Positions 1 to 64,000 of a stretch of 64,000 nucleotides of DNA are shown one piece after another. The DNA lies in the NCBI GenBank assembly GCA_913043145.1, contig CAJWLP010000003.1, positions 1-64,000 of the forward strand, written 5' to 3'. Within the stretch, counting starts at the first letter, position 1. Every line of letters starts with the position of its first letter. The translations under genes were made by a program, and so were the position numbers. This DNA comes from an uncultured Bacteroidota bacterium (GTDB lineage: Bacteria; Bacteroidota; Bacteroidia; NS11-12g; UBA9320). The notes beneath the pieces were generated by a model. The model was given only the letters and a program-made list of their open reading frames with translations. It was not told the origin of the DNA and searched no databases.

Positions 1-131
1 CGTTAAACGGAACTACATTTTTACATGCTTTTTCACTTAAAAATGGGGCTAATATCTTGAGAGTTCACGATGTAAAAGAAGCCGTGGAGTGTACTGAATT
101 ATATAAATTGATATGTGAAAATCTTCTATAG
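1..131 (+). CDS. folP: Dihydropteroate synthase, C-terminal fragment
   Basis: The window opens inside a reading frame (codons in phase from base 3) that ends at a TAG at 129-131. The visible 42 residues contain GANILRVHDVKEAVE, the very conserved C-terminal segment of dihydropteroate synthase (RVHDV is part of the pterin/phosphate-binding barrel end). The enzyme joins para-aminobenzoate to the pterin diphosphate in folate synthesis in the cytoplasm. The start lies outside the window, so length and operon context cannot be judged. The identification rests on this motif alone but it is distinctive. Confidence 0.85.
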   Translation, partial: LNGTTFLHAFSLKNGANILRVHDVKEAVECTELYKLICENLL

Positions 132-155
132 ACATTAGTGAAAAAATAAAATTTT

Positions 156-202
156 GTTAACCTATTGATAATATTACTTAACCAACGTTGCAGTATAAAA
201 TT
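156..202 (+). promoter_or_regulatory. Shared upstream element, copy 1 (candidate operator plus promoter)
   Basis: This stretch aligns without gaps to 1635-1681, upstream of the next gene, with 32 of 47 positions identical. Conserved blocks are GTTAAC, then GATAA starting 11 bp later, then TTGCAGT and a TAnAATT-like -7 region ending 16 bp before the ATG at 219. Direct repeats with an 11-bp period are typical of response-regulator sites such as PHO boxes. That comparison is inference. The conservation itself is seen directly. Confidence 0.55.
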
Positions 203-218
203 AACAACAAATAACAAA

Positions 219-1511
219 ATGAAAAGCAAAACATTATTATTTTCAATCATCCTTTTATCTTTATTCTTTACTGCATGTGACTCTGATGATGATATTATCA
301 CTGAACCAACTGTTAATGCTAATTCAGTAGATCATTCTGGGTTTATTTCTGAAGATGAAACATGGTCTTCAGACAAGTTTCATATTTTAAAAGATAGGGT
401 TGTAGTTAAAAGTGGAGTAACATTAACAATTCAACCTGGTACAATCGTTAAAGGCGAAGCTGGAACAGGTGCAAATGCTTCATCTCTAGTTATAGCAAGA
501 GGAGCAAAAATTATCGCTGCAGGAACTGCAGAAAATCCAATTATCTTTACATCTATTGCTGATGAGATCGCTTTAGGAGAGAAATTTGGATCAAATTTGG
601 ATCCTGCTACTGCAACTGGTTTCTGGGGTGGTCTTATCGTATTGGGTAATGCACCAACTTCTCCAAAAACAGGAGCCACAGAGCAGATTGAAGGAATCCC
701 TGCTGATGTTGTTGAAGGTAACTACGGTGGTCCTGATGCTGCAGATAATTCAGGTATAATTACTTACATCTCTATCCGTCACGGAGGTACTTTAATCGGT
801 GAAGGTAATGAAATCAACGGTCTTACATTGGGTGGAGTTGGTACAGGTACTACTATCCACCACGTAGAGGTAGTGGCTAATGTTGATGATGGTATCGAAT
901 GCTTTGGAGGAACAGTCAACATAGATCATGCATTGGTAATGTATCAAGGAGATGACGCTTACGATATTGATCAGGCTTATGCTGGTACTATTGATAACTT
1001 CATTTACATAGGTGGAGAAAGCTCTGACCATGGTTTAGAGATTGACGGACCAGAAGGTTCTGAAAATTCGGAAGCTTCTTTCACATTAAAGAATGGTTCA
1101 TTGATGGGTAACGCTGTTCAAGGTGAGTTTACTGATTTTAGATCAAAAGCTCGAGGAACTGTTGAAGGTCTTTATTTCTTTGGATTCAATCAAAATGCTG
1201 ATGTTGAATTGGATGAGCCAGTTGTATCTTCTAACTTTTCTTCAGGAGCTCTTAACATTGCTAACAATTCTTTCAACTCTACTGCATGGACATTAGACGA
1301 AGATGGCGAGCCAGATGGAAATACAACTACTTGGTCTTCTGTAGAAGATATTTTCGCTGACAAAGCTGAAGGTGCTGATGCTGCTGCTTCAGATGCTAAG
1401 TTTGTTTCTTCGGGTAATAAATTAGTAACTGCTAAAGATGGTGGTGCTGATAAATCTGAATTTGTTGGATGGACACTTGCAGATGCAGAAGGATTATTAT
1501 CTGATTTTTAA
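219..1511 (+). CDS. Secreted lipoprotein, predicted beta-helix-like, paired with TonB receptor
   Basis: This 430-residue protein has a lipoprotein signal peptide with the lipobox FTAC and lipidated Cys at residue 20, followed by an acidic DSDDD stretch. The body is rich in Gly, Asp and Asn, with repeated short strands (VVVKSGVTLTIQPGTIVKG, then GGLIVLGNAP, TLGGVGTGTTIHHVEVV) as seen in right-handed parallel beta-helix proteins. Relatives occur widely in Bacteroidota next to TonB receptors and are sometimes labelled multidrug transporter, which the sequence does not support because it has no membrane segments. No T9SS sorting domain is visible at the C-terminus. The ATG at 219 is preferred because it begins the signal peptide; an upstream in-frame codon at 165 would put extra polar residues before it. 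A terminator follows, yet the next gene carries the same upstream element, so the two are probably co-regulated. The substrate is unknown. Confidence 0.75.
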   Translation: MKSKTLLFSIILLSLFFTACDSDDDIITEPTVNANSVDHSGFISEDETWSSDKFHILKDRVVVKSGVTLTIQPGTIVKGEAGTGANASSLVIARGAKIIAAGTAENPIIFTSIADEIALGEKFGSNLDPATATGFWGGLIVLGNAPTSPKTGATEQIEGIPADVVEGNYGGPDAADNSGIITYISIRHGGTLIGEGNEINGLTLGGVGTGTTIHHVEVVANVDDGIECFGGTVNIDHALVMYQGDDAYDIDQAYAGTIDNFIYIGGESSDHGLEIDGPEGSENSEASFTLKNGSLMGNAVQGEFTDFRSKARGTVEGLYFFGFNQNADVELDEPVVSSNFSSGALNIANNSFNSTAWTLDEDGEPDGNTTTWSSVEDIFADKAEGADAAASDAKFVSSGNKLVTAKDGGADKSEFVGWTLADAEGLLSDF

Positions 1512-1547
1512 CTAAGTAACAATTAATAAATCTATTCATTTTTCAAA

Positions 1548-1577
1548 AGCATCGCAGGAATTGCGGTGCTTTTTTTG
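1548..1577 (+). terminator. Rho-independent terminator after the lipoprotein gene
   Basis: AGCATCGC (1548-1555) pairs with GCGGTGCT (1563-1570), with one G-U pair and a 7-base loop, and runs directly into a T tract to 1576. It lies 36 bp after the stop codon and separates the lipoprotein gene from the TonB receptor gene, so the receptor needs its own promoter. Confidence 0.85.
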
Positions 1578-1634
1578 TAATATTAATTCTGAAGAGATTT
1601 AACAAATTATACACAAGAAATTCTATAATAATTA

Positions 1635-1681
1635 GTTAACATTTAGATAACCTTCCCATTTGAACATTGCAGTGTAGAATT
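1635..1681 (+). promoter_or_regulatory. Shared upstream element, copy 2 (candidate operator plus promoter)
   Basis: This is the second copy of the element at 156-202. It reads GTTAAC, 5 bases, GATAAC, 14 bases, then ATTGCAGTGTAGAATT, ending 11 bp before the ATG at 1693. GTTAAC and GATAAC form an 11-bp-period direct repeat. TAGAATTT is close to the Bacteroidota -7 element TAnnTTTG. A repeat centred near -35 above a weak core promoter fits an activator site. Confidence 0.55.
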
Positions 1682-1692
1682 TATACAAACAA

Positions 1693-4533
1693 ATGAAAAA
1701 ATCAATCACTTTTATATTCATTTTGCTATCTTTTTATGTGAAGGCACAAATGACTCTAAAAGTACAGAGAGCTGAAGTTACGGGCAAGATTCTAGATATT
1801 TCAAATGGTGAACCACTTGTGAGTGCCACGATTACATCACCTACATCAAATGGCGGAGGATATTCTGATACAGAAGGGAATTTTACCGCAAGTTTCCTAG
1901 TAGGGTCTCATGACATTCAAATCAAATTAATGGGTTATGATACCAAAATCATATCTAATGTTAATCTTGTCGAGGGAGAAGTTGTTGATTTAGGAATTAT
2001 CAAAATAGGTATTCAAGCCCAAGATGCTGTAAAAGGCGGTGTAACTATTCGTGTCAAAAAAGCAACAAACTCCGAAAATGCACTGATTGTTGCTCAGAAA
2101 AAATCTGTCAATTTAATGGATGGGGTCTCTGCACAAGCTTTCAAAAAAGCTGGAGATGGAGACGCAGCCAGTGCAGCTAGTAGGGTTACTGGCGTTAGTG
2201 TTGATGGAGGTAAATATCTTTTTATTAGAGGATTAGGCGATCGATACACTAAAACTGTCCTAAACGGTATGGAAATTCCTGGACTAGATCCGGATAAGAA
2301 TACTGTGCAAATGGATATTTTCCCAACAAATCTTATTGACAATATAGTAATCCTAAAAAGCTTTACTCCAAATTTGGCAGGAGATTTTACTGGTGGTTGG
2401 GTAGATATTCAAACCAAAGACTTTCAGTCTAAAGAAGCTATGAGTATTTCACTAAGTCTTGGTTTTAATCCAGCGATGAATTTGAATTCAAATTATTTGA
2501 GCTATGAATCCACCAACGCGGATTTATTAGCATTTGGAAAATCATCTAGAAGCCTTCCCTTTTCTGAACCTAAAGTTATACCAAAGTCTGAGTATACACA
2601 ATCAGGAGGAGGTGCTCAACGAGCGGAGAGGAATGCGAATGCCTTCAATAAAAATATGGACGTGATGTCTCAAACAAGTATGTTAAACACCTCTTTTTCG
2701 TTGGACTACGGTAATCAGTATAACAAAAAAAATAAGACCTATGGGTTTAATGTAGCAACAGGTTATAGTAATAATTTTAATTATTACGATAATGTGATTT
2801 TTCAAACGTATTTGAGAAATGAAGATAAATTAGTGAATGAGCTAACCCTAGCTGAAAAGAACAATGGTAGTGTAGGTGAAAATGAAGTATTGTGGAGCAC
2901 ACTCGCTAATGGTTCAATTAAATCAGGTAAGCATAGTTTCAGTACTTCTATTTTTCACACAAGAAATGGGGTAAAAAAATCATCTAAACTATTATATGAG
3001 AATGTTGCTAATCCTTTTGGTGATGCTGGAGCTACGTTAGACAGAACAATCTTATACTACAATCAGCGAACACTTACTAATTTGTTCTTTAAGCATGAGT
3101 TTAAGAAAGATTCAGCTTGGAAATTTATAACTAAACTATCTCCATCAATTTCTACTAATTATGAGCCCGATATGAAGATAACAGCCCTCTCTGTTGGCGA
3201 GGATGGTTATAAATTTAATGTGGGTGCCGGCTCAGAAATTAAAAGACTTTATCGTAATCTAAGTGAGAAGAATATCAATAGTAAGTTTGATGCAGAACGA
3301 AAAATTTTCTTAGGAAATAGCAAAGTTTCTAAGTTGAAATTTGGAATAGCTCACAATTATAAGCATCGTGATTTTGGGGTTTTACAATATGTATTCCAGC
3401 CGATTGGTAGCTTTAATTTGAATGGTGATCCTAATCAGATATTTGACGAATACCTTTACAAAGCTGAATCAGATCGAGGATATGCAGTTTTTGGAGAACC
3501 CATCAAGTCAAATGAGTTTATTTCTTCAATGAATGTCATGGGTGCTTATGCAATGAATGAGCTCCCCATAGGTTCAAGATCAACTGCAATTTACGGGTTA
3601 AGAGTTGAAAAAGCTGATTTGTTTTACACGGGAGAAAATACAAATAATGAGGTTTACTCCAATGAAAATGTACTAAACGAATTTAATGTTTTACCTTCTG
3701 CAAGTTTTGTTTTCAGAGCAACATCAGATGTTAACATAAGATTGGCTGCATCACAAACGATTGCAAGACCGTCCTTTAAGGAAAAATCATTGGCTCAAAT
3801 TTATGATCCAATTTCTGGAAGAACATTTATTGGTAATCTAGATTTGGAACAGACTGAAATAACCAATCTTGATATACGTTTTGAGAAATTCATGAAAAGA
3901 GGAGAATTAATTTCTGTGAGTGGATTCTACAAACATTTTAATAATCCAATTGAGATCGTTGTCTATAAACCGGAGACGCCAACCAACTTTACTCCTAGAA
4001 ATGCAGTGAGTGCGGACATATACGGTGCAGAGTTAGAAATCAGAAAGTCGCTTTCTTTCTTGTCGGATAAACTCTCATTAGTTAGTAATTTTTCTTACAT
4101 ACTATCACAAGTAGAAATGACCCCTAATGAGAGAATTGGAAAAATGAATGAATTACGAGAAGGACAAACTCTTGCTGACAAGAGAGAGATGCAGGGTCAA
4201 GCTCCCTATATCATTAATGTAGGGATGAATTATGATAACAGAGAATCTGGTTTTATTGCCAACCTATCCTATAATGTTCAAGGGCCTAAATTATCGATTG
4301 TAGGAATTGGACGTTTGCCAGATGTTTATACGGAGTCTTTTCATAGTTTAAATTTCAAGTCATCCTACTCGCTTGGAAAAGAAAAAAGATCACAATTATC
4401 TTTTGCTGTAACAAATATCCTAAACGATATTCCAGTTCAAGTATATCGTGGATATAATGCTGAAGATCAAATTTTTACTCAGCGTCAAGCTCAAAGAACT
4501 TTTAAGATTGGGTATAGTCTGAAGATTAAATAA
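1693..4533 (+). CDS. TonB-dependent outer-membrane receptor
   Basis: This 946-residue protein has a Sec signal peptide ending at KAQ (about residue 19), a carboxypeptidase-regulatory-like beta-sandwich domain at about 25-110 (VTGKILDISNGEPLVSATI), a plug domain at about 130-245 (SRVTGVSVDGGKYLFIRGLGDRY) and a long beta-barrel to the end. This is the SusC-like architecture of TonB-energised importers in Bacteroidota. It follows the lipoprotein at 219 and shares its upstream element, so the pair probably acts as one surface import or binding unit. The lipoprotein is not a SusD homologue, so a glycan role cannot be assumed. The substrate is not recognisable from sequence. Confidence 0.9.
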   Translation: MKKSITFIFILLSFYVKAQMTLKVQRAEVTGKILDISNGEPLVSATITSPTSNGGGYSDTEGNFTASFLVGSHDIQIKLMGYDTKIISNVNLVEGEVVDLGIIKIGIQAQDAVKGGVTIRVKKATNSENALIVAQKKSVNLMDGVSAQAFKKAGDGDAASAASRVTGVSVDGGKYLFIRGLGDRYTKTVLNGMEIPGLDPDKNTVQMDIFPTNLIDNIVILKSFTPNLAGDFTGGWVDIQTKDFQSKEAMSISLSLGFNPAMNLNSNYLSYESTNADLLAFGKSSRSLPFSEPKVIPKSEYTQSGGGAQRAERNANAFNKNMDVMSQTSMLNTSFSLDYGNQYNKKNKTYGFNVATGYSNNFNYYDNVIFQTYLRNEDKLVNELTLAEKNNGSVGENEVLWSTLANGSIKSGKHSFSTSIFHTRNGVKKSSKLLYENVANPFGDAGATLDRTILYYNQRTLTNLFFKHEFKKDSAWKFITKLSPSISTNYEPDMKITALSVGEDGYKFNVGAGSEIKRLYRNLSEKNINSKFDAERKIFLGNSKVSKLKFGIAHNYKHRDFGVLQYVFQPIGSFNLNGDPNQIFDEYLYKAESDRGYAVFGEPIKSNEFISSMNVMGAYAMNELPIGSRSTAIYGLRVEKADLFYTGENTNNEVYSNENVLNEFNVLPSASFVFRATSDVNIRLAASQTIARPSFKEKSLAQIYDPISGRTFIGNLDLEQTEITNLDIRFEKFMKRGELISVSGFYKHFNNPIEIVVYKPETPTNFTPRNAVSADIYGAELEIRKSLSFLSDKLSLVSNFSYILSQVEMTPNERIGKMNELREGQTLADKREMQGQAPYIINVGMNYDNRESGFIANLSYNVQGPKLSIVGIGRLPDVYTESFHSLNFKSSYSLGKEKRSQLSFAVTNILNDIPVQVYRGYNAEDQIFTQRQAQRTFKIGYSLKIK

Positions 4534-4550
4534 TTAATCGGTCCTCATTT

Positions 4551-6314
4551 TTACATTCTTTCGGGCACTTGTATTCCAAGTAAACCAAATCCATGTTTGA
4601 TCGTTTCGCCAACTGTTTTCGAGAGCGATATTCTGAAACTTCTTGTATTGCTATCCAGCTCTCCAAGTATAGTTAATTCATGGTAAAACTTATTAAATGT
4701 TTTAGCAAGATCATAAATAGCATTCGCGACTTCTGAGGGATTATAATTATTTGCAGCTGATGTTATTACCTCAGGATATGCATTGAGTTGTTTTATTAAT
4801 TCTTTTTCTATCGAATGAAATGTAATAGGAAGACTAAAATTTACCTTATCAGCTGCTCTTAATAGCGATGCTATTCTTGTATAGGTATACTGTATGAACG
4901 GTGCTGTATTGCCTTGAAAATCAATAGATTCTTTAGGATCATACATCATTCTTTTTTTAGCATCTACTTTAAGTAAATAATATTTGAGTGCACCTAAACC
5001 TAATACTTCATATAATTCATCAAGTTCTTTTGAACTCATTCCATCGGTTTTTCCCAGTTCCTCTGTTTGTTTTTTTGCAGTTGCTACAACTTTATCCATT
5101 AATTCATCTGCATCAACTACAGTTCCTTCACGGCTTTTCATCTTACCCTCTGGGAGATCTACCATGCCATAACTTAAATGGTATAAGCCATCAGCATATG
5201 ATTTTCCTAATCTTTTGAGAATGAGTTGGAGTACTTTGAAATGGTAATCTTGTTCATTTCCAACAACATAGACAAACTTATCCATTTTAAATTCTTGGTA
5301 TTTTAAGTCTGCAGTACCTATATCTTGAGTAATATATACAGAGGTGCCGTCAGAACGTTGAACAATCTTTTCATCCAGTCCCTCTGGTGTGAGGTCTATC
5401 CAAATACTACCATCTTCTTTTTTAAAAAATATACCAGAATCTAAGCCTTCTTGGACAATTTCTTTTCCTAGGAGATAGGTGTTGGACTCATAGTATATTT
5501 TATCAAAGTTAACCCCGAGTCGATTGTAGGTACTCTCAAAACCTTCATATACCCAATTATTCAATTTTGTCCATAGTGTAAATACTTCCTGATCTCCATT
5601 TTCCCACTTTTGGAGCATATTTCGAGTTTCCATCATGAGCGATGATTTTTCTTTAGCCTCATCTTTATCAACTCCTTTTGAGATTAAATCTTTTACTTCT
5701 TTTTGATAATATTGATCAAACATTACATAGTACTTACCAATCAAATGATCACCTTTTAGACCAGCAGATTGTGGAGTTTCGTTATTTCCCCATTTCTCAT
5801 AAGCGACCATGCTCTTGCATATATGGATGCCTCGATCGTTAACCAAATTATTTTTAACAACGTCGTAGCCTACTGCATCAAAAATCTGACAAATGGAAAA
5901 ACCCAATACATTGTTTCTAATATGGCCGAGGTGAAGAGGTTTATTGGTATTGGGAGATGAATATTCTACAACAATTTTTTTATTTACGCCAATTTCAGGA
6001 ATTTGAATGCCATGATCAATTCTACTTTGTAAAACATTTAGCCAGTAATCATCACTGAATTCAATATTCAAAAATCCTTTAACAACATTGAAAGATTTAA
6101 TTGCTTTCATTTTATTGAAGATATAATCTCCTATTTCTTTTGCAGTATCTTCAGGTCTCTTTTTACTGTGTTTAAGGTAGGGAAACACAACAAACGTTAG
6201 GTCTCCATCAAATTTTGAATTGGTCTGTTCAAAACTAATATTAGTGTCACTTAACCCATAGAGTTGAGTGATTGCTTCTTGTGTTTTTTCAACCAGTGTC
6301 GTCAATATATTCAT
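4551..6314 (-). CDS. argS: Arginine--tRNA ligase
   Basis: This class I aminoacyl-tRNA synthetase charges tRNA-Arg. The HIGH signature appears as HLGH at residues 128-131 after SSPNTNKP, and a KMSKS-like motif is present as EGKMKSREGT. The C-terminus has the DALR anticodon-binding pattern and ends GIQVPERM, typical of ArgS. The 587-residue length is normal. The ATG at 6314 is preferred over a TTG one codon upstream; its A overlaps the TGA of the upstream SDR gene (TGATG), so the two are probably translationally coupled. The gene converges on the TonB receptor gene with 17 bp between stop codons. Confidence 0.97.
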   Translation of the reverse strand: MNILTTLVEKTQEAITQLYGLSDTNISFEQTNSKFDGDLTFVVFPYLKHSKKRPEDTAKEIGDYIFNKMKAIKSFNVVKGFLNIEFSDDYWLNVLQSRIDHGIQIPEIGVNKKIVVEYSSPNTNKPLHLGHIRNNVLGFSICQIFDAVGYDVVKNNLVNDRGIHICKSMVAYEKWGNNETPQSAGLKGDHLIGKYYVMFDQYYQKEVKDLISKGVDKDEAKEKSSLMMETRNMLQKWENGDQEVFTLWTKLNNWVYEGFESTYNRLGVNFDKIYYESNTYLLGKEIVQEGLDSGIFFKKEDGSIWIDLTPEGLDEKIVQRSDGTSVYITQDIGTADLKYQEFKMDKFVYVVGNEQDYHFKVLQLILKRLGKSYADGLYHLSYGMVDLPEGKMKSREGTVVDADELMDKVVATAKKQTEELGKTDGMSSKELDELYEVLGLGALKYYLLKVDAKKRMMYDPKESIDFQGNTAPFIQYTYTRIASLLRAADKVNFSLPITFHSIEKELIKQLNAYPEVITSAANNYNPSEVANAIYDLAKTFNKFYHELTILGELDSNTRSFRISLSKTVGETIKHGFGLLGIQVPERM

Positions 6315-7132
6315 CAATTTTTGATAGGTGAATTGGGTTCTTTAGCAATTGCTTTATGGATTCTTTTTTCTAGAAATTTTGGAAAAAATTTATTAACCCA
6401 ATAAATGATTTTACCTTGTTTGTTAGTGAGCATAAAGTCTTTACGGTCTCTTATCGCTTGCAATAAATCCAAGGCAACGTCTGAAGCATTATCCATTTCA
6501 GATTCATTTCCTGGACTATCTTTTTGCTTAGATCCGTCAAAAGTTAGTGCATTGTAACGTATTTCACTTGCAGTAAATCCTGGACAAGCTATCAGTGTGT
6601 GTAACCCTCTGTTCATATATTCCATTCGGATACTTTCAAAGAGCCCATTAATGGCAAATTTAGAGGATGCATAGCCTGTTCTTCCGGGTAGCCCTTTGAA
6701 ACCTGTAACCGAGGAAACTGCTACCAAACTTCCTTTACTTTTTAATAGTGATGATATAGCTGCTCTTGAACAATACACCGTACCCCAAAAATTTACTTTC
6801 ATTATTTCTTCCAGTACACTTGTTTCAACTTCATCAAATGCTGCTCGCATAGATATACCTGCATTATTAATGAGTACGTCAATACTTCCAAGTTTTTCTT
6901 TAGTTATTCGAATTAAATTCTCGCATTCCTGCTGCTTGGTTACATCAGTTTGAATACAAAAAATGTTTGATGAAGGTGTTGTTATTGTAGATTTTAATTC
7001 TTGAAGCTTTTCTATTCGTCTTGCAGCCAATACAAGATTAGCCCCACATTTGGATGCTTCAATAGTTAATGCTTTACCAATACCAGAGGAAGCTCCAGTA
7101 ATTATAATATTTTTACCTTTTAGCGAATCCAT
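6314..7132 (-). CDS. Short-chain dehydrogenase/reductase
   Basis: This 272-residue classical SDR has the cofactor motif TGASSGIG at 12-19, the NNAG strand motif and the catalytic YASSK about residue 155, preceded by an SSVTG serine. The RR/R pattern after the second strand (AARRIEKL) suggests NADP(H). SDRs of this size reduce or oxidise ketones and alcohols; the substrate cannot be read from sequence. The C-terminal basic segment (FPKFLEKRIHKAIAKE) resembles that of membrane-lipid-acting DHRS7-like SDRs, which is only a hint. It sits between a thioredoxin-like gene 6 bp upstream and argS. Confidence 0.85.
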   Translation of the reverse strand: MDSLKGKNIIITGASSGIGKALTIEASKCGANLVLAARRIEKLQELKSTITTPSSNIFCIQTDVTKQQECENLIRITKEKLGSIDVLINNAGISMRAAFDEVETSVLEEIMKVNFWGTVYCSRAAISSLLKSKGSLVAVSSVTGFKGLPGRTGYASSKFAINGLFESIRMEYMNRGLHTLIACPGFTASEIRYNALTFDGSKQKDSPGNESEMDNASDVALDLLQAIRDRKDFMLTNKQGKIIYWVNKFFPKFLEKRIHKAIAKEPNSPIKN

Positions 7133-7138
7133 ATAAAA

Positions 7139-7666
7139 TTACTTTTTCCATTTTACACTGCATCCTACAGCAGATATTTCTGCATAATCTGGCTCCATGC
7201 CATCCAGTGTATATTCGATAGCATCCTCCAAGAAAACTCGTGTAACCATACTTTCATTTTCCCAATTATCATCAATAGCTCCTTTGTAAACTAATTTCCG
7301 TTTACTGTTGTAAACAAAAACTTCTGGTGTTCTTGTTGCCTTTAATTTTTTAGTGACTTTTTGAGTTTCGTCATGAAGATAAGGAAAAGGGAGTCTAAGT
7401 TGCTTGTGAAGGTCTTTCATCGCACTAAACGAGTCTGCGGGATATGCTTCGGCATCGTTAGCATTGACTGCTAGAATCCCTAGATTATCCTCCTCGAATT
7501 TATTATAAAGTTTGATTAACCGACTCCAATATGCACGGGCATATGGACAGTGATTACAAGTCACAACAATTACTAGAGCTGTTCTGTCAGCAAACGTAAA
7601 GTTGTTGTAGGTTCTGTTATTGGTTCCTTTTAGACTAAATTTAAAGAGATTTGATCCTATTTCCAT
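7139..7666 (-). CDS. Thioredoxin-fold redoxin (AhpC/TSA-like)
   Basis: This 175-residue protein has a redoxin fold with the motif CNHCPYAR near residue 38, a CxxC at the N-terminus of the first active-site helix. The family is found widely in bacteria as thioredoxin family protein and is thought to reduce peroxides or disulfides. No signal peptide is visible, so it is probably cytoplasmic. A TAnnTTTG element lies only 5 bases before its ATG, and it heads the run of minus-strand genes into the SDR and argS. Confidence 0.8.
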   Translation of the reverse strand: MEIGSNLFKFSLKGTNNRTYNNFTFADRTALVIVVTCNHCPYARAYWSRLIKLYNKFEEDNLGILAVNANDAEAYPADSFSAMKDLHKQLRLPFPYLHDETQKVTKKLKATRTPEVFVYNSKRKLVYKGAIDDNWENESMVTRVFLEDAIEYTLDGMEPDYAEISAVGCSVKWKK

Positions 7667-7671
7667 GGTGG

Positions 7672-7679
7672 CAAATTTA
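7672..7679 (-). promoter_or_regulatory. -7 promoter element TAAATTTG, redoxin gene
   Basis: An exact TAnnTTTG match on the minus strand lies 5 bases before the ATG at 7666, so the transcript would be leaderless or nearly so. No clear TTG -33 element is visible at the usual distance. The rest of the 138-bp gap to clpC (7667-7804) shows no gene and no strong hairpin. Confidence 0.55.
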
Positions 7680-7804
7680 ATGGAATAGGAGTTATTTAAC
7701 CTAGTTTTTTGGTTAAAGGCTATTGGTTATACTTTATAATAAATTCAATTAAAATATGTCAGTAGCAGAATGAAGCAAAGAAAAAATAATGCAACGAAAG
7801 AGAC

Positions 7805-10318
7805 CTATTTATCTTTTTCAGGAGCTTTTTCTTTTTTGAAGACAAGTTTGTTTTGCTTTTTACTGTATTTAACATGAATCAAGTCGCCTTCATTGATGTC
7901 GGATTTTAGAATTTCTTCCGCTAATGGGTCTTCTAAATATTTTTGTATGGCTCTGTTGAGCGGACGAGCACCAAAATCAGAATCAAATCCTTTCTCGGCT
8001 AGGTATCTTTTTGCCTCTTTATCCAATTTAATATTAAACCCGATTTGTTTAATTCGGGAGATTAATTCTTCTAATGATAACTCTAGTATTTGTTGGATGT
8101 GTTCTTTTTCAAGAGAGTTGAATACAATGACATCATCAATTCTGTTTAAAAATTCAGGTGAGAAGAAGCGTTTTAATGCATTTTCAATCACACCTTTGGA
8201 ATTTAAATCAGAAGCTTGAATTTTGGCATTTGTTCCAAATCCAACTCCAGCACCAAATTCTTTGAGTTGTCTTGACCCAATATTTGAGGTCATGATGATA
8301 ATTGTATTTCTAAAATCAACTTTTCTTCCCAGACTATCTGTTAAAAAACCCTCATCCAATACCTGAAGAAGGAGATTGAATACATCAGGATGAGCTTTTT
8401 CAATCTCATCAAAAAGAATCACAGCGTATGGTTTTCTCCTAATTTTTTCAGTAAGAATGCCTCCTTCTTCGTAACCTACGTATCCTGGAGGAGCTCCAAC
8501 AAGTCTGGATACTGCAAACTTTTCCATGTATTCACTCATATCAATTCTCATGAGTGCTTCTTTAGAATCAAACAAGTATTTAGCGAGTGTTTTGGCCATT
8601 TCTGTCTTACCTACACCTGTGCTTCCAAGGAAGATGAATGATCCAATGGGTTTATTAGGTGCTTTTAATCCAGCTCTTGTTCGTTGAATGGCTTTGGTTA
8701 GTTTAGCAACAGCCTGATCTTGACCAATTACACTTCCTTTTAATTCTTCTCCCATTTTAAGGAGACGGTTTCCTTCTTTTTGAGCGATGCGTTTGGTAGG
8801 TATACCAGTCATCATAGCAATTACGTCTGCTACGTCATCTTCTTTGACTTTGTATCGTTGGGTTTTACTATCTTCTTCCCATTGTACTTTTTCGTCTTCT
8901 AAGTTTTCAAGCAACGATTTTTCTTCGTCACGAAGTCGAGCAGCTTCTTCATATTTTTGACTTTTTACGACACGATTTTTATTTTCTTTAATTTCTTCAA
9001 TTTTCTTTTCGAGTTCTAAAATGTTTTGTGGAACATGTATATTACTTAAATGAACACGAGCACCAACTTCGTCAAGCACATCAATAGCCTTATCAGGTAA
9101 ATGACGGTCAGTAATGTAACGGACACTCATTTTTACAGCAGCATCGAGGGCTTCGGGGGTATATTCTACACTGTGATGATCTTCATATTTAGTTTTTATG
9201 TTTTCAAGTATTTCAAGTGTTTCTTCTGATGAGGTAGGTTCAACCATTACACTTTGAAATCTTCGTTCTAGTGCACCGTCTTTTTCAATGTATTGGCGAT
9301 ATTCGTCCAATGTAGTAGCACCAATACATTGAATTTCTCCACGTGCAAGGGCTGGTTTGAACATATTAGATGCATCCAATGATCCACTTGCTCCCCCAGC
9401 ACCGACAATGGTGTGTATTTCGTCAATAAAAAGAATGACATTGTCTGTCTTTTCAAGTTCAGTCATGACAGCTTTCATCCGTTCTTCAAATTGTCCTCTG
9501 TATTTAGTGCCCGCAACAAGGCTTGCCAAATCAAGTGTTACGACTCTTTTATCGAATAAGACCCTTGAGACTTTTCTTTGTGAGATACGAAGTGCTAAAC
9601 CTTCAGCAATAGCTGTTTTTCCTACACCGGGTTCTCCAATAAGTACTGGGTTGTTCTTTTTCCTTCTACTTAAGATTTGAGAAACCCGTTCAATTTCTTT
9701 CTCTCGACCTACAATTGCATCCAATTTGTCAGCTTCTGCCAATTTGGTCAAATCTTTCCCAAAATTGTCTAGTACAGGAGTTTTGCTTTTGGATTTGGGT
9801 TTGCTTTGTGGTGGGGTGGATTTTTCTGATTCTTCTTGGTAAAATTCTTCAGGTGAATCACTACTCATCTCGATTGATGCATCTGGAAATTTATCCTCCA
9901 TTGCATTTTTAAATAAATCGTAATCGACACCAAATTGGTTGAGTATTTGAGAAGCCACGTTATCTTCATCTCTTAATATGGAGAGCAATAAGTGTTCTGT
10001 TCTTATGACATCATCTTTAAAAATTTTAGCTTCTAAGTAGGTGATTTTCAGAGCTTTTTCGGCTTGTTTAGTTAGTGGAATATTTCCAATATTGGAGGTT
10101 TTATTTGTAGTGTCTCTGATGCTGTCTTCAATTGCTTTTTTGAGTCTGAGCATATCAATACCCATACCTTTTAAGTGTCTTATTGCTTTACCGTCGCCTT
10201 GTCTAATCAGTCCTAATAAAAGGTGTTCAGTACCTATATAGCTGTGACCTAATCGTATAGCTTCTTCACGACTAAATTGTATTACTTCTTTTACTCCTGG
10301 TGAAAATTGTGCCTCCAT
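7805..10318 (-). CDS. clpC: ATP-dependent Clp protease ATP-binding subunit ClpC
   Basis: This is a class I Hsp100 unfoldase that feeds substrates to ClpP. The 837 residues show a double Clp_N repeat at about 1-145 (FSREEAIRLGHSYIGTEHLL), AAA+ domain 1 with Walker A GEPGVGKT and Walker B VILFIDEIH, a UVR-type middle segment, AAA+ domain 2 with Walker A GSTGVGKT, and the ClpB_D2-small C-terminal region. The ATG at 10318 opens the standard MEAQFSPGVKEV start; a further upstream in-frame start would add ten hydrophobic residues not typical of the family. It is transcribed divergently from dnaB across a 434-bp gap. Confidence 0.96.
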   Translation of the reverse strand: MEAQFSPGVKEVIQFSREEAIRLGHSYIGTEHLLLGLIRQGDGKAIRHLKGMGIDMLRLKKAIEDSIRDTTNKTSNIGNIPLTKQAEKALKITYLEAKIFKDDVIRTEHLLLSILRDEDNVASQILNQFGVDYDLFKNAMEDKFPDASIEMSSDSPEEFYQEESEKSTPPQSKPKSKSKTPVLDNFGKDLTKLAEADKLDAIVGREKEIERVSQILSRRKKNNPVLIGEPGVGKTAIAEGLALRISQRKVSRVLFDKRVVTLDLASLVAGTKYRGQFEERMKAVMTELEKTDNVILFIDEIHTIVGAGGASGSLDASNMFKPALARGEIQCIGATTLDEYRQYIEKDGALERRFQSVMVEPTSSEETLEILENIKTKYEDHHSVEYTPEALDAAVKMSVRYITDRHLPDKAIDVLDEVGARVHLSNIHVPQNILELEKKIEEIKENKNRVVKSQKYEEAARLRDEEKSLLENLEDEKVQWEEDSKTQRYKVKEDDVADVIAMMTGIPTKRIAQKEGNRLLKMGEELKGSVIGQDQAVAKLTKAIQRTRAGLKAPNKPIGSFIFLGSTGVGKTEMAKTLAKYLFDSKEALMRIDMSEYMEKFAVSRLVGAPPGYVGYEEGGILTEKIRRKPYAVILFDEIEKAHPDVFNLLLQVLDEGFLTDSLGRKVDFRNTIIIMTSNIGSRQLKEFGAGVGFGTNAKIQASDLNSKGVIENALKRFFSPEFLNRIDDVIVFNSLEKEHIQQILELSLEELISRIKQIGFNIKLDKEAKRYLAEKGFDSDFGARPLNRAIQKYLEDPLAEEILKSDINEGDLIHVKYSKKQNKLVFKKEKAPEKDK

Positions 10319-10333
10319 TTTATATGAATATAA

Positions 10334-10341
10334 CAAATATA
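10334..10341 (-). promoter_or_regulatory. -7 promoter element TATATTTG, clpC
   Basis: An exact TAnnTTTG match on the minus strand ends 15 bases before the clpC ATG at 10318. No convincing -33 TTG is seen at the usual distance. No CtsR or HrcA-type repeat was recognised nearby. Confidence 0.5.
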
Positions 10342-10451
10342 AGACCAAAAAAGTGTCTCATGTCATCAATTCAAATCCTTTACTATTTTTTTACAATTTA
10401 TGATTTAAACGTCCTTTCAATTTTTGCAAATTGAGTTGTTTGGTACTTTCA

Positions 10452-10613
10452 AGTTGATAACTATAAAGTAATTGATTATCAGCTTTTTATAATAAAAATA
10501 TATGAGTAAATTATAGAGTAATATCGTGAAACTTTAAGGTGATGTTTAAAGCTGTGTTGATAAAATCACTCTGATTATAAGTTGTTTACAAGATTATATT
10601 TAGGTTATCAACG
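10452..10613. other. Cluster of DnaA-box-like 9-mers between clpC and dnaB
   Basis: The 434-bp non-coding gap 10319-10752 holds no gene-like frame. It contains three copies of TTATCAAC: at 10452-10460 (minus strand, TTATCAACT), 10555-10563 (minus strand, TTATCAACA) and 10605-10613 (plus strand, TTATCAACG). These differ from the DnaA box TTATCCACA at one or two positions. The gap is strongly AT-rich. This may be a DnaA-regulated dnaB promoter or a minor DnaA-binding locus; it is not proof of an origin. Confidence 0.35.
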
Positions 10614-10690
10614 TTCCACAAACATTTTTTGATTGTTTGTTAATAATTTTAATTGTCTATTCTATTACTAGGAAATTTTACAGAGCTTAA

Positions 10691-10698
10691 TAATTTTG
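10691..10698 (+). promoter_or_regulatory. -7 promoter element TAATTTTG, dnaB
   Basis: An exact TAnnTTTG match lies 54 bases before the dnaB ATG at 10753. That would give an mRNA leader of about 45-50 bases. It sits downstream of the DnaA-box-like cluster, so a protein bound there would lie upstream of the promoter. Confidence 0.4.
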
Positions 10699-10752
10699 AC
10701 AGTCTTAAGCGTAATAACTTAATATTATATCAGCTTATTATAATATAACAGC

Positions 10753-12252
10753 ATGGAAAAAAAACGAGTTAATACCCCCAAAAGTAAAATGTCACTTAGT
10801 AATTTGAATCAGATGTCAAAACTACAACCGCAAGCTCGTGATTTAGAGGAAGCTGTTTTGGGGGCTCTTATGCTTGAAAAATATGCCCCTGAAAAAGTGG
10901 CTAGTTACCTTAAGAAAGATGCATTTTATGTAGAGAGTCATCAAATGATTTATGAGGCAATACTCCAGCTATTCATGGCTGGTAATCCTGTAGATATTCT
11001 TACTGTGACAGAACAGTTGCGTAAAAATGCTAATTTGGAAGCTGCTGGAGGAGCGTTCTATATTACTTCATTGACTAACAGAGTTAGTAGTGCTGCAAAT
11101 ATTGAATATCATGCTCATATAGTCATTCAGAAAAGTATTCAACGTCAATTAATTTCTGTAGCAGGTGTAATAGGAGAGAAAGCATTTGAAGAGACCTCAG
11201 ATGCATTTGAATTATTGGATGAATCTGAAAAGAAATTATTTGAGATCAAAAATGATAGCATGACAAAAAATTATGATTCAGTGAGTGATTTGATTGCTAA
11301 AGCTATCAAGGATATTGAGGAATCAAAATCAGATAAAGATGGTCTTTCAGGAATTGCAACTGGTTTTACAGAGTTAGATCGAATGACCTCCGGATGGCAA
11401 AATAGTGATCTTATAATATTAGCTGCAAGACCTGGAATGGGTAAAACAGCTTTTGTTTTGTCAGTTGCCAGAAATGCTGCTGTTGTAGGTAATAAAAATA
11501 TAGCACTTTTCTCACTAGAGATGAGTAGTCTTCAGTTGGTAAAAAGATTAATTTCTTCAGAAGCTGAATTATCCTCTGAAAAAATAAGAAGCGGGAAATT
11601 AGCTGAGCATGAATGGCAGCAGCTACATACTAAGATCAGTACAATTGAAGATGCAGGAATTTTTATCGATGATACACCTGCCCTAACCGTATTAGATTTG
11701 AAGGCAAAAGCACGAAGACTAAAGCGTCAACGAAATATAGATATGGTTATCATTGATTACCTTCAATTAATGAGGGCTGACGAAGGAAACAAAAAGATGG
11801 CAGGAAATCGTGAGCAAGAAATTTCTTACATTTCAAGATCATTGAAATCATTGGCAAAAGAGTTAGATATCCCAGTTATTGCATTAGCTCAGCTAAGTAG
11901 GGCAGTGGAGCAAAGACAAGATAAACGTCCGATGTTATCTGATCTTCGGGAATCTGGATCTATTGAACAGGATGCAGATCTTGTGACGTTTATTTACAGG
12001 CCTGAATATTATGGAATAACACAAGACGAGGAAGGGAATGATAATGAAGGTCTAACTGAATTGATTATTCGTAAGCATAGAAATGGCTCGCCAGGAACAG
12101 TTAATCTGAAGTTTGTGAAACATTATGGTAAATTTACCGATTGGGGTTACAGCAATTATGGGGCAGACACATTTACTGATAGTAGTGTAACTTATACCAG
12201 TAAAATGAACGACATGTCTCCATTTAATCCAGGAGAGGACGATCCATTTTAA
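10753..12252 (+). CDS. dnaB: Replicative DNA helicase DnaB
   Basis: This hexameric 5'-3' helicase unwinds the replication fork. The 499 residues have the N-terminal DnaB domain at about 25-130 (PQARDLEEAVLGALML) and a RecA-fold C-terminal domain with Walker A ARPGMGKTAF near residue 225, Walker B VIIDYLQLM, and the DLRESGSIEQDADLV arginine-finger region. The start gives a short basic leader before the conserved domain. It converges on the azurin-like gene with only 2 bp between stops, so no terminator fits there. Confidence 0.97.
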   Translation: MEKKRVNTPKSKMSLSNLNQMSKLQPQARDLEEAVLGALMLEKYAPEKVASYLKKDAFYVESHQMIYEAILQLFMAGNPVDILTVTEQLRKNANLEAAGGAFYITSLTNRVSSAANIEYHAHIVIQKSIQRQLISVAGVIGEKAFEETSDAFELLDESEKKLFEIKNDSMTKNYDSVSDLIAKAIKDIEESKSDKDGLSGIATGFTELDRMTSGWQNSDLIILAARPGMGKTAFVLSVARNAAVVGNKNIALFSLEMSSLQLVKRLISSEAELSSEKIRSGKLAEHEWQQLHTKISTIEDAGIFIDDTPALTVLDLKAKARRLKRQRNIDMVIIDYLQLMRADEGNKKMAGNREQEISYISRSLKSLAKELDIPVIALAQLSRAVEQRQDKRPMLSDLRESGSIEQDADLVTFIYRPEYYGITQDEEGNDNEGLTELIIRKHRNGSPGTVNLKFVKHYGKFTDWGYSNYGADTFTDSSVTYTSKMNDMSPFNPGEDDPF

Positions 12253-12254
12253 CC

Positions 12255-12758
12255 CTATTTGGTAATGAATTCACCTTTCATTAAACCCCAGTGACCTGGG
12301 TAGGAGCATATGAACTCATAATTTCCGATTTCTGGAGTTTTAAAGGAAAAATAAACGGTTTCCCCAATTTGAGCAAGTGGTGAATTTGCAATAACATTCT
12401 GGTCATTAGGTTTTACATAAGCATTTACCTTATGCCTTAAGCCAGCTTGACCAACATCATTTGCAAATCCCTTTTTAATAATAACAATGTTGTGAGGCAT
12501 CGTAGCATCTGAACTCTCATTAGTTAGAGCAATTGTTATATTTTTATTAGCGGGTACACGTATAACTTTTTTATTAAATTTCATTTCACTCATATTCGCC
12601 CCTAATGCGTCTATAAAAAGGGTATCTGAAGTGATAATTTTTGATTTAGCAATTGGGGCAGACGTAATAGGTTCATCATTTTCGAACCCAGATTGTTGAT
12701 TTCCACCTCCGCATCCTAAAATTAGAAATAAAACGTATAAAATAAATAAATTTCTCAT
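12255..12758 (-). CDS. Azurin-like blue-copper lipoprotein
   Basis: The 167 residues begin with a lipoprotein signal peptide (lipobox LILGC, lipidated Cys 16), giving a membrane-anchored periplasmic protein. The cupredoxin domain carries the type 1 copper ligands of azurins: His 89 in MPHNIV, Cys 151, His 156 and Met 160 in CSYPGHWGLM (C-x4-H-x3-M). Such proteins shuttle single electrons to terminal oxidases or peroxidases. The ATG at 12758 is chosen because the signal peptide starts there. It is 10 bp downstream of the P5C dehydrogenase gene on the same strand and is probably co-transcribed, though a functional link is not shown. Confidence 0.9.
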   Translation of the reverse strand: MRNLFILYVLFLILGCGGGNQQSGFENDEPITSAPIAKSKIITSDTLFIDALGANMSEMKFNKKVIRVPANKNITIALTNESSDATMPHNIVIIKKGFANDVGQAGLRHKVNAYVKPNDQNVIANSPLAQIGETVYFSFKTPEIGNYEFICSYPGHWGLMKGEFITK

Positions 12759-12768
12759 TTTCAGTAAT

Positions 12769-14394
12769 TTAACTATGAAATGGGTACTCATAATTGGTAG
12801 GAGATACAAAAGTTTCTTTAATGGTTCGCATGGATGTCCAACGCATCAAGTTTATAGGTGCTCCAGCTTTATCATTGGTTCCACTACCTCTAGCACCACC
12901 AAAGGGTTGTTGACCAACAACAGCTCCTGTTGGTTTATCATTGATATAGAAATTACCTGCTGAATTTCTTAATATATTAAGGGCTGTATTAATATGTTCA
13001 CGTCCTTTGGCATAAATGGCTCCTGTCAAGGCATATTCTGAAGTATTGTCAACTAAATGAAGTGTTTTTTCATACTCCTCATCTGGATATACGTAAATGG
13101 ATAAAACTGGACCAAATAATTCATCACACATGGTAGCATATGAAGGGTTCGTAGTTTCAATTATAGTTGGTCTAATGAAGTACCCCTCACTGTCATCATA
13201 AGTACCACCAGCGATAATTTGAGCATCCGAACCTTCTTTAACTCGGTCAATATAGCCTGATATTTTTAGGAAAGATTTTTTATCAATTACAGCATTTACA
13301 AAATTGCTAAAATCCTCAGTAGTTCCCATTTTTAAGCTGTTGGTTGTTTCAATGAGGAGCGGTTTAAGCTCATTCCACATACTCTTAGGGATGTATGCTC
13401 TGGATGCTGCAGAACATTTTTGTCCTTGAAATTCAAAAGATCCCCTAACTAGGGCTGTATTTACTTGATTGATGTCTGCACTTCCATGAACCATTACAAA
13501 ATCTTTACCACCAGTTTCACCGACAATTCTTGGGTAACTTCGGTATTTTTCAATATTACTTCCTATAGTTTTCCATATTTGTCGAAATACGCCTGTACTT
13601 CCAGTAAAGTGAATTCCAGCAAAATCTCTGTGATTAAATATTACGTCACCAGTAGTAGGTCCGTCTACATAGACTAAATTTATAACTCCATCAGGTAATC
13701 CAGCTTCTTTATATAATTCCATAATAACTTGAGCACTATAGATTTGGGTTTCTGCAGGTTTCCACACGATGGTATTTCCCATCATAGCAGGAGCGGAGCA
13801 TAGATTTGCAGCAATACTTGTAAAGTTAAAAGGAGAAAGTGCAAATACAAAACCTTCAAGTGGTCTATACTCAAGTTGGTTCCATACACCGGGTGAGTTC
13901 TCAGGAGGTTGTTGTGCATATATCTCACTCATATATTGGACATTGAATTTGAAAAAATCAATCATCTCACATGCGGCATCAATTTCAGCTTGCATAGCAT
14001 TTTTAGACTGAGCAAGCATGGTAGCTGCATTCATCTTATCGCGATATGGTCCTGCAAGAAGGTCCGCGGCCCTTAAGAATATTGCAGCCCTGGATTCCCA
14101 TGGCATATTAGCCCAATTTTCCTTAGCTTTCAACGCAGCATTTATAGCGGCTTCAACATGTGATGCATTTCCTTTGTTAAATGAACCAAGTGAATGACTT
14201 ATCTCATGAGGTGGATGAATAGATACTTTATTATCAGTAAAAACTTTTTCACTACCAATATACATAGGTATATCAACCGAAGTATTTTTCATCTCCTGTA
14301 ATTTACTTTTGAGACTAAGTGTTTCAGGATTGCCTGGGGCATACGATTTTACCGCTTCATTTTTAGCTTTAGGTATTTTTACAATTTGATTCAT
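12769..14394 (-). CDS. pruA: 1-pyrroline-5-carboxylate (glutamate semialdehyde) dehydrogenase
   Basis: This aldehyde dehydrogenase superfamily enzyme oxidises glutamate-gamma-semialdehyde to glutamate with NAD+, the second step of proline breakdown. The 541-residue length matches the stand-alone P5CDH type. The catalytic Cys 327 lies in GQKCSAASRAY and the general base Glu 293 in VGETGGKDF. The C-terminal FGGARGSGTNDKAG is characteristic of P5CDH. Its ATG overlaps the TGA of the upstream pseudouridine synthase gene (ATGA). No proline dehydrogenase gene is in the window. Confidence 0.93.
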   Translation of the reverse strand: MNQIVKIPKAKNEAVKSYAPGNPETLSLKSKLQEMKNTSVDIPMYIGSEKVFTDNKVSIHPPHEISHSLGSFNKGNASHVEAAINAALKAKENWANMPWESRAAIFLRAADLLAGPYRDKMNAATMLAQSKNAMQAEIDAACEMIDFFKFNVQYMSEIYAQQPPENSPGVWNQLEYRPLEGFVFALSPFNFTSIAANLCSAPAMMGNTIVWKPAETQIYSAQVIMELYKEAGLPDGVINLVYVDGPTTGDVIFNHRDFAGIHFTGSTGVFRQIWKTIGSNIEKYRSYPRIVGETGGKDFVMVHGSADINQVNTALVRGSFEFQGQKCSAASRAYIPKSMWNELKPLLIETTNSLKMGTTEDFSNFVNAVIDKKSFLKISGYIDRVKEGSDAQIIAGGTYDDSEGYFIRPTIIETTNPSYATMCDELFGPVLSIYVYPDEEYEKTLHLVDNTSEYALTGAIYAKGREHINTALNILRNSAGNFYINDKPTGAVVGQQPFGGARGSGTNDKAGAPINLMRWTSMRTIKETFVSPTNYEYPFHS

Positions 14395-15089
14395 TCTTTT
14401 AATAAATTTTTTTCGATGTCTTTAAAAAATTTCCAATTTCCAAATTGAGGCATTGGGGCATGCAAATTTAAATTTTCTTTAGTTACCGGGTGTTTGAAGG
14501 ATAAGCCTAAAGCATGTAAGTAGATACTTTTATCAGAAGTTGGTTTTGTTTGACCATATTTTACATCTCCAACGATTCCTGTGAATGTTCGAGCTAATTG
14601 AACACGAATTTGGTGTGGTCTCCCGGTGATAGGTCTTATTTTTAAGAGGAAACAATGATTGGCAGTATTTATAAATTCATAATGAAGTACTGCTTTTTTA
14701 CTTCCCTTTTGTTCTTCATGGTATAGTTTTGTTTTATTCTGTTTTGGATCTTTTTTAAGCCAATGTTCTAATGTGCCAGCCATAGGCTGGGGTTTGCGGC
14801 GAATTAGGGCAGCATAGATTTTTTGGATTATTCGATCTTTAAATTGCTCATTCATTCGAGCAAGGGCTTTACTTGTTCTAGCAAATAATACAACACCTGT
14901 TACATTAGTGTCTAACCTGTGAATACAGCCAATAAAGACTGCTCCAGGTTTATTGTATTTAACTTTTATGTAAGACTTTACATGGTACTCTAGTGATGGT
15001 AGGCCGTGTTCATTGTCTTGAACAACAAGTCCTGCAGGTTTATTTACCGCGATTAAATGATTGTCTTCGTAAAGTATTTCTAGCTTCAT
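14391..15089 (-). CDS. RluA-family RNA pseudouridine synthase
   Basis: The 232-residue protein has the RluA catalytic motif HRLDTNVTG with Asp 60, the ADE-type start VNKPAGLVVQ and the RPITGRPHQIRVQL motif III. No S4 domain is present, as in RluA/RluC-like short forms. It converts a specific uridine in rRNA or tRNA to pseudouridine; the target is not readable. A TAnnTTTG element lies 10 bases upstream of its ATG, so it probably heads the unit with pruA and the azurin-like gene. Confidence 0.92.
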   Translation of the reverse strand: MKLEILYEDNHLIAVNKPAGLVVQDNEHGLPSLEYHVKSYIKVKYNKPGAVFIGCIHRLDTNVTGVVLFARTSKALARMNEQFKDRIIQKIYAALIRRKPQPMAGTLEHWLKKDPKQNKTKLYHEEQKGSKKAVLHYEFINTANHCFLLKIRPITGRPHQIRVQLARTFTGIVGDVKYGQTKPTSDKSIYLHALGLSFKHPVTKENLNLHAPMPQFGNWKFFKDIEKNLLKE

Positions 15090-15099
15090 TTATGGATTG

Positions 15100-15107
15100 C
15101 AAAGTTA
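15100..15107 (-). promoter_or_regulatory. -7 promoter element TAACTTTG, pseudouridine synthase gene
   Basis: An exact TAnnTTTG match on the minus strand lies 10 bases before the ATG at 15089, within the 50-bp gap after nth. It would start the synthase-pruA-azurin transcript with a very short leader. Confidence 0.5.
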
Positions 15108-15139
15108 GGTCTATCAATCTGAAAACTTAGAATAAATCC

Positions 15140-15775
15140 CTATTTGAATAATGAGACACGGCCATAGGTTTTACATACTGGACAGATTTGTGGATTGTGC
15201 CCTCTTGCTGGGCAATATTTTCTGCCAAAAAAAATGATTTGAAGATGAATTTTATTCCAAAATTCTATTGGAAAACAAGCTTTAAGATCCTTTTCAGTTT
15301 TGTTAACATTTTTACCAGTGCTTAGTTTCCAGCGATAAGCAAGACGATGAATGTGGGTGTCTACAGGAAACGCAGGAATACCAAATGCTTGACTCATAAC
15401 TACACTTGCTGTCTTATGACCAACGGCAGGAAGTTGTTCAAGTGCTGACATATCTTTTGGAACTTGACCATCATATTTTTCTATTAGAATTTTACTTAGA
15501 CCATAGATTCCTTTACTCTTCATTGGAGATAATCCACAAGGTCTTATAATGGACTTGATCTCTTCGACAGTCATTTTAATCATATCGTATGGATTATCTG
15601 CTTTTGAGAATAGGAGTGGAGTGATTTTATTTACTCGTTCGTCTGTGCATTGGGCTGACAATAATACTGCAATCAGAAGTGTGTATGGATCTTTATGATC
15701 TAATGGAATGGGTACTTCAGGAAACTCTGATTCTAATATTTTATGAATCTTAGATGCTCGTTCTTTTTTAGTCAT
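15140..15775 (-). CDS. nth: Endonuclease III, with altered iron-sulfur motif
   Basis: This is a DNA glycosylase/AP lyase for oxidised pyrimidines. The helix-hairpin-helix LPAVGHKTA with catalytic Lys 121 and the catalytic Asp 139 in FPVDTHIHRL match E. coli Nth (Lys 120, Asp 138). The usual C-x6-C-x2-C-x5-C cluster motif is not intact: only Cys 188, Cys 198 and Cys 201 are seen (CPARGHNPQICPVC), spaced x9 and x2, and the protein ends ten residues later without a fourth Cys. The ATG at 15775 is preferred to a TTG two codons earlier. It overlaps the lplA stop by 8 bp. The activity call is firm; cluster binding is uncertain. Confidence 0.93.
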   Translation of the reverse strand: MTKKERASKIHKILESEFPEVPIPLDHKDPYTLLIAVLLSAQCTDERVNKITPLLFSKADNPYDMIKMTVEEIKSIIRPCGLSPMKSKGIYGLSKILIEKYDGQVPKDMSALEQLPAVGHKTASVVMSQAFGIPAFPVDTHIHRLAYRWKLSTGKNVNKTEKDLKACFPIEFWNKIHLQIIFFGRKYCPARGHNPQICPVCKTYGRVSLFK

Positions 15776-16619
15776 TTTCAAGAATTTTATTGAATGTTAG
15801 TCCAATTTTTGTGGAATCACTTGTTTCAATCACTTTCCCTTTTCGTATACGATAGACTTCCCCAGATTTACCGGTATACTTAAATTGTGGCGTATGACCA
15901 AAGTTCCAATCTGATGTGATGTATTTTTTCTCAATTAGCTTTGTAATGGTCTCAATTTTTGAGGGTTCTATTTCTTTTACGGAGTTGACAATAATGATAT
16001 TTTTCAGTTTTTTAATGATTGAATCTAAAAAGGAATTGGTATTTCCCAAATCATGTATTTCTCTCATGTTAGCCACAGGACTTCTTTTGGATTGTACTGC
16101 ATGGGTTTTTATATCTAGTGGTTTATTTGGTTTAATACTTCCGTTTAACTTGATAAGATTACTGTCGTAAAGTAATGTGCCGTGGTGTAGTATTCTTTTT
16201 AATGAACTATTGACGTGTTCAGCATTTCCACTGACCTTATTTTCTCCAACAAATAAATCATTTCGTTCAGAGATAGTATTTGGAATATTTAGTTGTTCAA
16301 GTGCTTGACTTATTGGGATAATGTGTTCCTTGAAGTTTACAAAATCCCTTTCTTTATTTCTGATAAATGAAAAATTAATATTCCCTAGATCATGGTAAAC
16401 TGTCCCACCCCCACTTAACCTTCTAATAACTTTGTAATCTCTATCTGGGGATAAATCTACTTCCTTCCATGGGTTTTGATGTTTACCAATTACAACGGCA
16501 TTTGCATTTATATAAAATAATAGAATATCCTTTTTGTATTTAGTTAAAAAGTATTCTTCAAGAGCAATATTCTCAAAAACATCTTGAGAGGATGAAATAT
16601 AGATATCAAAAGGTTTCAA
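15768..16619 (-). CDS. lplA: Lipoate--protein ligase A
   Basis: The 283-residue protein has the biotin/lipoate ligase fold with the signature RRLSGGGTVYHDLGNINFSF near residue 70 and the KVSGNAEHV segment. It attaches lipoate (through lipoyl-AMP) to E2 and GcvH proteins, which fits the pdhA gene elsewhere in the window. No ATG is available near the N-terminus. Translation must begin at the TTG at 16619, which overlaps the TGA of the polyprenyl synthase gene as TTGA. This start places the standard family N-terminus (YISSSQDVFENIALEEY) correctly. Confidence 0.9.
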   Translation of the reverse strand: MKPFDIYISSSQDVFENIALEEYFLTKYKKDILLFYINANAVVIGKHQNPWKEVDLSPDRDYKVIRRLSGGGTVYHDLGNINFSFIRNKERDFVNFKEHIIPISQALEQLNIPNTISERNDLFVGENKVSGNAEHVNSSLKRILHHGTLLYDSNLIKLNGSIKPNKPLDIKTHAVQSKRSPVANMREIHDLGNTNSFLDSIIKKLKNIIIVNSVKEIEPSKIETITKLIEKKYITSDWNFGHTPQFKYTGKSGEVYRIRKGKVIETSDSTKIGLTFNKILEND

Positions 16620-17578
16620 TTTTCTCTTTTAGATAGTAAAGTCATGATTTCATTTAAATAATCTTTATTACCTTCTGAAGACATTTGGCTTAAGATATGA
16701 CCATTTCTCGCCGCATGATTTTGAGCTAATTGGAGTGTTTTTTTATCTGCACCTGTTGATTTCATTTTATCTTTCACATAATCAATAATCTCTGAATCAG
16801 TTCCACTTTCAAAAATAGTATTCAATGATTTTTTTTCCTGACTGTTTAGGTTTGCCCACATTTCATTCCAAAGAAATGTTTTCTTTTTATTTAAAATATC
16901 GCCACCTATCTTTTTTCCCACCTTATCTTTTTCTCCAAAGCTATCTAAGTAGTCGTCCATTAATTGGAAGGATAATCCCATAGATATTCCTAAGTCGTAT
17001 AAGGCGTTAGATTCAGATTCATTTGCACCACCTAATAGAGCACCAGCTTGCAAACTAAAACCAATTAATACAGCCGTTTTTTGTTTAATCATGTGGAGGT
17101 AGTCCTCATTAGAAACAATTTCTCTGGTTTCGAACATCATGTCATTCATTTGACCTTCACACAATTCTCTGGCCATTTTGTTGAATAGGTTAAGAATCTC
17201 AATACTTCCAATTTCAGTAAGTTTTTCATAAACTTCAATTTGGAGAAGATCTCCACAGAGTATGGCAGTTGCATTGTCCCATTTAAGATGGACAGTTTGG
17301 TGTCCTCTTCTCAATAATGAATTATCCATAATATCATCATGCATAAGGGTGAAATTGTGAAACATTTCAATAGCTTGAGCAAGTTTTATGACATCATCAG
17401 ATATTTTTTCTTGGTAGAGTTTGTATGCTGCAATCGTCATTGCTGGTCTGATGCGTTTTCCACCAATATTTAGAATGTAAGAAATAGGCTCGTAAACTTC
17501 TCTTGGTTCTCCTGGCTGTTCTGTTATAGAAGGAAGATTAGCTTCAAAAACAGCGATTATTTCTTTAAGTTTTTGCAT
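16616..17578 (-). CDS. Trans-polyprenyl diphosphate synthase
   Basis: This all-alpha isoprenoid synthase condenses isopentenyl diphosphate with allylic diphosphates. The first Asp-rich motif is DDIMD at residues 81-85 and the second is DDYLD. KRIRP near residue 41 binds IPP. Phe at the fifth position before the first motif is often seen in short-chain (farnesyl/geranylgeranyl) enzymes, but product length cannot be settled from sequence. The ATG at 17578 is preferred over a start three codons upstream, because a TAnnTTTG element ends 6 bases before it. It could supply the carotenoid genes at 21.9-24.0 kb. Confidence 0.92.
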   Translation of the reverse strand: MQKLKEIIAVFEANLPSITEQPGEPREVYEPISYILNIGGKRIRPAMTIAAYKLYQEKISDDVIKLAQAIEMFHNFTLMHDDIMDNSLLRRGHQTVHLKWDNATAILCGDLLQIEVYEKLTEIGSIEILNLFNKMARELCEGQMNDMMFETREIVSNEDYLHMIKQKTAVLIGFSLQAGALLGGANESESNALYDLGISMGLSFQLMDDYLDSFGEKDKVGKKIGGDILNKKKTFLWNEMWANLNSQEKKSLNTIFESGTDSEIIDYVKDKMKSTGADKKTLQLAQNHAARNGHILSQMSSEGNKDYLNEIMTLLSKREN

Positions 17579-17584
17579 GAATAA

Positions 17585-17592
17585 CAAATTTA
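17585..17592 (-). promoter_or_regulatory. -7 promoter element TAAATTTG, polyprenyl synthase gene
   Basis: An exact TAnnTTTG match on the minus strand is separated by 6 bases from the ATG at 17578. It lies in the 26-bp gap after rnr and could start a leaderless transcript for the polyprenyl synthase, lplA and nth genes, in addition to read-through from upstream. Confidence 0.5.
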
Positions 17593-17604
17593 CACTTCTT
17601 ATTT

Positions 17605-19725
17605 TTAGGAGATAATTTGAAAGTCAATGTTTCGTTTTTTAAGATCAGTGTTTTTTACGCGAATCCATAATTTATCACCCATACTATAAGTTTTACCAGT
17701 TCTTCTTCCCTTGGCTATTTTCTTATCTGGATAAAAGCTATAATGATCTCCTCTAATATCTCGTAATCTTACCATACCTTCACATTTATTCTCAATAATT
17801 TCGACATAAATACCCCATTCAGTAATTCCACTTATAATTCCTTCAAACTCTTCTCCTTTAAAACCACTCATGTACTCAACCTGTTTATATTTGATACTTG
17901 CTCTTTCAGCATTTGTCGCTTTTTGTTCCTGCTTGCTGCTATGAGAAGCCAATGATTCAACTTGAGCGTAATCAAAGGTTTTTTTGTTCTCGAGGTAATC
18001 ATGCAACATTCGGTGAGTAATAAGATCAGGATATCGACGGATTGGTGAGGTAAAATGAGCATAATGGTCAAAACCGAGTCCAAAGTGTCCAATTTTCTTC
18101 GTCGTATAATAAGCTTTTTCCATGCTTCTAATCGCAAGGGGTTGAAGAATATCCCCTTCCAGTGTCCCTTGTACTCTGCTTACCATATGATTAATAGAGG
18201 ATGCGAGCTGTTTATAGTTTGAAATATCAATTCTGAAACCGAAGTTTTTTGCAGTTGCTGCAAATTCAGCTAGTTTTTCTGGACTTGGTTCTTCGTGAAC
18301 TCTGTAGGGAATAGGCATTTTTTTGTTATCTAAATATAGGTGCTTAGCTACATATTTATTGGCTAGTAACATATATTCTTCAATCATTTTATGGGCTTCT
18401 TTTCTTACTTTGGGTAAAACGGCTGTAGGTTTTCCACTTTTGTCTAGAATAAATCGAAATTCTGTTGTTTCAAAATTGATTGCACCATTTTTATATTTTT
18501 CTTTTCTTAGTTTAGATGCAATTTCATTCATCTTTTCAAGTTCTGTGGCGTATGGACCGTTTTTTGATTCAATAACTTGTTGGGCATCTTCGTATGAAAA
18601 CCTATGATCGGAATATATTATAGTTTTTGCAAACCGGTAATTTGTTATGTTAGCCTTGGAATCAAATTCAAAAATTACAGAAAAACATAAAGATTCTTCA
18701 TGAGGTCTAAGTGAGCAGATATTATTGCTCAATACTTCTGGTAACATTGGGATTGTTCGATCTATAAGATACACAGAAGTAGCTCTTTTTACTGCCTCTT
18801 TATCAATAATATCAGCAGGTTTAACATAATGTGAAACATCAGCTATATGTACACCAATTTCAGTGTTTCCATTTGATAATTCTTGAAAACTTAATGCATC
18901 GTCAAAGTCTTTAGCATCAGCAGGGTCAATAGTGAAAGTAGTTATTTTTCGGAAATCTTCTCTTTTAGAAATCTCTTTTTTGTGGATAGATTTTGGTAGT
19001 TGATTGGCGGCATTTTCTATACTATCACTGAAATTGGTTTCAAATCCAAATTCTGCAACTATTGCATGCATTTCTGCCGAATTATTTCCCGATTTTCCAA
19101 ACACTTCGACAATTCTAGCACAAGGGTTCTTAGCTCTTGCTGGCCAATCTCTGAATTTTATCTTTACCTTATCTTGATTTTTAGCATTTTTTAAGAATTC
19201 TTTTGGAATGTAAAAATCAGTGTGAATTTTGTTGTTGTCAGGAATTACAAAGTGCGTATTTTGATTTGAGGATAACGTTCCAACGATATATTCTCTATTT
19301 CTTTTTATAACTGAAGTTACAAAAGCTTTAGGCATAGTTTTTCCGCTAACGTACGACAATTTTACTTTTACCGTATCTCCATCAAATGCATCTAGTGTAT
19401 TGCCATGTTTAATTTTAATATCTTTTTCTAGGTTTTCGGCAACTAAGTAGGCATCACCTTTTGAATTGAAGTCTAGTGTTCCCTCTATTTCATTCATATC
19501 TTTTTTCTCAAAGACATATTTACCAACCGAAGGTGATTTTATTTTTCCTTCATAAACAAGCTTTTCCAGTGTTTGACTGACTTCTTTGAATGACAGATTG
19601 GGTATCTTAGCACCAATCTGTTTATAATTGAGTGGTTTATTTGCATAATCAACAAGTACATTTAGTACAGATGAGTAACTTTTTTCCTCTTTTGTTCTTT
19701 TATTCTTCTTTTTCAAGTTTTTCAA
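17605..19725 (-). CDS. rnr: Ribonuclease R
   Basis: This processive 3'-5' exoribonuclease digests structured RNA. The 706 residues have a Lys-rich head, a winged-helix-like segment at about 15-70, cold-shock domains, the RNB catalytic domain at about 245-580 (FTIDPADAKDFDDALS with the metal-binding Asp residues, VHIADVSHYV) and a C-terminal S1 domain (about 620-705, GIISGITEWGIYVEI). The only reasonable start is the TTG at 19725, overlapping the TGA of the upstream ABC gene as TTGA; another TTG lies three codons later. The first ATG in frame is about 75 residues in and would remove a conserved part. Confidence 0.95.
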   Translation of the reverse strand: MKNLKKKNKRTKEEKSYSSVLNVLVDYANKPLNYKQIGAKIPNLSFKEVSQTLEKLVYEGKIKSPSVGKYVFEKKDMNEIEGTLDFNSKGDAYLVAENLEKDIKIKHGNTLDAFDGDTVKVKLSYVSGKTMPKAFVTSVIKRNREYIVGTLSSNQNTHFVIPDNNKIHTDFYIPKEFLKNAKNQDKVKIKFRDWPARAKNPCARIVEVFGKSGNNSAEMHAIVAEFGFETNFSDSIENAANQLPKSIHKKEISKREDFRKITTFTIDPADAKDFDDALSFQELSNGNTEIGVHIADVSHYVKPADIIDKEAVKRATSVYLIDRTIPMLPEVLSNNICSLRPHEESLCFSVIFEFDSKANITNYRFAKTIIYSDHRFSYEDAQQVIESKNGPYATELEKMNEIASKLRKEKYKNGAINFETTEFRFILDKSGKPTAVLPKVRKEAHKMIEEYMLLANKYVAKHLYLDNKKMPIPYRVHEEPSPEKLAEFAATAKNFGFRIDISNYKQLASSINHMVSRVQGTLEGDILQPLAIRSMEKAYYTTKKIGHFGLGFDHYAHFTSPIRRYPDLITHRMLHDYLENKKTFDYAQVESLASHSSKQEQKATNAERASIKYKQVEYMSGFKGEEFEGIISGITEWGIYVEIIENKCEGMVRLRDIRGDHYSFYPDKKIAKGRRTGKTYSMGDKLWIRVKNTDLKKRNIDFQIIS

Positions 19726-21359
19726 TTTATGCTTGATTCCAAGAGGCTTTTTGTGTAATCAGACTTTGGATTAGTTATTAATTTTTCTGAATCTCCTGAT
19801 TCGATGATTTTACCATTTTTAAGGACAACTAATTTATTGCAGAAATAACTCACAACATTCATGTCATGCGAGATTAGCAGATAAGTAAGTCCATTTTGTA
19901 TTTTTAATTGATTAAGAAGATTAAGTATTTTTGCTTGGACACTTACATCCAAAGCACTAACAGCCTCGTCCAATACAATAAACTTTGGTTTTTTTGCCAG
20001 AGCCTTTGCGATGCAAATTCGCTGTCGTTGTCCTCCTGAAAATTCATGAGGATATTTGTTAAAATCACTTTCTGATAGCCCCACAGTTTCAATAAGATCG
20101 ACAGTTTTTTGTCTGATTTCGTGGGATTTTAAATTCGCTTCTGAAACTTGGTACACTTCAGAAATAGCATCTCCGATTGAATGTTTTGGATTCAATGAAG
20201 AAAATGGGTCCTGAAATACCAATTGAATTTCTTTTGATAAATCAGATACAGTGTGTATATTTTTTCTATTCAAATTTATAGCTCCAGATGTTTCTTTCCA
20301 TAAGCGTAAAATAATCTTAGCAATTGTACTTTTCCCACTACCACTCTCGCCAATTAAACCAACGATGTCTCCTTGATTAATATTTAAGCTGATTTTATCC
20401 AAGACGATTTGTTTGGTTTCTTTAAAAAAGTTTTTTTGAACATGGTATTTGCTAATATCTTTAAGTTCAAGTAGTATGTTCTCACTCGGCTTATTTATGG
20501 GGAGTTTTTGAGTTTTGGGGCTTTTATATTCGAGATTATCATCAATTTCAACAAGTAAATCATTGATTTCTTCAAGAATGTTTCCTTTTTTACGATGTGA
20601 AGGCCTACTTTCTAATAGGGCTCTTGTATATGGATGTTTTGGAGAATTGAGAATTTTGGTGGTTGTGTTTTGTTCTACAATCTCTCCTTGATACATTACA
20701 GCTATTTTATCTGCAAATTCGTTAAGTGATATCAAATCATGGGTTATGAATAGAATACCCATTTTTTCTTCATTACTTAATTTTTTCAATAAGGTGAGAA
20801 TTTCTTTTTGAATGGCTATATCTAATGCTGTGGTAGGTTCATCAGCAATTAATAATTCAGGTTTTTTTGCTAGTGCCATTGCAATCATAACCCGTTGTCT
20901 CTGACCACCACTTAATTCGTGGGGGTAGCTCTTTGCGACTCGTTCAACATCATTTAGTTCTACTTTATTTAGCAATTCAAAAAGTGTCTCATTACTTTTT
21001 GAGGATGATGATTCTAGTATTTGACTCCCACATTGTATCAGTGGATTGAGAGCTGTCATAGGCTCTTGAAAAATATAGGATATCTTTTCTTTTCTGATTG
21101 ATTGTAACTGTTTGTCTGAACATTTAAGTAAATCAATCGATTCACTACCAGTGTAATATTCAACCGACCCTTTGTATATGGCATCATCAATTAATCGAGT
21201 TATGGACTGACTTGTTACAGATTTTCCACTTCCACTTTCTCCAATCAATCCAAGAATTTCTCCTATATTTAGGAAGAAACTTATTCCTTTTACAGCCTCA
21301 AAGTCTTTCTCTTTTTGGTTGAATTTAACGGATAGGTTTTTTATATTAATTATTTTCAA
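19722..21359 (-). CDS. Fused double ABC ATPase of peptide-import type
   Basis: The 545-residue protein carries two full nucleotide-binding domains of the DppD/DppF (OppD/OppF) type. Walker A GESGSGKS occurs at 40-47 and again near residue 335, signatures are LSGGQRQRV and FSGGQRQRI, and the first half ends in the oligopeptide ABC C-terminal region (HPYTRALLESRPSHRK). It resembles YejF and would energise import of peptides or nickel-type solutes at the inner membrane. No permease or binding-protein gene is next to it. Translation seems to begin at the TTG at 21359, since no ATG lies near the domain start. Confidence 0.9.
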   Translation of the reverse strand: MKIINIKNLSVKFNQKEKDFEAVKGISFFLNIGEILGLIGESGSGKSVTSQSITRLIDDAIYKGSVEYYTGSESIDLLKCSDKQLQSIRKEKISYIFQEPMTALNPLIQCGSQILESSSSKSNETLFELLNKVELNDVERVAKSYPHELSGGQRQRVMIAMALAKKPELLIADEPTTALDIAIQKEILTLLKKLSNEEKMGILFITHDLISLNEFADKIAVMYQGEIVEQNTTTKILNSPKHPYTRALLESRPSHRKKGNILEEINDLLVEIDDNLEYKSPKTQKLPINKPSENILLELKDISKYHVQKNFFKETKQIVLDKISLNINQGDIVGLIGESGSGKSTIAKIILRLWKETSGAINLNRKNIHTVSDLSKEIQLVFQDPFSSLNPKHSIGDAISEVYQVSEANLKSHEIRQKTVDLIETVGLSESDFNKYPHEFSGGQRQRICIAKALAKKPKFIVLDEAVSALDVSVQAKILNLLNQLKIQNGLTYLLISHDMNVVSYFCNKLVVLKNGKIIESGDSEKLITNPKSDYTKSLLESSIN

Positions 21360-21361
21360 AA

Positions 21362-21844
21362 TTACCTCAATCTATCCATTGATCTGATGAGTTCTTCATC
21401 TTTTTTTATTCCGCGAAAAGCAAGCACATTAAATGATATTATTAATAAAATTAAGCCTAGACTAATTTTAAATGATGATGTCCCAGACGGACCAAAGTAA
21501 TCCATTCCTAAGCTAAAGACGTACAATAAGCTAATCAAAAGACCTATAGCTAAAAAATTTAGTGAGGTAAGTAATAATTGTAATTTTCTATTCTTAAAAC
21601 TTAAAAGACTTACTATGCTTAGAATACCAATAATAGTTAGGCAGCTAATGATTAGCGTATTGCTTTCTGTTACAGAATGTTTCATTGGCTGGATGACAAT
21701 CATTTCTGTCTTATTGAAAGATACTTCAACACGTTCAATCCCGTTTTCTTTTTCACTGGAATAGAATGGGATGTTTACAGTTGATAGGGTACCACAGATT
21801 ACTATGATAGCTAAAAGAAATAAAGTCTGAGTTCTTTGCAACAT
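21362..21844 (-). CDS. DUF4293 family membrane protein
   Basis: The 160-residue protein begins MLQRTQTLFLLAII, the typical start of DUF4293 proteins of Bacteroidota, and has four predicted membrane spans (about 8-25, 70-90, 98-120 and 128-150). Its role is unknown. The ATG at 21844 is chosen because it matches the family start and a TAnnTTTG element ends 6 bases before it. It heads the minus-strand unit with the ABC ATPase and rnr, and is divergent from the carotenoid genes. Confidence 0.8.
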   Translation of the reverse strand: MLQRTQTLFLLAIIVICGTLSTVNIPFYSSEKENGIERVEVSFNKTEMIVIQPMKHSVTESNTLIISCLTIIGILSIVSLLSFKNRKLQLLLTSLNFLAIGLLISLLYVFSLGMDYFGPSGTSSFKISLGLILLIISFNVLAFRGIKKDEELIRSMDRLR

Positions 21845-21850
21845 ATATTT

Positions 21851-21858
21851 CAAATGTA
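21851..21858 (-). promoter_or_regulatory. -7 promoter element TACATTTG, DUF4293 gene
   Basis: An exact TAnnTTTG match on the minus strand lies 6 bases before the ATG at 21844, predicting a leaderless or near-leaderless transcript. The plus-strand promoter for the carotenoid genes must also lie in this short divergent gap, but no exact element was found for it. Confidence 0.5.
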
Positions 21859-21918
21859 AACATAAAGTCAGCTTTAGTGTTTTCATTTCTATAGAATTAG
21901 TCAGATATTGCCAACACA

Positions 21919-23397
21919 TTGAGATCATCCAATTCACTGAATTCCGTTATTTTAGGTTCTGGTATTGCCGGTTTAGCGTCAGCTATCAGATTAGCTGCCA
22001 TGAAAGTAAAGGTTACCGTGTATGAAAAATCATCTACTTATGGAGGTAAGATGGGAGTATGGAAAAGCCAAGGTTATCGTTTTGACACTGGTCCATCACT
22101 GTTCACTATGCCCCAGTATGTATTTGATTTATTAACCATTGATGGACTTGATAATGTTCCGTTTGATTATGATGAATTAGATGTTTTGTGTAAATACTTT
22201 TGGGAGGATAACACCAAGTTGTCTGCGTACTGTGATCGAGAAAAATTAAAAAAGGAATTCCATGATAAATTAGATGAAAATCCAAAAAATATTGATTCAT
22301 TTCTTGATGACAGTGAAAGAAAGTATCAGATAACTAATCATGTTTTTTTAGAGAAATCTCTACACAAATTAGGCACTTACTTGAGTTGGAACACTTTTAA
22401 AAGTTTTTTAAGTATTCATAAAGTAGGGGTTTTAAAAAAAATGCACATCGAAAATCAAAAACAATTTTCAAATTCAAAAACAATTCAGTTTTTTGATAGA
22501 TATGCTACTTATAATGGCTCAAACCCTTATGAGTCGCCAGCTACTTTAAATATTATACCGCATTATGAATTTGGTATTGGAGCGTATTTTCCGAAGAAAG
22601 GTATGCGATCTATTGTTGACGCTCTCTATGAAAAAGCAGTAAAATTAGGTGTTCAATTTAATTTCAATACTGATGTGAATGAATTAGTCAAGGTTGATAA
22701 AGGATACAAGGTAAATCAGGAAGATTTGGTTTATGATATAGCTATTTGCAATATGGACATTGCTTCTGCATCTCAAGGTCCATTAAAAAAGCTACTGAAA
22801 GCCCAAAATAGGCATTATAAACCAAGTAGTTCAGCTTTGATTTTTTATTGGGGTATTAAAAAGGAATTCAAGGATTTGGAACTTCACAATATCTTTTTCT
22901 CTGAAGATTATCGAAAAGAGTTTACATCGATATTTAAAAATCATACCATAGATGAAGACCCAACAGTTTATGTTCAAATAAGTAGTAAGTGTAAGAAAGA
23001 TGACGCACCTTCTAATTGTGAAAATTGGTTCGTTATGGTCAATGCACCTTATGTAGAAAATCAAGATTGGGGTCGTCTAATCAGTGAGACAAAAAAGAAT
23101 ATACTGACTAAGCTTAGTCGCATACTTGGTGAAGAAATAGAGAAAATGATTGAGGTTGAGCACATCCTTACACCACAAATGATTTGGGATAAGACGGGTA
23201 GCTATAAAGGTGCACTATATGGTTCTAGTTCCAACAACAAGATGTCAGCTTTTTTAAGGCATTCAAATTTTAATAAACATCACAAGGGTTTGTATTTTTG
23301 TGGTGGTAGTGTGCATCCAGGTGGAGGGATTCCTTTATGTTTGTTATCTGCAAAAATTTCAACGGATATTATAAGTAATGATTTCAAGATTTGTTAA
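21919..23397 (+). CDS. crtI: CrtI-type carotenoid desaturase
   Basis: The 492-residue flavoprotein has an N-terminal FAD-binding motif GSGIAGLAS at 13-21, a conserved YEKSSTYGGKMG segment and the C-terminal CGGSVHPGGGIPL motif of the phytoene desaturase family. It would introduce double bases into a C40 carotenoid precursor, or act as a CrtD-like desaturase; the two cannot be separated here. No ATG exists before residue 28. A TTG at 21919 or a CTG at 21937 must serve as the start. It overlaps the cruF-like gene by 20 bp, so the two are coupled. Confidence 0.87.
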   Translation: MRSSNSLNSVILGSGIAGLASAIRLAAMKVKVTVYEKSSTYGGKMGVWKSQGYRFDTGPSLFTMPQYVFDLLTIDGLDNVPFDYDELDVLCKYFWEDNTKLSAYCDREKLKKEFHDKLDENPKNIDSFLDDSERKYQITNHVFLEKSLHKLGTYLSWNTFKSFLSIHKVGVLKKMHIENQKQFSNSKTIQFFDRYATYNGSNPYESPATLNIIPHYEFGIGAYFPKKGMRSIVDALYEKAVKLGVQFNFNTDVNELVKVDKGYKVNQEDLVYDIAICNMDIASASQGPLKKLLKAQNRHYKPSSSALIFYWGIKKEFKDLELHNIFFSEDYRKEFTSIFKNHTIDEDPTVYVQISSKCKKDDAPSNCENWFVMVNAPYVENQDWGRLISETKKNILTKLSRILGEEIEKMIEVEHILTPQMIWDKTGSYKGALYGSSSNNKMSAFLRHSNFNKHHKGLYFCGGSVHPGGGIPLCLLSAKISTDIISNDFKIC

Positions 23398-24004
23398 AAC
23401 TAACTTTTTTACACTTTTACTAGTACCCTATGTTGTAGGGCTTATTGGTATTCTATTGCCTGTAACACGATCCTTCTTTCTAAGCTTAACCCCATACATG
23501 TTATTGTTTAGTTTTTTAATTGTCTATTTAGAAGAGGGGAGATGGGTTATTAGAAATATTTTGGCCATCCTTCTAATCCTATTATTTTCTTTTGGAATAG
23601 AGTACGTTGGGGTCAATTATGGATACCTATTTGGAGACTATAAATATGGAAGCATATTAGGATTTAAATATTATCATGTACCAGTAATAATTCCTCTTAC
23701 ATGGGCAATGCTATCAATAGCAGCAAGAAGTTTGATAAATTTGGTAACAAACCAGTATGTAATTTCCGCATTGCTATCAGCAATCGTCATTACAGCTTAT
23801 GATTTTTTACTTGAGCTCGTTGCTGTTCGATTTGGTTGGTGGTGGTGGGCGAATGGTGAGATACCTATATTTAACTACATCTGTTGGTTTATATTCTCAT
23901 TTATTTTTCAATTGTTATTTAGGAAAATTCCATCGATTACAGGCAGAAGTTACTGGATGATATTTGTGCATTTATTGTTTTACTGGGTGCTCTTGCTAAT
24001 GTGA
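23378..24004 (+). CDS. Carotenoid biosynthesis protein, CruF-like hydratase
   Basis: The 208-residue, very hydrophobic protein has about six or seven membrane spans and matches the Caroten_synth (DUF422) family, with GVNYGYLFGDYKYGSILG and YHVPVIIPLTWAM as the conserved core. Relatives such as CruF hydrate the end group of acyclic carotenoids at C-1'. Its start lies inside the end of the crtI-like gene, the usual arrangement of coupled pathway genes. No phytoene synthase gene is in the window. Confidence 0.83.
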   Translation: MISRFVKTNFFTLLLVPYVVGLIGILLPVTRSFFLSLTPYMLLFSFLIVYLEEGRWVIRNILAILLILLFSFGIEYVGVNYGYLFGDYKYGSILGFKYYHVPVIIPLTWAMLSIAARSLINLVTNQYVISALLSAIVITAYDFLLELVAVRFGWWWWANGEIPIFNYICWFIFSFIFQLLFRKIPSITGRSYWMIFVHLLFYWVLLLM

Positions 24005-24005
24005 A

Positions 24006-24434
24006 ATGAATATTCTTATATATATCATATTATTTACTATTAATTTTTTGAATATTTCCAGATGCCGTGAGGTCTATCAGTCTCAAGATAAAACTCGGGT
24101 AATTTCTATCCTAGAAGATTTGAACAACAAAGAGCTATTGTCTAAAGATGAGTTATGTTATAAATCAGTTTTTGAATGCATGAAGGCAGATTATGTTATG
24201 AACCCCTATCAAAAGCTTTCTTATTTTAATAAGGGATATAATAGTCTTAATACCCTAATAGATGAGAATAAATCCAATGTTGAGTATCGCTATCATCGTT
24301 ATATGATAGAAAAACATGCTCCGTCATGGCTTATTGAGGATGATCACACTCAGATAGATAAAGAATATATTATCATGAACATAACAAAAAAACAACCAAT
24401 GTATTCATTCATCATGGATACCATTAATAACTAA
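24006..24434 (+). CDS. Unknown secreted protein in carotenoid gene cluster
   Basis: The 142-residue protein starts one base after the cruF-like stop codon. It has a hydrophobic N-terminal segment at about 2-17 that may be a signal peptide or anchor, followed by a soluble, mostly helical, charged region. Conserved-looking features are MNPYQKLSYFNKGYNSLNTLI and EYRYHRYMIEKHAPSWL. Similar short secreted proteins of unknown role are common in Bacteroidota. The tight spacing says it is co-transcribed with the carotenoid genes. I do not assign a function. Confidence 0.65.
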   Translation: MNILIYIILFTINFLNISRCREVYQSQDKTRVISILEDLNNKELLSKDELCYKSVFECMKADYVMNPYQKLSYFNKGYNSLNTLIDENKSNVEYRYHRYMIEKHAPSWLIEDDHTQIDKEYIIMNITKKQPMYSFIMDTINN

Positions 24435-24449
24435 CTATTTTTGAATTAA

Positions 24450-25649
24450 ATGAAACGAGCATATATTGTTGATGCGGCAAGAACTGCAGTAGGTAAATTT
24501 GGAGGGACTTTAGCTTCTCAGAGACCTGACGACCTAGCAGCTGAGGTTATTAAATCTCTAATGTTAAGGAATTCAAATGTAGATCCTGCAGATATAGAGG
24601 ATGTTGTTTTGGGTGCTGCAAATCAAGCAGGCGAGGATAATCGTAATGTAGCTCGAATGAGTTCGCTACTTGCAGGCTTGCCTTATACTGTGCCAGGGCT
24701 AACGATTAACCGTCTCTGTGCAAGCAGTTTACAAGCTATTGCAGATGTATCAAAGAATATAGCAGTAGGTTATGGAGATGTTTATATAGCAGGAGGTGTT
24801 GAAAGTATGTCTAGAGCTCCATTTGTACTTCCAAAATCTGAGTCAGCATATAGTCGGTCAAATAAAATATATGATACTTCAATCGGATGGAGATTTATAA
24901 ATCCTAAACTATCGAAGATGTATCATCCCTATGCAATGGGTGAGACCGCTGAAAATATTGTCGATAAATACCAAATAACTAGAGTTGAGCAAGATGAATT
25001 TGCTCATCATTCACAGTTCAAGTATGAAACAGCTCATAATTCAGATAAATTTTCAGATGAAATTATTCCAATCACGATACCCCAAAGAAAATTAGAGGAT
25101 ATTATCTTTAATAAAGATGAACATCCCCGTATGAGTTCAGTTGAAGTTCTTGGTAATTTAAGAGCAGCTTTTAAGGATGGCGGTTCCGTAACTGCAGGGA
25201 ACTCATCAGGAGTTAATGATGGAGCTGCTGCTTTAATGGTAGTTTCCGAAGAAGCACTAAAACGATACAATTTAGAACCAATAGCAGAAATTGTCTCAAG
25301 TGCAGCAGTAGGAGTATCTCCAGATATTATGGGTATTGGTCCAGTAAACGCAACATTTAAAGCCCTAGAAAGAGCTGGAATTTCTATACAAGATATTGAT
25401 TTAGTAGAGTTGAATGAGGCTTTTGCAGCTCAGTCAATCGCTTGTATAAGAGACCTAGCCATTGATCCTGAAATTATTAATGTAAATGGTGGATCGATTG
25501 CAATTGGTCATCCTTTAGGTGCCTCTGGTGCACGAATTGCAAGTACATTGATTCATGAACTTAAAAGACGTAAGACTGCGAAATATGCATTGGCTACTAT
25601 GTGTGTTGGTGTAGGGCAGGGGGTAGCAGTGATTTTTAAGAAATGCTAA
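24450..25649 (+). CDS. Acetyl-CoA acyltransferase (thiolase)
   Basis: The 399-residue thiolase has the nucleophile Cys 90 in NRLCASSLQAI, the GHPLGASGAR histidine motif and the C-terminal CVGVGQGVAVIF motif with the second catalytic Cys. It cleaves 3-ketoacyl-CoA to acetyl-CoA, or runs the reverse condensation. Which acyl chain it prefers (FadA-like or PcaF-like) is not certain. It follows the carotenoid cluster by 15 bp and is followed by a strong bidirectional terminator. Confidence 0.93.
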   Translation: MKRAYIVDAARTAVGKFGGTLASQRPDDLAAEVIKSLMLRNSNVDPADIEDVVLGAANQAGEDNRNVARMSSLLAGLPYTVPGLTINRLCASSLQAIADVSKNIAVGYGDVYIAGGVESMSRAPFVLPKSESAYSRSNKIYDTSIGWRFINPKLSKMYHPYAMGETAENIVDKYQITRVEQDEFAHHSQFKYETAHNSDKFSDEIIPITIPQRKLEDIIFNKDEHPRMSSVEVLGNLRAAFKDGGSVTAGNSSGVNDGAAALMVVSEEALKRYNLEPIAEIVSSAAVGVSPDIMGIGPVNATFKALERAGISIQDIDLVELNEAFAAQSIACIRDLAIDPEIINVNGGSIAIGHPLGASGARIASTLIHELKRRKTAKYALATMCVGVGQGVAVIFKKC

Positions 25650-25662
25650 CTTATTTTAGATC

Positions 25663-25700
25663 AAAAAAAAAAGAGGACCAAATCGGCCCTCTTTTTTTTG
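25663..25700. terminator. Bidirectional terminator between thiolase gene and gldN
   Basis: An A tract and AAAAAGAGGACC (25668-25679) pair with GGCCCTCTTTTT (25685-25696) with one A-C mismatch and a 5-base loop. T tracts flank the stem when read on either strand. It lies between two convergent genes and would end both the plus-strand carotenoid/thiolase unit and the minus-strand T9SS operon. Confidence 0.9.
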
Positions 25701-25710
25701 TTCTTTATTT

Positions 25711-26544
25711 TTAGTATTCCCAGAGATCGTGTTCTAGTATGAATAACTCATTCTTGATTCGATCACTCTCAAGCAGTGCTTCTACACCATCATCTCTGAA
25801 TTCCTCAAGCATCGAAATATCTAGGTCATACATGTTACTTTCTTTGACAATATAACTACTGAACTGCCTCATTTGGAACCAATGGTCAAAGCTCATTCTA
25901 GCGGCATCATTTTTACCGTTAAATACTTCTTCTTGAGATAGCTTGTCTCTCAAGTCATCCATTTTCAACCAGTATAGAGGAATTTCACCTAATTCCACGC
26001 CAGACTCTGTTAATGGACTAATCAGCGGGGCTATAGCGATAATTCTAGCCTTAAAGTCAGAATAATTATAATCAAAAATCCAATCTTCCATAAGTCTGTA
26101 TTTAACAAAATCAGAAGGCTCTTGAGTTTCAACAACTGTAGTTTGAACTAAATCGTAAGGATCATCTGGGTTATCAGGATTAGGAACCATTACTGTTGTT
26201 TCAATACTGATTTCTTTCATGATATCCTCAGGAGTCTTAATAGATGTTAGAGAATCGTTAGCATAAGCAGTTAATTCACCATTCATTGCAGCGTTCCAAA
26301 CAAGAAGATAGAAAGGGTTTCTAGGCCAGTGCATTACCTTGTTTTGCTTTTCTCTGACATCAATAACTCGATGAATACGCTTACTCCATTTAACATTTGC
26401 TTCACGGATATAGCGATAAGGAACAGCTTTACGTTCTTTCACAGCTGTGTGTGGGAATGTAAAATCTTCGAATTTACTTATTTGTGCCTTAGACGCAGAG
26501 GTCATAAGGAAAATAGTCATGCATATTATAAGTATTCTATTCAT
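25711..26544 (-). CDS. gldN: Type IX secretion / gliding protein GldN
   Basis: The 277-residue periplasmic protein has a Sec signal peptide (MNRILIICMTIFLMTSASKAQ) and the GldN/PorN core, including YRYIREANVKWSKRIHRVIDVREKQN and HWPRNPFYLL. GldN/PorN forms the large periplasmic ring with GldK/PorK near the outer membrane. The ATG at 26544 is chosen for the signal peptide; a longer frame to 26586 exists but adds 14 residues before it. It is the last gene of the gldKLMN unit and ends at a bidirectional terminator. Confidence 0.94.
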   Translation of the reverse strand: MNRILIICMTIFLMTSASKAQISKFEDFTFPHTAVKERKAVPYRYIREANVKWSKRIHRVIDVREKQNKVMHWPRNPFYLLVWNAAMNGELTAYANDSLTSIKTPEDIMKEISIETTVMVPNPDNPDDPYDLVQTTVVETQEPSDFVKYRLMEDWIFDYNYSDFKARIIAIAPLISPLTESGVELGEIPLYWLKMDDLRDKLSQEEVFNGKNDAARMSFDHWFQMRQFSSYIVKESNMYDLDISMLEEFRDDGVEALLESDRIKNELFILEHDLWEY

Positions 26545-26590
26545 ATCTTTAATCTCGATTCTGCAAAATAACGAATTATTTCTCAATAAA

Positions 26591-28168
26591 TTATTTAATA
26601 GTGATAATGATTGGACTCAAATTGGCTTTAAAACCATATTTTGCTTCCTTGGCTCGTATACCTTCTATTAAAATTCTGTCTCCTTTTTTAGCTGATCTAA
26701 TCAAAGATTTCATTCGATTAGTTAAAGCTCCACTAGAACTATTTTCCATAACGGGAGGTTTTCTCTTGTATGCCATGATTAGCTTAAATCCTTGTACTCT
26801 GTAGTTTAGATTGTAAGCAAAACCGGCACCCATAGATGCAATAATTGAGGATTGAGCAGATACAGATGCCTTTCCTTTGGGGAGGCCATCATTCGGAATA
26901 CCTCCTAATTGAGCTCTTGGTTGAGGCAAACTTCTAACTCTAAATTTCTGTGATCCAACAACCTTTGATTTTCCATCTCTTGTTATAGAGGCAGTAATTC
27001 TTACTTCTCGACTTGTACTGCTTGGAACTTTCGCATTGTATTTACCTCCACCCAGTGATTTTAAATTTAATCCAGGAGCAGACACTCTTACATCAGAGGC
27101 AGCAAACCCAGGGACAGAGATCGACATCGGGTTATCAATGCCTTTGTAAAGAAGATTCATTTCAGTAGCTGCAATGGTTGCTGCAGGTTTAAATACGGTA
27201 AATTCATCTGCGAATTCAAATTCTTGAGGTCCTTCAGGTCCATTGACAACTATTTTACCAGCAAAGGTTTTGATGCCAATACCACCTGCAAGTTGTGTGT
27301 ATTTACCAACACCACCATCAACATTTATACTTGTTCCATCAACGGTAATTTGTGGATCACTTTTAGAATCAGAAGCAACCAATAATATATCTGCTTCGTA
27401 TGGTTCGCCTTGCATCACATAATTTGATTTTGCTAGGACTTTGGCTTCGAGCTTGTCAAATTTGTAATCTGTTGCATCAATTCTACTTGCTAATTTTTCT
27501 AAAACATTAGCCTCTAGAGATTTAGCATCATTTTTGATTCTTGAAAGAACCGCCATAAGACCAGCTGCGGGAACGTGTTCAAGGTTTTGAGACACCCATG
27601 TCCCTTTACCACCAGTAGGTTCTTTAGCCCAAAGTTGACAAGATGCTTTGACCTCATCATAAACTTCGTTGGTTTTGATATTGTATAGTGTATCAGACAA
27701 ATCAGGTTTAAGAATATTAAGCATATCCTCTCTTGCCTTATTTATTTTGTCTTGAAATTCTTTTCCATGACCTTCATTGACAAAATAATTGGCATGCTTT
27801 TCCATTTGGTCAGCAGCTAACATTTCACCTTCTTCATTTCGAGCTTCATCACCACCATAAAGGGTTTCAGTTGTAGAAATTAAATTATTTACATATTTTA
27901 CAAAATCGTTAGCAATGGTTTGAGTTTTGCGAGCTCGTTCAATGTAAGGTTTAGTTTTTAAAGGATTTTCATCACTTGATTTTTGAAGTGCAGCGAACGT
28001 TGCCTTGTTTTTAGCGTCAATATTTAAAGCCGCATTATTAAAACTTTGTTCGAATAGGTGAAAAGATTTTAAAATCTCTTTCGATACGTTTAGGGCAAGA
28101 AGAGCCATGAGTACAAGGTACATCATGTTAATCATCTTCTGCCGCGGGGATAATTTACCTCCAGCCAT
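26591..28168 (-). CDS. gldM: Type IX secretion motor protein GldM
   Basis: The 525-residue protein begins MAGGKLSPRQKMINMMYLVL, with a single N-terminal membrane span at about 13-34, and the rest is a long periplasmic shaft of beta domains. GldM dimers pair with GldL to form the proton-driven motor of the T9SS and gliding. Length and start match the F. johnsoniae protein. The gene sits between gldL and gldN with short gaps (35 and 46 bp), the standard order. Confidence 0.96.
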   Translation of the reverse strand: MAGGKLSPRQKMINMMYLVLMALLALNVSKEILKSFHLFEQSFNNAALNIDAKNKATFAALQKSSDENPLKTKPYIERARKTQTIANDFVKYVNNLISTTETLYGGDEARNEEGEMLAADQMEKHANYFVNEGHGKEFQDKINKAREDMLNILKPDLSDTLYNIKTNEVYDEVKASCQLWAKEPTGGKGTWVSQNLEHVPAAGLMAVLSRIKNDAKSLEANVLEKLASRIDATDYKFDKLEAKVLAKSNYVMQGEPYEADILLVASDSKSDPQITVDGTSINVDGGVGKYTQLAGGIGIKTFAGKIVVNGPEGPQEFEFADEFTVFKPAATIAATEMNLLYKGIDNPMSISVPGFAASDVRVSAPGLNLKSLGGGKYNAKVPSSTSREVRITASITRDGKSKVVGSQKFRVRSLPQPRAQLGGIPNDGLPKGKASVSAQSSIIASMGAGFAYNLNYRVQGFKLIMAYKRKPPVMENSSSGALTNRMKSLIRSAKKGDRILIEGIRAKEAKYGFKANLSPIIITIK

Positions 28169-28203
28169 AATTTTATTTATTTAATTTTTAATTATGTGAA
28201 AGA

Positions 28204-28854
28204 TTAATTATTTGGTCTCATTGCATTCAACATGCCACCATATACTTTATTCAAGTTTTGTATGTTTTGGTCGAAGCTAATTAGACTATCGTTCAAGGTA
28301 GAATTAATACTTGCTACTTTTGAGGTTGTTTCTTTGAAATTTTCTGTAGTTTCAGATAAGCTATCTAAAGCAGTTATAGCACGTGTGTATGATGTACCCA
28401 TACCGATAATTTGCTCATTTGCCTTGTGAATGTTATCAGCATATTCTTTTGTTGCAATTGTAGCTCCTGATAAATCAGCCATAGAGCTTACATTCGACGA
28501 AAGTGATTTAAGACCTGTGCCAAGACCTTCTATAAGTTCAGGACCTACTTTTGCTTCGTTAAGCATTTGGTCTAGTTGCTGTGATACTGTGCCTGATTTC
28601 TTTGAGGAATCATCACCCTCCATGCCCGCAAGTTCTGGATGAACAAGACTCCAATCCCATTCTTCATGTAGTGGTTCAAATGCAGATAAGGCAAATATAA
28701 ATGCCTCAGTACCCATACCCAAAATAAGCATAGCGTCTGCACCTGGGAGGTGAAGTATTTTAAATAATGCACCAACAATTACTACTGCAGCACCTAACCC
28801 GTAGGCCATTGCCATAATTTTTTTACCTGATTTTGATTCAAAGAAATTTGCCAT
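28204..28854 (-). CDS. gldL: Type IX secretion motor protein GldL
   Basis: The 216-residue protein starts MANFFESKSGKKIMAMAYG and has two membrane spans (about 14-34 and 40-62), with the conserved Glu in GMGTEAFIFALSAFEP that lies in the membrane and is implicated in proton flow. A cytoplasmic coiled-coil-rich tail follows. The ATG at 28854 fits the family start; upstream codons add a basic tail not found in relatives. A 150-bp leader separates it from gldK and holds a large hairpin. Confidence 0.95.
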   Translation of the reverse strand: MANFFESKSGKKIMAMAYGLGAAVVIVGALFKILHLPGADAMLILGMGTEAFIFALSAFEPLHEEWDWSLVHPELAGMEGDDSSKKSGTVSQQLDQMLNEAKVGPELIEGLGTGLKSLSSNVSSMADLSGATIATKEYADNIHKANEQIIGMGTSYTRAITALDSLSETTENFKETTSKVASINSTLNDSLISFDQNIQNLNKVYGGMLNAMRPNN

Positions 28855-28985
28855 AATTTTTAATTTTAATGTTTTTAATAATTTTTTCAAATATATGATG
28901 CATATTGTTATGCGAATAGATTAAAAATGTCATTTTTAAACATTTAATTCTATTATGTCTATAAAATTAATTTAGATTGCTATTA

Positions 28986-29026
28986 AAGTGCAAGCCAAAT
29001 AAGCTTATTTGGTATCGTTTGCACTT
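28986..29026 (-). promoter_or_regulatory. Large hairpin over the gldK stop codon
   Basis: The inner part is a perfect 18-bp palindrome CCAAATAAGCTTATTTGG at 28995-29012, flanked by AAGTGCAA (28986-28993) and TTGCACTT (29019-29026), which pair perfectly outside a small internal loop (1 versus 6 bases). In the mRNA this encloses the gldK TAA (29005-29007). No long T tract follows, so it looks more like an mRNA-stability or partial attenuation element than a full terminator. That role is inference. Confidence 0.5.
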
Positions 29027-30267
29027 CTTCCAATGTAGGTCTGAACACATCTGAAGCCCACATACGATTTTGAAGTATCTTGATATTCGTAGGATCTTGA
29101 TCCATTCTGAATGAAGTAAGCAATATCTTTCCAGCTACCACCACGAGTAACCTTACGTTTTAATGAAAGTGGTCCATCATCATCCGCATCGTACTGATAA
29201 TCAGGATTAAGATCATGAGTAAATTGCATACTTGCTTCATCATAAGCAGAAATCGTCCATTCAGCAACATTGCCAGCCATATTATATAGGCCATAATCGT
29301 TGGGGAAATATGAATCAGCTCTCACTGGCCAAAATCCTCCATCAGCCATGTAGTTACCACGATTTGGTTTAAAATTGGCTAATAAGCATCCTTTACTGTT
29401 TCTAGTATATGGTCCACCCCATGGATACATATTATTATCTCTTCCACCTCTGGCAGCAAACTCCCACTCGAATTCTGTTGGAAGTCTCCAATCTTCAGTT
29501 ATTGGCATTTCTTGGTTTGACCAATATCTATTCATCCATCGGGTTCTCCAGTTACAAAATGCGTTTGCTTGGTGCCAGTTTATTCCTACCACTGGATAAT
29601 CATCATATTTTGGGTGATTGTAATACTGACGAGTCATTGGCTCGTTGTAGGAATATGTGAAGTCTCTTACCCATACTAAAGTATCTGGATAGATAGCTCT
29701 TGTTTTAGTAACTAGGTAATCAGCCCGATTAGATTCTAAATAGCTTCCTTTGGCAGCAGATTGAAAATCTACGTATGTATAGGTGTATTCTAATTTACGG
29801 ATATCCCATTGTTTACGATGATCATATCGTTCTTTACCCTTGTAATAGTAACGATCTCCATGTTCGTTATAAAAATCTTCAACAGTAACATCATCGTCAT
29901 AATCAAGAACCTCATAGTCATCATACTCATCCTCAATTTCGACTGTAGCTTCCATTTCGAGTCGCATGAAACTATCTTTCACATAAGCCACAAATTGGCG
30001 ATATTCATTGTTTGTAATTTCAGTATCGTCCATCCACAGAGCAGCTACAGAAACTTGTTTGTTTGGAGCTATGTAAGTGTGAAATATATCCTCATCACTT
30101 TGGCCTGTATGAAATGTTCCTGTAGGAATATAGACAGTGCCAAATGGCTGTGGGTGAAACCAAGGTCTTCTTCCTTGAACACCAATCAGTTCTCCATTGT
30201 CACCCATTCCACAACCGATTAAAGTGAGGAATGACATAACTACTAATGCTTTAACTGTATATTTCAT
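29005..30267 (-). CDS. gldK: Type IX secretion lipoprotein GldK
   Basis: The 420-residue protein has a lipoprotein signal (lipobox LIGC, Cys 19) and a formylglycine-generating-enzyme-like (SUMF1) domain with GTFHTGQSDEDIF, DDTEITNNEYRQF, WRLPTEFEWEFAARGG and NVAEWT. GldK/PorK forms the outer-membrane-linked ring with GldN. An acidic insertion (EDEYDDYEVLDYDDD) near residue 110 is typical. The ATG at 30267 opens the signal peptide. A 130-bp gap separates it from the PorP-like gene, so gldKLMN may have its own promoter. Confidence 0.95.
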   Translation of the reverse strand: MKYTVKALVVMSFLTLIGCGMGDNGELIGVQGRRPWFHPQPFGTVYIPTGTFHTGQSDEDIFHTYIAPNKQVSVAALWMDDTEITNNEYRQFVAYVKDSFMRLEMEATVEIEDEYDDYEVLDYDDDVTVEDFYNEHGDRYYYKGKERYDHRKQWDIRKLEYTYTYVDFQSAAKGSYLESNRADYLVTKTRAIYPDTLVWVRDFTYSYNEPMTRQYYNHPKYDDYPVVGINWHQANAFCNWRTRWMNRYWSNQEMPITEDWRLPTEFEWEFAARGGRDNNMYPWGGPYTRNSKGCLLANFKPNRGNYMADGGFWPVRADSYFPNDYGLYNMAGNVAEWTISAYDEASMQFTHDLNPDYQYDADDDGPLSLKRKVTRGGSWKDIAYFIQNGSRSYEYQDTSKSYVGFRCVQTYIGRSANDTK

Positions 30268-30299
30268 ATCTTTTTACTCTATTAAAAGTTTGACAAATT

Positions 30300-30339
30300 A
30301 ACATTTAAATGTTGAAAAAAACAACAATATTTCTATTGT
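30300..30339 (-). promoter_or_regulatory. Weak hairpin and palindrome between porP-like gene and gldK
   Basis: On the minus strand ACAATA-GAAA-TATTGT (30339-30324) is followed within two bases by a run of seven T, a weak terminator-like form after the porP-like gene. Next comes a perfect 14-bp palindrome AACATTTAAATGTT (30300-30313), beside a near-match to the -7 element (TTAATTTG). The palindrome could be an operator for gldKLMN. Both signals are AT-rich and may be chance. Confidence 0.3.
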
Positions 30340-30397
30340 CTGGGGTTTTAACGTTGAAAATATCTTTTAAGTATATATCTACTTAATTAAGATGAAA

Positions 30398-31453
30398 TTA
30401 TAAAAATCTAACACTTTCTCTAATGATTTTAGTTGGAGGTGTAACAGATATAGGAATACAATACCTCACAAAGATTTCATGTGTACCATTACTCACTTTT
30501 TGAATATTTGATAAAGTGATATCATACGAGTATCCAATTTTAATGTTATCTTTTTGGTAACCTAGAAGCACAGATACCGCATCGCTATTTGCCCATTGTC
30601 TGTATGCTAATCCTCCTCGGAATGTATTTGCAAATAAAGCGGTCATATTTAAATCAACTTGAGGTTTATAAGAACCTTGTAGTAAACCATATTTAACTAA
30701 AAAAGCAGGTTCTAGAGTAAAATTACCCATGTCGATATCGCTTCCTACAATGGTATAATAATGGGGGACATATGACATATTTAGAGATCTAGTTTGACCA
30801 TCTTTTGTCAAAACTGAAACTGAGTATTGTGCTTGATTAATATTTGTCATAGAAAATCCAGCATAGAAGTTTTTGAATGAACTTACTCCAATTTGTTGTT
30901 GTTTATACATCAATCCAAAATTTAAGTCAAGTTTCATTTCATTACCATCTCCATCGGGAATGTTTGAGTCAAATGCATCTTTTGCTTGAAATTTAGGATC
31001 GACCCAACCCCATTGTGTACCTCCAATACCAAGACCAATAGCTACTTCGTTGAATCCTCCTTGAAATTGTTTACGATAATTCAAATTGGCCATGAAGGCA
31101 GTAGATTTTGTATATCCAATTTTGTCATCGATTATACTAAGACCTGCACCTAAAAATTGATCGCCAGATTTACCCAAATTAAAGACTGAATTCACATTCA
31201 TATTATACGTAACTGGAGCAACATCTTGACCACTACCATCGATGGCCTCTGTTCCTCTGTATTGAGTTTCATCTGTATAATCCCTCCATTGATGGTGAGT
31301 TAAACCGCTTATGCAAATCATTCCTTGTCTGTTTCCTGCTCCTGCTGGGTTGTAAGCTTGGATGACGTCTTTAAAGTGCGTGTAGTAAGGATCTTGCTGT
31401 GCATAAGTATTTAAACTAAAAAAGGCCGCAAGTAAAATTAGTAATTTTTTCAT
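30398..31453 (-). CDS. PorP/SprF family T9SS outer-membrane protein
   Basis: The 351-residue protein has a signal peptide (MKKLLILLAAFFSLNTYAQ) and the PorP/SprF start QQDPYYTHFKDVIQAYNPAGAG, then a beta-barrel with many amphipathic strands such as VAIGLGIGGTQWGWVDP. Such proteins are outer-membrane partners in T9SS cargo attachment or adhesin export. It lies directly upstream of gldK, as in many Bacteroidota. Starts at 31453 and 31477 both fit; a near-match TATAATTG lies 12 bases before the second, so the longer form is possible. Confidence 0.9.
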   Translation of the reverse strand: MKKLLILLAAFFSLNTYAQQDPYYTHFKDVIQAYNPAGAGNRQGMICISGLTHHQWRDYTDETQYRGTEAIDGSGQDVAPVTYNMNVNSVFNLGKSGDQFLGAGLSIIDDKIGYTKSTAFMANLNYRKQFQGGFNEVAIGLGIGGTQWGWVDPKFQAKDAFDSNIPDGDGNEMKLDLNFGLMYKQQQIGVSSFKNFYAGFSMTNINQAQYSVSVLTKDGQTRSLNMSYVPHYYTIVGSDIDMGNFTLEPAFLVKYGLLQGSYKPQVDLNMTALFANTFRGGLAYRQWANSDAVSVLLGYQKDNIKIGYSYDITLSNIQKVSNGTHEIFVRYCIPISVTPPTKIIRESVRFL

Positions 31454-31546
31454 AAGTGGTAATAACGTCTTATTCATTATCCTAAGGCACAATTATAGGT
31501 AATTTTAATGAAATTAAATGGTCACATTTTTTGAAATTTTTCTTTA

Positions 31547-33235
31547 CTAATGAATATTCTCGTGAACCTGTTTTATTATTAATCCAAAATTTAGTTTGGC
31601 TTCAGCCATCAATTTATTTGCTTTTTTGTTGAGATTCGATGCAAAATCCTTATCATTTAAATCTTTGGTATTAATTCTAACATTCATATACGCTCCCTCT
31701 ATAGCTGTTAGGCAACATAAAGCCCCAACACCAGTATCAGACATCGATGCTGGGTTGCCAATTTCTAACATTGCTTTTAATAAATCGAGAGATTTGTAGC
31801 TGGTTTGCATAACTTGATATGGAACCTCAGCAGCATACTTACTTGCATTTTGAATAGCCTCTATCCTTAGCTTTTTTTCACTTTCTGTGTCTTTAGCCAT
31901 TCGAATTGCATCGATAATTTGGTTAAATGATCTGGTGTCCTCATCTACCAGAAATAATAGTTCTTTCTGAATTTTTTGACCAATTTCAGCCCAATTTGAA
32001 AAATCATCTAATTTTTCTTCCCATCCTGGTTTGTTGGCAGATAAATTAGAAACCATAGTCCCTAATGAGATTCCTAGAGAACCAACATATGCAGAGATAC
32101 TCCCTCCACCAGGTGCCATGCTCTCAGAGGCCGTTTCTTGGGCTAGTTTCTTGGCAGTTAAATTGACTAAACGTTCATCACTTTCATTTTTAAGTTGGTA
32201 TTCAATAATTTTTTTACTCGGATCAAATGGTCCTAATTCATCAAGCCCCATAGATTTGATGGCAATATGAATTAGTTCTTCCTCACTTACACCGAGAGAT
32301 CTTCCTTGTTTTTTTAAATAATGTTTACCTGCATCTAACATTGCTTTTAAGGGAATTAAGCCGACCAATTCACTTCCAGTAATTCTAACCCCTCTTGATA
32401 TACAGCTTTTTTGAACCTCGTCAAAGAATGTATGAATTGGGGTGATTTGATAGTTGGTTAGATTGGCACTTACTTGAGCAACATTATACTCATCAATATA
32501 CCATCCCACTGCTTGTACGGCTTTACACGTTCCAGGTAAGCGAACTGTTTGACCATTTTTATCAGTAACTATTTTACCCGTATATGGATTGCCCGTACGT
32601 TTAACTCTTCCATTTTCTCTCACGTCAAAAGCGACCCGATTTGCTATTCGAGTAGATTTGGTATTAAGATTTATATTATATGCAATTAAAAAATCTCTTG
32701 CACCAATGGTGGTTGCTCCTGATTTTGAATTGTATTCCAATGGTCCAAAATCAGGTTTCCATTCAGGCTTTTTAATTTTTTCAAAAAATCCTTCATATTC
32801 TCCAGCTCGAATAATGGATAAAATGTGACGTTTTTTGTTTGGTTGTGACTCGCCATATAGGTATACCGGTATTTTGGTAGATTCTCCAACTTTTTTGGCA
32901 AGTTTAATTGCCCAATTGGAAGTTTCTTCCATAGATATATTTGCTACTGGAATAAAAGGACATACGTCTGTTGCTCCCATCCGGGCATGTTCTCCAGAAT
33001 GTTTACTCATGTCAATTAATTCTCCAGCTTTTACAATTGCTTTGTATGCGGCACGAACAACAGCTTGTGGCGTCCCGACAAATGTCACCACAGTCCGGTT
33101 TGTGGCTGCTCCCGGATCGACATCCAAAAGTTTAACTCCATCGACACTTTCAATTTCATTGGTGATTTGTTTAATGACTCCAAGATCACGACCCTCACTA
33201 AAATTTGGTACACATTCTATTAGTTGTTGATTCAT
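31547..33235 (-). CDS. ftcD: Glutamate formimidoyltransferase / formimidoyl-THF cyclodeaminase fusion
   Basis: The 562-residue protein joins two histidine-degradation enzymes. Residues 1-330 are the formiminotransferase N and C domains (ECVPNFSEGRDL at the start, SKHSGEHARMGATDVCPF). Residues about 345-555 are the cyclodeaminase helical domain (ESMAPGGGSISAYVGSLG, NPASMSDTGVGALC). The formimino group is moved from formiminoglutamate to tetrahydrofolate and then closed to methenyl-THF with release of ammonia. No other hut gene is adjacent. A TAnnTTTG element lies 19 bases upstream. Confidence 0.94.
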   Translation of the reverse strand: MNQQLIECVPNFSEGRDLGVIKQITNEIESVDGVKLLDVDPGAATNRTVVTFVGTPQAVVRAAYKAIVKAGELIDMSKHSGEHARMGATDVCPFIPVANISMEETSNWAIKLAKKVGESTKIPVYLYGESQPNKKRHILSIIRAGEYEGFFEKIKKPEWKPDFGPLEYNSKSGATTIGARDFLIAYNINLNTKSTRIANRVAFDVRENGRVKRTGNPYTGKIVTDKNGQTVRLPGTCKAVQAVGWYIDEYNVAQVSANLTNYQITPIHTFFDEVQKSCISRGVRITGSELVGLIPLKAMLDAGKHYLKKQGRSLGVSEEELIHIAIKSMGLDELGPFDPSKKIIEYQLKNESDERLVNLTAKKLAQETASESMAPGGGSISAYVGSLGISLGTMVSNLSANKPGWEEKLDDFSNWAEIGQKIQKELLFLVDEDTRSFNQIIDAIRMAKDTESEKKLRIEAIQNASKYAAEVPYQVMQTSYKSLDLLKAMLEIGNPASMSDTGVGALCCLTAIEGAYMNVRINTKDLNDKDFASNLNKKANKLMAEAKLNFGLIIKQVHENIH

Positions 33236-33254
33236 TTTTTAATTATAATGGCAA

Positions 33255-33262
33255 CAAAAATA
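33255..33262 (-). promoter_or_regulatory. -7 promoter element TATTTTTG, ftcD
   Basis: An exact TAnnTTTG match on the minus strand lies 19 bases before the ftcD ATG at 33235. The divergent gap to truA (33236-33403) is AT-rich and otherwise shows no gene. Confidence 0.5.
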
Positions 33263-33403
33263 TAATTAGATGAATACTTTTAGTTAATAATTTCCTCAAA
33301 TTCAAAAGAATAAATTAAATCAAGTACTTCTTATTAAATGTGATGATATTTTAATTGTTTTTATGTTCAATTTGAGTAAAAATACATTGCTTTGTATGTA
33401 CCA

Positions 33404-34147
33404 TTGAGATACGTATTAGAAATAGCTTACAACGGAACAAATTACCATGGTTGGCAAATGCAATCTAATAATGTTACTGTTCAGGAAGTTTTAGAAAAAG
33501 AGTTATCTAAAATTTTAAAAGTACAAACCTCAGTAATGGGTTGTGGAAGGACAGATACAGGTGTACATGCCATTCAATTTTTTTTGCATTTTGATTATAA
33601 CCTAGAATTGCCTGAACGATTTGTTTTTCGATTGAACCAGATGTTACCCAAAGATATTGCTATAAAGGAATCATTTGAAGTGAACGATCAGTTTCACTCA
33701 CGTTTTTCGGCTATCTACCGAACGTATGTATACAAAGCTACAGCAATCAAGAACCCATTTACTGAGAATCAAACCTTGTTTCTTTACAACAAACCAAGCA
33801 TAGAACTCATGAATGAGGGGTGCAGAGAACTTTTAAAACATGAAGATTTTGCCTCTTTCTGCAAGCGAGGAGGGGATAACAAAACTACGCTCTGTGATCT
33901 AATGGTGGCTGAGTGGTCCGAGAATTATGAATTGATTGAATTTCGTATAAGATCAAATAGATTTTTACGCAATATGGTAAGAGCATTGGTTGGAACATTA
34001 TTGGAAGTTGGGTATGGAAATATTTCCATAGATGATTTGCAAAAAATAATTAGTAGTCTTGAGCGAAGTAAAGCTGGCAAAAGTGTATCGGCAGCAGGAT
34101 TATATTTATTAGAAATTGGCTATAATTGGGATGAGTTCAAAGTCTAA
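33404..34147 (+). CDS. truA: tRNA pseudouridine synthase A
   Basis: The 247-residue enzyme makes pseudouridine at positions 38-40 of tRNA anticodon arms. Catalytic Asp 51 is in GCGRTDTGVHA, and FHSRFSAIYRTY and RFLRNMVRALVG are the other family motifs. No ATG is available. The TTG at 33404 gives the standard start MRYVLEIAYNGTNYHGWQ; another TTG four codons earlier is less likely. Its end overlaps the start of the ABC exporter gene by 17 bp. Confidence 0.94.
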   Translation: MRYVLEIAYNGTNYHGWQMQSNNVTVQEVLEKELSKILKVQTSVMGCGRTDTGVHAIQFFLHFDYNLELPERFVFRLNQMLPKDIAIKESFEVNDQFHSRFSAIYRTYVYKATAIKNPFTENQTLFLYNKPSIELMNEGCRELLKHEDFASFCKRGGDNKTTLCDLMVAEWSENYELIEFRIRSNRFLRNMVRALVGTLLEVGYGNISIDDLQKIISSLERSKAGKSVSAAGLYLLEIGYNWDEFKV

Positions 34148-35891
34148 TAATTCTATTTCCTTTGATTTTCATTTGATTTTGCGAATAATTAAATTAGCAA
34201 AACCACACCAAACTATAGCCTTACTTGCTTTGGTATTGACAGTAATTGCTACAATTTTGGCACCTGTTCGCCCTTTACTTGTTCAATATACACTGGATCA
34301 ACCTATCGCAAATAAAGATATTGAGGGAATTACTACCTTTTCTATTTTCATTTTTGTTCATCTATTATTAAATAGCATTGTAATTTTTGGTAACACTTAT
34401 GTTTCTAATCTATTGGGACAAAAGGTAATTGAAGATTTACGGATCAGAGTTTATAAGCACATCATCTCAATGAGCAGTAGATTTTTTGATAGAAGCAAGG
34501 TAGGTACGCTTGTTACTCGATCTATTTCTGATGTTGAGACTATTTCATCTTTTTTTTCTCAGGGTTTCATATCTATTCTTGGGGACTTAGCTCAAATAAT
34601 TGTGGTTTTGGGAGTTATGTTATACAGTAGCTGGCAGCTAACACTTATTTCCCTGTGTGTTTTACCTTTACTTATTGTTGCTTCTGACTTTTTTAGAAGA
34701 GGGGTTAGGGTATCTTTTCAGACCGTTCGTACTAAAGTATCTCAAATGAATTCTTTTGTTCAAGAGCAAATTGTCGGGATGGAAGTTGTTCAAATTTTTG
34801 GCAAGCAGAATCAAGAATTTGATAAGTTCGAAAAAATTAATCGGGAACACCGTGAAGCTAATAAACGATCTATCTTTTATTATGCTATTTATTTCCCAAT
34901 TGTTGAGATTTTAAGTAGTTTGGCGTTGGGATTAATAATTTTTTGGAGTGTTGGATATCCATCTGAGGCAAGTGTTGGTTTAATATCAGCATTTATATTG
35001 TATATCAATCTTATTTTTAGACCAATTAGATTCATTGCTGACCGATTTAACACAATGCAAATGGGAATGGTTAGTAGTGAACGTATTTTTGATTTACTAG
35101 ATGATTTTTCAGATGTAGAAAAAAAAGGTAAACAACTTTTAACAGATGTTAATGGTGGTATTGATTTCAAAAACGTTTGGTTTTCATATAATGAAGATGT
35201 TCAAGTTTTAAAAGATGTAAGTTTTCGTATTGAACCTGGAAGAAGTCTTGCTATTGTTGGTGCTACTGGTGCAGGTAAGTCAACTATTGTAAATTTAATT
35301 ACTCGATTATACGAATTTCAAAAAGGAGATATTTTGATTGATGGGGTTAATTTAAAAACCTTAGATTTAAAATCATTAAGAAGTCAGATTGGTGTAGTAA
35401 TGCAAGATGTTTTTCTTTTTGCTGGGACTGTTAATGAAAATGTAAATCTTAAGAATAAAGAAATCTCCTCAAAACAGGTCGAGGATGCAGCAAAGGCAGT
35501 TGGTGCATATGAATTTATTCAAAAATTAGAAGGTAATTTTAACTATGAAGTTATGGAGCGAGGTGTTTCATTGTCTGGTGGTCAACGCCAATTAGTTTCT
35601 TTTATCCGCGCTATGGTAGCAGATCCGAAAATATTAATTTTAGATGAAGCCACATCGAGTGTTGACTCTGAAACAGAGGACCTCATCCAACAAGCTATTA
35701 AGAAACTAATGTCTAATAGAACATCTATAGTAATAGCACATCGTTTGAGTACAATCAAGGAAGCTGATTCAATTCTTGTCCTTGACAAAGGTGTTGTTGT
35801 CGAAATTGGAGATCATAAAGAACTAATGGCTAAAAAAGGGGCATATTTCACGCTTTTTCAAAAACAATTCCAGTTGATTGAATCTACTTAA
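34131..35891 (+). CDS. ABC exporter, MsbA-like half transporter
   Basis: The 586-residue protein has a six-helix type 1 exporter domain at about 20-310 and a nucleotide-binding domain with Walker A GATGAGKST, signature LSGGQRQL and Walker B ILILDEATSSVD. Homodimers of this type move lipids, peptides or drugs outward across the inner membrane. Sequence alone cannot separate MsbA from multidrug exporters. The ATG at 34131 lies inside the end of truA, so translation is probably coupled. Confidence 0.92.
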   Translation: MSSKSNNSISFDFHLILRIIKLAKPHQTIALLALVLTVIATILAPVRPLLVQYTLDQPIANKDIEGITTFSIFIFVHLLLNSIVIFGNTYVSNLLGQKVIEDLRIRVYKHIISMSSRFFDRSKVGTLVTRSISDVETISSFFSQGFISILGDLAQIIVVLGVMLYSSWQLTLISLCVLPLLIVASDFFRRGVRVSFQTVRTKVSQMNSFVQEQIVGMEVVQIFGKQNQEFDKFEKINREHREANKRSIFYYAIYFPIVEILSSLALGLIIFWSVGYPSEASVGLISAFILYINLIFRPIRFIADRFNTMQMGMVSSERIFDLLDDFSDVEKKGKQLLTDVNGGIDFKNVWFSYNEDVQVLKDVSFRIEPGRSLAIVGATGAGKSTIVNLITRLYEFQKGDILIDGVNLKTLDLKSLRSQIGVVMQDVFLFAGTVNENVNLKNKEISSKQVEDAAKAVGAYEFIQKLEGNFNYEVMERGVSLSGGQRQLVSFIRAMVADPKILILDEATSSVDSETEDLIQQAIKKLMSNRTSIVIAHRLSTIKEADSILVLDKGVVVEIGDHKELMAKKGAYFTLFQKQFQLIEST

Positions 35892-35933
35892 GTTTAATTT
35901 TTTTAGTTTAAATCATTTTAAATATCCACAACA

Positions 35934-35964
35934 TTGGTATAATGTTTTTGGCGTTCTATTTTTG
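35934..35964 (+). promoter_or_regulatory. Promoter of trpS (TTG, 20 bp, TATTTTTG)
   Basis: This is the most complete Bacteroidota-type promoter in the window: a TTG at 35934-35936, a 20-base spacer, and the exact -7 element TATTTTTG at 35957-35964. It ends 16 bases before the trpS ATG at 35981. Confidence 0.6.
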
Positions 35965-35980
35965 AGGCTTCAATAATTAG

Positions 35981-36982
35981 ATGTCAAGAGTCGTATCTGG
36001 TATAAGGCCCACAGGGAAGCTGCATTTAGGTAATTATTTTGGTGCAGTTAATAGTTTTCTTAAAATGCAGGAAGAACATGAATGTTTTTTTTTCATTGCG
36101 GATATTCATTCTTTGACTACTCATCCAGCACCATCTGATTTACACAGCAATGTCAAACAAGTTTTAGCTGAACATTTAGCTATGGGGGTGGATCCTGAAA
36201 AATGTGCACTGTTCATTCAAAGTGACGTAAAAGCCATTGCTGAACTATACACTTATATGAATATGAATGCTTACTTGGGTGAATTAGAGAGAAGTACATC
36301 ATTTAAGGAAAAAATACGATCTCAAAAAGATAATGTTAATGCTGGTCTATTGACGTACCCAGTGCTTATGGCGGTTGATATATTAGCACATCATGCTGAC
36401 TTTGTTCCGGTGGGCAAGGATCAACAACAACACCTAGAAATGACAAGAACATTTGCTAATCGATTTAATCATATGTATGGTAATACCTACTTCAACGAAC
36501 CAAAAGCCTACAGTAATACTGGTAAACTAATTAAAGTTCCAGGACTTACAGCACAAGGGAAAATGAGTAAAAGTAGTGGAGATGCTGATACGATTGTTTT
36601 TGATGAAGAAGATCAAGTGATTCGGAAAAAAATTATGAGGGCAGTAACAGATAATGGACCAACCGAACCTGGAATGCTTAAGTCGGAAGGTCTTCAGAAT
36701 TTGTTTGATATTATGAACTTAGTTTCTGATAAATCTACTATTGCTCATTTTGAGGAATTACATCAAACTGCTCAAATCAGATATGGAGATTTAAAAAAAC
36801 AAATAGCAGAAGATGTACTGAAATTTGTAGCCCCTATTAGAGAAAAAATAAATCATTATAAAAATGATTCTAAAGCTCTAGCTATAGCAGCAAAAATAGG
36901 TGCTGAAAAAGCGAATGAAAGTGCCAATAAAACGTTACAAGAAGTAAGAGGAATTATTGGATTTAAGAATTTCTACAAATAA
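35981..36982 (+). CDS. trpS: Tryptophan--tRNA ligase
   Basis: This class I synthetase charges tRNA-Trp. The 333 residues carry the HIGH form HLGN at 15-18 in SGIRPTGKLHLGNYFGA and the KMSKS motif in AQGKMSKSSGD near residue 195. Length and motifs are typical of bacterial TrpRS. It has its own promoter and is followed 22 bp later by a deoxynucleoside kinase gene on the same strand. Confidence 0.97.
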   Translation: MSRVVSGIRPTGKLHLGNYFGAVNSFLKMQEEHECFFFIADIHSLTTHPAPSDLHSNVKQVLAEHLAMGVDPEKCALFIQSDVKAIAELYTYMNMNAYLGELERSTSFKEKIRSQKDNVNAGLLTYPVLMAVDILAHHADFVPVGKDQQQHLEMTRTFANRFNHMYGNTYFNEPKAYSNTGKLIKVPGLTAQGKMSKSSGDADTIVFDEEDQVIRKKIMRAVTDNGPTEPGMLKSEGLQNLFDIMNLVSDKSTIAHFEELHQTAQIRYGDLKKQIAEDVLKFVAPIREKINHYKNDSKALAIAAKIGAEKANESANKTLQEVRGIIGFKNFYK

Positions 36983-37004
36983 ATAAAACTAACCAAAAAA
37001 TAAA

Positions 37005-37619
37005 ATGCATATAGCTATAGCAGGTAACATCGGGTCAGGTAAGACCACACTAACCAAACTATTATCAAATCATTATGATTGGGAGCCTCACTATGAGGCT
37101 ATGGATAATAATCCGTATATCACTGACTTTTATGATGATATGACGCGTTGGTCATTTAACCTACAGATTTATTTTCTACATACGCGATTTAGTAGTTTAA
37201 TTCAAGCAAAAAATAGTACTAAAAATATTATTCAAGACAGAACAATCTATGAAGACGCATACATATTTGCCCCAAATCTTCATGCTATGGGATTGATGAG
37301 TACTCGAGATTTTGATACCTATCAAGCTTTATTTACTAATATTAAAATTAGTGTTGATGCACCTGATTTAACTATTTATCTTAGAAGCTCTATCGGAAAT
37401 TTGGTCGGACAAATCCAAAAAAGAGGACGCGAGTATGAGGATAGTATTCGTTTAGACTACCTTAAAAGGTTAAATGAACGTTATGAAGCCTGGATTAGCA
37501 CCTATAAGGATGGAAAACTTCTAATTATTGATGTAGATGATATTGATTTTGAAAATAATCCAGAACATCTTGGGTCAATTATTAATAAAATAGATGCTGA
37601 AATCAATGGCTTATTTTGA
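37005..37619 (+). CDS. Deoxynucleoside kinase
   Basis: The 204-residue P-loop kinase has Walker A GNIGSGKT at 7-14 and the DRTIYEDAYIFA segment with the catalytic Asp-Arg pair, plus a RGREYED lid-like motif. It phosphorylates deoxynucleosides (deoxyadenosine/deoxycytidine type) in the salvage pathway. Substrate choice is not certain from sequence. It is co-directional with trpS and with the TlpA-like gene 39 bp further on. Confidence 0.92.
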   Translation: MHIAIAGNIGSGKTTLTKLLSNHYDWEPHYEAMDNNPYITDFYDDMTRWSFNLQIYFLHTRFSSLIQAKNSTKNIIQDRTIYEDAYIFAPNLHAMGLMSTRDFDTYQALFTNIKISVDAPDLTIYLRSSIGNLVGQIQKRGREYEDSIRLDYLKRLNERYEAWISTYKDGKLLIIDVDDIDFENNPEHLGSIINKIDAEINGLF

Positions 37620-37658
37620 TCTTGGCATACTCATTGATTAAAACTTCATAAAAACATT

Positions 37659-38168
37659 ATGCTAAAACACATCTCATTAATAATTCTAATTATAGCAGCA
37701 CTTAATTCACAAGCTCAAGTGGATAATGCTTCTTTGTCATCACTTCCAGAAATTACCCTTAAAAATATTGATGGTAAGGATATTAATCTCGCTGATTATG
37801 GGACTAACGAGAAAATTACAGTTATCTCTTTTTGGGCTACTTGGTGTAAACCATGTATCAAGGAGTTAAAGAATCTTAATGTTTTATTGGATGATTGGAT
37901 TGAAGATTATAATATGGAATTAGTGGCTATTAGTTTGGACGATTCAAGAAATGCCGCCAAAGTTAAACCTACGGTCAATGCTCTAAATTGGGGTTTTGAT
38001 GTTTTATTAGATCCAAATGGTGAGTTGCAAAGAGCAATGAATGTTGCCAACCCTCCAGTTACTTTTTTAGTAAATCAATCGGGTAAAATTGTATACACTC
38101 ACACAGGTTATGTTGAGGGTGACGAATATGATTTAGAGGACCATATTAAGGAATTAGTATCCAAGTAA
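37659..38168 (+). CDS. TlpA-like periplasmic thiol-disulfide oxidoreductase
   Basis: The 169-residue protein has a signal peptide ending SQAQ at residue 20 and a thioredoxin fold with WATWCKPC (Cys 63 and Cys 66), the sequence typical of TlpA/ResA reductases, and the cis-Pro loop NPPVTFLV. It would reduce disulfides in the periplasm, for example in cytochrome c maturation, which would fit the multiheme protein elsewhere in the window. That link is inference. Confidence 0.9.
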   Translation: MLKHISLIILIIAALNSQAQVDNASLSSLPEITLKNIDGKDINLADYGTNEKITVISFWATWCKPCIKELKNLNVLLDDWIEDYNMELVAISLDDSRNAAKVKPTVNALNWGFDVLLDPNGELQRAMNVANPPVTFLVNQSGKIVYTHTGYVEGDEYDLEDHIKELVSK

Positions 38169-38230
38169 GTTCTAGATATTGATTTTATAGCACTTTGGGT
38201 TTGTGTATCCTGAGATTTTTTTCTTTAAGT

Positions 38231-39190
38231 TTAAGACTTCTTGATGATATTATAGTTCTTAAAACCCCCAATGACATTACCCTTGAAAAAGGTGTTTTCT
38301 ATGAAAGATAATATCCTATATCTCATTTTTTCATGTTTATGAGGTGCTCGTCTTTTATTCCTATTACCACTGTATTGTAATTTTGAGGACCAATTGAATA
38401 GACTAATCCAATTGTTCATGACGGATGGATGAGACCCATTAAATTTATTTAGTTTATTTAAGGGTCCATAGTCATATTCAATAGCTATTCTTGACAAAAT
38501 ATTTTTTGCATTTTTCCCGTGATAGGAGGAAGAGCTTGATTTTCTCTTATTCGACATCATTTTTGGGGGTCTTACATAACCATAATGAAAAACATTCACA
38601 TTTAGCTCAATGACATCTAATTTAGCATTGTCTTTTCTACTTGTGTAGTCATTGAATGTTCCACCTCCCCATTTTGTAAATTTTCTAAAAGATTGAGCAT
38701 CTTGCCACGAATGAATAGATGGTAAATTCCTTATAATCCTAATTTCTTTTTTATACCATGAATGGCTGTTATGGTAATGATTATAATCTCCCCAAAAATG
38801 TAAATAATTGAATAAAAAGCCATCCACACTCTTATTATAAAGGTGATCTTTGCAAGCTTTCCTTATTGTATCTAAATCATTTTGGTGAATAGCTTCATCA
38901 CATTGAAGATAGAATAACCAGTCTCCTTTACAATGTTGTTTTGCAATATCAGTTTGTTGAGCAAATATGGTGTTTTTGGGGTAATCCTTTGTGTTCCATT
39001 TTGTATGTATGATTTTGATCTTTTCAGATTTAATGGATTGAATAATTTCTGTAGTACGATCATCTTTATCATTATCACCAATTGCAATTATAAATTCATC
39101 ACAAATTGGTAAGATAGAAAGTATGGACTGTTTTGCAGGGATATATAATTTTTCTGCATTTTTTATAAAGGTGAAACCACTTATTTTCAT
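38231..39190 (-). CDS. Glycosyltransferase, GT2-like
   Basis: The 319-residue protein has the GT-A nucleotide-sugar-binding start of family 2 (KISGFTFIKNAEKLYIPAKQSI, DEFIIAIGDNDKDDRTTE) and a WLFYLQCDEAIH motif in place of the usual DADE site; the Asp there is one residue off the common DxD pattern. The C-terminal third is basic and ends in a Ser- and Lys-rich region. It probably adds a sugar to a surface glycan. The acceptor is unknown. It is divergent from a second glycosyltransferase at 39265. Confidence 0.8.
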   Translation of the reverse strand: MKISGFTFIKNAEKLYIPAKQSILSILPICDEFIIAIGDNDKDDRTTEIIQSIKSEKIKIIHTKWNTKDYPKNTIFAQQTDIAKQHCKGDWLFYLQCDEAIHQNDLDTIRKACKDHLYNKSVDGFLFNYLHFWGDYNHYHNSHSWYKKEIRIIRNLPSIHSWQDAQSFRKFTKWGGGTFNDYTSRKDNAKLDVIELNVNVFHYGYVRPPKMMSNKRKSSSSSYHGKNAKNILSRIAIEYDYGPLNKLNKFNGSHPSVMNNWISLFNWSSKLQYSGNRNKRRAPHKHEKMRYRILSFIENTFFKGNVIGGFKNYNIIKKS

Positions 39191-39217
39191 TATTAATAAT
39201 TAAACTATAATCAAAAA

Positions 39218-39225
39218 CAAAAGTA
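39218..39225 (-). promoter_or_regulatory. -7 promoter element TACTTTTG, minus-strand glycosyltransferase
   Basis: An exact TAnnTTTG match on the minus strand lies 27 bases before the ATG at 39190. It stands ten bases from the plus-strand -7 element at 39235-39242, so the two glycosyltransferase genes are read from back-to-back promoters. Confidence 0.45.
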
Positions 39226-39234
39226 TAAAAATGA

Positions 39235-39242
39235 TACCTTTG
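39235..39242 (+). promoter_or_regulatory. -7 promoter element TACCTTTG, plus-strand glycosyltransferase
   Basis: An exact TAnnTTTG match lies 22 bases before the ATG at 39265. The same eight bases occur at 42283-42290 before another gene. Confidence 0.45.
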
Positions 39243-39264
39243 GTAACTAAAAAAATCTAAATTG

Positions 39265-40023
39265 ATGAATTACAAGATATCAGCATTAATACCAACATTT
39301 AATGAAGAGCATAATATCGCTGAGGCTATTGATTCAGTATCTTGGGCTGATGAGATATTAGTTGTTGATTCATTTAGTACAGACTCAACGGTAGAAATTG
39401 CCAAAAATAAAGGTGCGAAAGTTATTCAAAGGACTTATGAATATTCTGCATCTCAAAAAAATTGGGCCATCCCACAAGCCTCACATGATTGGGTGATTTT
39501 GATTGATGCCGATGAGAGAATCACATTTAATTTAAAAACAGAAATTATTAATGTCGTAAAAAACAATTTGCCCTATTGTGCTTTTTGGATCAAAAGACAA
39601 AACCATTTTATGGGGAAAAAAATTAGATTTTCTGGCTGGCAAGGGGATAAAGTTATTCGATTATTTAGGAAAGATAAATGTGTGTATGAAGATAAAAATG
39701 TCCATGCAGAAATGATTTGTGATGGCAAAGTGGGTATATTAAAAGAAAAGCTAATTCATTATACATTTAAAGATATCCATCATTATCTAGAAAAGTGGGA
39801 TAGGTACAGCACTTGGGGTGCAAATGAGAGATATTCAAAGGGAGAAAGAGTTAATTTTTATCATTTATCTTTCAAGCCTATTTTTAGATTTATGAGAGAC
39901 TATTTTTTAAAACTTGGTTTTCTTGATGGACTAACAGGATTAATAATATGTATCTTATCTGGTATGTCTGTTTTTATTAGAAGCTTAAAGATAAAAGATT
40001 TGAGAGAATCTGATTCTTTTTAA
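39265..40023 (+). CDS. Family 2 glycosyltransferase, WaaE/KdtX-like
   Basis: The 252-residue protein begins KISALIPTFNEEHNIAEAIDSVSWADEILVVDSFSTDST and has the ILIDADERI metal site, the pattern of the lipopolysaccharide core beta-glycosyltransferases of the WaaE group. A C-terminal hydrophobic segment (about 222-240) may bind the membrane. It would add a sugar to lipopolysaccharide or a related glycolipid on the inner face of the membrane. The ATG at 39265 is preferred over the TTG before it. It ends one base before the convergent lipoprotein gene. Confidence 0.88.
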   Translation: MNYKISALIPTFNEEHNIAEAIDSVSWADEILVVDSFSTDSTVEIAKNKGAKVIQRTYEYSASQKNWAIPQASHDWVILIDADERITFNLKTEIINVVKNNLPYCAFWIKRQNHFMGKKIRFSGWQGDKVIRLFRKDKCVYEDKNVHAEMICDGKVGILKEKLIHYTFKDIHHYLEKWDRYSTWGANERYSKGERVNFYHLSFKPIFRFMRDYFLKLGFLDGLTGLIICILSGMSVFIRSLKIKDLRESDSF

Positions 40024-40284
40024 TTAAAGAACGAAATCACCAATAACTAAATCATTTTGAGTAGTGTCGCTATTTGACTCGTTCTCTTTAGGGTCAGTTT
40101 TTTTATCACAGCATGGTTTTTTATTTTCCTCCTCGCATGTTTCTTTATTCTTTTTACAACAGGACTCCTCCTTTTCTGTATCACAAGAAGATGTTTCTTT
40201 TTTACACTCTTTTTGGTCTTCACAAGCCATAAATGTTATGCTGACAAAAACAATAAGGCCCAAAAATTTAATAATATTTTTCAT
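40024..40284 (-). CDS. Small cysteine-rich lipoprotein
   Basis: The 86-residue protein has a lipobox FMAC with lipidated Cys 21, then a Lys/Glu-rich stretch holding seven more Cys (27, 34, 42, 43, 50, 58, 59), with CC pairs in ESCCKKN and KPCCDKK. The last 20 residues lack Cys. No known domain was recognised. A lipid-anchored Cys-rich peptide could bind metal ions or buffer thiols in the periplasm, which is only a guess. It lies 35 bp downstream of ychF on the same strand and abuts the convergent glycosyltransferase gene. Confidence 0.65.
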   Translation of the reverse strand: MKNIIKFLGLIVFVSITFMACEDQKECKKETSSCDTEKEESCCKKNKETCEEENKKPCCDKKTDPKENESNSDTTQNDLVIGDFVL

Positions 40285-40319
40285 GTTTGTAGTGTTATTT
40301 GCGAAGTTAGTTAATATAT

Positions 40320-41414
40320 CTAAACATTGAATCTAAAGTGCATGATATCTCCGTCTTTGACTAAATAATCCTTACCCTCAACTCTAAGTTTCCCAGCCTC
40401 TCTACATTTAGCCTCAGATTCATACTCAATGTAATCATTGTAGCCAATTACCTCAGCTCGAATAAACCCTTTTTCAAAATCAGTATGAATAACACCGGCT
40501 GCCTGTGGTGCGGTATATCCCTCTGTTATGGTCCATGCACGAACTTCTTTTTCACCAGCCGTAAAATAAGTTTGATAGTTTAATAACTTATAAGCAGACT
40601 TAATAATGCGGTTCACACCACTTTCTTGAAGTCCCATATCTTCTAAAAACATCATTTTATCTTCTTCCTCCATATCAATCATATCCGACTCTATTTCAGC
40701 AGAGACAAACATGATTTGAGCATTCTCATTTTTTACAGATTCAATAAACCTGTCAGTATGTTTATTGCCATTCACAACACTAGCATCGTCAACATTACAG
40801 ACGTATAAAACGGGTTTGAGCGTTAATAAATTTAGATCTTTAATTAGTTCTAATTGATTTGAGTCTAAATCTATTGATCTTGCAGATTTACCTTGTTCAA
40901 GTGTGGATTTTATCTGGGATACTACTTCGTAAACTGATTTAGCTTCTTTGTTCCCAGTTTCTGCTAGTTTTTTAACTTTTAAAATCTTTGTTTCAATCGA
41001 TTCAAGATCTTTAAGTTGTAGCTCTGTATCGATGATTTCCTTATCTCTTACGGGATCGATACTACCGTCAACGTGGGTTATATTATTATCATCAAAGCAT
41101 CGAACCACATGGAGAATGGCATTGGTATTTCTAATGTTTCCAAGAAATTGATTACCCAAACCCTCTCCTTTACTTGCTCCTTTTACTAAGCCAGCAATGT
41201 CAACAATTTCAACGGTAGTTGGAATTATTTTCTGTGGATTAACTAAATCAGACAGTTTATTTAATCGTTCATCAGGTACAGTAATCATTCCTACATTTGG
41301 TTCGATTGTACAGAATGGATAATTAGCACTTTCTGCCTTAGCACTACTCAGACAATTAAAAAGTGTCGATTTTCCTACATTGGGTAAGCCCACGATTCCA
41401 CATTGTAAAGCCAT
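40320..41414 (-). CDS. ychF: Redox-regulated ATPase YchF (Obg-like)
   Basis: The 364-residue protein has the P-loop GLPNVGKS at 9-16, switch DIAGLVKGASKGEGLGNQFL and the C-terminal TGS domain (about 280-364, FTAGEKEVRAWTITEG). YchF prefers ATP over GTP and binds ribosomes. Length and start are standard. A near match to the -7 element (TAAACTTG) lies upstream, and a separate hairpin lies further up at 41474-41495. Confidence 0.96.
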   Translation of the reverse strand: MALQCGIVGLPNVGKSTLFNCLSSAKAESANYPFCTIEPNVGMITVPDERLNKLSDLVNPQKIIPTTVEIVDIAGLVKGASKGEGLGNQFLGNIRNTNAILHVVRCFDDNNITHVDGSIDPVRDKEIIDTELQLKDLESIETKILKVKKLAETGNKEAKSVYEVVSQIKSTLEQGKSARSIDLDSNQLELIKDLNLLTLKPVLYVCNVDDASVVNGNKHTDRFIESVKNENAQIMFVSAEIESDMIDMEEEDKMMFLEDMGLQESGVNRIIKSAYKLLNYQTYFTAGEKEVRAWTITEGYTAPQAAGVIHTDFEKGFIRAEVIGYNDYIEYESEAKCREAGKLRVEGKDYLVKDGDIMHFRFNV

Positions 41415-41473
41415 TAGTTATTGTATTTTGTTGCAAGTTTAGTCTTTTTACGTTTGATTCGAAAGTCTTCTAT

Positions 41474-41495
41474 GGTCTTTCATTAGATGAAGACC
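41474..41495. other. Hairpin in the ychF/rhomboid divergent gap
   Basis: GGTCTTTCAT and ATGAAGACC pair with one bulged T around a TAG loop. No T tract follows on either strand, so it is not a plain terminator. It lies in the 131-bp divergent region between ychF and the rhomboid gene and might be a regulator site or leader structure. Function is unknown. Confidence 0.3.
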
Positions 41496-41545
41496 TTCTG
41501 TCAGTCTAATTTAAGATGGAACGTATTTTGTAAGTATTCTAGAGG

Positions 41546-42244
41546 ATGTTTTCCTTTTTTATAAAACTAATTGATTCTGTGGTATGGCCAGCTTTTTTAG
41601 TTGTGTGTATCTGGATTGTATTTTTTGTCAATTTAAGGTATGAATTAGGTTTAAATTCTTATGGTTTACACCCTCAAAAGTGGAACGACTTGTATGGGGT
41701 AGTTACCATGATTTTCTTACATAGTAATTTTGATCATTTATTAAGTAATACTATTCCCCTTTTATTATCGATGGGATTTATATTTATAAATTTCAGTGAG
41801 GAAAGGGCTTCAATTATTGTATTAAATAGTTTATTTACAGGGATTATACTCTTTTTTATTGGGCAACATGGAAGTAACCATATTGGTGCTAGTGGTTTGG
41901 TATATGCCTTAATTTTCTTTATTGTGACTCATTCTTTTTTTACTCGTAATAAAGAAATGTTAGCAGCCTCTTTTACTTTAATATTCTTGTACGGCAGTCT
42001 AATTTATGGGCTATTCCCAGAGTTTGGGAAATTAATCGGAAAAAATATATCTTGGGAGGGGCATCTATCTGGAGCAATTACTGGAGTTATTTTTGGAACG
42101 TTGTATCGAAATAAAGGCCCTCAAAAACCACCACCCTTAGATGATGACTTTGATGATTTTGAAGATGAATATTGGAATTCAATTGAGATTGATGAAGAAG
42201 CTCATAACACTAATATTCAATATACTTACAAAGAAAAAGATTAA
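41546..42244 (+). CDS. Rhomboid family intramembrane serine protease
   Basis: The 232-residue protein has about six membrane spans. The catalytic Ser 116 lies in GASGLVYA and His 173 in GHLSGAITG, and the HSNFDHLLSN motif of the second helix is present. Such proteases cut single-span membrane proteins inside the bilayer. The C-terminal tail is acidic (DDDFDDFEDEYW). It is divergent from ychF; substrates are unknown. Confidence 0.92.
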   Translation: MFSFFIKLIDSVVWPAFLVVCIWIVFFVNLRYELGLNSYGLHPQKWNDLYGVVTMIFLHSNFDHLLSNTIPLLLSMGFIFINFSEERASIIVLNSLFTGIILFFIGQHGSNHIGASGLVYALIFFIVTHSFFTRNKEMLAASFTLIFLYGSLIYGLFPEFGKLIGKNISWEGHLSGAITGVIFGTLYRNKGPQKPPPLDDDFDDFEDEYWNSIEIDEEAHNTNIQYTYKEKD

Positions 42245-42282
42245 CTGGATATTTATTCTAAGTTAAGTATGTAGGATAAAAT

Positions 42283-42290
42283 TACCTTTG
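42283..42290 (+). promoter_or_regulatory. -7 promoter element TACCTTTG, phospholipase-like gene
   Basis: An exact TAnnTTTG match ends 6 bases before the ATG at 42297, predicting a leaderless transcript. The TTG that could read as an earlier start is part of this element, which argues for the ATG. Confidence 0.5.
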
Positions 42291-42296
42291 AAGTAT

Positions 42297-43250
42297 ATGA
42301 GAATTTTATTTACTTTTTTTATTTTAATTTACTGCTTTTCGTCATCTCCATGGGGCTTTTTTGCCCATAAAGAGATTAATTATCATGCATGTTTTACTCT
42401 TCCGCCTGAAATGTTTGGGTTTTACAAGACAAATGTTGATGTAATCAGGGAATTGGCTGTTCGACCAGATCAAAGAAGGTATGTTGTGGAAGAGGAGTCT
42501 CCGAGACATTATATTGATATTGATTTTTATGAGTCCAAGGTCCCGTTAGATACTTTACCATTTTATTGGGATAGTGCCATGTTTTTATATGGTGAAAAAG
42601 TATTGATTGATCATGGAATTGTTCCATGGCATATTTTAAAAGTCAAATACTGGTTAACGCAGGCTATGAGAAATCATGACTATAGTCAAATTTTAGAATT
42701 AAGTGCTGATTTGGGACATTACATTGCAGATGCATATGTCCCTTTACATACTACAAAAAATTATAATGGTCAGTTGACTAATCAACATGGTATTCATGGT
42801 CTATGGGAATCAAGATTGCCAGAAGTTTTTTTATCCGATTATGATTTTTTTTTAGGGAATGCAAAATATATTCATAAGCCTCTTTTGTCTATTTGGATGG
42901 CATTAGAAGAGAGTTTTTCTGCTCATGATACGGTACTTAATTTAGAAAGGGAATAAACATTAAAAATGGAACACACAAAGTATTCCTTTGAACAAAGAGG
43001 TGCGACAACAATTAAGGTATACAGTCAAGAGTTTTCAAAATCATACCATCTTCTGCTCAACAATATGGTTGAACGTCGAATGAAGAAAGCAATTTACATG
43101 ATTGGTTGTTTTTGGTACACTGCGTGGGTCGATGCTGGACAACCTAAGTTACCAAATAAACTAATTCAAAATTTTGAAAAGATGGCTCTTAATGATTCTA
43201 TCCTACAAAAACATCACCACAAAATCAAAGGTCGAATAGGACTTCATTAA
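42297..43250 (+). pseudogene. Zinc-dependent phospholipase C / S1-P1 nuclease-like gene split by an in-frame stop
   Basis: Two adjacent frames make one protein. The first part (42297-42956) has a signal peptide (MRILFTFFILIYCFSSS), the N-terminal Trp of the zinc site (WGFFAHKEIN) and LGHYIADAYVPLHTT plus NQHGIHGLWE, the His/Asp ligands of the family. It ends at a TAA at 42954-42956. The frame resumes unchanged three codons later and continues to 43250 with KYSFEQRGATTIKVYSQEF and FWYTAWVDAGQP, typical of the same family's C-terminus. There is no frameshift: a single sense-to-TAA change explains the break. The protein would otherwise be about 317 residues. It may be a recent pseudogene, a read-through product or a base-call error. 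The ATG at 42966 could in principle start a separate C-terminal piece. Confidence 0.75.
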
Positions 43251-43257
43251 ATACAGC

Positions 43258-45828
43258 TTATCTCTTTATTATTGTGCTAGACCATTGGTTATTTTGATCA
43301 TGAATTTCAAGAATATATATTCCTGATTCCAGTTTATCTAATTCAATTTCATTTAGTGATTTATCAATAGAATTTTCTTGGATTAATTTCCCTTTCATTG
43401 TTCTGATAACTAATTTCAAATCACGGTCAAGTTTATGTTCTACAAATATTGTTTGATCAACTGGGTTAGGATAAATATGAATGCCCAGGTTGTTAAACTC
43501 TTTAATATTACTAAATACGGGTAAAGAAATTAGTAAGGTGCTATCTTCAATACATTGGTTAGATGTAGTTACAGCTAGGTTTACATTGACATCTTTACCT
43601 TCACTTGTCTCGTAATTATGAGTTGGAGAAATAGTATTAGTAAGTGGGCTTCCATCTCCAAAATTCCAGGAATAAGTTTCAAAAGTGCCAATAGTTGGTG
43701 TGAATGAATACTCTGTTTGATTTCTTGAATAGTCAAAAGATGCATCAATATCTTGTTCAACATTTACACGTAATTTTTGAGAGGTATCTGAGCACTGACC
43801 TTTTTCAAAAATGACATAAATACTATCTCCATCAGACATTAGATTATTTGTATATGATGAACTATTACCTGATTGAACCATTACGCCATTCAAAATAAAG
43901 TCCCATTGGTCCATACTATCACTAGCAATAAATGTAATTGTCTCTCCATCGCAGAATGATTGTTTTTTAATTGGTTCTAGTTTGGCCTTCCGAATTTGAT
44001 TTACAACGAGAGGAATTTTAATTTCATTTGCCGGGCATGTTAGATAAGACGAGTCAATAATTTGAACAACATATTCGCGAGAAATAGAAGGATTAAATGA
44101 AAATAGCGTATCCGTAAATGAACTTCCTCCATCTAAACTAATGCTATAATTTTGATTTTTAAGTCCGTTTATTTCAATCGACCATACATTACCAAAACAA
44201 ATACTAGAATCTGCTTTTACAGTATAATCTAATGGAGAGCATGCTTTAGAAAAACATTTCTTAATTGCTATATCACTGTAATAACATGGACTAGGATCAA
44301 TACCTCTTACCCATAGGGTTACAGAATCTTCAGGGTTTAGTCTTCCAATTTCATGAATTTTACCATTATTTCCGCTTGATGGGTATGACCAATTTTTACC
44401 CTCATCTATACTAACTTGATAGCCGTAATGTATAAAATCATCTGACCAAGAAAAGGTTATACTATCCGGTGTAGATGTTATACATGAAATCTGAGCTGCA
44501 GGAAGTTTATCTTTAGTAAATACTTCATACTTTGATGTGTCACTTAAACAACCTCTCTGATCTTTAACCTGTAAACCAAATTTGGTTGAAGTTTTGACAA
44601 ATACATCGTAATTGTAATTGGATGAACTCTTTAAAAGTTGTCCTGAGTTGTAGAAATAAAAACTGTCATAATTCGTAGAATCTGAAAATAGTGTAATTGT
44701 TGTATTTTCACATGTACTATCATTAGATGTCCTCACAGAGCTGGATAACGAAGTAATAGGTTTATCATAGAATTTTATGTTCACGGTATTACTTTTTTTA
44801 CCACAACCATTGGAAGATAGGCCAGATACAAAGTAATCGCCTGGAGAACTTACCCACAGAGAATCTGATTTTTTGCCATTATTCCAAGTATAAGTAACAC
44901 CCCTTTCAATAGTAGAGGGTTTGAGTAAAATTGAATCTCCATCACAAATAAGTTGATTTGCACTACCAGATATAAATGGACTTGGGGCTTCAAGAACATT
45001 AATGTCTAATGTATCTGGTTTTGATTTTCCTTTTGTATTGGTGACAGTGAGGATAGCTCTATTTTTACCTGGGAAGTTAAAAACTACGCTAGGATTTTTT
45101 TGATTAGAGATGCTTGGATTTCCCCCAGGAATTGACCAAGAATAGGAGGTGGGGTTATTCGTACCTGATCCAGATAATTGAAAACTAGAATTTTGGCAGG
45201 GAGTTGAATTGCTGGTTGCTGCTGTAGCTTTAGGTAGTAGAGAAGAAGGCACCAGATTAAATTGCTTGGCAATAATTATATCACCACCAGTAGTTGAAGA
45301 TGAGTTTGTAGCATTGACAACGGCATATATTGTTAGCGTTCCTTTATTGGTAGAAGGTGCTTTCCAGTTGAAACTCCATGCAGCTGATCCAGAACCTGAT
45401 GTACCTGCACTGGTCTGTCCCATGTAGTTTCTTACTGAACCTGAAATTGTCGAAGAATTAATAAATGATTTATTATTTCCTGATATGGTGCTAAAACTAC
45501 CTGCCATTTTATTTGAATTATCAAGGCATGTTAGTTGGTAACCAAATTTATTTTTTCCTGAGTGGGTATACTTTAAAGTGAGTGTATATGTGCTATCAGG
45601 TATATAACCTCCTCCGGTGAAGTTATTAGTCAGAATAATATTATTGAAATTTGTGCCACTTGTTTGAAGCGAACCCCCATGACAACTAGTACAATTTGAT
45701 TCACTGGGTGCATTTGTGTATCCACCAGGAGCACCTCCAGTGTAAGTGATGCTTTTTTGGTGAATAAATAGAAAGCTAAAAATTAAAGTAAGAACAAATA
45801 CTTTGTTTTTGATATTAGGTGATTTCAT
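43258..45828 (-). CDS. Large T9SS cargo protein with CxxCH motif and PKD-like domains
   Basis: The 856-residue secreted protein starts with a signal peptide and then a choice-of-anchor V (Reeler-like) domain at about 30-190, with GAPGGYTNAPSESNCTSCHGG near the mature N-terminus. The CTSCH motif could hold one c-type heme. PKD/Ig-like domains follow (SYSWSIPGGNPSISNQ, then ETYSWNFGDGSP). The end (IHIYPNPVDQTIFVEH to SGIYILEI) is a type A T9SS sorting domain, so it should be exported through the GldKLMN machine and anchored or released at the surface. Role is unknown. It converges on the interrupted phospholipase-like gene. Confidence 0.88.
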   Translation of the reverse strand: MKSPNIKNKVFVLTLIFSFLFIHQKSITYTGGAPGGYTNAPSESNCTSCHGGSLQTSGTNFNNIILTNNFTGGGYIPDSTYTLTLKYTHSGKNKFGYQLTCLDNSNKMAGSFSTISGNNKSFINSSTISGSVRNYMGQTSAGTSGSGSAAWSFNWKAPSTNKGTLTIYAVVNATNSSSTTGGDIIIAKQFNLVPSSLLPKATAATSNSTPCQNSSFQLSGSGTNNPTSYSWSIPGGNPSISNQKNPSVVFNFPGKNRAILTVTNTKGKSKPDTLDINVLEAPSPFISGSANQLICDGDSILLKPSTIERGVTYTWNNGKKSDSLWVSSPGDYFVSGLSSNGCGKKSNTVNIKFYDKPITSLSSSVRTSNDSTCENTTITLFSDSTNYDSFYFYNSGQLLKSSSNYNYDVFVKTSTKFGLQVKDQRGCLSDTSKYEVFTKDKLPAAQISCITSTPDSITFSWSDDFIHYGYQVSIDEGKNWSYPSSGNNGKIHEIGRLNPEDSVTLWVRGIDPSPCYYSDIAIKKCFSKACSPLDYTVKADSSICFGNVWSIEINGLKNQNYSISLDGGSSFTDTLFSFNPSISREYVVQIIDSSYLTCPANEIKIPLVVNQIRKAKLEPIKKQSFCDGETITFIASDSMDQWDFILNGVMVQSGNSSSYTNNLMSDGDSIYVIFEKGQCSDTSQKLRVNVEQDIDASFDYSRNQTEYSFTPTIGTFETYSWNFGDGSPLTNTISPTHNYETSEGKDVNVNLAVTTSNQCIEDSTLLISLPVFSNIKEFNNLGIHIYPNPVDQTIFVEHKLDRDLKLVIRTMKGKLIQENSIDKSLNEIELDKLESGIYILEIHDQNNQWSSTIIKR

Positions 45829-45906
45829 GTATTGTTGGGTTATATTTATGGGTCTTAAAAACTATAATTTATTGAGCAAATATTTTATTAAACTTTGATT
45901 TAAACA

Positions 45907-45922
45907 TCACCTAAAGAGGTGA
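45907..45922 (-). terminator. Weak hairpin after the SDR gene
   Basis: TCACCT and AGGTGA form a perfect 6-bp stem around a 4-base loop 38 bp downstream of the SDR stop codon, followed on the minus strand by TGTTTAAAT. The T tract is short, so termination would be weak. It lies in the 131-bp gap 45829-45959, which holds no gene. Confidence 0.35.
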
Positions 45923-45959
45923 ATTATTCATTGGCATATACTTAATTTGATAATTCAAT

Positions 45960-46835
45960 TTACGACTTTTTTTGATTAGACCTTATGACTTTTTCTAACA
46001 TATCCCACTCTTCTTTACTGATAGCTTCCATTTGATTAAACTGACCAGCACCTTGAAGCCATTCACCACCATCTATGGTTACCACTTCACCGTTTATGTA
46101 ACTTGAATAATCAGACATGAGGTAGGACGCAAGATTTGTTAATTCCATATGTTCTCCCATTCTTTTTAAAGGGATTCTGTTTTCAAGGTTTACTTTTTCA
46201 GACATCTCCTTTGGAAATAAACGGTCCCATGCTCCTTTTGTTGGGAATGGACCTGGAGCTATTGCATTGTGCCTTTGGCCATATTTAGCCCATTCCACAG
46301 CTAAGCTCCTGGTCATTACTAACACACCAGCTTTTGCCATAGCACTTGGTACCACATAACCACTTCCTGTAGAAGCATAGGTAGTTACTATGTTAAGCAC
46401 ATATCCAGGTATGTCGTTCTTTATCCAATATTTACCACAACTTAAGGTGCAGTTTTTACTTCCTTTAAGAACGATGTCTAGTATAATGTCAAAAGCTCTG
46501 TGGCTTAATCGTTCAGTAGGGCTGATAAAGTTTCCTGCAGCATTGTTTACCAGTCCGTTACAAGTTCCAAAATGCTCGATAATCTGATTTAAAGCCTTTT
46601 CTACTTGCCCACTCTCTCGAACGTCACACACTACTGGAAATATTTTATCTTCAGATATTTCTTTTTGTGCTTCTTCTAATTTTTCAAATCTTCTTCCAGA
46701 AATAGCCACTTTAGCACCCAAGCTAATAAATGTTTTAACCATTGATTTTCCCAATCCAGTGCCTCCGCCTGTAACCCATATTACCTTATTGGACAATGAT
46801 CCTTCTTTCAACATTGATTCTTGATGTAGATTCAT
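45960..46835 (-). CDS. SDR oxidoreductase, 2,4-dienoyl-CoA reductase-like
   Basis: The 291-residue SDR has the cofactor motif TGGGTGLG at 22-29, NNAAGNF, and in place of the usual YxxxK the sequence TYASTGSGYVVPSAMAKAG seen in peroxisomal and mitochondrial 2,4-dienoyl-CoA reductases, where a Lys in SAMAKAG is catalytic. It would reduce dienoyl-CoA with NADPH in oxidation of unsaturated fatty acids. The APGPFPTKGAWDRL segment also fits. The ATG at 46835 is chosen because a TAnnTTTG element ends exactly 6 bases before it. Confidence 0.87.
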   Translation of the reverse strand: MNLHQESMLKEGSLSNKVIWVTGGGTGLGKSMVKTFISLGAKVAISGRRFEKLEEAQKEISEDKIFPVVCDVRESGQVEKALNQIIEHFGTCNGLVNNAAGNFISPTERLSHRAFDIILDIVLKGSKNCTLSCGKYWIKNDIPGYVLNIVTTYASTGSGYVVPSAMAKAGVLVMTRSLAVEWAKYGQRHNAIAPGPFPTKGAWDRLFPKEMSEKVNLENRIPLKRMGEHMELTNLASYLMSDYSSYINGEVVTIDGGEWLQGAGQFNQMEAISKEEWDMLEKVIRSNQKKS

Positions 46836-46841
46836 ACTTTT

Positions 46842-46849
46842 CAAATTTA
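46842..46849 (-). promoter_or_regulatory. -7 promoter element TAAATTTG, SDR gene
   Basis: An exact TAnnTTTG match on the minus strand lies 6 bases before the ATG at 46835. The same eight bases and the same 6-base spacing occur before the polyprenyl synthase gene at 17578. Confidence 0.5.
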
Positions 46850-46967
46850 GTCTCTTAGCTGATTGTTTTATAGGATTTAGGTAATTTTAATTTGTATGTT
46901 TAGTTTAAATCAATTTTGATTTACAGTGGTTTAAATTAATAATAGTTGTTTAATTTGGCAGTTACTA

Positions 46968-47882
46968 TTGATAAATTACTATAAAATACTGGGTTTAGAA
47001 AATTATGCATCTGTTGCTGTTGTAAAAGTTGCATATAAAAAACTTATCAAACAATATCATCCCGATGTAAGCTCAGACCCCGATGCAGAGGAGATGGCTA
47101 GATACCTTAATCTTGCAAAAGATTTTTTGGGAAATCAAGAGTCTAAAGATAACTATGATAGGCAATTAAAATTAGCTTATTTGATTGAAATAAATCGATT
47201 AAAAAGTAAATCAAAGCTCAAAGAAAATAAATATTGGAAATCATTATCTGTAGATGAGAGAAAATCAAGGGTAGATGAGGCACATAAGATTAAAATTAAA
47301 GAAAAATACGAGAAGAGTCTCTCTATTTTTCCATTGCCTTACAGACTTATTGGGATTATCATTTTTTTAATCTGGGGGCTTCAGATTATGTTCTCTAATT
47401 ACTTTCTTAATTACACTGCAAATGCATATATTTGGGTAGTATTGGGATATTTTATTTTTGGAGGTACATTGGCTGTCTCAGCCAGTGAGGCATATACCTA
47501 TTTGACTACAAAATCCCTACATAAACCCATTAGGCTCAATTTTGAGCGATGGATTGCTGTTTCTTTTGTATCTTTATTAGTAATTGGTATTGTAGGTGTT
47601 TCAATCTTGAATTCTGTAAGAAAATCATATCTCATTAGTAACGATTTTGATTACACAACTGCAATAATTGATTTTGAAAGAAGCTCACTTGACAGACTCA
47701 TTGTTAGTTATGAGGTAAATCAAAATGAATACATTAAGAGAATGGATGTATCTTTCAATGAAGTAGTTAAGCTTTCTAAGAATCGGATTGTTTTGAGATT
47801 TGCTAGAATAAATCCGTTGATTTGTGAGGTGGTTCTAAAATCAGATTCAGTTAAGTTTAATAATCCTAAATTTTTAGAATAA
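46968..47882 (+). CDS. Membrane-anchored J-domain protein
   Basis: The 304-residue protein opens with a J domain at about 1-65 (YYKILGLENYASVAVVKVAYKKL, HPD at 31-33), which stimulates an Hsp70 ATPase. A charged helical linker follows, then three or four membrane spans (about 122-142, 155-175 and 195-220) and a C-terminal soluble domain. This layout is unlike DnaJ, which has a Gly/Phe region and zinc finger. It probably recruits DnaK to the membrane; the client is unknown. Only a TTG at 46968 can start it. It converges on the TonB receptor gene, with 17 bp overlap. Confidence 0.78.
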   Translation: MINYYKILGLENYASVAVVKVAYKKLIKQYHPDVSSDPDAEEMARYLNLAKDFLGNQESKDNYDRQLKLAYLIEINRLKSKSKLKENKYWKSLSVDERKSRVDEAHKIKIKEKYEKSLSIFPLPYRLIGIIIFLIWGLQIMFSNYFLNYTANAYIWVVLGYFIFGGTLAVSASEAYTYLTTKSLHKPIRLNFERWIAVSFVSLLVIGIVGVSILNSVRKSYLISNDFDYTTAIIDFERSSLDRLIVSYEVNQNEYIKRMDVSFNEVVKLSKNRIVLRFARINPLICEVVLKSDSVKFNNPKFLE

Positions 47883-50346
47883 ACCTAAAGTTGAGTCTTC
47901 TGCCTGTCAAAAAGTTAGGTACACCGTATACATTATTAGAGAAGTCTTTGACTAAGACATACGAAATGGTATTGTTTACTTGTAAAAGATTAAAAACTTC
48001 AATACTTGCCCAAAGTGATTCAATGTTTTTAAATTTTGAGGAACGTCTTTTAGATGTTTTATCTAGAAGTATTTTTGAAAATCCAATATCGACTCTACGA
48101 TATGCTGGTATTTTGAATCCTGGATTTTGACGATTTTCAGCATTAAAAAAGAAAGGCATTTTTGATCCATAAACCAAACTTAAATTAAGTTTATAGCTTG
48201 GATTACTTGGGAGCTCGTCTTGAAACATGATAGAAAAGTTTAACCGTTGATCTGTAGGTCTTCTCAACCAATCACTAAGTTGTTCGGAGCCATTATTATC
48301 TGTGTAATATAAACGTTCTTTGGTTTGTAGTATTGAAAAATTAAACCATGATTCTATACCTTCAACAAATTCACCATTGACCCGAGCATCAAGTCCTGTA
48401 GCATATCCTTGAGAACTATTTTCAGCCAAATATCGAATTCGAACATTATCTACTATATAGGGAATCATTCTATCTTGGTGCTTATAATAAAGCTCACTTA
48501 TGAATTTGAATGGTCTTCCCCATGCTTCAAAATTCATGTCTCCACCAAATACAAAATGGATTGATCGTTGTGCTTTAATAGACGGATTGAGAGTCCCATC
48601 TAACCTTCTGAGCTCTCTATAAAATGGCGGTTGGTAATAGTATCCACTTGCAAATCGTAATAGCCAATCTCTTTTTGTTTGTATAGTATCACTAGTACCA
48701 TACTTTAATTTTGTGCTATCGTTATATTTTTTGTTGGGTTCCCATGAAAATTGCATCCTTGGACTGATGACATTCTCTTGGTTATAATTCCAGTAATTTG
48801 TTCGTATACCATAGGTTACTTTGGTGTTAGATGATTTATTGATGTATTGGCTGTTTTGAATGTATCCATTGATACGATAACTTTGAATGTCAATATTAGC
48901 TTTTAAAAATTCATCCAATACAATTGCTGGTTTATCCTGAGTATTGATGGTTGTGATGTTATACTCACTGCTATCATTATATCTCCACTCTTTTAGTCGA
49001 TCAGATATTTGTTCATTTTTAAATCCAACTCCCCACTGTAAGGTTGAATTTTTACCAATATATCGTCCTTTATGAGTTGCAGAGTATACTTGTGCTTCCA
49101 AATCATTGCGTGCATGGTCGATAAAATAACCAATGCCTAATAGAGCTTTTTCATTTGCAAAGTCATCAGATCCAAAATTGGTTTCTAATTCGGATAGACG
49201 ATATGCTCCTTCAACAGTAAAGTGCTCTCTTTCGGTTGTTGTATATGATGAGGTATTGAATTTTAGTGTGATATTTTTTTTAGGTTTATAATCTAAACTT
49301 AAAGCATTCATCCATGTAGTGTATTGCATGAGTTCGTTTCCACCAAAAGCAATAAATAGGCTGATAGCACTATTAATATTACCAAAACTTGTTTGCTGAC
49401 TTTGAGGAGATACCAAATATCTATTTTGCGAAAGTGTGCTAAGGTATGAAAGACTTAGATTTGATTTTAAACGGTATTTTAGTAGCGTCTGAAGGTCAAA
49501 AAATAGGGGTTTATAATCACCCTGAACATCTAAACTTCCTAGTAAATATTGGTTTGCTCTGAAACGTGCCCCAACCAAATAGGAAAAGCGTTTATTTTTA
49601 CTTCTATTTTCAAAATGTAGGCTAGAGCCAAGTAAGCTGGCCTGTATTGTATACCTAAGGGTGTCAGGCTCTCGATATTTAATGTCTAGTACAGATGAAA
49701 GCTTATCTCCATATTTAGCCTGGAATCCACCAGCAGAAAATTCTACTTGGTCAACCATTTCAGGATTAATAACACTTAATCCTTCTTGTTGGCCACTGCG
49801 AACTAGAAAAGGACGATATACTTCAATATCATTAACATAGACAAGATTTTCGTCAAAATTTCCACCTCTTACGCTGTAGCCTGAAGACAATTCACCTCCA
49901 CCAGAACTAATTCCTATACCAATTAATTTTAACTTTTGTTCAAACCCTGAAGTATTTGAAAAATATTCAAGTTTTTTTGGGTCAATTTTGATGAGCGGAC
50001 GATCTCTATTTTTGTCTCCAATAACAATTGCAGTTTCAAGAGAAATAGATGATTTCAGGTTAAAGTTTTGTTTGTATTCTTTGTTTGCTAAAAATGGACC
50101 GATTTTTTTTTCAATGGTTTCAGTTGATAAAGATATTTGTACAATTAAAATCTTGTTTGACGGTACATTAAAGCTAAAGTTACCATCGACAGTAGAATAG
50201 GTAGAAATTGCAGTTCCTTTAATTTTAATGAAAGCGTTTGAAATAGGAGTTTTTTCTGAATCTAAAACCTTGCCATTAATTGAAGATTGAGACAAACCAA
50301 TCACACTGTAAAAAAGAATAGATATGGTTATTAGATGTGATTTCAA
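47866..50346 (-). CDS. TonB-dependent outer-membrane receptor (second)
   Basis: The protein of about 826 residues has a signal peptide ending GLSQ, a carboxypeptidase-regulatory-like domain at about 20-105 (INGKVLDSEKTPISNAFIKIKG), a plug domain at about 110-230 (SGYSVRGGNFDENLVYVNDIEVYRP) and a beta-barrel. No SusD-like partner or lipoprotein is adjacent, so it belongs to the group of lone receptors. Substrate is unknown. No ATG is available: a TTG at 50346 gives the best signal peptide and is chosen here; another TTG at 50373 would add nine residues. It follows rpe closely and may be co-transcribed. Confidence 0.88.
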   Translation of the reverse strand: MKSHLITISILFYSVIGLSQSSINGKVLDSEKTPISNAFIKIKGTAISTYSTVDGNFSFNVPSNKILIVQISLSTETIEKKIGPFLANKEYKQNFNLKSSISLETAIVIGDKNRDRPLIKIDPKKLEYFSNTSGFEQKLKLIGIGISSGGGELSSGYSVRGGNFDENLVYVNDIEVYRPFLVRSGQQEGLSVINPEMVDQVEFSAGGFQAKYGDKLSSVLDIKYREPDTLRYTIQASLLGSSLHFENRSKNKRFSYLVGARFRANQYLLGSLDVQGDYKPLFFDLQTLLKYRLKSNLSLSYLSTLSQNRYLVSPQSQQTSFGNINSAISLFIAFGGNELMQYTTWMNALSLDYKPKKNITLKFNTSSYTTTEREHFTVEGAYRLSELETNFGSDDFANEKALLGIGYFIDHARNDLEAQVYSATHKGRYIGKNSTLQWGVGFKNEQISDRLKEWRYNDSSEYNITTINTQDKPAIVLDEFLKANIDIQSYRINGYIQNSQYINKSSNTKVTYGIRTNYWNYNQENVISPRMQFSWEPNKKYNDSTKLKYGTSDTIQTKRDWLLRFASGYYYQPPFYRELRRLDGTLNPSIKAQRSIHFVFGGDMNFEAWGRPFKFISELYYKHQDRMIPYIVDNVRIRYLAENSSQGYATGLDARVNGEFVEGIESWFNFSILQTKERLYYTDNNGSEQLSDWLRRPTDQRLNFSIMFQDELPSNPSYKLNLSLVYGSKMPFFFNAENRQNPGFKIPAYRRVDIGFSKILLDKTSKRRSSKFKNIESLWASIEVFNLLQVNNTISYVLVKDFSNNVYGVPNFLTGRRLNFRFILKI

Positions 50347-50373
50347 AAGAATAGTAACGTGATAGGATGTCAA

Positions 50374-51021
50374 CTATTGTTTCAACGTGAGTATAGTTTC
50401 AGTGGGGTTCGGGCTTGAAAAAACTGAACTCCCAGCAACAAGAACATTGGCACCACACTCTAAGAGCTTTTGGTAATTTTCAGTATTTACGCCACCATCA
50501 ACTTCGATTAATGGCTGGTGATTTTTTAATTGACAAATACTATTGAGTTGTTGGAGTTTCATGTAAGTATTTTCGATAAATGATTGCCCTCCAAAACCTG
50601 GATTTACACTCATTATGCAGATCAAGTCTATTTCTTTAAAAACGTCATTTAATAAATGAACAGGGGTGTGAGGATTTATTGCTACTCCAGATAGGCAACC
50701 CATTTCTTTTATAGCATTAAGTGTTCGATGTAGGTGGGTACAAGCCTCATAATGTACAGTAATTACCTCAGCTCCATTATCTGCACATTGTTGAATATAT
50801 TGATCAGGATTTGATATCATTAAATGAACATCAAGGGGTTTGGTTGCATGCTTATTTATAGCCTTCATCACTGGAAAACCAAAAGATATATTAGGAACAA
50901 AGTCTCCATCCATTATGTCAATATGAAACCAATCAGCCTCACTAGAATTTACCATCTCGATGTCTTTTTGAAGATTAGCAAAATCTGCAGCTAAGATTGA
51001 GGGAGCAATTTTATGTGTCAT
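50374..51021 (-). CDS. rpe: Ribulose-phosphate 3-epimerase
   Basis: The 215-residue TIM-barrel enzyme interconverts ribulose-5-phosphate and xylulose-5-phosphate. Family motifs are APSILAADFANL, the metal-binding HIDIMDGDFVPNISFG (His and Asp), HLMI, SVNPGFGGQSF and VDGGVN with the second catalytic Asp. Length and start are standard. It lies 2 bp downstream of the DUF721 gene. Confidence 0.96.
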   Translation of the reverse strand: MTHKIAPSILAADFANLQKDIEMVNSSEADWFHIDIMDGDFVPNISFGFPVMKAINKHATKPLDVHLMISNPDQYIQQCADNGAEVITVHYEACTHLHRTLNAIKEMGCLSGVAINPHTPVHLLNDVFKEIDLICIMSVNPGFGGQSFIENTYMKLQQLNSICQLKNHQPLIEVDGGVNTENYQKLLECGANVLVAGSSVFSSPNPTETILTLKQ

Positions 51022-51023
51022 TT

Positions 51024-51308
51024 TTAATAGAAATTTATATCGTTAATTATTTTTTGTTTGGCAAAATCATTGATTTTGTCAATAAGTACAAGTTTATGAT
51101 ATCTGAGTTCGTTTTTCAAAGCAGGAGATGTCATTGTAAGGTATAACACCTTTTTATTAATGAATATTTTAGATGTTTTTTTTGCAATCACAGTTCCAAC
51201 AATTTGTTCCCAGCTATTAATAACACTGGTTTCTTCGTATTTATACCCTTGGTCATAGGATTTAAAAACGGTAGATATTAGGTCTTTGATGGATTTTTCC
51301 TCTTTCAA
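51024..51308 (-). CDS. DUF721 (DciA-family) protein
   Basis: The 94-residue protein matches DUF721, whose member DciA loads or stimulates the replicative helicase in bacteria without DnaC or DnaI. Recognisable parts are the helical N-terminus (IKDLISTVFKSYDQGYKYEE), WEQIVGTVIAKKTSKIFINKKVLYLTM and the PALKNELRYHKLVLIDKIN end. It sits directly after recF, a neighbourhood seen in many bacteria. A TTG at 51308 is the only plausible start. The client helicase would be DnaB at 10.7-12.2 kb; that is inference. Confidence 0.85.
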   Translation of the reverse strand: MKEEKSIKDLISTVFKSYDQGYKYEETSVINSWEQIVGTVIAKKTSKIFINKKVLYLTMTSPALKNELRYHKLVLIDKINDFAKQKIINDINFY

Positions 51309-52373
51309 CTAATCTAGTGTAATGGTTTTGAACGGTTTACCTATTTCCTCACAAAATGATTTTAATCTTGAGGAATTTGTATCTGTAATAAATATTTGTC
51401 CAAAGTTACCATTTTTAATAATCTCTGTAAGTACTTTAGATCGTTCTTCATCAATTTTTTCAAATATATCATCCAATAGAAGAATTGGAGACCACTCTTT
51501 TTTATCTTTTAAATAATCAAATTCTGCTAATTTTAAAGCAATTAGTCCAGATTTTATTTGACCTTGTGACCCATATTTTTTAAGGCTAAAATTATCGAGT
51601 TCAATTTCAATTTCATCTTTGTGAGTACCACTTGAACTTCTATGAATAGCAATATCCTTGGTTCTGTTTATATTGACTAATTCAGTGTAGGTGTTTTTAG
51701 AAAGTTGACTTTTGTAAATTAGTTTTATGTGCTCTTTGTTATCTGATAATTGATGATATTTTAAATTGAAATAGGAGCTGAATTCTTCAAAAAATCTTGT
51801 TCTAGCTTCAAAAATATTTTGAGCAAGAGGTCCAATTTGCTCGTCTAGTGTTTGAATTAAAGTTAGGTCAACGGTATCTTCTTTTAGGTGCTTATTTCGA
51901 TGCTCAATAAGTTTGTTGTATTTGACTAGTGTTTTTAAATGTTTGTGATTTATTTGACTAATTATTTGATTTGTGAATGATCTTCTTTTGTCATTTGTGC
52001 CATAGATTAGTTCAATGTCATTGGGTGCAATTACTACGGCAAGAAATTGTCCAATATGTTCAGATAGGTGTTTGTATGGAATGCTATTTTTTTCTATGAT
52101 TTTTCGTCCTCCTCGTTTTAATTTAACTTTTAAATGAAATTTGTCTTTGTTTTCAATTTCTGCTAAAATTCCTGATTGGGATTGATCTGTTTGTATACAT
52201 TGAACATCGGTAGAGGAAAAGTAAGACTTTCCAAGGCACAAAAAGTGTATTGCATCCAAGACCGAAGTTTTGCCAACACCATTCAGTCCGGCAATAGCTG
52301 TTACCTCTTCCATCTCAAGACTTAAGTCATTGTGGTTCTTAAAAAAGACTAAAGATAATTTTTGTACTTTCAA
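51309..52373 (-). CDS. recF: DNA replication and repair protein RecF
   Basis: The 354-residue SMC-like ATPase has Walker A GLNGVGKT at 29-36, the signature-like region GSQGQIKSGLIALKLAEF and Walker B PILLLDDIFEKIDEERS. RecF helps load RecA at gaps with RecO and RecR. The TTG at 52373 gives the standard start (MKVQKLSLVFFKNH); a GTG 69 bases upstream is possible but would place coding sequence across the divergent pdhA promoter. It is followed immediately by DUF721 and rpe. Confidence 0.94.
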   Translation of the reverse strand: MKVQKLSLVFFKNHNDLSLEMEEVTAIAGLNGVGKTSVLDAIHFLCLGKSYFSSTDVQCIQTDQSQSGILAEIENKDKFHLKVKLKRGGRKIIEKNSIPYKHLSEHIGQFLAVVIAPNDIELIYGTNDKRRSFTNQIISQINHKHLKTLVKYNKLIEHRNKHLKEDTVDLTLIQTLDEQIGPLAQNIFEARTRFFEEFSSYFNLKYHQLSDNKEHIKLIYKSQLSKNTYTELVNINRTKDIAIHRSSSGTHKDEIEIELDNFSLKKYGSQGQIKSGLIALKLAEFDYLKDKKEWSPILLLDDIFEKIDEERSKVLTEIIKNGNFGQIFITDTNSSRLKSFCEEIGKPFKTITLD

Positions 52374-52400
52374 GTGTGTAAATTGAGCAATTAAAATTGT

Positions 52401-52408
52401 TATTTTTG
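52401..52408 (+). promoter_or_regulatory. -7 promoter element TATTTTTG, pdhA
   Basis: An exact TAnnTTTG match ends 16 bases before the pdhA ATG at 52425. A TTG at 52383-52385 is the nearest -33 candidate, with a rather short 15-base spacer. Confidence 0.5.
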
Positions 52409-52414
52409 CCGCAC

Positions 52415-52422
52415 CAAATATA
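52415..52422 (-). promoter_or_regulatory. -7 promoter element TATATTTG, recF
   Basis: An exact TAnnTTTG match on the minus strand lies 41 bases before the recF TTG at 52373. It is separated by only 6 bases from the pdhA -7 element on the other strand, so the two promoters share the same DNA. Confidence 0.45.
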
Positions 52423-52424
52423 AA

Positions 52425-53417
52425 ATGGCAAAAGCAAAGCACACTAAAAAAACTTATATAGATTGGTACAGATTGATGTTACTAATCAGAAGATTTGAGG
52501 AAAAATCAGCTCAAATGTATGGTCAAAACAAAATTCGTGGATTCTGTCACTTGTACATTGGACAAGAAGCTGTTGTTGCGGGAATGGTATCTGCAAAAAA
52601 GGACGGAGATAAAGTGATTACAGCATATAGAGATCATGGTCACGCACTTGCCATGGGGATTTCTGCAAATGCAGTTATGGCTGAATTATTCGGAAGAGTT
52701 GATGGTTGTAGTAAGGGAAAAGGAGGAAGTATGCATATGTTCTCAAAAGAGCATGATTTCTTTGGTGGCCACGGTATTGTAGGTGGTCAAATTCCTTTAG
52801 GTGCAGGTATTGCATTAGCAGAACAATATAAGGGAACTGATAATGTCTGTTTTTGCTACATGGGAGACGGAGCTGTTAGGCAAGGTGCATTACATGAGAC
52901 ATTTAACATGGCAATGGTATGGAATTTACCTGTTGTATTTATTTGTGAGAACAATAATTATGCAATGGGGACTTCTGTAGAAAGAACAACTAATGTTACT
53001 GATATTTATAAAATGGCATCTTCCTATGAAATGAATTCAGAACAAGTTGATGGCATGAGTTGTGAGGCTGTTCATGATTGCATGAAGAGAACTGCTGATC
53101 GTGCAAGAAAAGGTGGTGGTCCAACTTTTGTTGAGCTTAAAACATATCGATACAGAGGGCATTCAATGAGTGATCCAGCTAAATATAGAACAAAAGATGA
53201 AGTAGAAGAGTATAGAAAAGTTGATCCAATTGAAGTGGTGAAAGCTACTATTCTTAAGTCTAAGTTTTTAACCGAAAAAGGGTTAGAAGAAATTGAAGAA
53301 AGTGTGGAAGCTGAAGTTCAAGCATCTGTTGAATTTGCTGATAACTCACCTTTTCCTAGTCCAGATGAAATTTACAAGGATGTGTACGAAACTGAATATC
53401 CTTTTATAGTAGAATAA
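52425..53417 (+). CDS. pdhA: Pyruvate dehydrogenase E1 component, alpha subunit
   Basis: The 330-residue subunit binds thiamine diphosphate with the motif YMGDGAVRQGALHETFNMA to CENNNYAMGT, and carries the phosphorylation-loop-like YRGHSMSDPAKYRTKDE. With the beta subunit it decarboxylates pyruvate and passes the acetyl group to lipoyl E2. The beta subunit and E2 genes do not follow; the next gene is unrelated. The lplA gene in the window would serve the E2 lipoyl domain. Confidence 0.95.
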   Translation: MAKAKHTKKTYIDWYRLMLLIRRFEEKSAQMYGQNKIRGFCHLYIGQEAVVAGMVSAKKDGDKVITAYRDHGHALAMGISANAVMAELFGRVDGCSKGKGGSMHMFSKEHDFFGGHGIVGGQIPLGAGIALAEQYKGTDNVCFCYMGDGAVRQGALHETFNMAMVWNLPVVFICENNNYAMGTSVERTTNVTDIYKMASSYEMNSEQVDGMSCEAVHDCMKRTADRARKGGGPTFVELKTYRYRGHSMSDPAKYRTKDEVEEYRKVDPIEVVKATILKSKFLTEKGLEEIEESVEAEVQASVEFADNSPFPSPDEIYKDVYETEYPFIVE

Positions 53418-53420
53418 CGC

Positions 53421-53428
53421 TATTTTTG
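53421..53428 (+). promoter_or_regulatory. -7 promoter element TATTTTTG, TPR protein gene
   Basis: An exact TAnnTTTG match lies right after the pdhA stop codon and 16 bases before the ATG at 53445. It is identical to the pdhA and trpS elements, and in all three the spacing to the ATG is 16 bases. Confidence 0.5.
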
Positions 53429-53444
53429 CAAACCATTTAAAACA

Positions 53445-54119
53445 ATGAACACAGAAGAACAAACCACAGAAAATAAGGGAATTGAATCATTTGTTCAGTT
53501 TTTTGAAAAACATAAAAATAATGCAATTGCTGCTGGTGTAGCACTTATTATTTTGGCTGGAGGCATTTATTATTACAATGATGTATATACTCCTCAACAA
53601 GAGATGGATGCTGCAGATAGTTTTTTTATGGCTGAAAGATACTTTGGTCTTGATTCGCTTGATAAAGCTCTAATGGGTGATGGTATTCATCTTGGAATGA
53701 TTGATATTGCTGATGAGTTTGGATCGACAAAAATTGGAAATCAAGCATCTTACTATGCGGGAAGAATTTTGCTAGAAAAAGGTAAATTTGAAGAAGCATT
53801 GGACTATTTAAGTAATGTCTCTATGGATGATCAAATAATGGCAGCTCAAGTAATTACCTTGCAAGGAGATTGCTATTCTGAAATGGAAAATTATTCAAAA
53901 GCAGGCAAAATCTACATGTCTGCAGCCAATAATCGTGACAATCAGTTAACAACCCCATATGCCCTGTTAAAAGCTGGAGCAGCCTATGAACAAGCAGGTT
54001 CTTTTGATAATGCTATTGATGCTTACACAGAGATAGAAGAATCTTATCCAAATTCAAGACAGGCTGAACTTGTAAAAGCACTTGTTGCTCGGGCTAAAGC
54101 TAAACAAGCTAGCCAATAG
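53445..54119 (+). CDS. TPR membrane protein, YfgM-like
   Basis: The 224-residue protein has a short cytoplasmic head, one membrane span at about 28-46 (AIAAGVALIILAGGIYYY) and a periplasmic TPR domain of three to five repeats (ASYYAGRILLEKGKFEEALDYL, YALLKAGAAYEQAGSFDNAIDAYTE). The layout matches YfgM-type proteins, which act with SecYEG-linked chaperones in E. coli. A similar role here is inference. The ribH gene follows by 5 bp. Confidence 0.8.
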   Translation: MNTEEQTTENKGIESFVQFFEKHKNNAIAAGVALIILAGGIYYYNDVYTPQQEMDAADSFFMAERYFGLDSLDKALMGDGIHLGMIDIADEFGSTKIGNQASYYAGRILLEKGKFEEALDYLSNVSMDDQIMAAQVITLQGDCYSEMENYSKAGKIYMSAANNRDNQLTTPYALLKAGAAYEQAGSFDNAIDAYTEIEESYPNSRQAELVKALVARAKAKQASQ

Positions 54120-54124
54120 ATATA

Positions 54125-54598
54125 ATGGCTGACTATGCAAATCAAAATTTTTTAAGTGACAAGATTAACTTGCCACATACCAATTTTAAAATTGCGATTG
54201 TCACCGCTATGTGGAATGGAGAAATTACTTCTAGACTAAAATCTGGAGCAATAGAAACGCTTGCTAAGTCTGGTATTCCATTTAAAAATATTACTGCTTG
54301 GGATGTGCCGGGTTCATATGAACTTATTTATGCAGCTAATAAGTTAGCTAATGAGGGTATGGATGCAATTATTTGCATTGGAGTTGTAATTAAAGGTGAA
54401 ACACCCCATTTTAATTTTATTTGTGATGCTGTAGCCAATGGAATATCTCAAATTACTATTGAGCAGAATATCCCCATAGGTTTTGGTGTGTTAACTACCT
54501 CAAACAAACAACAAGCCATAGAGCGAGCAGGTGGAGATCACGGCCATAAAGGAGAAGAAGCAGCCTGGACTGTCTTGAAACTTCTAGAGAGACAATAA
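54125..54598 (+). CDS. ribH: 6,7-dimethyl-8-ribityllumazine synthase
   Basis: The 157-residue protein forms lumazine from the ribityl-amino-uracil and dihydroxybutanone phosphate, the step before riboflavin. The catalytic His 95 lies in GVVIKGETPHFNFIC, with VPGSYELIYAA and the AGGDHGHKGEEAA end motif. Length is standard. No FMN riboswitch is visible and no other rib genes are adjacent. Confidence 0.95.
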   Translation: MADYANQNFLSDKINLPHTNFKIAIVTAMWNGEITSRLKSGAIETLAKSGIPFKNITAWDVPGSYELIYAANKLANEGMDAIICIGVVIKGETPHFNFICDAVANGISQITIEQNIPIGFGVLTTSNKQQAIERAGGDHGHKGEEAAWTVLKLLERQ

Positions 54599-54685
54599 TT
54601 TAAGTCGAAATTCATTTTTTTAACCAAATTTATTCCTAGCTTGTATATTGCGAGTAAATAATTATATTTTTTTAATAACTTTAAA

Positions 54686-55297
54686 ATGAGAAAAATTCTG
54701 ATAAATTTTGGTCTAATAAGTTTTCTCTCTATTTTGATTGCATTTGGTACATTATGGTATCTAAATATTTATACGAACCACGATAGTGTTTTAATTGAAG
54801 TAGCAGATCTAAGCGGTCTTGCTGCTGATGATGCACTTAATCTTTTAGCTGAGGCAGATTTAGAAGGTGAAGTGACAGACACAGTATATAAAGACGGTGT
54901 AGAAAAGTTGTCTGTAATCAATCAAAATCCTATTGCTGGCATGAAAGTTAAGCCAGGTAGGAAGGTCTATTTAGTTATCAATATCAATACTATACCAATG
55001 GTTAAGGTGCCTGATTTAGCTAATAAAACTTCGCTTTCACAAGCTCGTAATATTTTAATTAGAAAGCATCTGAAAATTGGTAAAATAACCGAACAAATAT
55101 CACTATCTGTTAGAACTGAAAACGATCAACCTGTACTTGCTCAATATTACCCAGGAACTACCAACCCTATAAAACCTGAAACTGAAGTTGAACGCAATTC
55201 AGAGATAGACCTCGTTGTTGGAGTATACGGATTTGGAGATTCCGATAGTATGCATGTTCAAGATTTTGTTGATTCAGATATCGAAAAAGAGGATTAA
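54686..55297 (+). CDS. PASTA domain membrane protein
   Basis: The 203-residue protein has one N-terminal membrane span (about 5-27) and two PASTA domains (about 36-103 and 105-178: VEVADLSGLAADDALNLL, VKVPDLANKTSLSQARNILI) with a short acidic tail. PASTA domains bind peptidoglycan fragments or beta-lactams in some proteins. No kinase or penicillin-binding domain is attached. Its role in Bacteroidota is not known. Confidence 0.88.
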   Translation: MRKILINFGLISFLSILIAFGTLWYLNIYTNHDSVLIEVADLSGLAADDALNLLAEADLEGEVTDTVYKDGVEKLSVINQNPIAGMKVKPGRKVYLVININTIPMVKVPDLANKTSLSQARNILIRKHLKIGKITEQISLSVRTENDQPVLAQYYPGTTNPIKPETEVERNSEIDLVVGVYGFGDSDSMHVQDFVDSDIEKED

Positions 55298-55325
55298 TTT
55301 TTATTAAACACTTTAAAAAATAAAT

Positions 55326-57275
55326 ATGCGTTTGTTCAATATGGCAGTTTTAAAACATGTTAGAATAGGGATCATGGTCTTTGTATTTATTACAAGATGT
55401 TCTTTGTTGCAGGCCCAAGTTCGAACATATCCATTAGAAAAAAATCAATCCATTGATCATTTTTTGAAAGAAAATCCAGATTATTCATTTCAATCCGACC
55501 TTAAATTTAAGTTTGGTAAAAAGGATACTTTAGACTTACCATTTTTTGATGATTTTTCAGAAAGTTACCTCTATCCTGATAGTTTGAATTGGTTGAATAA
55601 TCAGGTATATGTAAATAACCATTTTCCCTTTCGCCCACCAACAATTAATGTAGCTACTTTTGATGGTCTTGATTCCAAAGGTAGTCCATACAACAAAACG
55701 ATTAATAAAGATTTTAGTGGTCCTGGTGATAGTTTGATTAGCCAACCCATAAATCTAAAAGATAGTGCTGGGTCTTTCTATGCTATATCCGATTCAATGG
55801 TATTTAGTTTTTTTTATCAAACAAATGGTTTGGGGTATCATTTGAATGGAGAAGATTCCTTAAAACTTTGGTTTAAAGCCGCTAATAATTTGTGGGTTAA
55901 AGTGTGGAGTGTGGGTGGTCAAGCTGGTACAGATGAGTTTAAACATGTGAGTATTCCTATTCTTGATGCGAATTATTTGCACAAGGGGTTCCAATTTATG
56001 TTTACTACATACACTCGTCAAGTTGGAAATGCAAATCAATGGCATATAGATTATATCTTACTTGATAAAGATCGTTCAAGTATAGATGATTCTTATAATG
56101 ATTATGCCATTCAAAATATTCCATCACCTCTATTAAGATCATTTACTCAAATGCCATATCCACATTTTAGTGTCAATTCGACTATTCAGATTGCAGATTC
56201 CGTATATCTAAGGTTGTCAAATTTATATAAGGACCCCAAAGCACTTCAAATAAGACATCAGGCAACATATAATGGTTCTATAATTGCTAGTACAGAATTT
56301 ATAAATAGTACAAAAAATATTGGATCACAAACCTCTGCAGTTAGAAACTTACCTATATATACGTCATTTGTTGGATTAACGGGGGATCAACCTATAGTTA
56401 TAAATCGTTTGATTGAAGTTAGAGAAAATGGAGTAGCAAATGATTATAAACTAAATGATAGTATCTTATTTACTCAAGAGTTTGCTGATTTTTATGCATA
56501 TGATGATGGTACTGCTGAACAAGGTTTCGGATTTGATCAAAATACTAATCCAAGTAATATAGAAGGTCAAATTGCTTATGGCTTTGAAGTGACTAAAGAA
56601 GATACCCTCTATGCTATTGCTACTTATTTCAACCAGGCTGTTTATGATGTATCAAGAAAAAGATTTACATATAGAATTTGGAAAGAATTATCAGGCGTTG
56701 GATCAGGTAAAATTGATGATATAATATATGAATCGGATGAACTTTCACCAACTTATTCAACTGCAAATGATTGGAGAACATTCACCCCGCACTATTTGGA
56801 CACTACATTAATCTTGTCCCCAGGTAAATATTACATCGGTTGGAAGCAAGAAAGTATGTATAATCTCAATGTTGGTTGGGATAAAAACTATGGGTATTCG
56901 AAAACTCCAGAAAAAACCAACCAAAATATCTATTATAAAACATTTGGTAGCTGGAGTAATGCTGATTTGCCGGGTGGTACATTGATGATGAGACCACATT
57001 TTGGTGCTTCAAGAGAAATTTATGCCGTTGTGAAAGAGTTTGATTTAGATGAAAATACGGTTATAATTTACCCAAATCCAGCAGAAAATACTGTTCATTT
57101 AACAAAAGCATTTGAATTAATTCGCATTTGTGATAATCAAGGTAAACAGATTCTTGAATTTTGGAATAGTTCTAATTTGGATGTATCTAGTTTGAAAGAG
57201 GGCACCTACTTTGTATTTTTGAGTGATAATTTGAAGCGTTTTAATACAGCAAAACTGATAATTCAAAAAAGATAA
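55326..57275 (+). CDS. T9SS cargo protein with type A sorting domain
   Basis: The 649-residue secreted protein has a signal peptide ending LLQAQ and a body of beta-sandwich type without a recognised catalytic domain. The end (VIIYPNPAENTVHLTK to LKEGTYFVFL) is a type A T9SS sorting domain. It follows the PASTA gene by 28 bp. An alternative ATG five codons later also gives a signal peptide. Similar proteins are common in Bacteroidota next to this PASTA protein, but the function is not known. Confidence 0.85.
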   Translation: MRLFNMAVLKHVRIGIMVFVFITRCSLLQAQVRTYPLEKNQSIDHFLKENPDYSFQSDLKFKFGKKDTLDLPFFDDFSESYLYPDSLNWLNNQVYVNNHFPFRPPTINVATFDGLDSKGSPYNKTINKDFSGPGDSLISQPINLKDSAGSFYAISDSMVFSFFYQTNGLGYHLNGEDSLKLWFKAANNLWVKVWSVGGQAGTDEFKHVSIPILDANYLHKGFQFMFTTYTRQVGNANQWHIDYILLDKDRSSIDDSYNDYAIQNIPSPLLRSFTQMPYPHFSVNSTIQIADSVYLRLSNLYKDPKALQIRHQATYNGSIIASTEFINSTKNIGSQTSAVRNLPIYTSFVGLTGDQPIVINRLIEVRENGVANDYKLNDSILFTQEFADFYAYDDGTAEQGFGFDQNTNPSNIEGQIAYGFEVTKEDTLYAIATYFNQAVYDVSRKRFTYRIWKELSGVGSGKIDDIIYESDELSPTYSTANDWRTFTPHYLDTTLILSPGKYYIGWKQESMYNLNVGWDKNYGYSKTPEKTNQNIYYKTFGSWSNADLPGGTLMMRPHFGASREIYAVVKEFDLDENTVIIYPNPAENTVHLTKAFELIRICDNQGKQILEFWNSSNLDVSSLKEGTYFVFLSDNLKRFNTAKLIIQKR

Positions 57276-57282
57276 AGCAACC

Positions 57283-57585
57283 ATGGAAGATATAACAATC
57301 GAAGAATTAAAGCATAAAGTTGATAATAAAGAAGATTTCTTATTAATTGACGTTCGGGAAGATTGGGAGTATAAAGAGTTTAATATTGATGGAAGACTTA
57401 TTCCATTAGGATCATTACAAGGAGCTATTGACGATTTAGATGATTGGACGGAAAAAGAAGTTGTAGTTCATTGCAAGTCAGGAGGAAGAAGTGCAGCAGC
57501 AAAAGAGTTTATGGTCCGTCAAGGGTTCAAGAATGTTAGAAATCTTCTTGGAGGTATGTTAGCGTGGCAAGCCAAGTACGGTTAA
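57283..57585 (+). CDS. Single-domain rhodanese
   Basis: The 100-residue protein has the rhodanese active-site loop with Cys 64 in VVVHCKSGGRSA and the LIDVREDWEYKEFNI motif. It would carry sulfane sulfur as a persulfide in the cytoplasm. No signal peptide is present. It lies 7 bp after the T9SS cargo gene, and its end overlaps the start of the heptaheme cytochrome gene by 22 bp, so those two are translationally coupled. Confidence 0.92.
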   Translation: MEDITIEELKHKVDNKEDFLLIDVREDWEYKEFNIDGRLIPLGSLQGAIDDLDDWTEKEVVVHCKSGGRSAAAKEFMVRQGFKNVRNLLGGMLAWQAKYG

Positions 57586-59492
57586 AATATCGATTCAAAA
57601 AACTAGTTGTTTTTTTTGGGCTATTTATTATAGTCATTATGTTAGTGTATTGTTCCAATAGTAACAAGTCAACTACTGATTTTTACTATGATAATCATGC
57701 TGATAGTGTTGCTTATGTTGGTATGAAAACATGTGCTACGTGTCATCAAAACAAGCATCAGACATTTGTTCATACTGGTATGGGACTATCATTTGATTCG
57801 GCTACTCGTCAGAAATCTTCAGCATTATTTGGGGCTAATCATCAAGTATATGATTCTTTCTCTGATTTACACTATTATCCTTTCTGGGAAAACGAAAAAT
57901 TATACATCAAAGAATTTAGACTTTTAGAACAAGATACAATTCATCAATTAACAAAAGAGATTAATTATATTGTTGGAAGTGGGCAGCATACTAATTCTCA
58001 CATCATAGAGAAGAATGGATATTTATTTCAAGCACCAATTACTTTTTATGTTCAAAAGCAGAAGTGGGACTTAGCTCCAGGTTTTGAGGGAGGAAATAAC
58101 TCCCGTTTTAGTAGAATATTAAATTCAGAATGTATTAGTTGTCATAATTCAATGCCGGACTTGATAGATAATTCGCAGTTTAAATTTAAGACTATTGGAA
58201 ATGGAATAGATTGTGAGCGATGTCATGGTCCAGGTGAATTGCATGTCTCTCAGCGTTTGAATGGCCAAGGTGTAGATGTCCGAGATGAGATTGATCCTAC
58301 GATTGTTAATCCAAGTAAACTCTCGTGGGATAGACAAATTGACTTGTGTCAGCGTTGTCATCTTCAAGGTTTAAATCTTTTAAAAGATGGTAAGAAATTT
58401 ACAGACTTTAAACCTGGTATGAAGCTGAGCGATATTTTTGAGATTTACTTGCCAGAATTTGAGGGAAACCAATCACAATTTGATATGGCCAATCACTCTC
58501 AACGTTTTCAAATGAGTAAATGCTTCACTTCATCAAATACATCAGATTTGAAGTTCACCTGTATATCCTGTCACAATCCTCATGTGAGTGTTAAAATCAC
58601 AGGTTCTGAAGTATACAATACAGCCTGTTCACAATGTCATACAAAAAAAGATTGTACAACTCCGCCAGAACAGTTAATTAAAGCCAGTCATAATTGTGTT
58701 TCATGTCATATGCCATCCAGTAGTTCTGAGGATATTCCTCACGTAAGTGTTCATGATCATTATATAAGAAAACCTAGTGACAAGAAATACGATGTAAGTC
58801 AAATGCAAAAATTAGTTGGCTTATATGCTGTCAATAATTCTCAGCCTGAAATTGAGCACCAAATACTTGCTTATTTAGAGTATTGGGAAAAATTTGATAA
58901 AAATCCGTTTTACATTAATAAAGCCCGAGAGATGTTATTGATTAATGATTATCCTCATTTATGGTTGAAATATTTCTATCTGAAAGAAGAATATGAAAAG
59001 GTAACTCAATTATCATTTGAATATGGTGAGCTTGATGCTTGGCAGAATTTTATGATGGGGGAGAGCTATGCTAGACTCAATCAATTAAGTCAGGCTATTT
59101 TTTATACAGAAAATGCATATGAATTAGAACCTACAAATCAAATGTTTTCTATACAATTATTAAAGCGATATATTGCTAATGGATCGTTAGATAAGGCCAA
59201 CAAATTTGGTGATAAATTATTGAATGAATTTGGTGATAATGCATCTATTTTAAATAGCCTAGCTAAAATATCAACATTGAAAAAACAATATTTAAATGCT
59301 GAGAAATATGTTAATCAAGCATATCAATTAGATGCTGATGATTTATCGATTTGGGAAACTTATTTTAACTTATATATTCAATTAGGGGATGACAAGAATG
59401 TCCTATATTGGCTTAATAAGATTCAAGAAAAGCAACCTAATTATATTGAATCAAATCAACTTGATGAAATACTAGACAGTCTAAAAGATTAG
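57564..59492 (+). CDS. Heptaheme c-type cytochrome with TPR domain, lipoprotein
   Basis: The 642-residue protein has an N-terminal hydrophobic segment with a possible lipobox LVYC (Cys 30). Seven CxxCH heme sites are seen: CATCH, CISCH, CERCH, CQRCH, CISCH, CSQCH and CVSCH, between about residues 57 and 380. The C-terminal 230 residues are TPR-like helices (SYARLNQLSQAIFYTENAYELEP). Multiheme-plus-TPR proteins of this kind are often annotated as tetratricopeptide or doubled-CxxCH proteins; the electron donor and acceptor are unknown. The start is a GTG at 57564 inside the rhodanese gene; no ATG lies before residue 26. A ferredoxin gene follows 47 bp later. Confidence 0.85.
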   Translation: MASQVRLKYRFKKLVVFFGLFIIVIMLVYCSNSNKSTTDFYYDNHADSVAYVGMKTCATCHQNKHQTFVHTGMGLSFDSATRQKSSALFGANHQVYDSFSDLHYYPFWENEKLYIKEFRLLEQDTIHQLTKEINYIVGSGQHTNSHIIEKNGYLFQAPITFYVQKQKWDLAPGFEGGNNSRFSRILNSECISCHNSMPDLIDNSQFKFKTIGNGIDCERCHGPGELHVSQRLNGQGVDVRDEIDPTIVNPSKLSWDRQIDLCQRCHLQGLNLLKDGKKFTDFKPGMKLSDIFEIYLPEFEGNQSQFDMANHSQRFQMSKCFTSSNTSDLKFTCISCHNPHVSVKITGSEVYNTACSQCHTKKDCTTPPEQLIKASHNCVSCHMPSSSSEDIPHVSVHDHYIRKPSDKKYDVSQMQKLVGLYAVNNSQPEIEHQILAYLEYWEKFDKNPFYINKAREMLLINDYPHLWLKYFYLKEEYEKVTQLSFEYGELDAWQNFMMGESYARLNQLSQAIFYTENAYELEPTNQMFSIQLLKRYIANGSLDKANKFGDKLLNEFGDNASILNSLAKISTLKKQYLNAEKYVNQAYQLDADDLSIWETYFNLYIQLGDDKNVLYWLNKIQEKQPNYIESNQLDEILDSLKD

Positions 59493-59539
59493 CCTAAAAA
59501 TAAATAAATAGTTTCAATCAAATAGTTTTCCTTTGCAGA

Positions 59540-59887
59540 ATGGCAATTATTATAACTGATGAATGTATTAATTGTGGTGCTTGTGAACCCGAATGTCCAA
59601 ATACTGCTATTTACGAGGCAGGTGCTGAATGGAAGATTGGAGACGGCACAGGTGTAAAAGGAACTTATCAGCTAGAAACAGGTGAAGAGGTAGCAGTTGA
59701 CTCCATTCAACAGCCAGTGTCCGATGAAGTTTACTACATTGTTCCTGATAAGTGCACGGAATGTAAAGGTTTTCATGAAGAACCTCAATGTGCAGCAGTT
59801 TGTCCTGTTGATTGTTGTGTTCCTGATCCAGATCGAGTTGAGTCAGAAGATCAACTCTTGGCTAGAAAAGCAAAACTTCATATTTAA
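59540..59887 (+). CDS. 4Fe-4S dicluster ferredoxin
   Basis: The 115-residue protein has the first cluster motif [12 protein letters not shown] with Cys 9, 12, 15 and 19 and a second motif [22 protein letters not shown] with an insertion between the second and third Cys. This long-spaced form is the YfhL/Alvin-type ferredoxin. It carries electrons at low potential in the cytoplasm. It follows the heptaheme cytochrome by 47 bp and may be co-transcribed, but no direct partner is known. Confidence 0.94.
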
Positions 59888-59889
59888 CT

Positions 59890-60588
59890 ATGATTAAGGG
59901 CATTTGTCATCTATCTCAAATCCCTTTGAGAGCAAACCCTAAAAGTAGCTCAGAAATGGTTAGTCAACTCCTTTTTGGTGAGACATACCTAATTATTGAA
60001 CAACGGGAAGAATGGTCGCTTATTCGAATGGATTTTGATGGTTACGAGGGTTGGGTTAGTAAATCTAGTATAAATCTTATTGATTCTTCAGGAATAAATG
60101 CAAAAGACTATATCCAGACAGATTTAGTTTTACATTCTGTCAATAAATTCACAAATCAGCCCTTAATAAGCTCTATTGGGTCAGAATTTACTGATGTAAT
60201 TAATTCAGATAATCGACATAATATTTTAGATCTTGCAAAGCTCTTTTTGGGTACTCCCTATTTATGGGGCGGAAGACATTTTTCTGGTATCGATTGTTCA
60301 GGTTTTGTGCAAGTGGTATATAAATGTATGGCTATTCAGTTGCCTAGAGATGCTTCTCAACAACAAAAAAAAGGTAAACCGATAGCATTTAAAGATTTGT
60401 CTGAAGGAGATTTAGTTTTTTTTGAAAGCAATAATTGTGTCACTCATGTAGGCATATTTATAGCCGATGGACAGATTATCCATTCACATGGAATGGTTCG
60501 TATTGACAAGTTAAATAAGGACGGAATATTTAATTCACAAACGGGTGAGCAATCCCATGTCTATCACTCTAGTAAGCGTTTACGATAA
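59890..60588 (+). CDS. NlpC/P60 cell-wall peptidase with SH3 domain
   Basis: The 232-residue protein has an N-terminal SH3-like domain (about 5-65, IPLRANPKSSSEMVSQLLFGE) and a C-terminal NlpC/P60 domain with Cys 136 in GIDCSGFVQ, His near 188 in VTHVGIFI and a second His in IIHSHGM. Such enzymes cleave gamma-D-Glu-diamino-acid links in peptidoglycan peptides. No signal peptide is visible, so it may act in the cytoplasm on recycled muropeptides. It starts 2 bp after the ferredoxin gene. Confidence 0.9.
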   Translation: MIKGICHLSQIPLRANPKSSSEMVSQLLFGETYLIIEQREEWSLIRMDFDGYEGWVSKSSINLIDSSGINAKDYIQTDLVLHSVNKFTNQPLISSIGSEFTDVINSDNRHNILDLAKLFLGTPYLWGGRHFSGIDCSGFVQVVYKCMAIQLPRDASQQQKKGKPIAFKDLSEGDLVFFESNNCVTHVGIFIADGQIIHSHGMVRIDKLNKDGIFNSQTGEQSHVYHSSKRLR

Positions 60589-60635
60589 AATTTGGGCATT
60601 CCTCAAATTTTAGCCATATTGCACACCAAATTATT

Positions 60636-62255
60636 ATGAGCAAGTCAACAGAGTCTTGGGGGAGTAGAGTAGGTCTTATTTTGGCTATGGCAGGCAATGC
60701 TGTAGGACTAGGTAATTTTCTTCGTTTTCCTGTCAAAGCTGTCGAAAATGGTGGAGGAGCTTTCATCATTCCATACATTATTAGTTTTTTATTGATGGGG
60801 ATTCCTCTTCTGTGGGTTGAATGGAGTATGGGAAGGTACGGTGGATCAAAAGGTGATCACAGTACGCCGTTTATCCTTGATAATATGACTAAAAAGAGTC
60901 TTTGGAAATATTTTGGGGTTTTTGGCATTTTTACAAATATTGGTGTGATGTCCTATTATACTTACATTGAATCATGGACATTGACCTATACAATAAAGTC
61001 GCTAAAAGGAGATTTCTTTGGAATGGATATTGCCAAGGTTGGTCAAGTTTTTGATCAATATGTGGATATCAGTGGAGGAGTCAATATTCCAATTATTGCT
61101 CTTTTAGCTTTTACTGTTACACTTGTCATTAATATATACATATTATCCAAGGGACTGAGTGGTGGAATAGAAAAGGTGGCTAAAATAGCAATGCCTATGC
61201 TCATTACATTTGGTGCTTTTTTAGCTCTCATGGCTTTTTCAATGGGAGATACGGGTAAATGTGCGGATTGCAACTCACATGTAGGCATGGATTTTTTATG
61301 GTCCCCACAATACGATAGTTTATGGAATCCCAAGGTATGGTTAGAAGCTGCCGGACAAATATTCTTTACCCTTTCAGTTGGTATGGGAACGATTGTGTGT
61401 TACTCTTCATATGTTAAAAAGCGAGATGATATTGCTCTTAATGCAATGAGTGCGGGATGGATGAATGGTTTCGTAGAGATTGTACTTGGTGCATCCGTTG
61501 TTATTCCTATCGCAGTAGGGTTTTTAGGACTTGATTGGGTAAAAGAAAACGCTGGATTTATGATGGCTTTCAAGACCATGCCTTATTTGTTTGATCAATG
61601 GGGGCATGTTATCTCAGTTATTGCCGGAGTAGCTTGGTTTGGCTTGTTATTTTTTGCTGGAATTACGTCTTCTCTTGCCATGGGAACACCCTGGATGGGT
61701 TTTGTTCAAGATGAATTTGATTGGTCTCGAAATAAAGCTTCATGGACATTGGGTGTGTTCATATTCTTGTTGGCTCTGCCAACGATTTTCTTTTTTGAAT
61801 ATGGTGTTTTTGATGAATATGATTATTGGACGGGTACCGTTTCTCTTGTAGTCTTTGCCTTAGCAGAAGTGATTTTATTTGCCTGGGTTTTTGGTATGGA
61901 TAAAGGTTGGGATGAAATTAACTATGGTGCTGATATCAAGGTGCCAAAGATTTATAAATTTATTATCAAATGGGTAACTCCACTGTTTATATTGGTTATT
62001 TTTCTTGCCTCATTATTCACGCCAAAAAATAATGATTGGAATAAAGCTATAAATGGAGATTGGGTTCTAGATAAGAGCAGTATTATTGGTAAAATACTCC
62101 ATATTGGAGAGGATGCGAGTTGGATGATAGACGGAAGTTTAACAAATGTATTTTATGTAGATATGTCCCGATTGCTTCTATTGGGTACATTTATTGGTCT
62201 AGCACTTATGGTGAGGCATGCATCCAAATTACGGAAACAAAAATTAAACAAATAA
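60636..62255 (+). CDS. Sodium-dependent NSS (SLC6-type) transporter
   Basis: The 539-residue protein has about 12 membrane spans and the NSS start WGSRVGLILAMAGNAVGLGNFLRFP, where the first helix unwinds to bind sodium and substrate. It would import an amino acid with sodium. The particular amino acid is not readable. It is followed at once by two very small membrane-protein genes that may be accessory subunits. An inverted repeat AAAATTTG/CAAATTTT at 60587-60611 lies just upstream. Confidence 0.93.
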   Translation: MSKSTESWGSRVGLILAMAGNAVGLGNFLRFPVKAVENGGGAFIIPYIISFLLMGIPLLWVEWSMGRYGGSKGDHSTPFILDNMTKKSLWKYFGVFGIFTNIGVMSYYTYIESWTLTYTIKSLKGDFFGMDIAKVGQVFDQYVDISGGVNIPIIALLAFTVTLVINIYILSKGLSGGIEKVAKIAMPMLITFGAFLALMAFSMGDTGKCADCNSHVGMDFLWSPQYDSLWNPKVWLEAAGQIFFTLSVGMGTIVCYSSYVKKRDDIALNAMSAGWMNGFVEIVLGASVVIPIAVGFLGLDWVKENAGFMMAFKTMPYLFDQWGHVISVIAGVAWFGLLFFAGITSSLAMGTPWMGFVQDEFDWSRNKASWTLGVFIFLLALPTIFFFEYGVFDEYDYWTGTVSLVVFALAEVILFAWVFGMDKGWDEINYGADIKVPKIYKFIIKWVTPLFILVIFLASLFTPKNNDWNKAINGDWVLDKSSIIGKILHIGEDASWMIDGSLTNVFYVDMSRLLLLGTFIGLALMVRHASKLRKQKLNK

Positions 62256-62256
62256 T

Positions 62257-62394
62257 ATGAGTAGTTCAGCATTAATAATGATGATAGTTGTTCAAGTGTC
62301 TGTCACTATCATTACAGGGTACTTTTTCTATAAGGTATTAGTAACACCACCAAAATCAGAGCCTGATTCGTATTCCGAAAACGAAGAAGAGTAG
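62257..62394 (+). CDS. Small membrane protein, MetS-like NSS transporter accessory
   Basis: The 45-residue frame starts ATG one base after the NSS transporter stop codon. It has a short Ser-rich head, one membrane span at about 6-29 (LIMMIVVQVSVTIITGYFF) and an acidic tail with Pro, ending SENEEE. The position and form match the small subunits (MetS) that are needed by some NSS transporters such as MetP. The match is by context and shape, not by sequence identity that I can check. Confidence 0.65.
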   Translation: MSSSALIMMIVVQVSVTIITGYFFYKVLVTPPKSEPDSYSENEEE

Positions 62395-62403
62395 CGTCAG
62401 TCT

Positions 62404-62565
62404 ATGTTAATTTTTCAAGCAATAGATAGTGTTCAACGAGCACCAGATGCAACGGGATTATTCTGGGGTATTTCAGAAGTAGTGGTCACTCTTATCGTAT
62501 TTGTAGGGGTGTATTTTATTTTCAAACCTGTGTTTGGAGAGGAAAAGAATAAGAAATCCAAATAA
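62404..62565 (+). CDS. Second small membrane protein behind the NSS transporter
   Basis: The 53-residue frame starts ATG ten bases after the first micro-protein. It has an amphipathic head (residues 1-18), one membrane span at about 24-41 (SEVVVTLIVFVGVYFIF) and a basic tail (EEKNKKSK). It stops 4 bases before the convergent lspA stop. It may be a second subunit of the transporter or a separate small membrane protein. A short coding frame of this kind is less certain than its larger neighbours. Confidence 0.55.
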   Translation: MLIFQAIDSVQRAPDATGLFWGISEVVVTLIVFVGVYFIFKPVFGEEKNKKSK

Positions 62566-62569
62566 TTTC

Positions 62570-63232
62570 TTAGTCAGTGGCTGTTTTTTCTTCAGATTGG
62601 CTTTGCGTAAACAAGTACCTCCTAAAAACAAGAATTGTAAAAACACCAACACTAATAGCCGCATCAGCAATATTAAAAACAGGTCTAAAAAATTGAAAAC
62701 GATTACCACCAATAAATGGTAACCATTCTGGCCAATGAGTGTCTATCAACGGAAAATAAAGCATATCGACCACTTTACCCATAAATAACGGAGCGTAACC
62801 ATCGCCATTGGGTAAAAATTTTGCGACACTGTGATAGGTGCTTTCTTCAAAAAAATAACCATACAGAATAGAGTCAATAATATTTCCAATAGCTCCGGCA
62901 AGTATTAAAGAAATAAGAATAATAGTCGCCGATTTTACTCCCTCTTTGATTAAATTTTGGATATAAATTATGATTACTCCAGATGCAATGATTCGAAATA
63001 AGGTCAGTACAATCTTACCCCATTTTCCACCAAGTGTTAGACCAAAGGCCATGCCTGGGTTTTCTGTGAAATGCAATTCAAACCAATTTGGAAAAATAAT
63101 CGTGCTCTCACCAAGGGAGTATGTCGTTTTGATATGAAATTTCAACCAATGATCGAGCACCAATATGATCATGACAGTCACGATAACATATAAAATTTGT
63201 CTTTTTTGATTGACGTATGAAATTGATTCCAA
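62570..63232 (-). CDS. lspA: Lipoprotein signal peptidase (signal peptidase II)
   Basis: The 220-residue protein has four membrane spans and the catalytic Asp pair: Asp 120 in GNIIDS and Asp 190 in FNIADAAISVG, plus the conserved NPGMAFGL. It cuts lipoprotein signal peptides before the lipidated Cys, and would act on the lipoproteins seen in this window. It is longer than the usual 160-170 residues because of an insertion between the last helices (about 125-180), common in Bacteroidota. The TTG at 63232 is the likely start, as the first ATG is inside the first membrane span. Confidence 0.95.
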   Translation of the reverse strand: MESISYVNQKRQILYVIVTVMIILVLDHWLKFHIKTTYSLGESTIIFPNWFELHFTENPGMAFGLTLGGKWGKIVLTLFRIIASGVIIIYIQNLIKEGVKSATIILISLILAGAIGNIIDSILYGYFFEESTYHSVAKFLPNGDGYAPLFMGKVVDMLYFPLIDTHWPEWLPFIGGNRFQFFRPVFNIADAAISVGVFTILVFRRYLFTQSQSEEKTATD

Positions 63233-63236
63233 AGAA

Positions 63237-63617
63237 TTAACGATATTGGTTCTTTTTTGCTTCCATACTTTGTGTTGTATGAGGAACAGCTCTTAGACGC
63301 TCTCTACTGATTAAATTGCCAGTTACTCTACAAATGCCATAAGTTTTATTTTCTATCCTTATGAGAGCATTTTCAAGATTTTCAATGAATTTTTGTTGAC
63401 GTGCTGCTAGTTGGCCAGTACTTTCTTTTTGTTGTGATGCACTTCCGTCGTCAATTGCTACATATGCACTAGCCGTATCGTCTGTTCCATTTTCATTTTC
63501 GGATCTAATTTGTTTACGTAAATAGTTATACTCTTCTCTGGCTGATTCTAATTTTTTCAAAATGATTTCTCTGAATTCTGCTAAATCAGCATCACTGTAT
63601 CTTAACGATTCTTTCAT
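63237..63617 (-). CDS. DksA/TraR-like protein with degenerate zinc finger
   Basis: The 126-residue protein has a helical coiled-coil body (about 10-90) and a C-terminal region KTYGICRVTGNLISRERLRAVPHTTQS matching the DksA/TraR zinc-finger domain. Only one Cys (96) remains of the usual four, so zinc binding is unlikely in the normal way; this loss is common in Bacteroidota relatives. It may regulate RNA polymerase. It sits between ileS and lspA, a standard order in this phylum. The gene ends 4 bp before the lspA start. Confidence 0.85.
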   Translation of the reverse strand: MKESLRYSDADLAEFREIILKKLESAREEYNYLRKQIRSENENGTDDTASAYVAIDDGSASQQKESTGQLAARQQKFIENLENALIRIENKTYGICRVTGNLISRERLRAVPHTTQSMEAKKNQYR

Positions 63618-63622
63618 AATGT

Positions 63623-64000
63623 TTATTTGGTTAGTTTAATTTGAATTAGGTGGGAGTCAACATCAACTTCATCGGAGGTATCCATATCGTCTTTCGTAAT
63701 TATTGCCTTTGCAAGAATTTCACCACAAATATATTCATTGTGTGATTCAATTGCATCTTTAATGTAGGGGTGGTTATCAATAGTGACTATGATTTTATCA
63801 GTTACTTGAAAATCTTTCTCTTTTCTTAAGTTTTGAACTTTATTTACAAACTCACGGGCAATACCTTCATTTTTTAGTTCAGGAGTTAATTCTAAGTCTA
63901 ATGCAACAGTGTAGTTGTTGTCACTAATTATTTGCCATCCTGGAATGTCTGTTGTTTTAATTTCAATATCTTCTAAAATGATATCATAGCTTCTACCTTT
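63623..64000 (-). CDS. ileS: Isoleucine--tRNA ligase, C-terminal part
   Basis: The last 125 residues of the gene are visible, ending at a TAA at 63623-63625. The segment NYTVALDLELTPELKNEGIAREFVNKVQNLRKEKDFQVTDKI is the conserved C-terminal region of IleRS. The catalytic part and start lie beyond the window. It is followed on the same strand by the dksA-like gene with 5 bp between, so the three genes ileS, dksA-like and lspA probably form an operon. Confidence 0.9.
   Translation of the reverse strand, partial: KGRSYDIILEDIEIKTTDIPGWQIISDNNYTVALDLELTPELKNEGIAREFVNKVQNLRKEKDFQVTDKIIVTIDNHPYIKDAIESHNEYICGEILAKAIITKDDMDTSDEVDVDSHLIQIKLTK

Follow-up and report, generated by a model that had tools for sequence, protein, structure and literature searches.

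A LeuT-like sodium symporter gene followed by a candidate MetS-like small subunit and an order-wide small membrane protein in an uncultured Bacteroidota bacterium

Introduction

LeuT was solved and studied as a single chain, and it serves as the model for the whole SLC6 family, being treated as a one-chain transporter. Short single-span accessory proteins of bacterial transporters or enzymes include KdpF, CydX, and AcrZ. Among NSS transporters, a small subunit is found in the MetPS importer of Corynebacterium glutamicum, in which MetS accompanies MetP. An NSS member made of two subunits is also described for C. variabile, with reference to the MetPS publication (PMC3219685).

The locus described here lies in a window of 64,000 nucleotides, i.e., the whole stretch of DNA that was analysed, from an uncultured Bacteroidota bacterium. 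It is likely to encode a two-part sodium-coupled amino-acid importer, made up of an NSS transporter and the small protein ORF1, with ORF2 behind them as an independent gene for another small membrane protein.

Organisation of the locus

The genome assembly containing the window consists of 86 contigs and is approximately 80% complete. Its closest kin in the named-locus collection are records of uncultured Bacteroidota. The upstream flank, also in relatives, is formed by the gene of an nlpC/P60 protein with SH3-like domains (59890..60588, forward strand; PF00877, 91.4 bits). The NSS (SLC6-type) sodium:amino-acid symporter of the LeuT branch, with a length of 539 aa, follows at 60636..62255 on the same strand. 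One base separates its stop from the start of ORF1 (62257..62394, forward strand, 45 aa), and nine bases separate the stop of ORF1 from the start of ORF2 (62404..62565, forward strand, 53 aa). The convergent gene lspA (62570..63232, reverse strand; NF011369, 262.5 bits) forms the downstream flank. The first-pass annotation had placed frames of 45 and 53 codons behind the NSS gene, filling the gap to lspA, and had assigned one membrane span to each. These coordinates are exact, and ORF1 and ORF2 each contain a single hydrophobic stretch. The tail charges that it gave also apply in the window, the tail of ORF1 being acidic (−5) and that of ORF2 basic (+2). Further upstream, the protein encoded at positions 57564-59492 combines CXXCH cytochrome c motifs with TPR repeats, and a homologue of it also occurs near ORF2 in several genera of the order's other family.

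The NSS transporter

The transporter is a member of PF00209, scoring 175.8 bits against a gathering cut-off of 27. In a phmmer comparison with solved structures, LeuT entries were the best matches (e.g., 2a65, E = 3e-116), while 4us3 reached only 1e-44. In the alignment with LeuT, the stretches containing its sodium and substrate sites are kept, and so are the residues at its Na+ sites. The dN/dS ratios of the NSS gene are 0.025 and 0.077 in two same-genus sets of seven and four genomes, respectively. Across the order, PF00209 exceeds its cut-off in 36 of 108 genomes, including 22 of the 64 high-quality ones. Two NSS relatives, L015:1501-3312 and L013:1501-3372, exceed the window NSS by 65 and 85 residues, respectively, with the extra part placed before the last span. 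In L015 this part is biotin/lipoyl-like (Pfam Biotin_lipoyl_2, E = 0.0086, below cut-off), and that of L013 is without match.

Both small frames as genes

ORF1 and ORF2 are real genes. In the same sets of seven and four genomes, ORF1 has dN/dS ratios of 0.059 and 0.087, and ORF2 has ratios of 0.127 and 0.179. The gaps between the genes vary within the genus, from 1 to 20 nt before ORF1 and from 3 to 25 nt before ORF2, so that a fixed spacing does not by itself account for the preservation of the frames. Both junctions, NSS/ORF1 and ORF1/ORF2, are overlaps in genome G053, as is the second junction in G025. Conservation in relatives was one of the points on which the first-pass annotation had let its proposal depend, and both frames are kept, with dN/dS well below 1 and profile matches in other genomes of the order. 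The short length of both frames, below the usual gene-length cut-offs, would fit chance open frames. This explanation is refuted by the low dN/dS of both and by the recovery of the family profiles in 36 (ORF1) and 98 (ORF2) of 108 genomes, leaving it practically no probability.

In 32 of 33 ORF1 rows and in 83 of 89 scored ORF2 sequences, positive residues are more numerous behind the span than ahead of it, and the C-termini of both proteins are therefore probably inside. In the ORF1 family alignment, the near-fixed residues are A5, M9, V27, and L28. For ORF2, a glutamate is present at the span start in 84 of 90 sequences checked, and a glutamine in most of the others. The idea that the acidic and basic tails might pair did not hold up in relatives: across the 17 ORF1/ORF2 pairs examined, the tail of ORF2 has charges anywhere between +4 and −4, and the acidic EPDSYSEND-like tail of ORF1 is also kept in many loci without ORF2 behind it.

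ORF1 and LeuT-like transporters

ORF1 is tied to the NSS transporter by its distribution. Its profile matches 36 of 108 genomes of the order, and in 35 genomes NSS and ORF1 occur together, in every case with ORF1 on a contig that carries NSS (Fisher p = 4e-26 for co-occurrence in the 108 genomes). The two exceptions are G018, in which an NSS fragment without ORF1 runs off the contig start, and G034, in which a weak ORF1 match (E = 2.5e-4) occurs without NSS. Some of the genomes searched with profiles A4 and A5 had also contributed sequences to them.

The same arrangement is found in named loci, 78 of which were returned for the window NSS protein; 75 include the NSS end and three do not. A single-span frame of 31-53 aa is present at the NSS end in 74 of the 75, starting between −35 and +66 nt from the NSS stop, and at −4, i.e., with an ATGA overlap, in 41 of them. 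The sole locus without such a frame (L105) encodes a distant cyanobacterial carrier of 28% identity. According to their labels, the frame-bearing loci include Planctomycetota (L088, L089), Eisenbacteria (L091), and Kapaibacterium (L098), and those recorded under a strain name include Marinoscillum pacificum MRN461 (L079) and Pontibacter sp. 172403-2 (L101). A small hydrophobic ATG frame is located behind 72 of the 76 long ORFs that overlap the NSS match in the named loci, compared with 4 of 160 other long ORFs serving as the control. The remaining four of the 76, located in L053, L084, and L091, are ORFs other than NSS itself that overlap the match, as in these loci the true NSS stop is followed by the small frame.

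A search behind NSS genes in other Bacteroidota, which the first-pass annotation had proposed for the pair of frames, was carried out for the ORF1-type frame on 198 genomes sampled evenly across the phylum and recovered it. This sample contains 28 LeuT-like NSS besides that of the window, with 46-64% identity and E-values below 1e-115, the next matches appearing only from 1e-51. A single-span frame lies within about 90 nt behind 24 of these 28. The count includes L323 through its profile match, its span hydrophobicity being 1.45 against a filter value of 1.5. It leaves out L329, where the one frame of 38 aa behind NSS passes the hydrophobicity filter and looks like a chance frame, its sequence not being of the ORF1 type. 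In L333, the ORF1 match is 294 nt from NSS. No ORF1-type frame was found behind the LeuT-like NSS of L324, L329, and L334, and these three are candidates for carriers that work alone.

In the proposed importer, ORF1 is encoded right behind the transporter, overlapping the NSS gene in many relatives. Its single helix would insert with the N-terminus outside and pack against NSS, and it may stabilise or activate the transporter, by analogy with the action of MetS on MetP. Instead of being a structural subunit, ORF1 could be a peptide that is translated in coupling with NSS and assists the assembly of the transporter or regulates it. The small size of ORF1 and the tight coupling, with an ATGA overlap in 41 of 74 named loci, would fit such a role. 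The conserved helix and the near-fixed residues A5, M9, V27, and L28 resemble MetS-type subunits more than a leader, and similar frames stand behind NSS in Planctomycetota- and Eisenbacteria-labelled loci. Such a role is hence considered quite improbable.

Distribution of ORF2

ORF2 is an order-wide core small membrane protein and is independent of NSS presence. Its profile, which includes distant members, matches 98 of the 108 genomes at E-values of 0.01 or lower, and 62 of the 64 high-quality ones. At E up to 1e-3, it occurs in 33 of 36 genomes with NSS versus 63 of 72 without (p = 0.75), where G016 and G491, whose sole match lies above 1e-3, are counted as lacking ORF2. In the rest of the phylum sample (395 genomes), no convincing member was found; many of the profile matches at E-values from 1e-4 to 0.01 fall within long frames. 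Three candidates for members outside the order (G059, G191, and G388) were rejected. They have Cys-rich tails and are located behind a FeoB-like gene, recognised by eye, and based on this position and appearance they are regarded as FeoB-associated proteins. The weak profile matches L270, L271, and L272 are short, Cys-tailed single-span proteins behind a FeoB-like gene.

Other origins of ORF2 were also rejected. As a relative of MetS, it would be expected among NF033493 matches, and neither the window ORF2 nor 15 family rows gave one. As a paralogue of ORF1, it reached an hhalign probability of 53.8%, confined to the span, though above 100 column shuffles. Some ORF2 rows matched Pfam weakly (PIGBOS1, with E = 1e-4 for the best of 15 rows), which was attributed to chance similarity of the span. 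The family was found in neither Pfam nor NCBIfam, the libraries searched, and it adds a small membrane protein that is near-universal in one order.

The neighbours of ORF2 were read in 78 loci, with L270-L272 set aside; names such as M20-type peptidase and scoB-like were assigned from reading the sequences. In G019, ORF2 lies straight behind nlpC, at a distance of 30 nt, with no carrier between them. In genus g4, it follows the gene of a protein of about 800 aa, and in several genera of family f2 it is located between an M20-type peptidase gene and a scoB-like gene. In G479, ORF2 stands behind fbp, and NSS and ORF1 are on another contig.

ORF2 beside sodium symporters

In the order, the arrangement NSS-ORF1-ORF2 is kept in 27 of the 33 genomes that hold both NSS and ORF2. 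The two are apart in the remaining six (G054, G479, G492, G493, G495, and G497). An ORF2-like frame was recognised by eye in only 10 of the 74 named loci where an ORF1-like frame accompanies NSS, and the NSS of these 10 are 75-98% identical to that of the window.

In the family of the window, the slot between nlpC and ORF2 holds either NSS and ORF1, a sodium:alanine symporter of the AGCS family, which is unrelated to NSS, or nothing (G019). The AGCS symporter occupies the slot in eight genomes (cluster 12), and the one member tested scores 407.8 bits with PF01235. Close relatives with differing slot contents can be compared at positions 59890-62565 of the window and in L195, L198, L209, L210, L218, L220, and L229.

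The NSS genes adjoining ORF2 represent at least three lineages on the NSS tree. The first is that of the window, together with G053; the second (G001, G004, G010, and G012) is nested with another family of the class; and the third belongs to genus g14. This quick tree contains seven label changes, five of which are forced by supported branches, and one of its labels is doubtful; the label of L058 is probably a chance span match, and the placement of L022 is unsure. The surroundings of NSS-ORF1-ORF2 differ as well, with nlpC and lspA in family f1 and another gene (c7) in g14. In G053, neither nlpC nor lspA is found within 1.5 kb on either side of the three genes. In g14, the order c22-c21-ORF2-c7 is also found in the absence of NSS, and in G459 the NSS gene stands between c21 and ORF2. 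Any of three explanations could account for the adjacency of ORF2 and symporters, namely one old linkage followed by replacement, a favoured site of insertion, or a functional relation. The presence of several NSS lineages and of an AGCS symporter beside ORF2 favours a looser link. A wholly unrelated ORF2 would predict neither the gene order kept in 27 of 33 genomes nor its adjacency to at least three NSS lineages.

The first-pass annotation had considered two tandem small subunits, and with respect to ORF2 this was not confirmed, since ORF2 is present in 63 of 72 genomes without NSS and is separate from NSS in 6 of 33. A three-part transporter, in which ORF1 and ORF2 are both dedicated subunits of NSS, would account for the gene order kept in 27 of 33 genomes, which is shared by three or more NSS lineages and occurs in no fewer than three genomic contexts. 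The same two counts speak against it, as does the ORF2-like frame in only 10 of 74 named loci, and it is accordingly judged very unlikely.

A broader relation was proposed in two forms. In the first, sodium symporters with the LeuT fold, among them NSS and AGCS, would generally have ORF2 as a small partner, in trans where the genes are unlinked, and would for this reason settle beside it. Two NSS lineages and AGCS are located directly upstream of ORF2 at one locus in one genus, and a third NSS lineage is located upstream of it elsewhere, in genus g14. Many genera, however, have ORF2 between opposite-strand genes (M20-type peptidase and scoB-like), others have it beside fbp or an rRNA-methyltransferase-like gene, and one ancestral linkage with in-place replacement explains part of the pattern. 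A general partner is considered unlikely. The second form, in which ORF2 would be a promiscuous subunit for the whole class of LeuT-fold sodium symporters and would complete three-part transporters composed of a carrier, a dedicated ORF1, and the shared ORF2, with carriers of different families repeatedly moving in beside it on account of working with it, is likewise regarded as unlikely.

In the preferred reading of a two-part importer followed by an independent gene, ORF2 is a separate core protein of the order with a membrane role of its own. It probably shares a transcript with NSS and ORF1 here, since these two genes occupy, as a cassette, the space that separates nlpC from ORF2.

Comparison with known systems

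Neither ORF1 nor ORF2 of the window matches a Pfam or NCBIfam family above cut-off, and ORF1 has no Pfam match, PF16951 included. With NF033493, the window ORF1 scores 11.5 bits, below the curated cut-off of 25. Of 33 rows of the ORF1 family, 14 gave weak NF033493 matches (best E = 0.0072) and one matched PF16951 (E = 0.065). In the phylum sample, NF033493 has matches in 14 of 198 genomes, five of them over cut-off. In each of the ten matched loci that were read, the small frame lies behind an NSS of another type, 487-500 aa long, and contains a WGG motif, aligned as W17, G18, and G19 in all eight A6 rows. An hhalign comparison of ORF1 with the profile of these Bacteroidota MetS-type frames gave a probability of 94.9%, ungapped from Met1 and above 100 column shuffles. 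ORF2, which is presumably unrelated, reached 82.3% with the same profile, also above its 100 shuffles, which shows that the span alone provides much of the ORF1-MetS score. Hence, ORF1 is proposed to work like MetS, and common descent is left aside.

The suggestion of MetS-like small subunits thus stands for ORF1, through co-occurrence and position, albeit under the curated MetS cut-off, and falls for ORF2, a core gene independent of NSS. Among the MetPS-mentioning papers listed in literature searches, with most subscription papers outside their scope, none appeared to describe ORF2 or an ORF1-like partner of the LeuT branch. If the close relatives of LeuT nearly all carry a partner of 31-55 aa, the MetPS-type small subunit would be much wider among bacterial NSS. 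It would extend across Bacteroidota and loci labelled Planctomycetota and Eisenbacteria, and it would exist in two or more sequence types, paired with two branches of carriers.

KdpF, CydX, and AcrZ resemble ORF1 and ORF2 only in general, as short, single-span proteins. LeuT from Aquifex aeolicus is the nearest solved relative of the window NSS. The latter has a small partner gene, whereas LeuT was studied as one chain. The closest parallel to ORF1 is MetS of the MetPS importer of C. glutamicum (NF033493, PF16951), which is likewise short and encoded directly behind an NSS gene. Both have one span starting near Met1. ORF1 differs from MetS-type frames in lacking the WGG motif, the window ORF1 having T-I-I at this position, and in its partner, as it accompanies a LeuT-like NSS, while the WGG-type frames accompany the NSS type of 487-500 aa. 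The description of ORF1 as a MetS-like yet distinct small subunit of the LeuT branch, of a type outside the family models searched, is well supported by its co-occurrence with NSS and its position.
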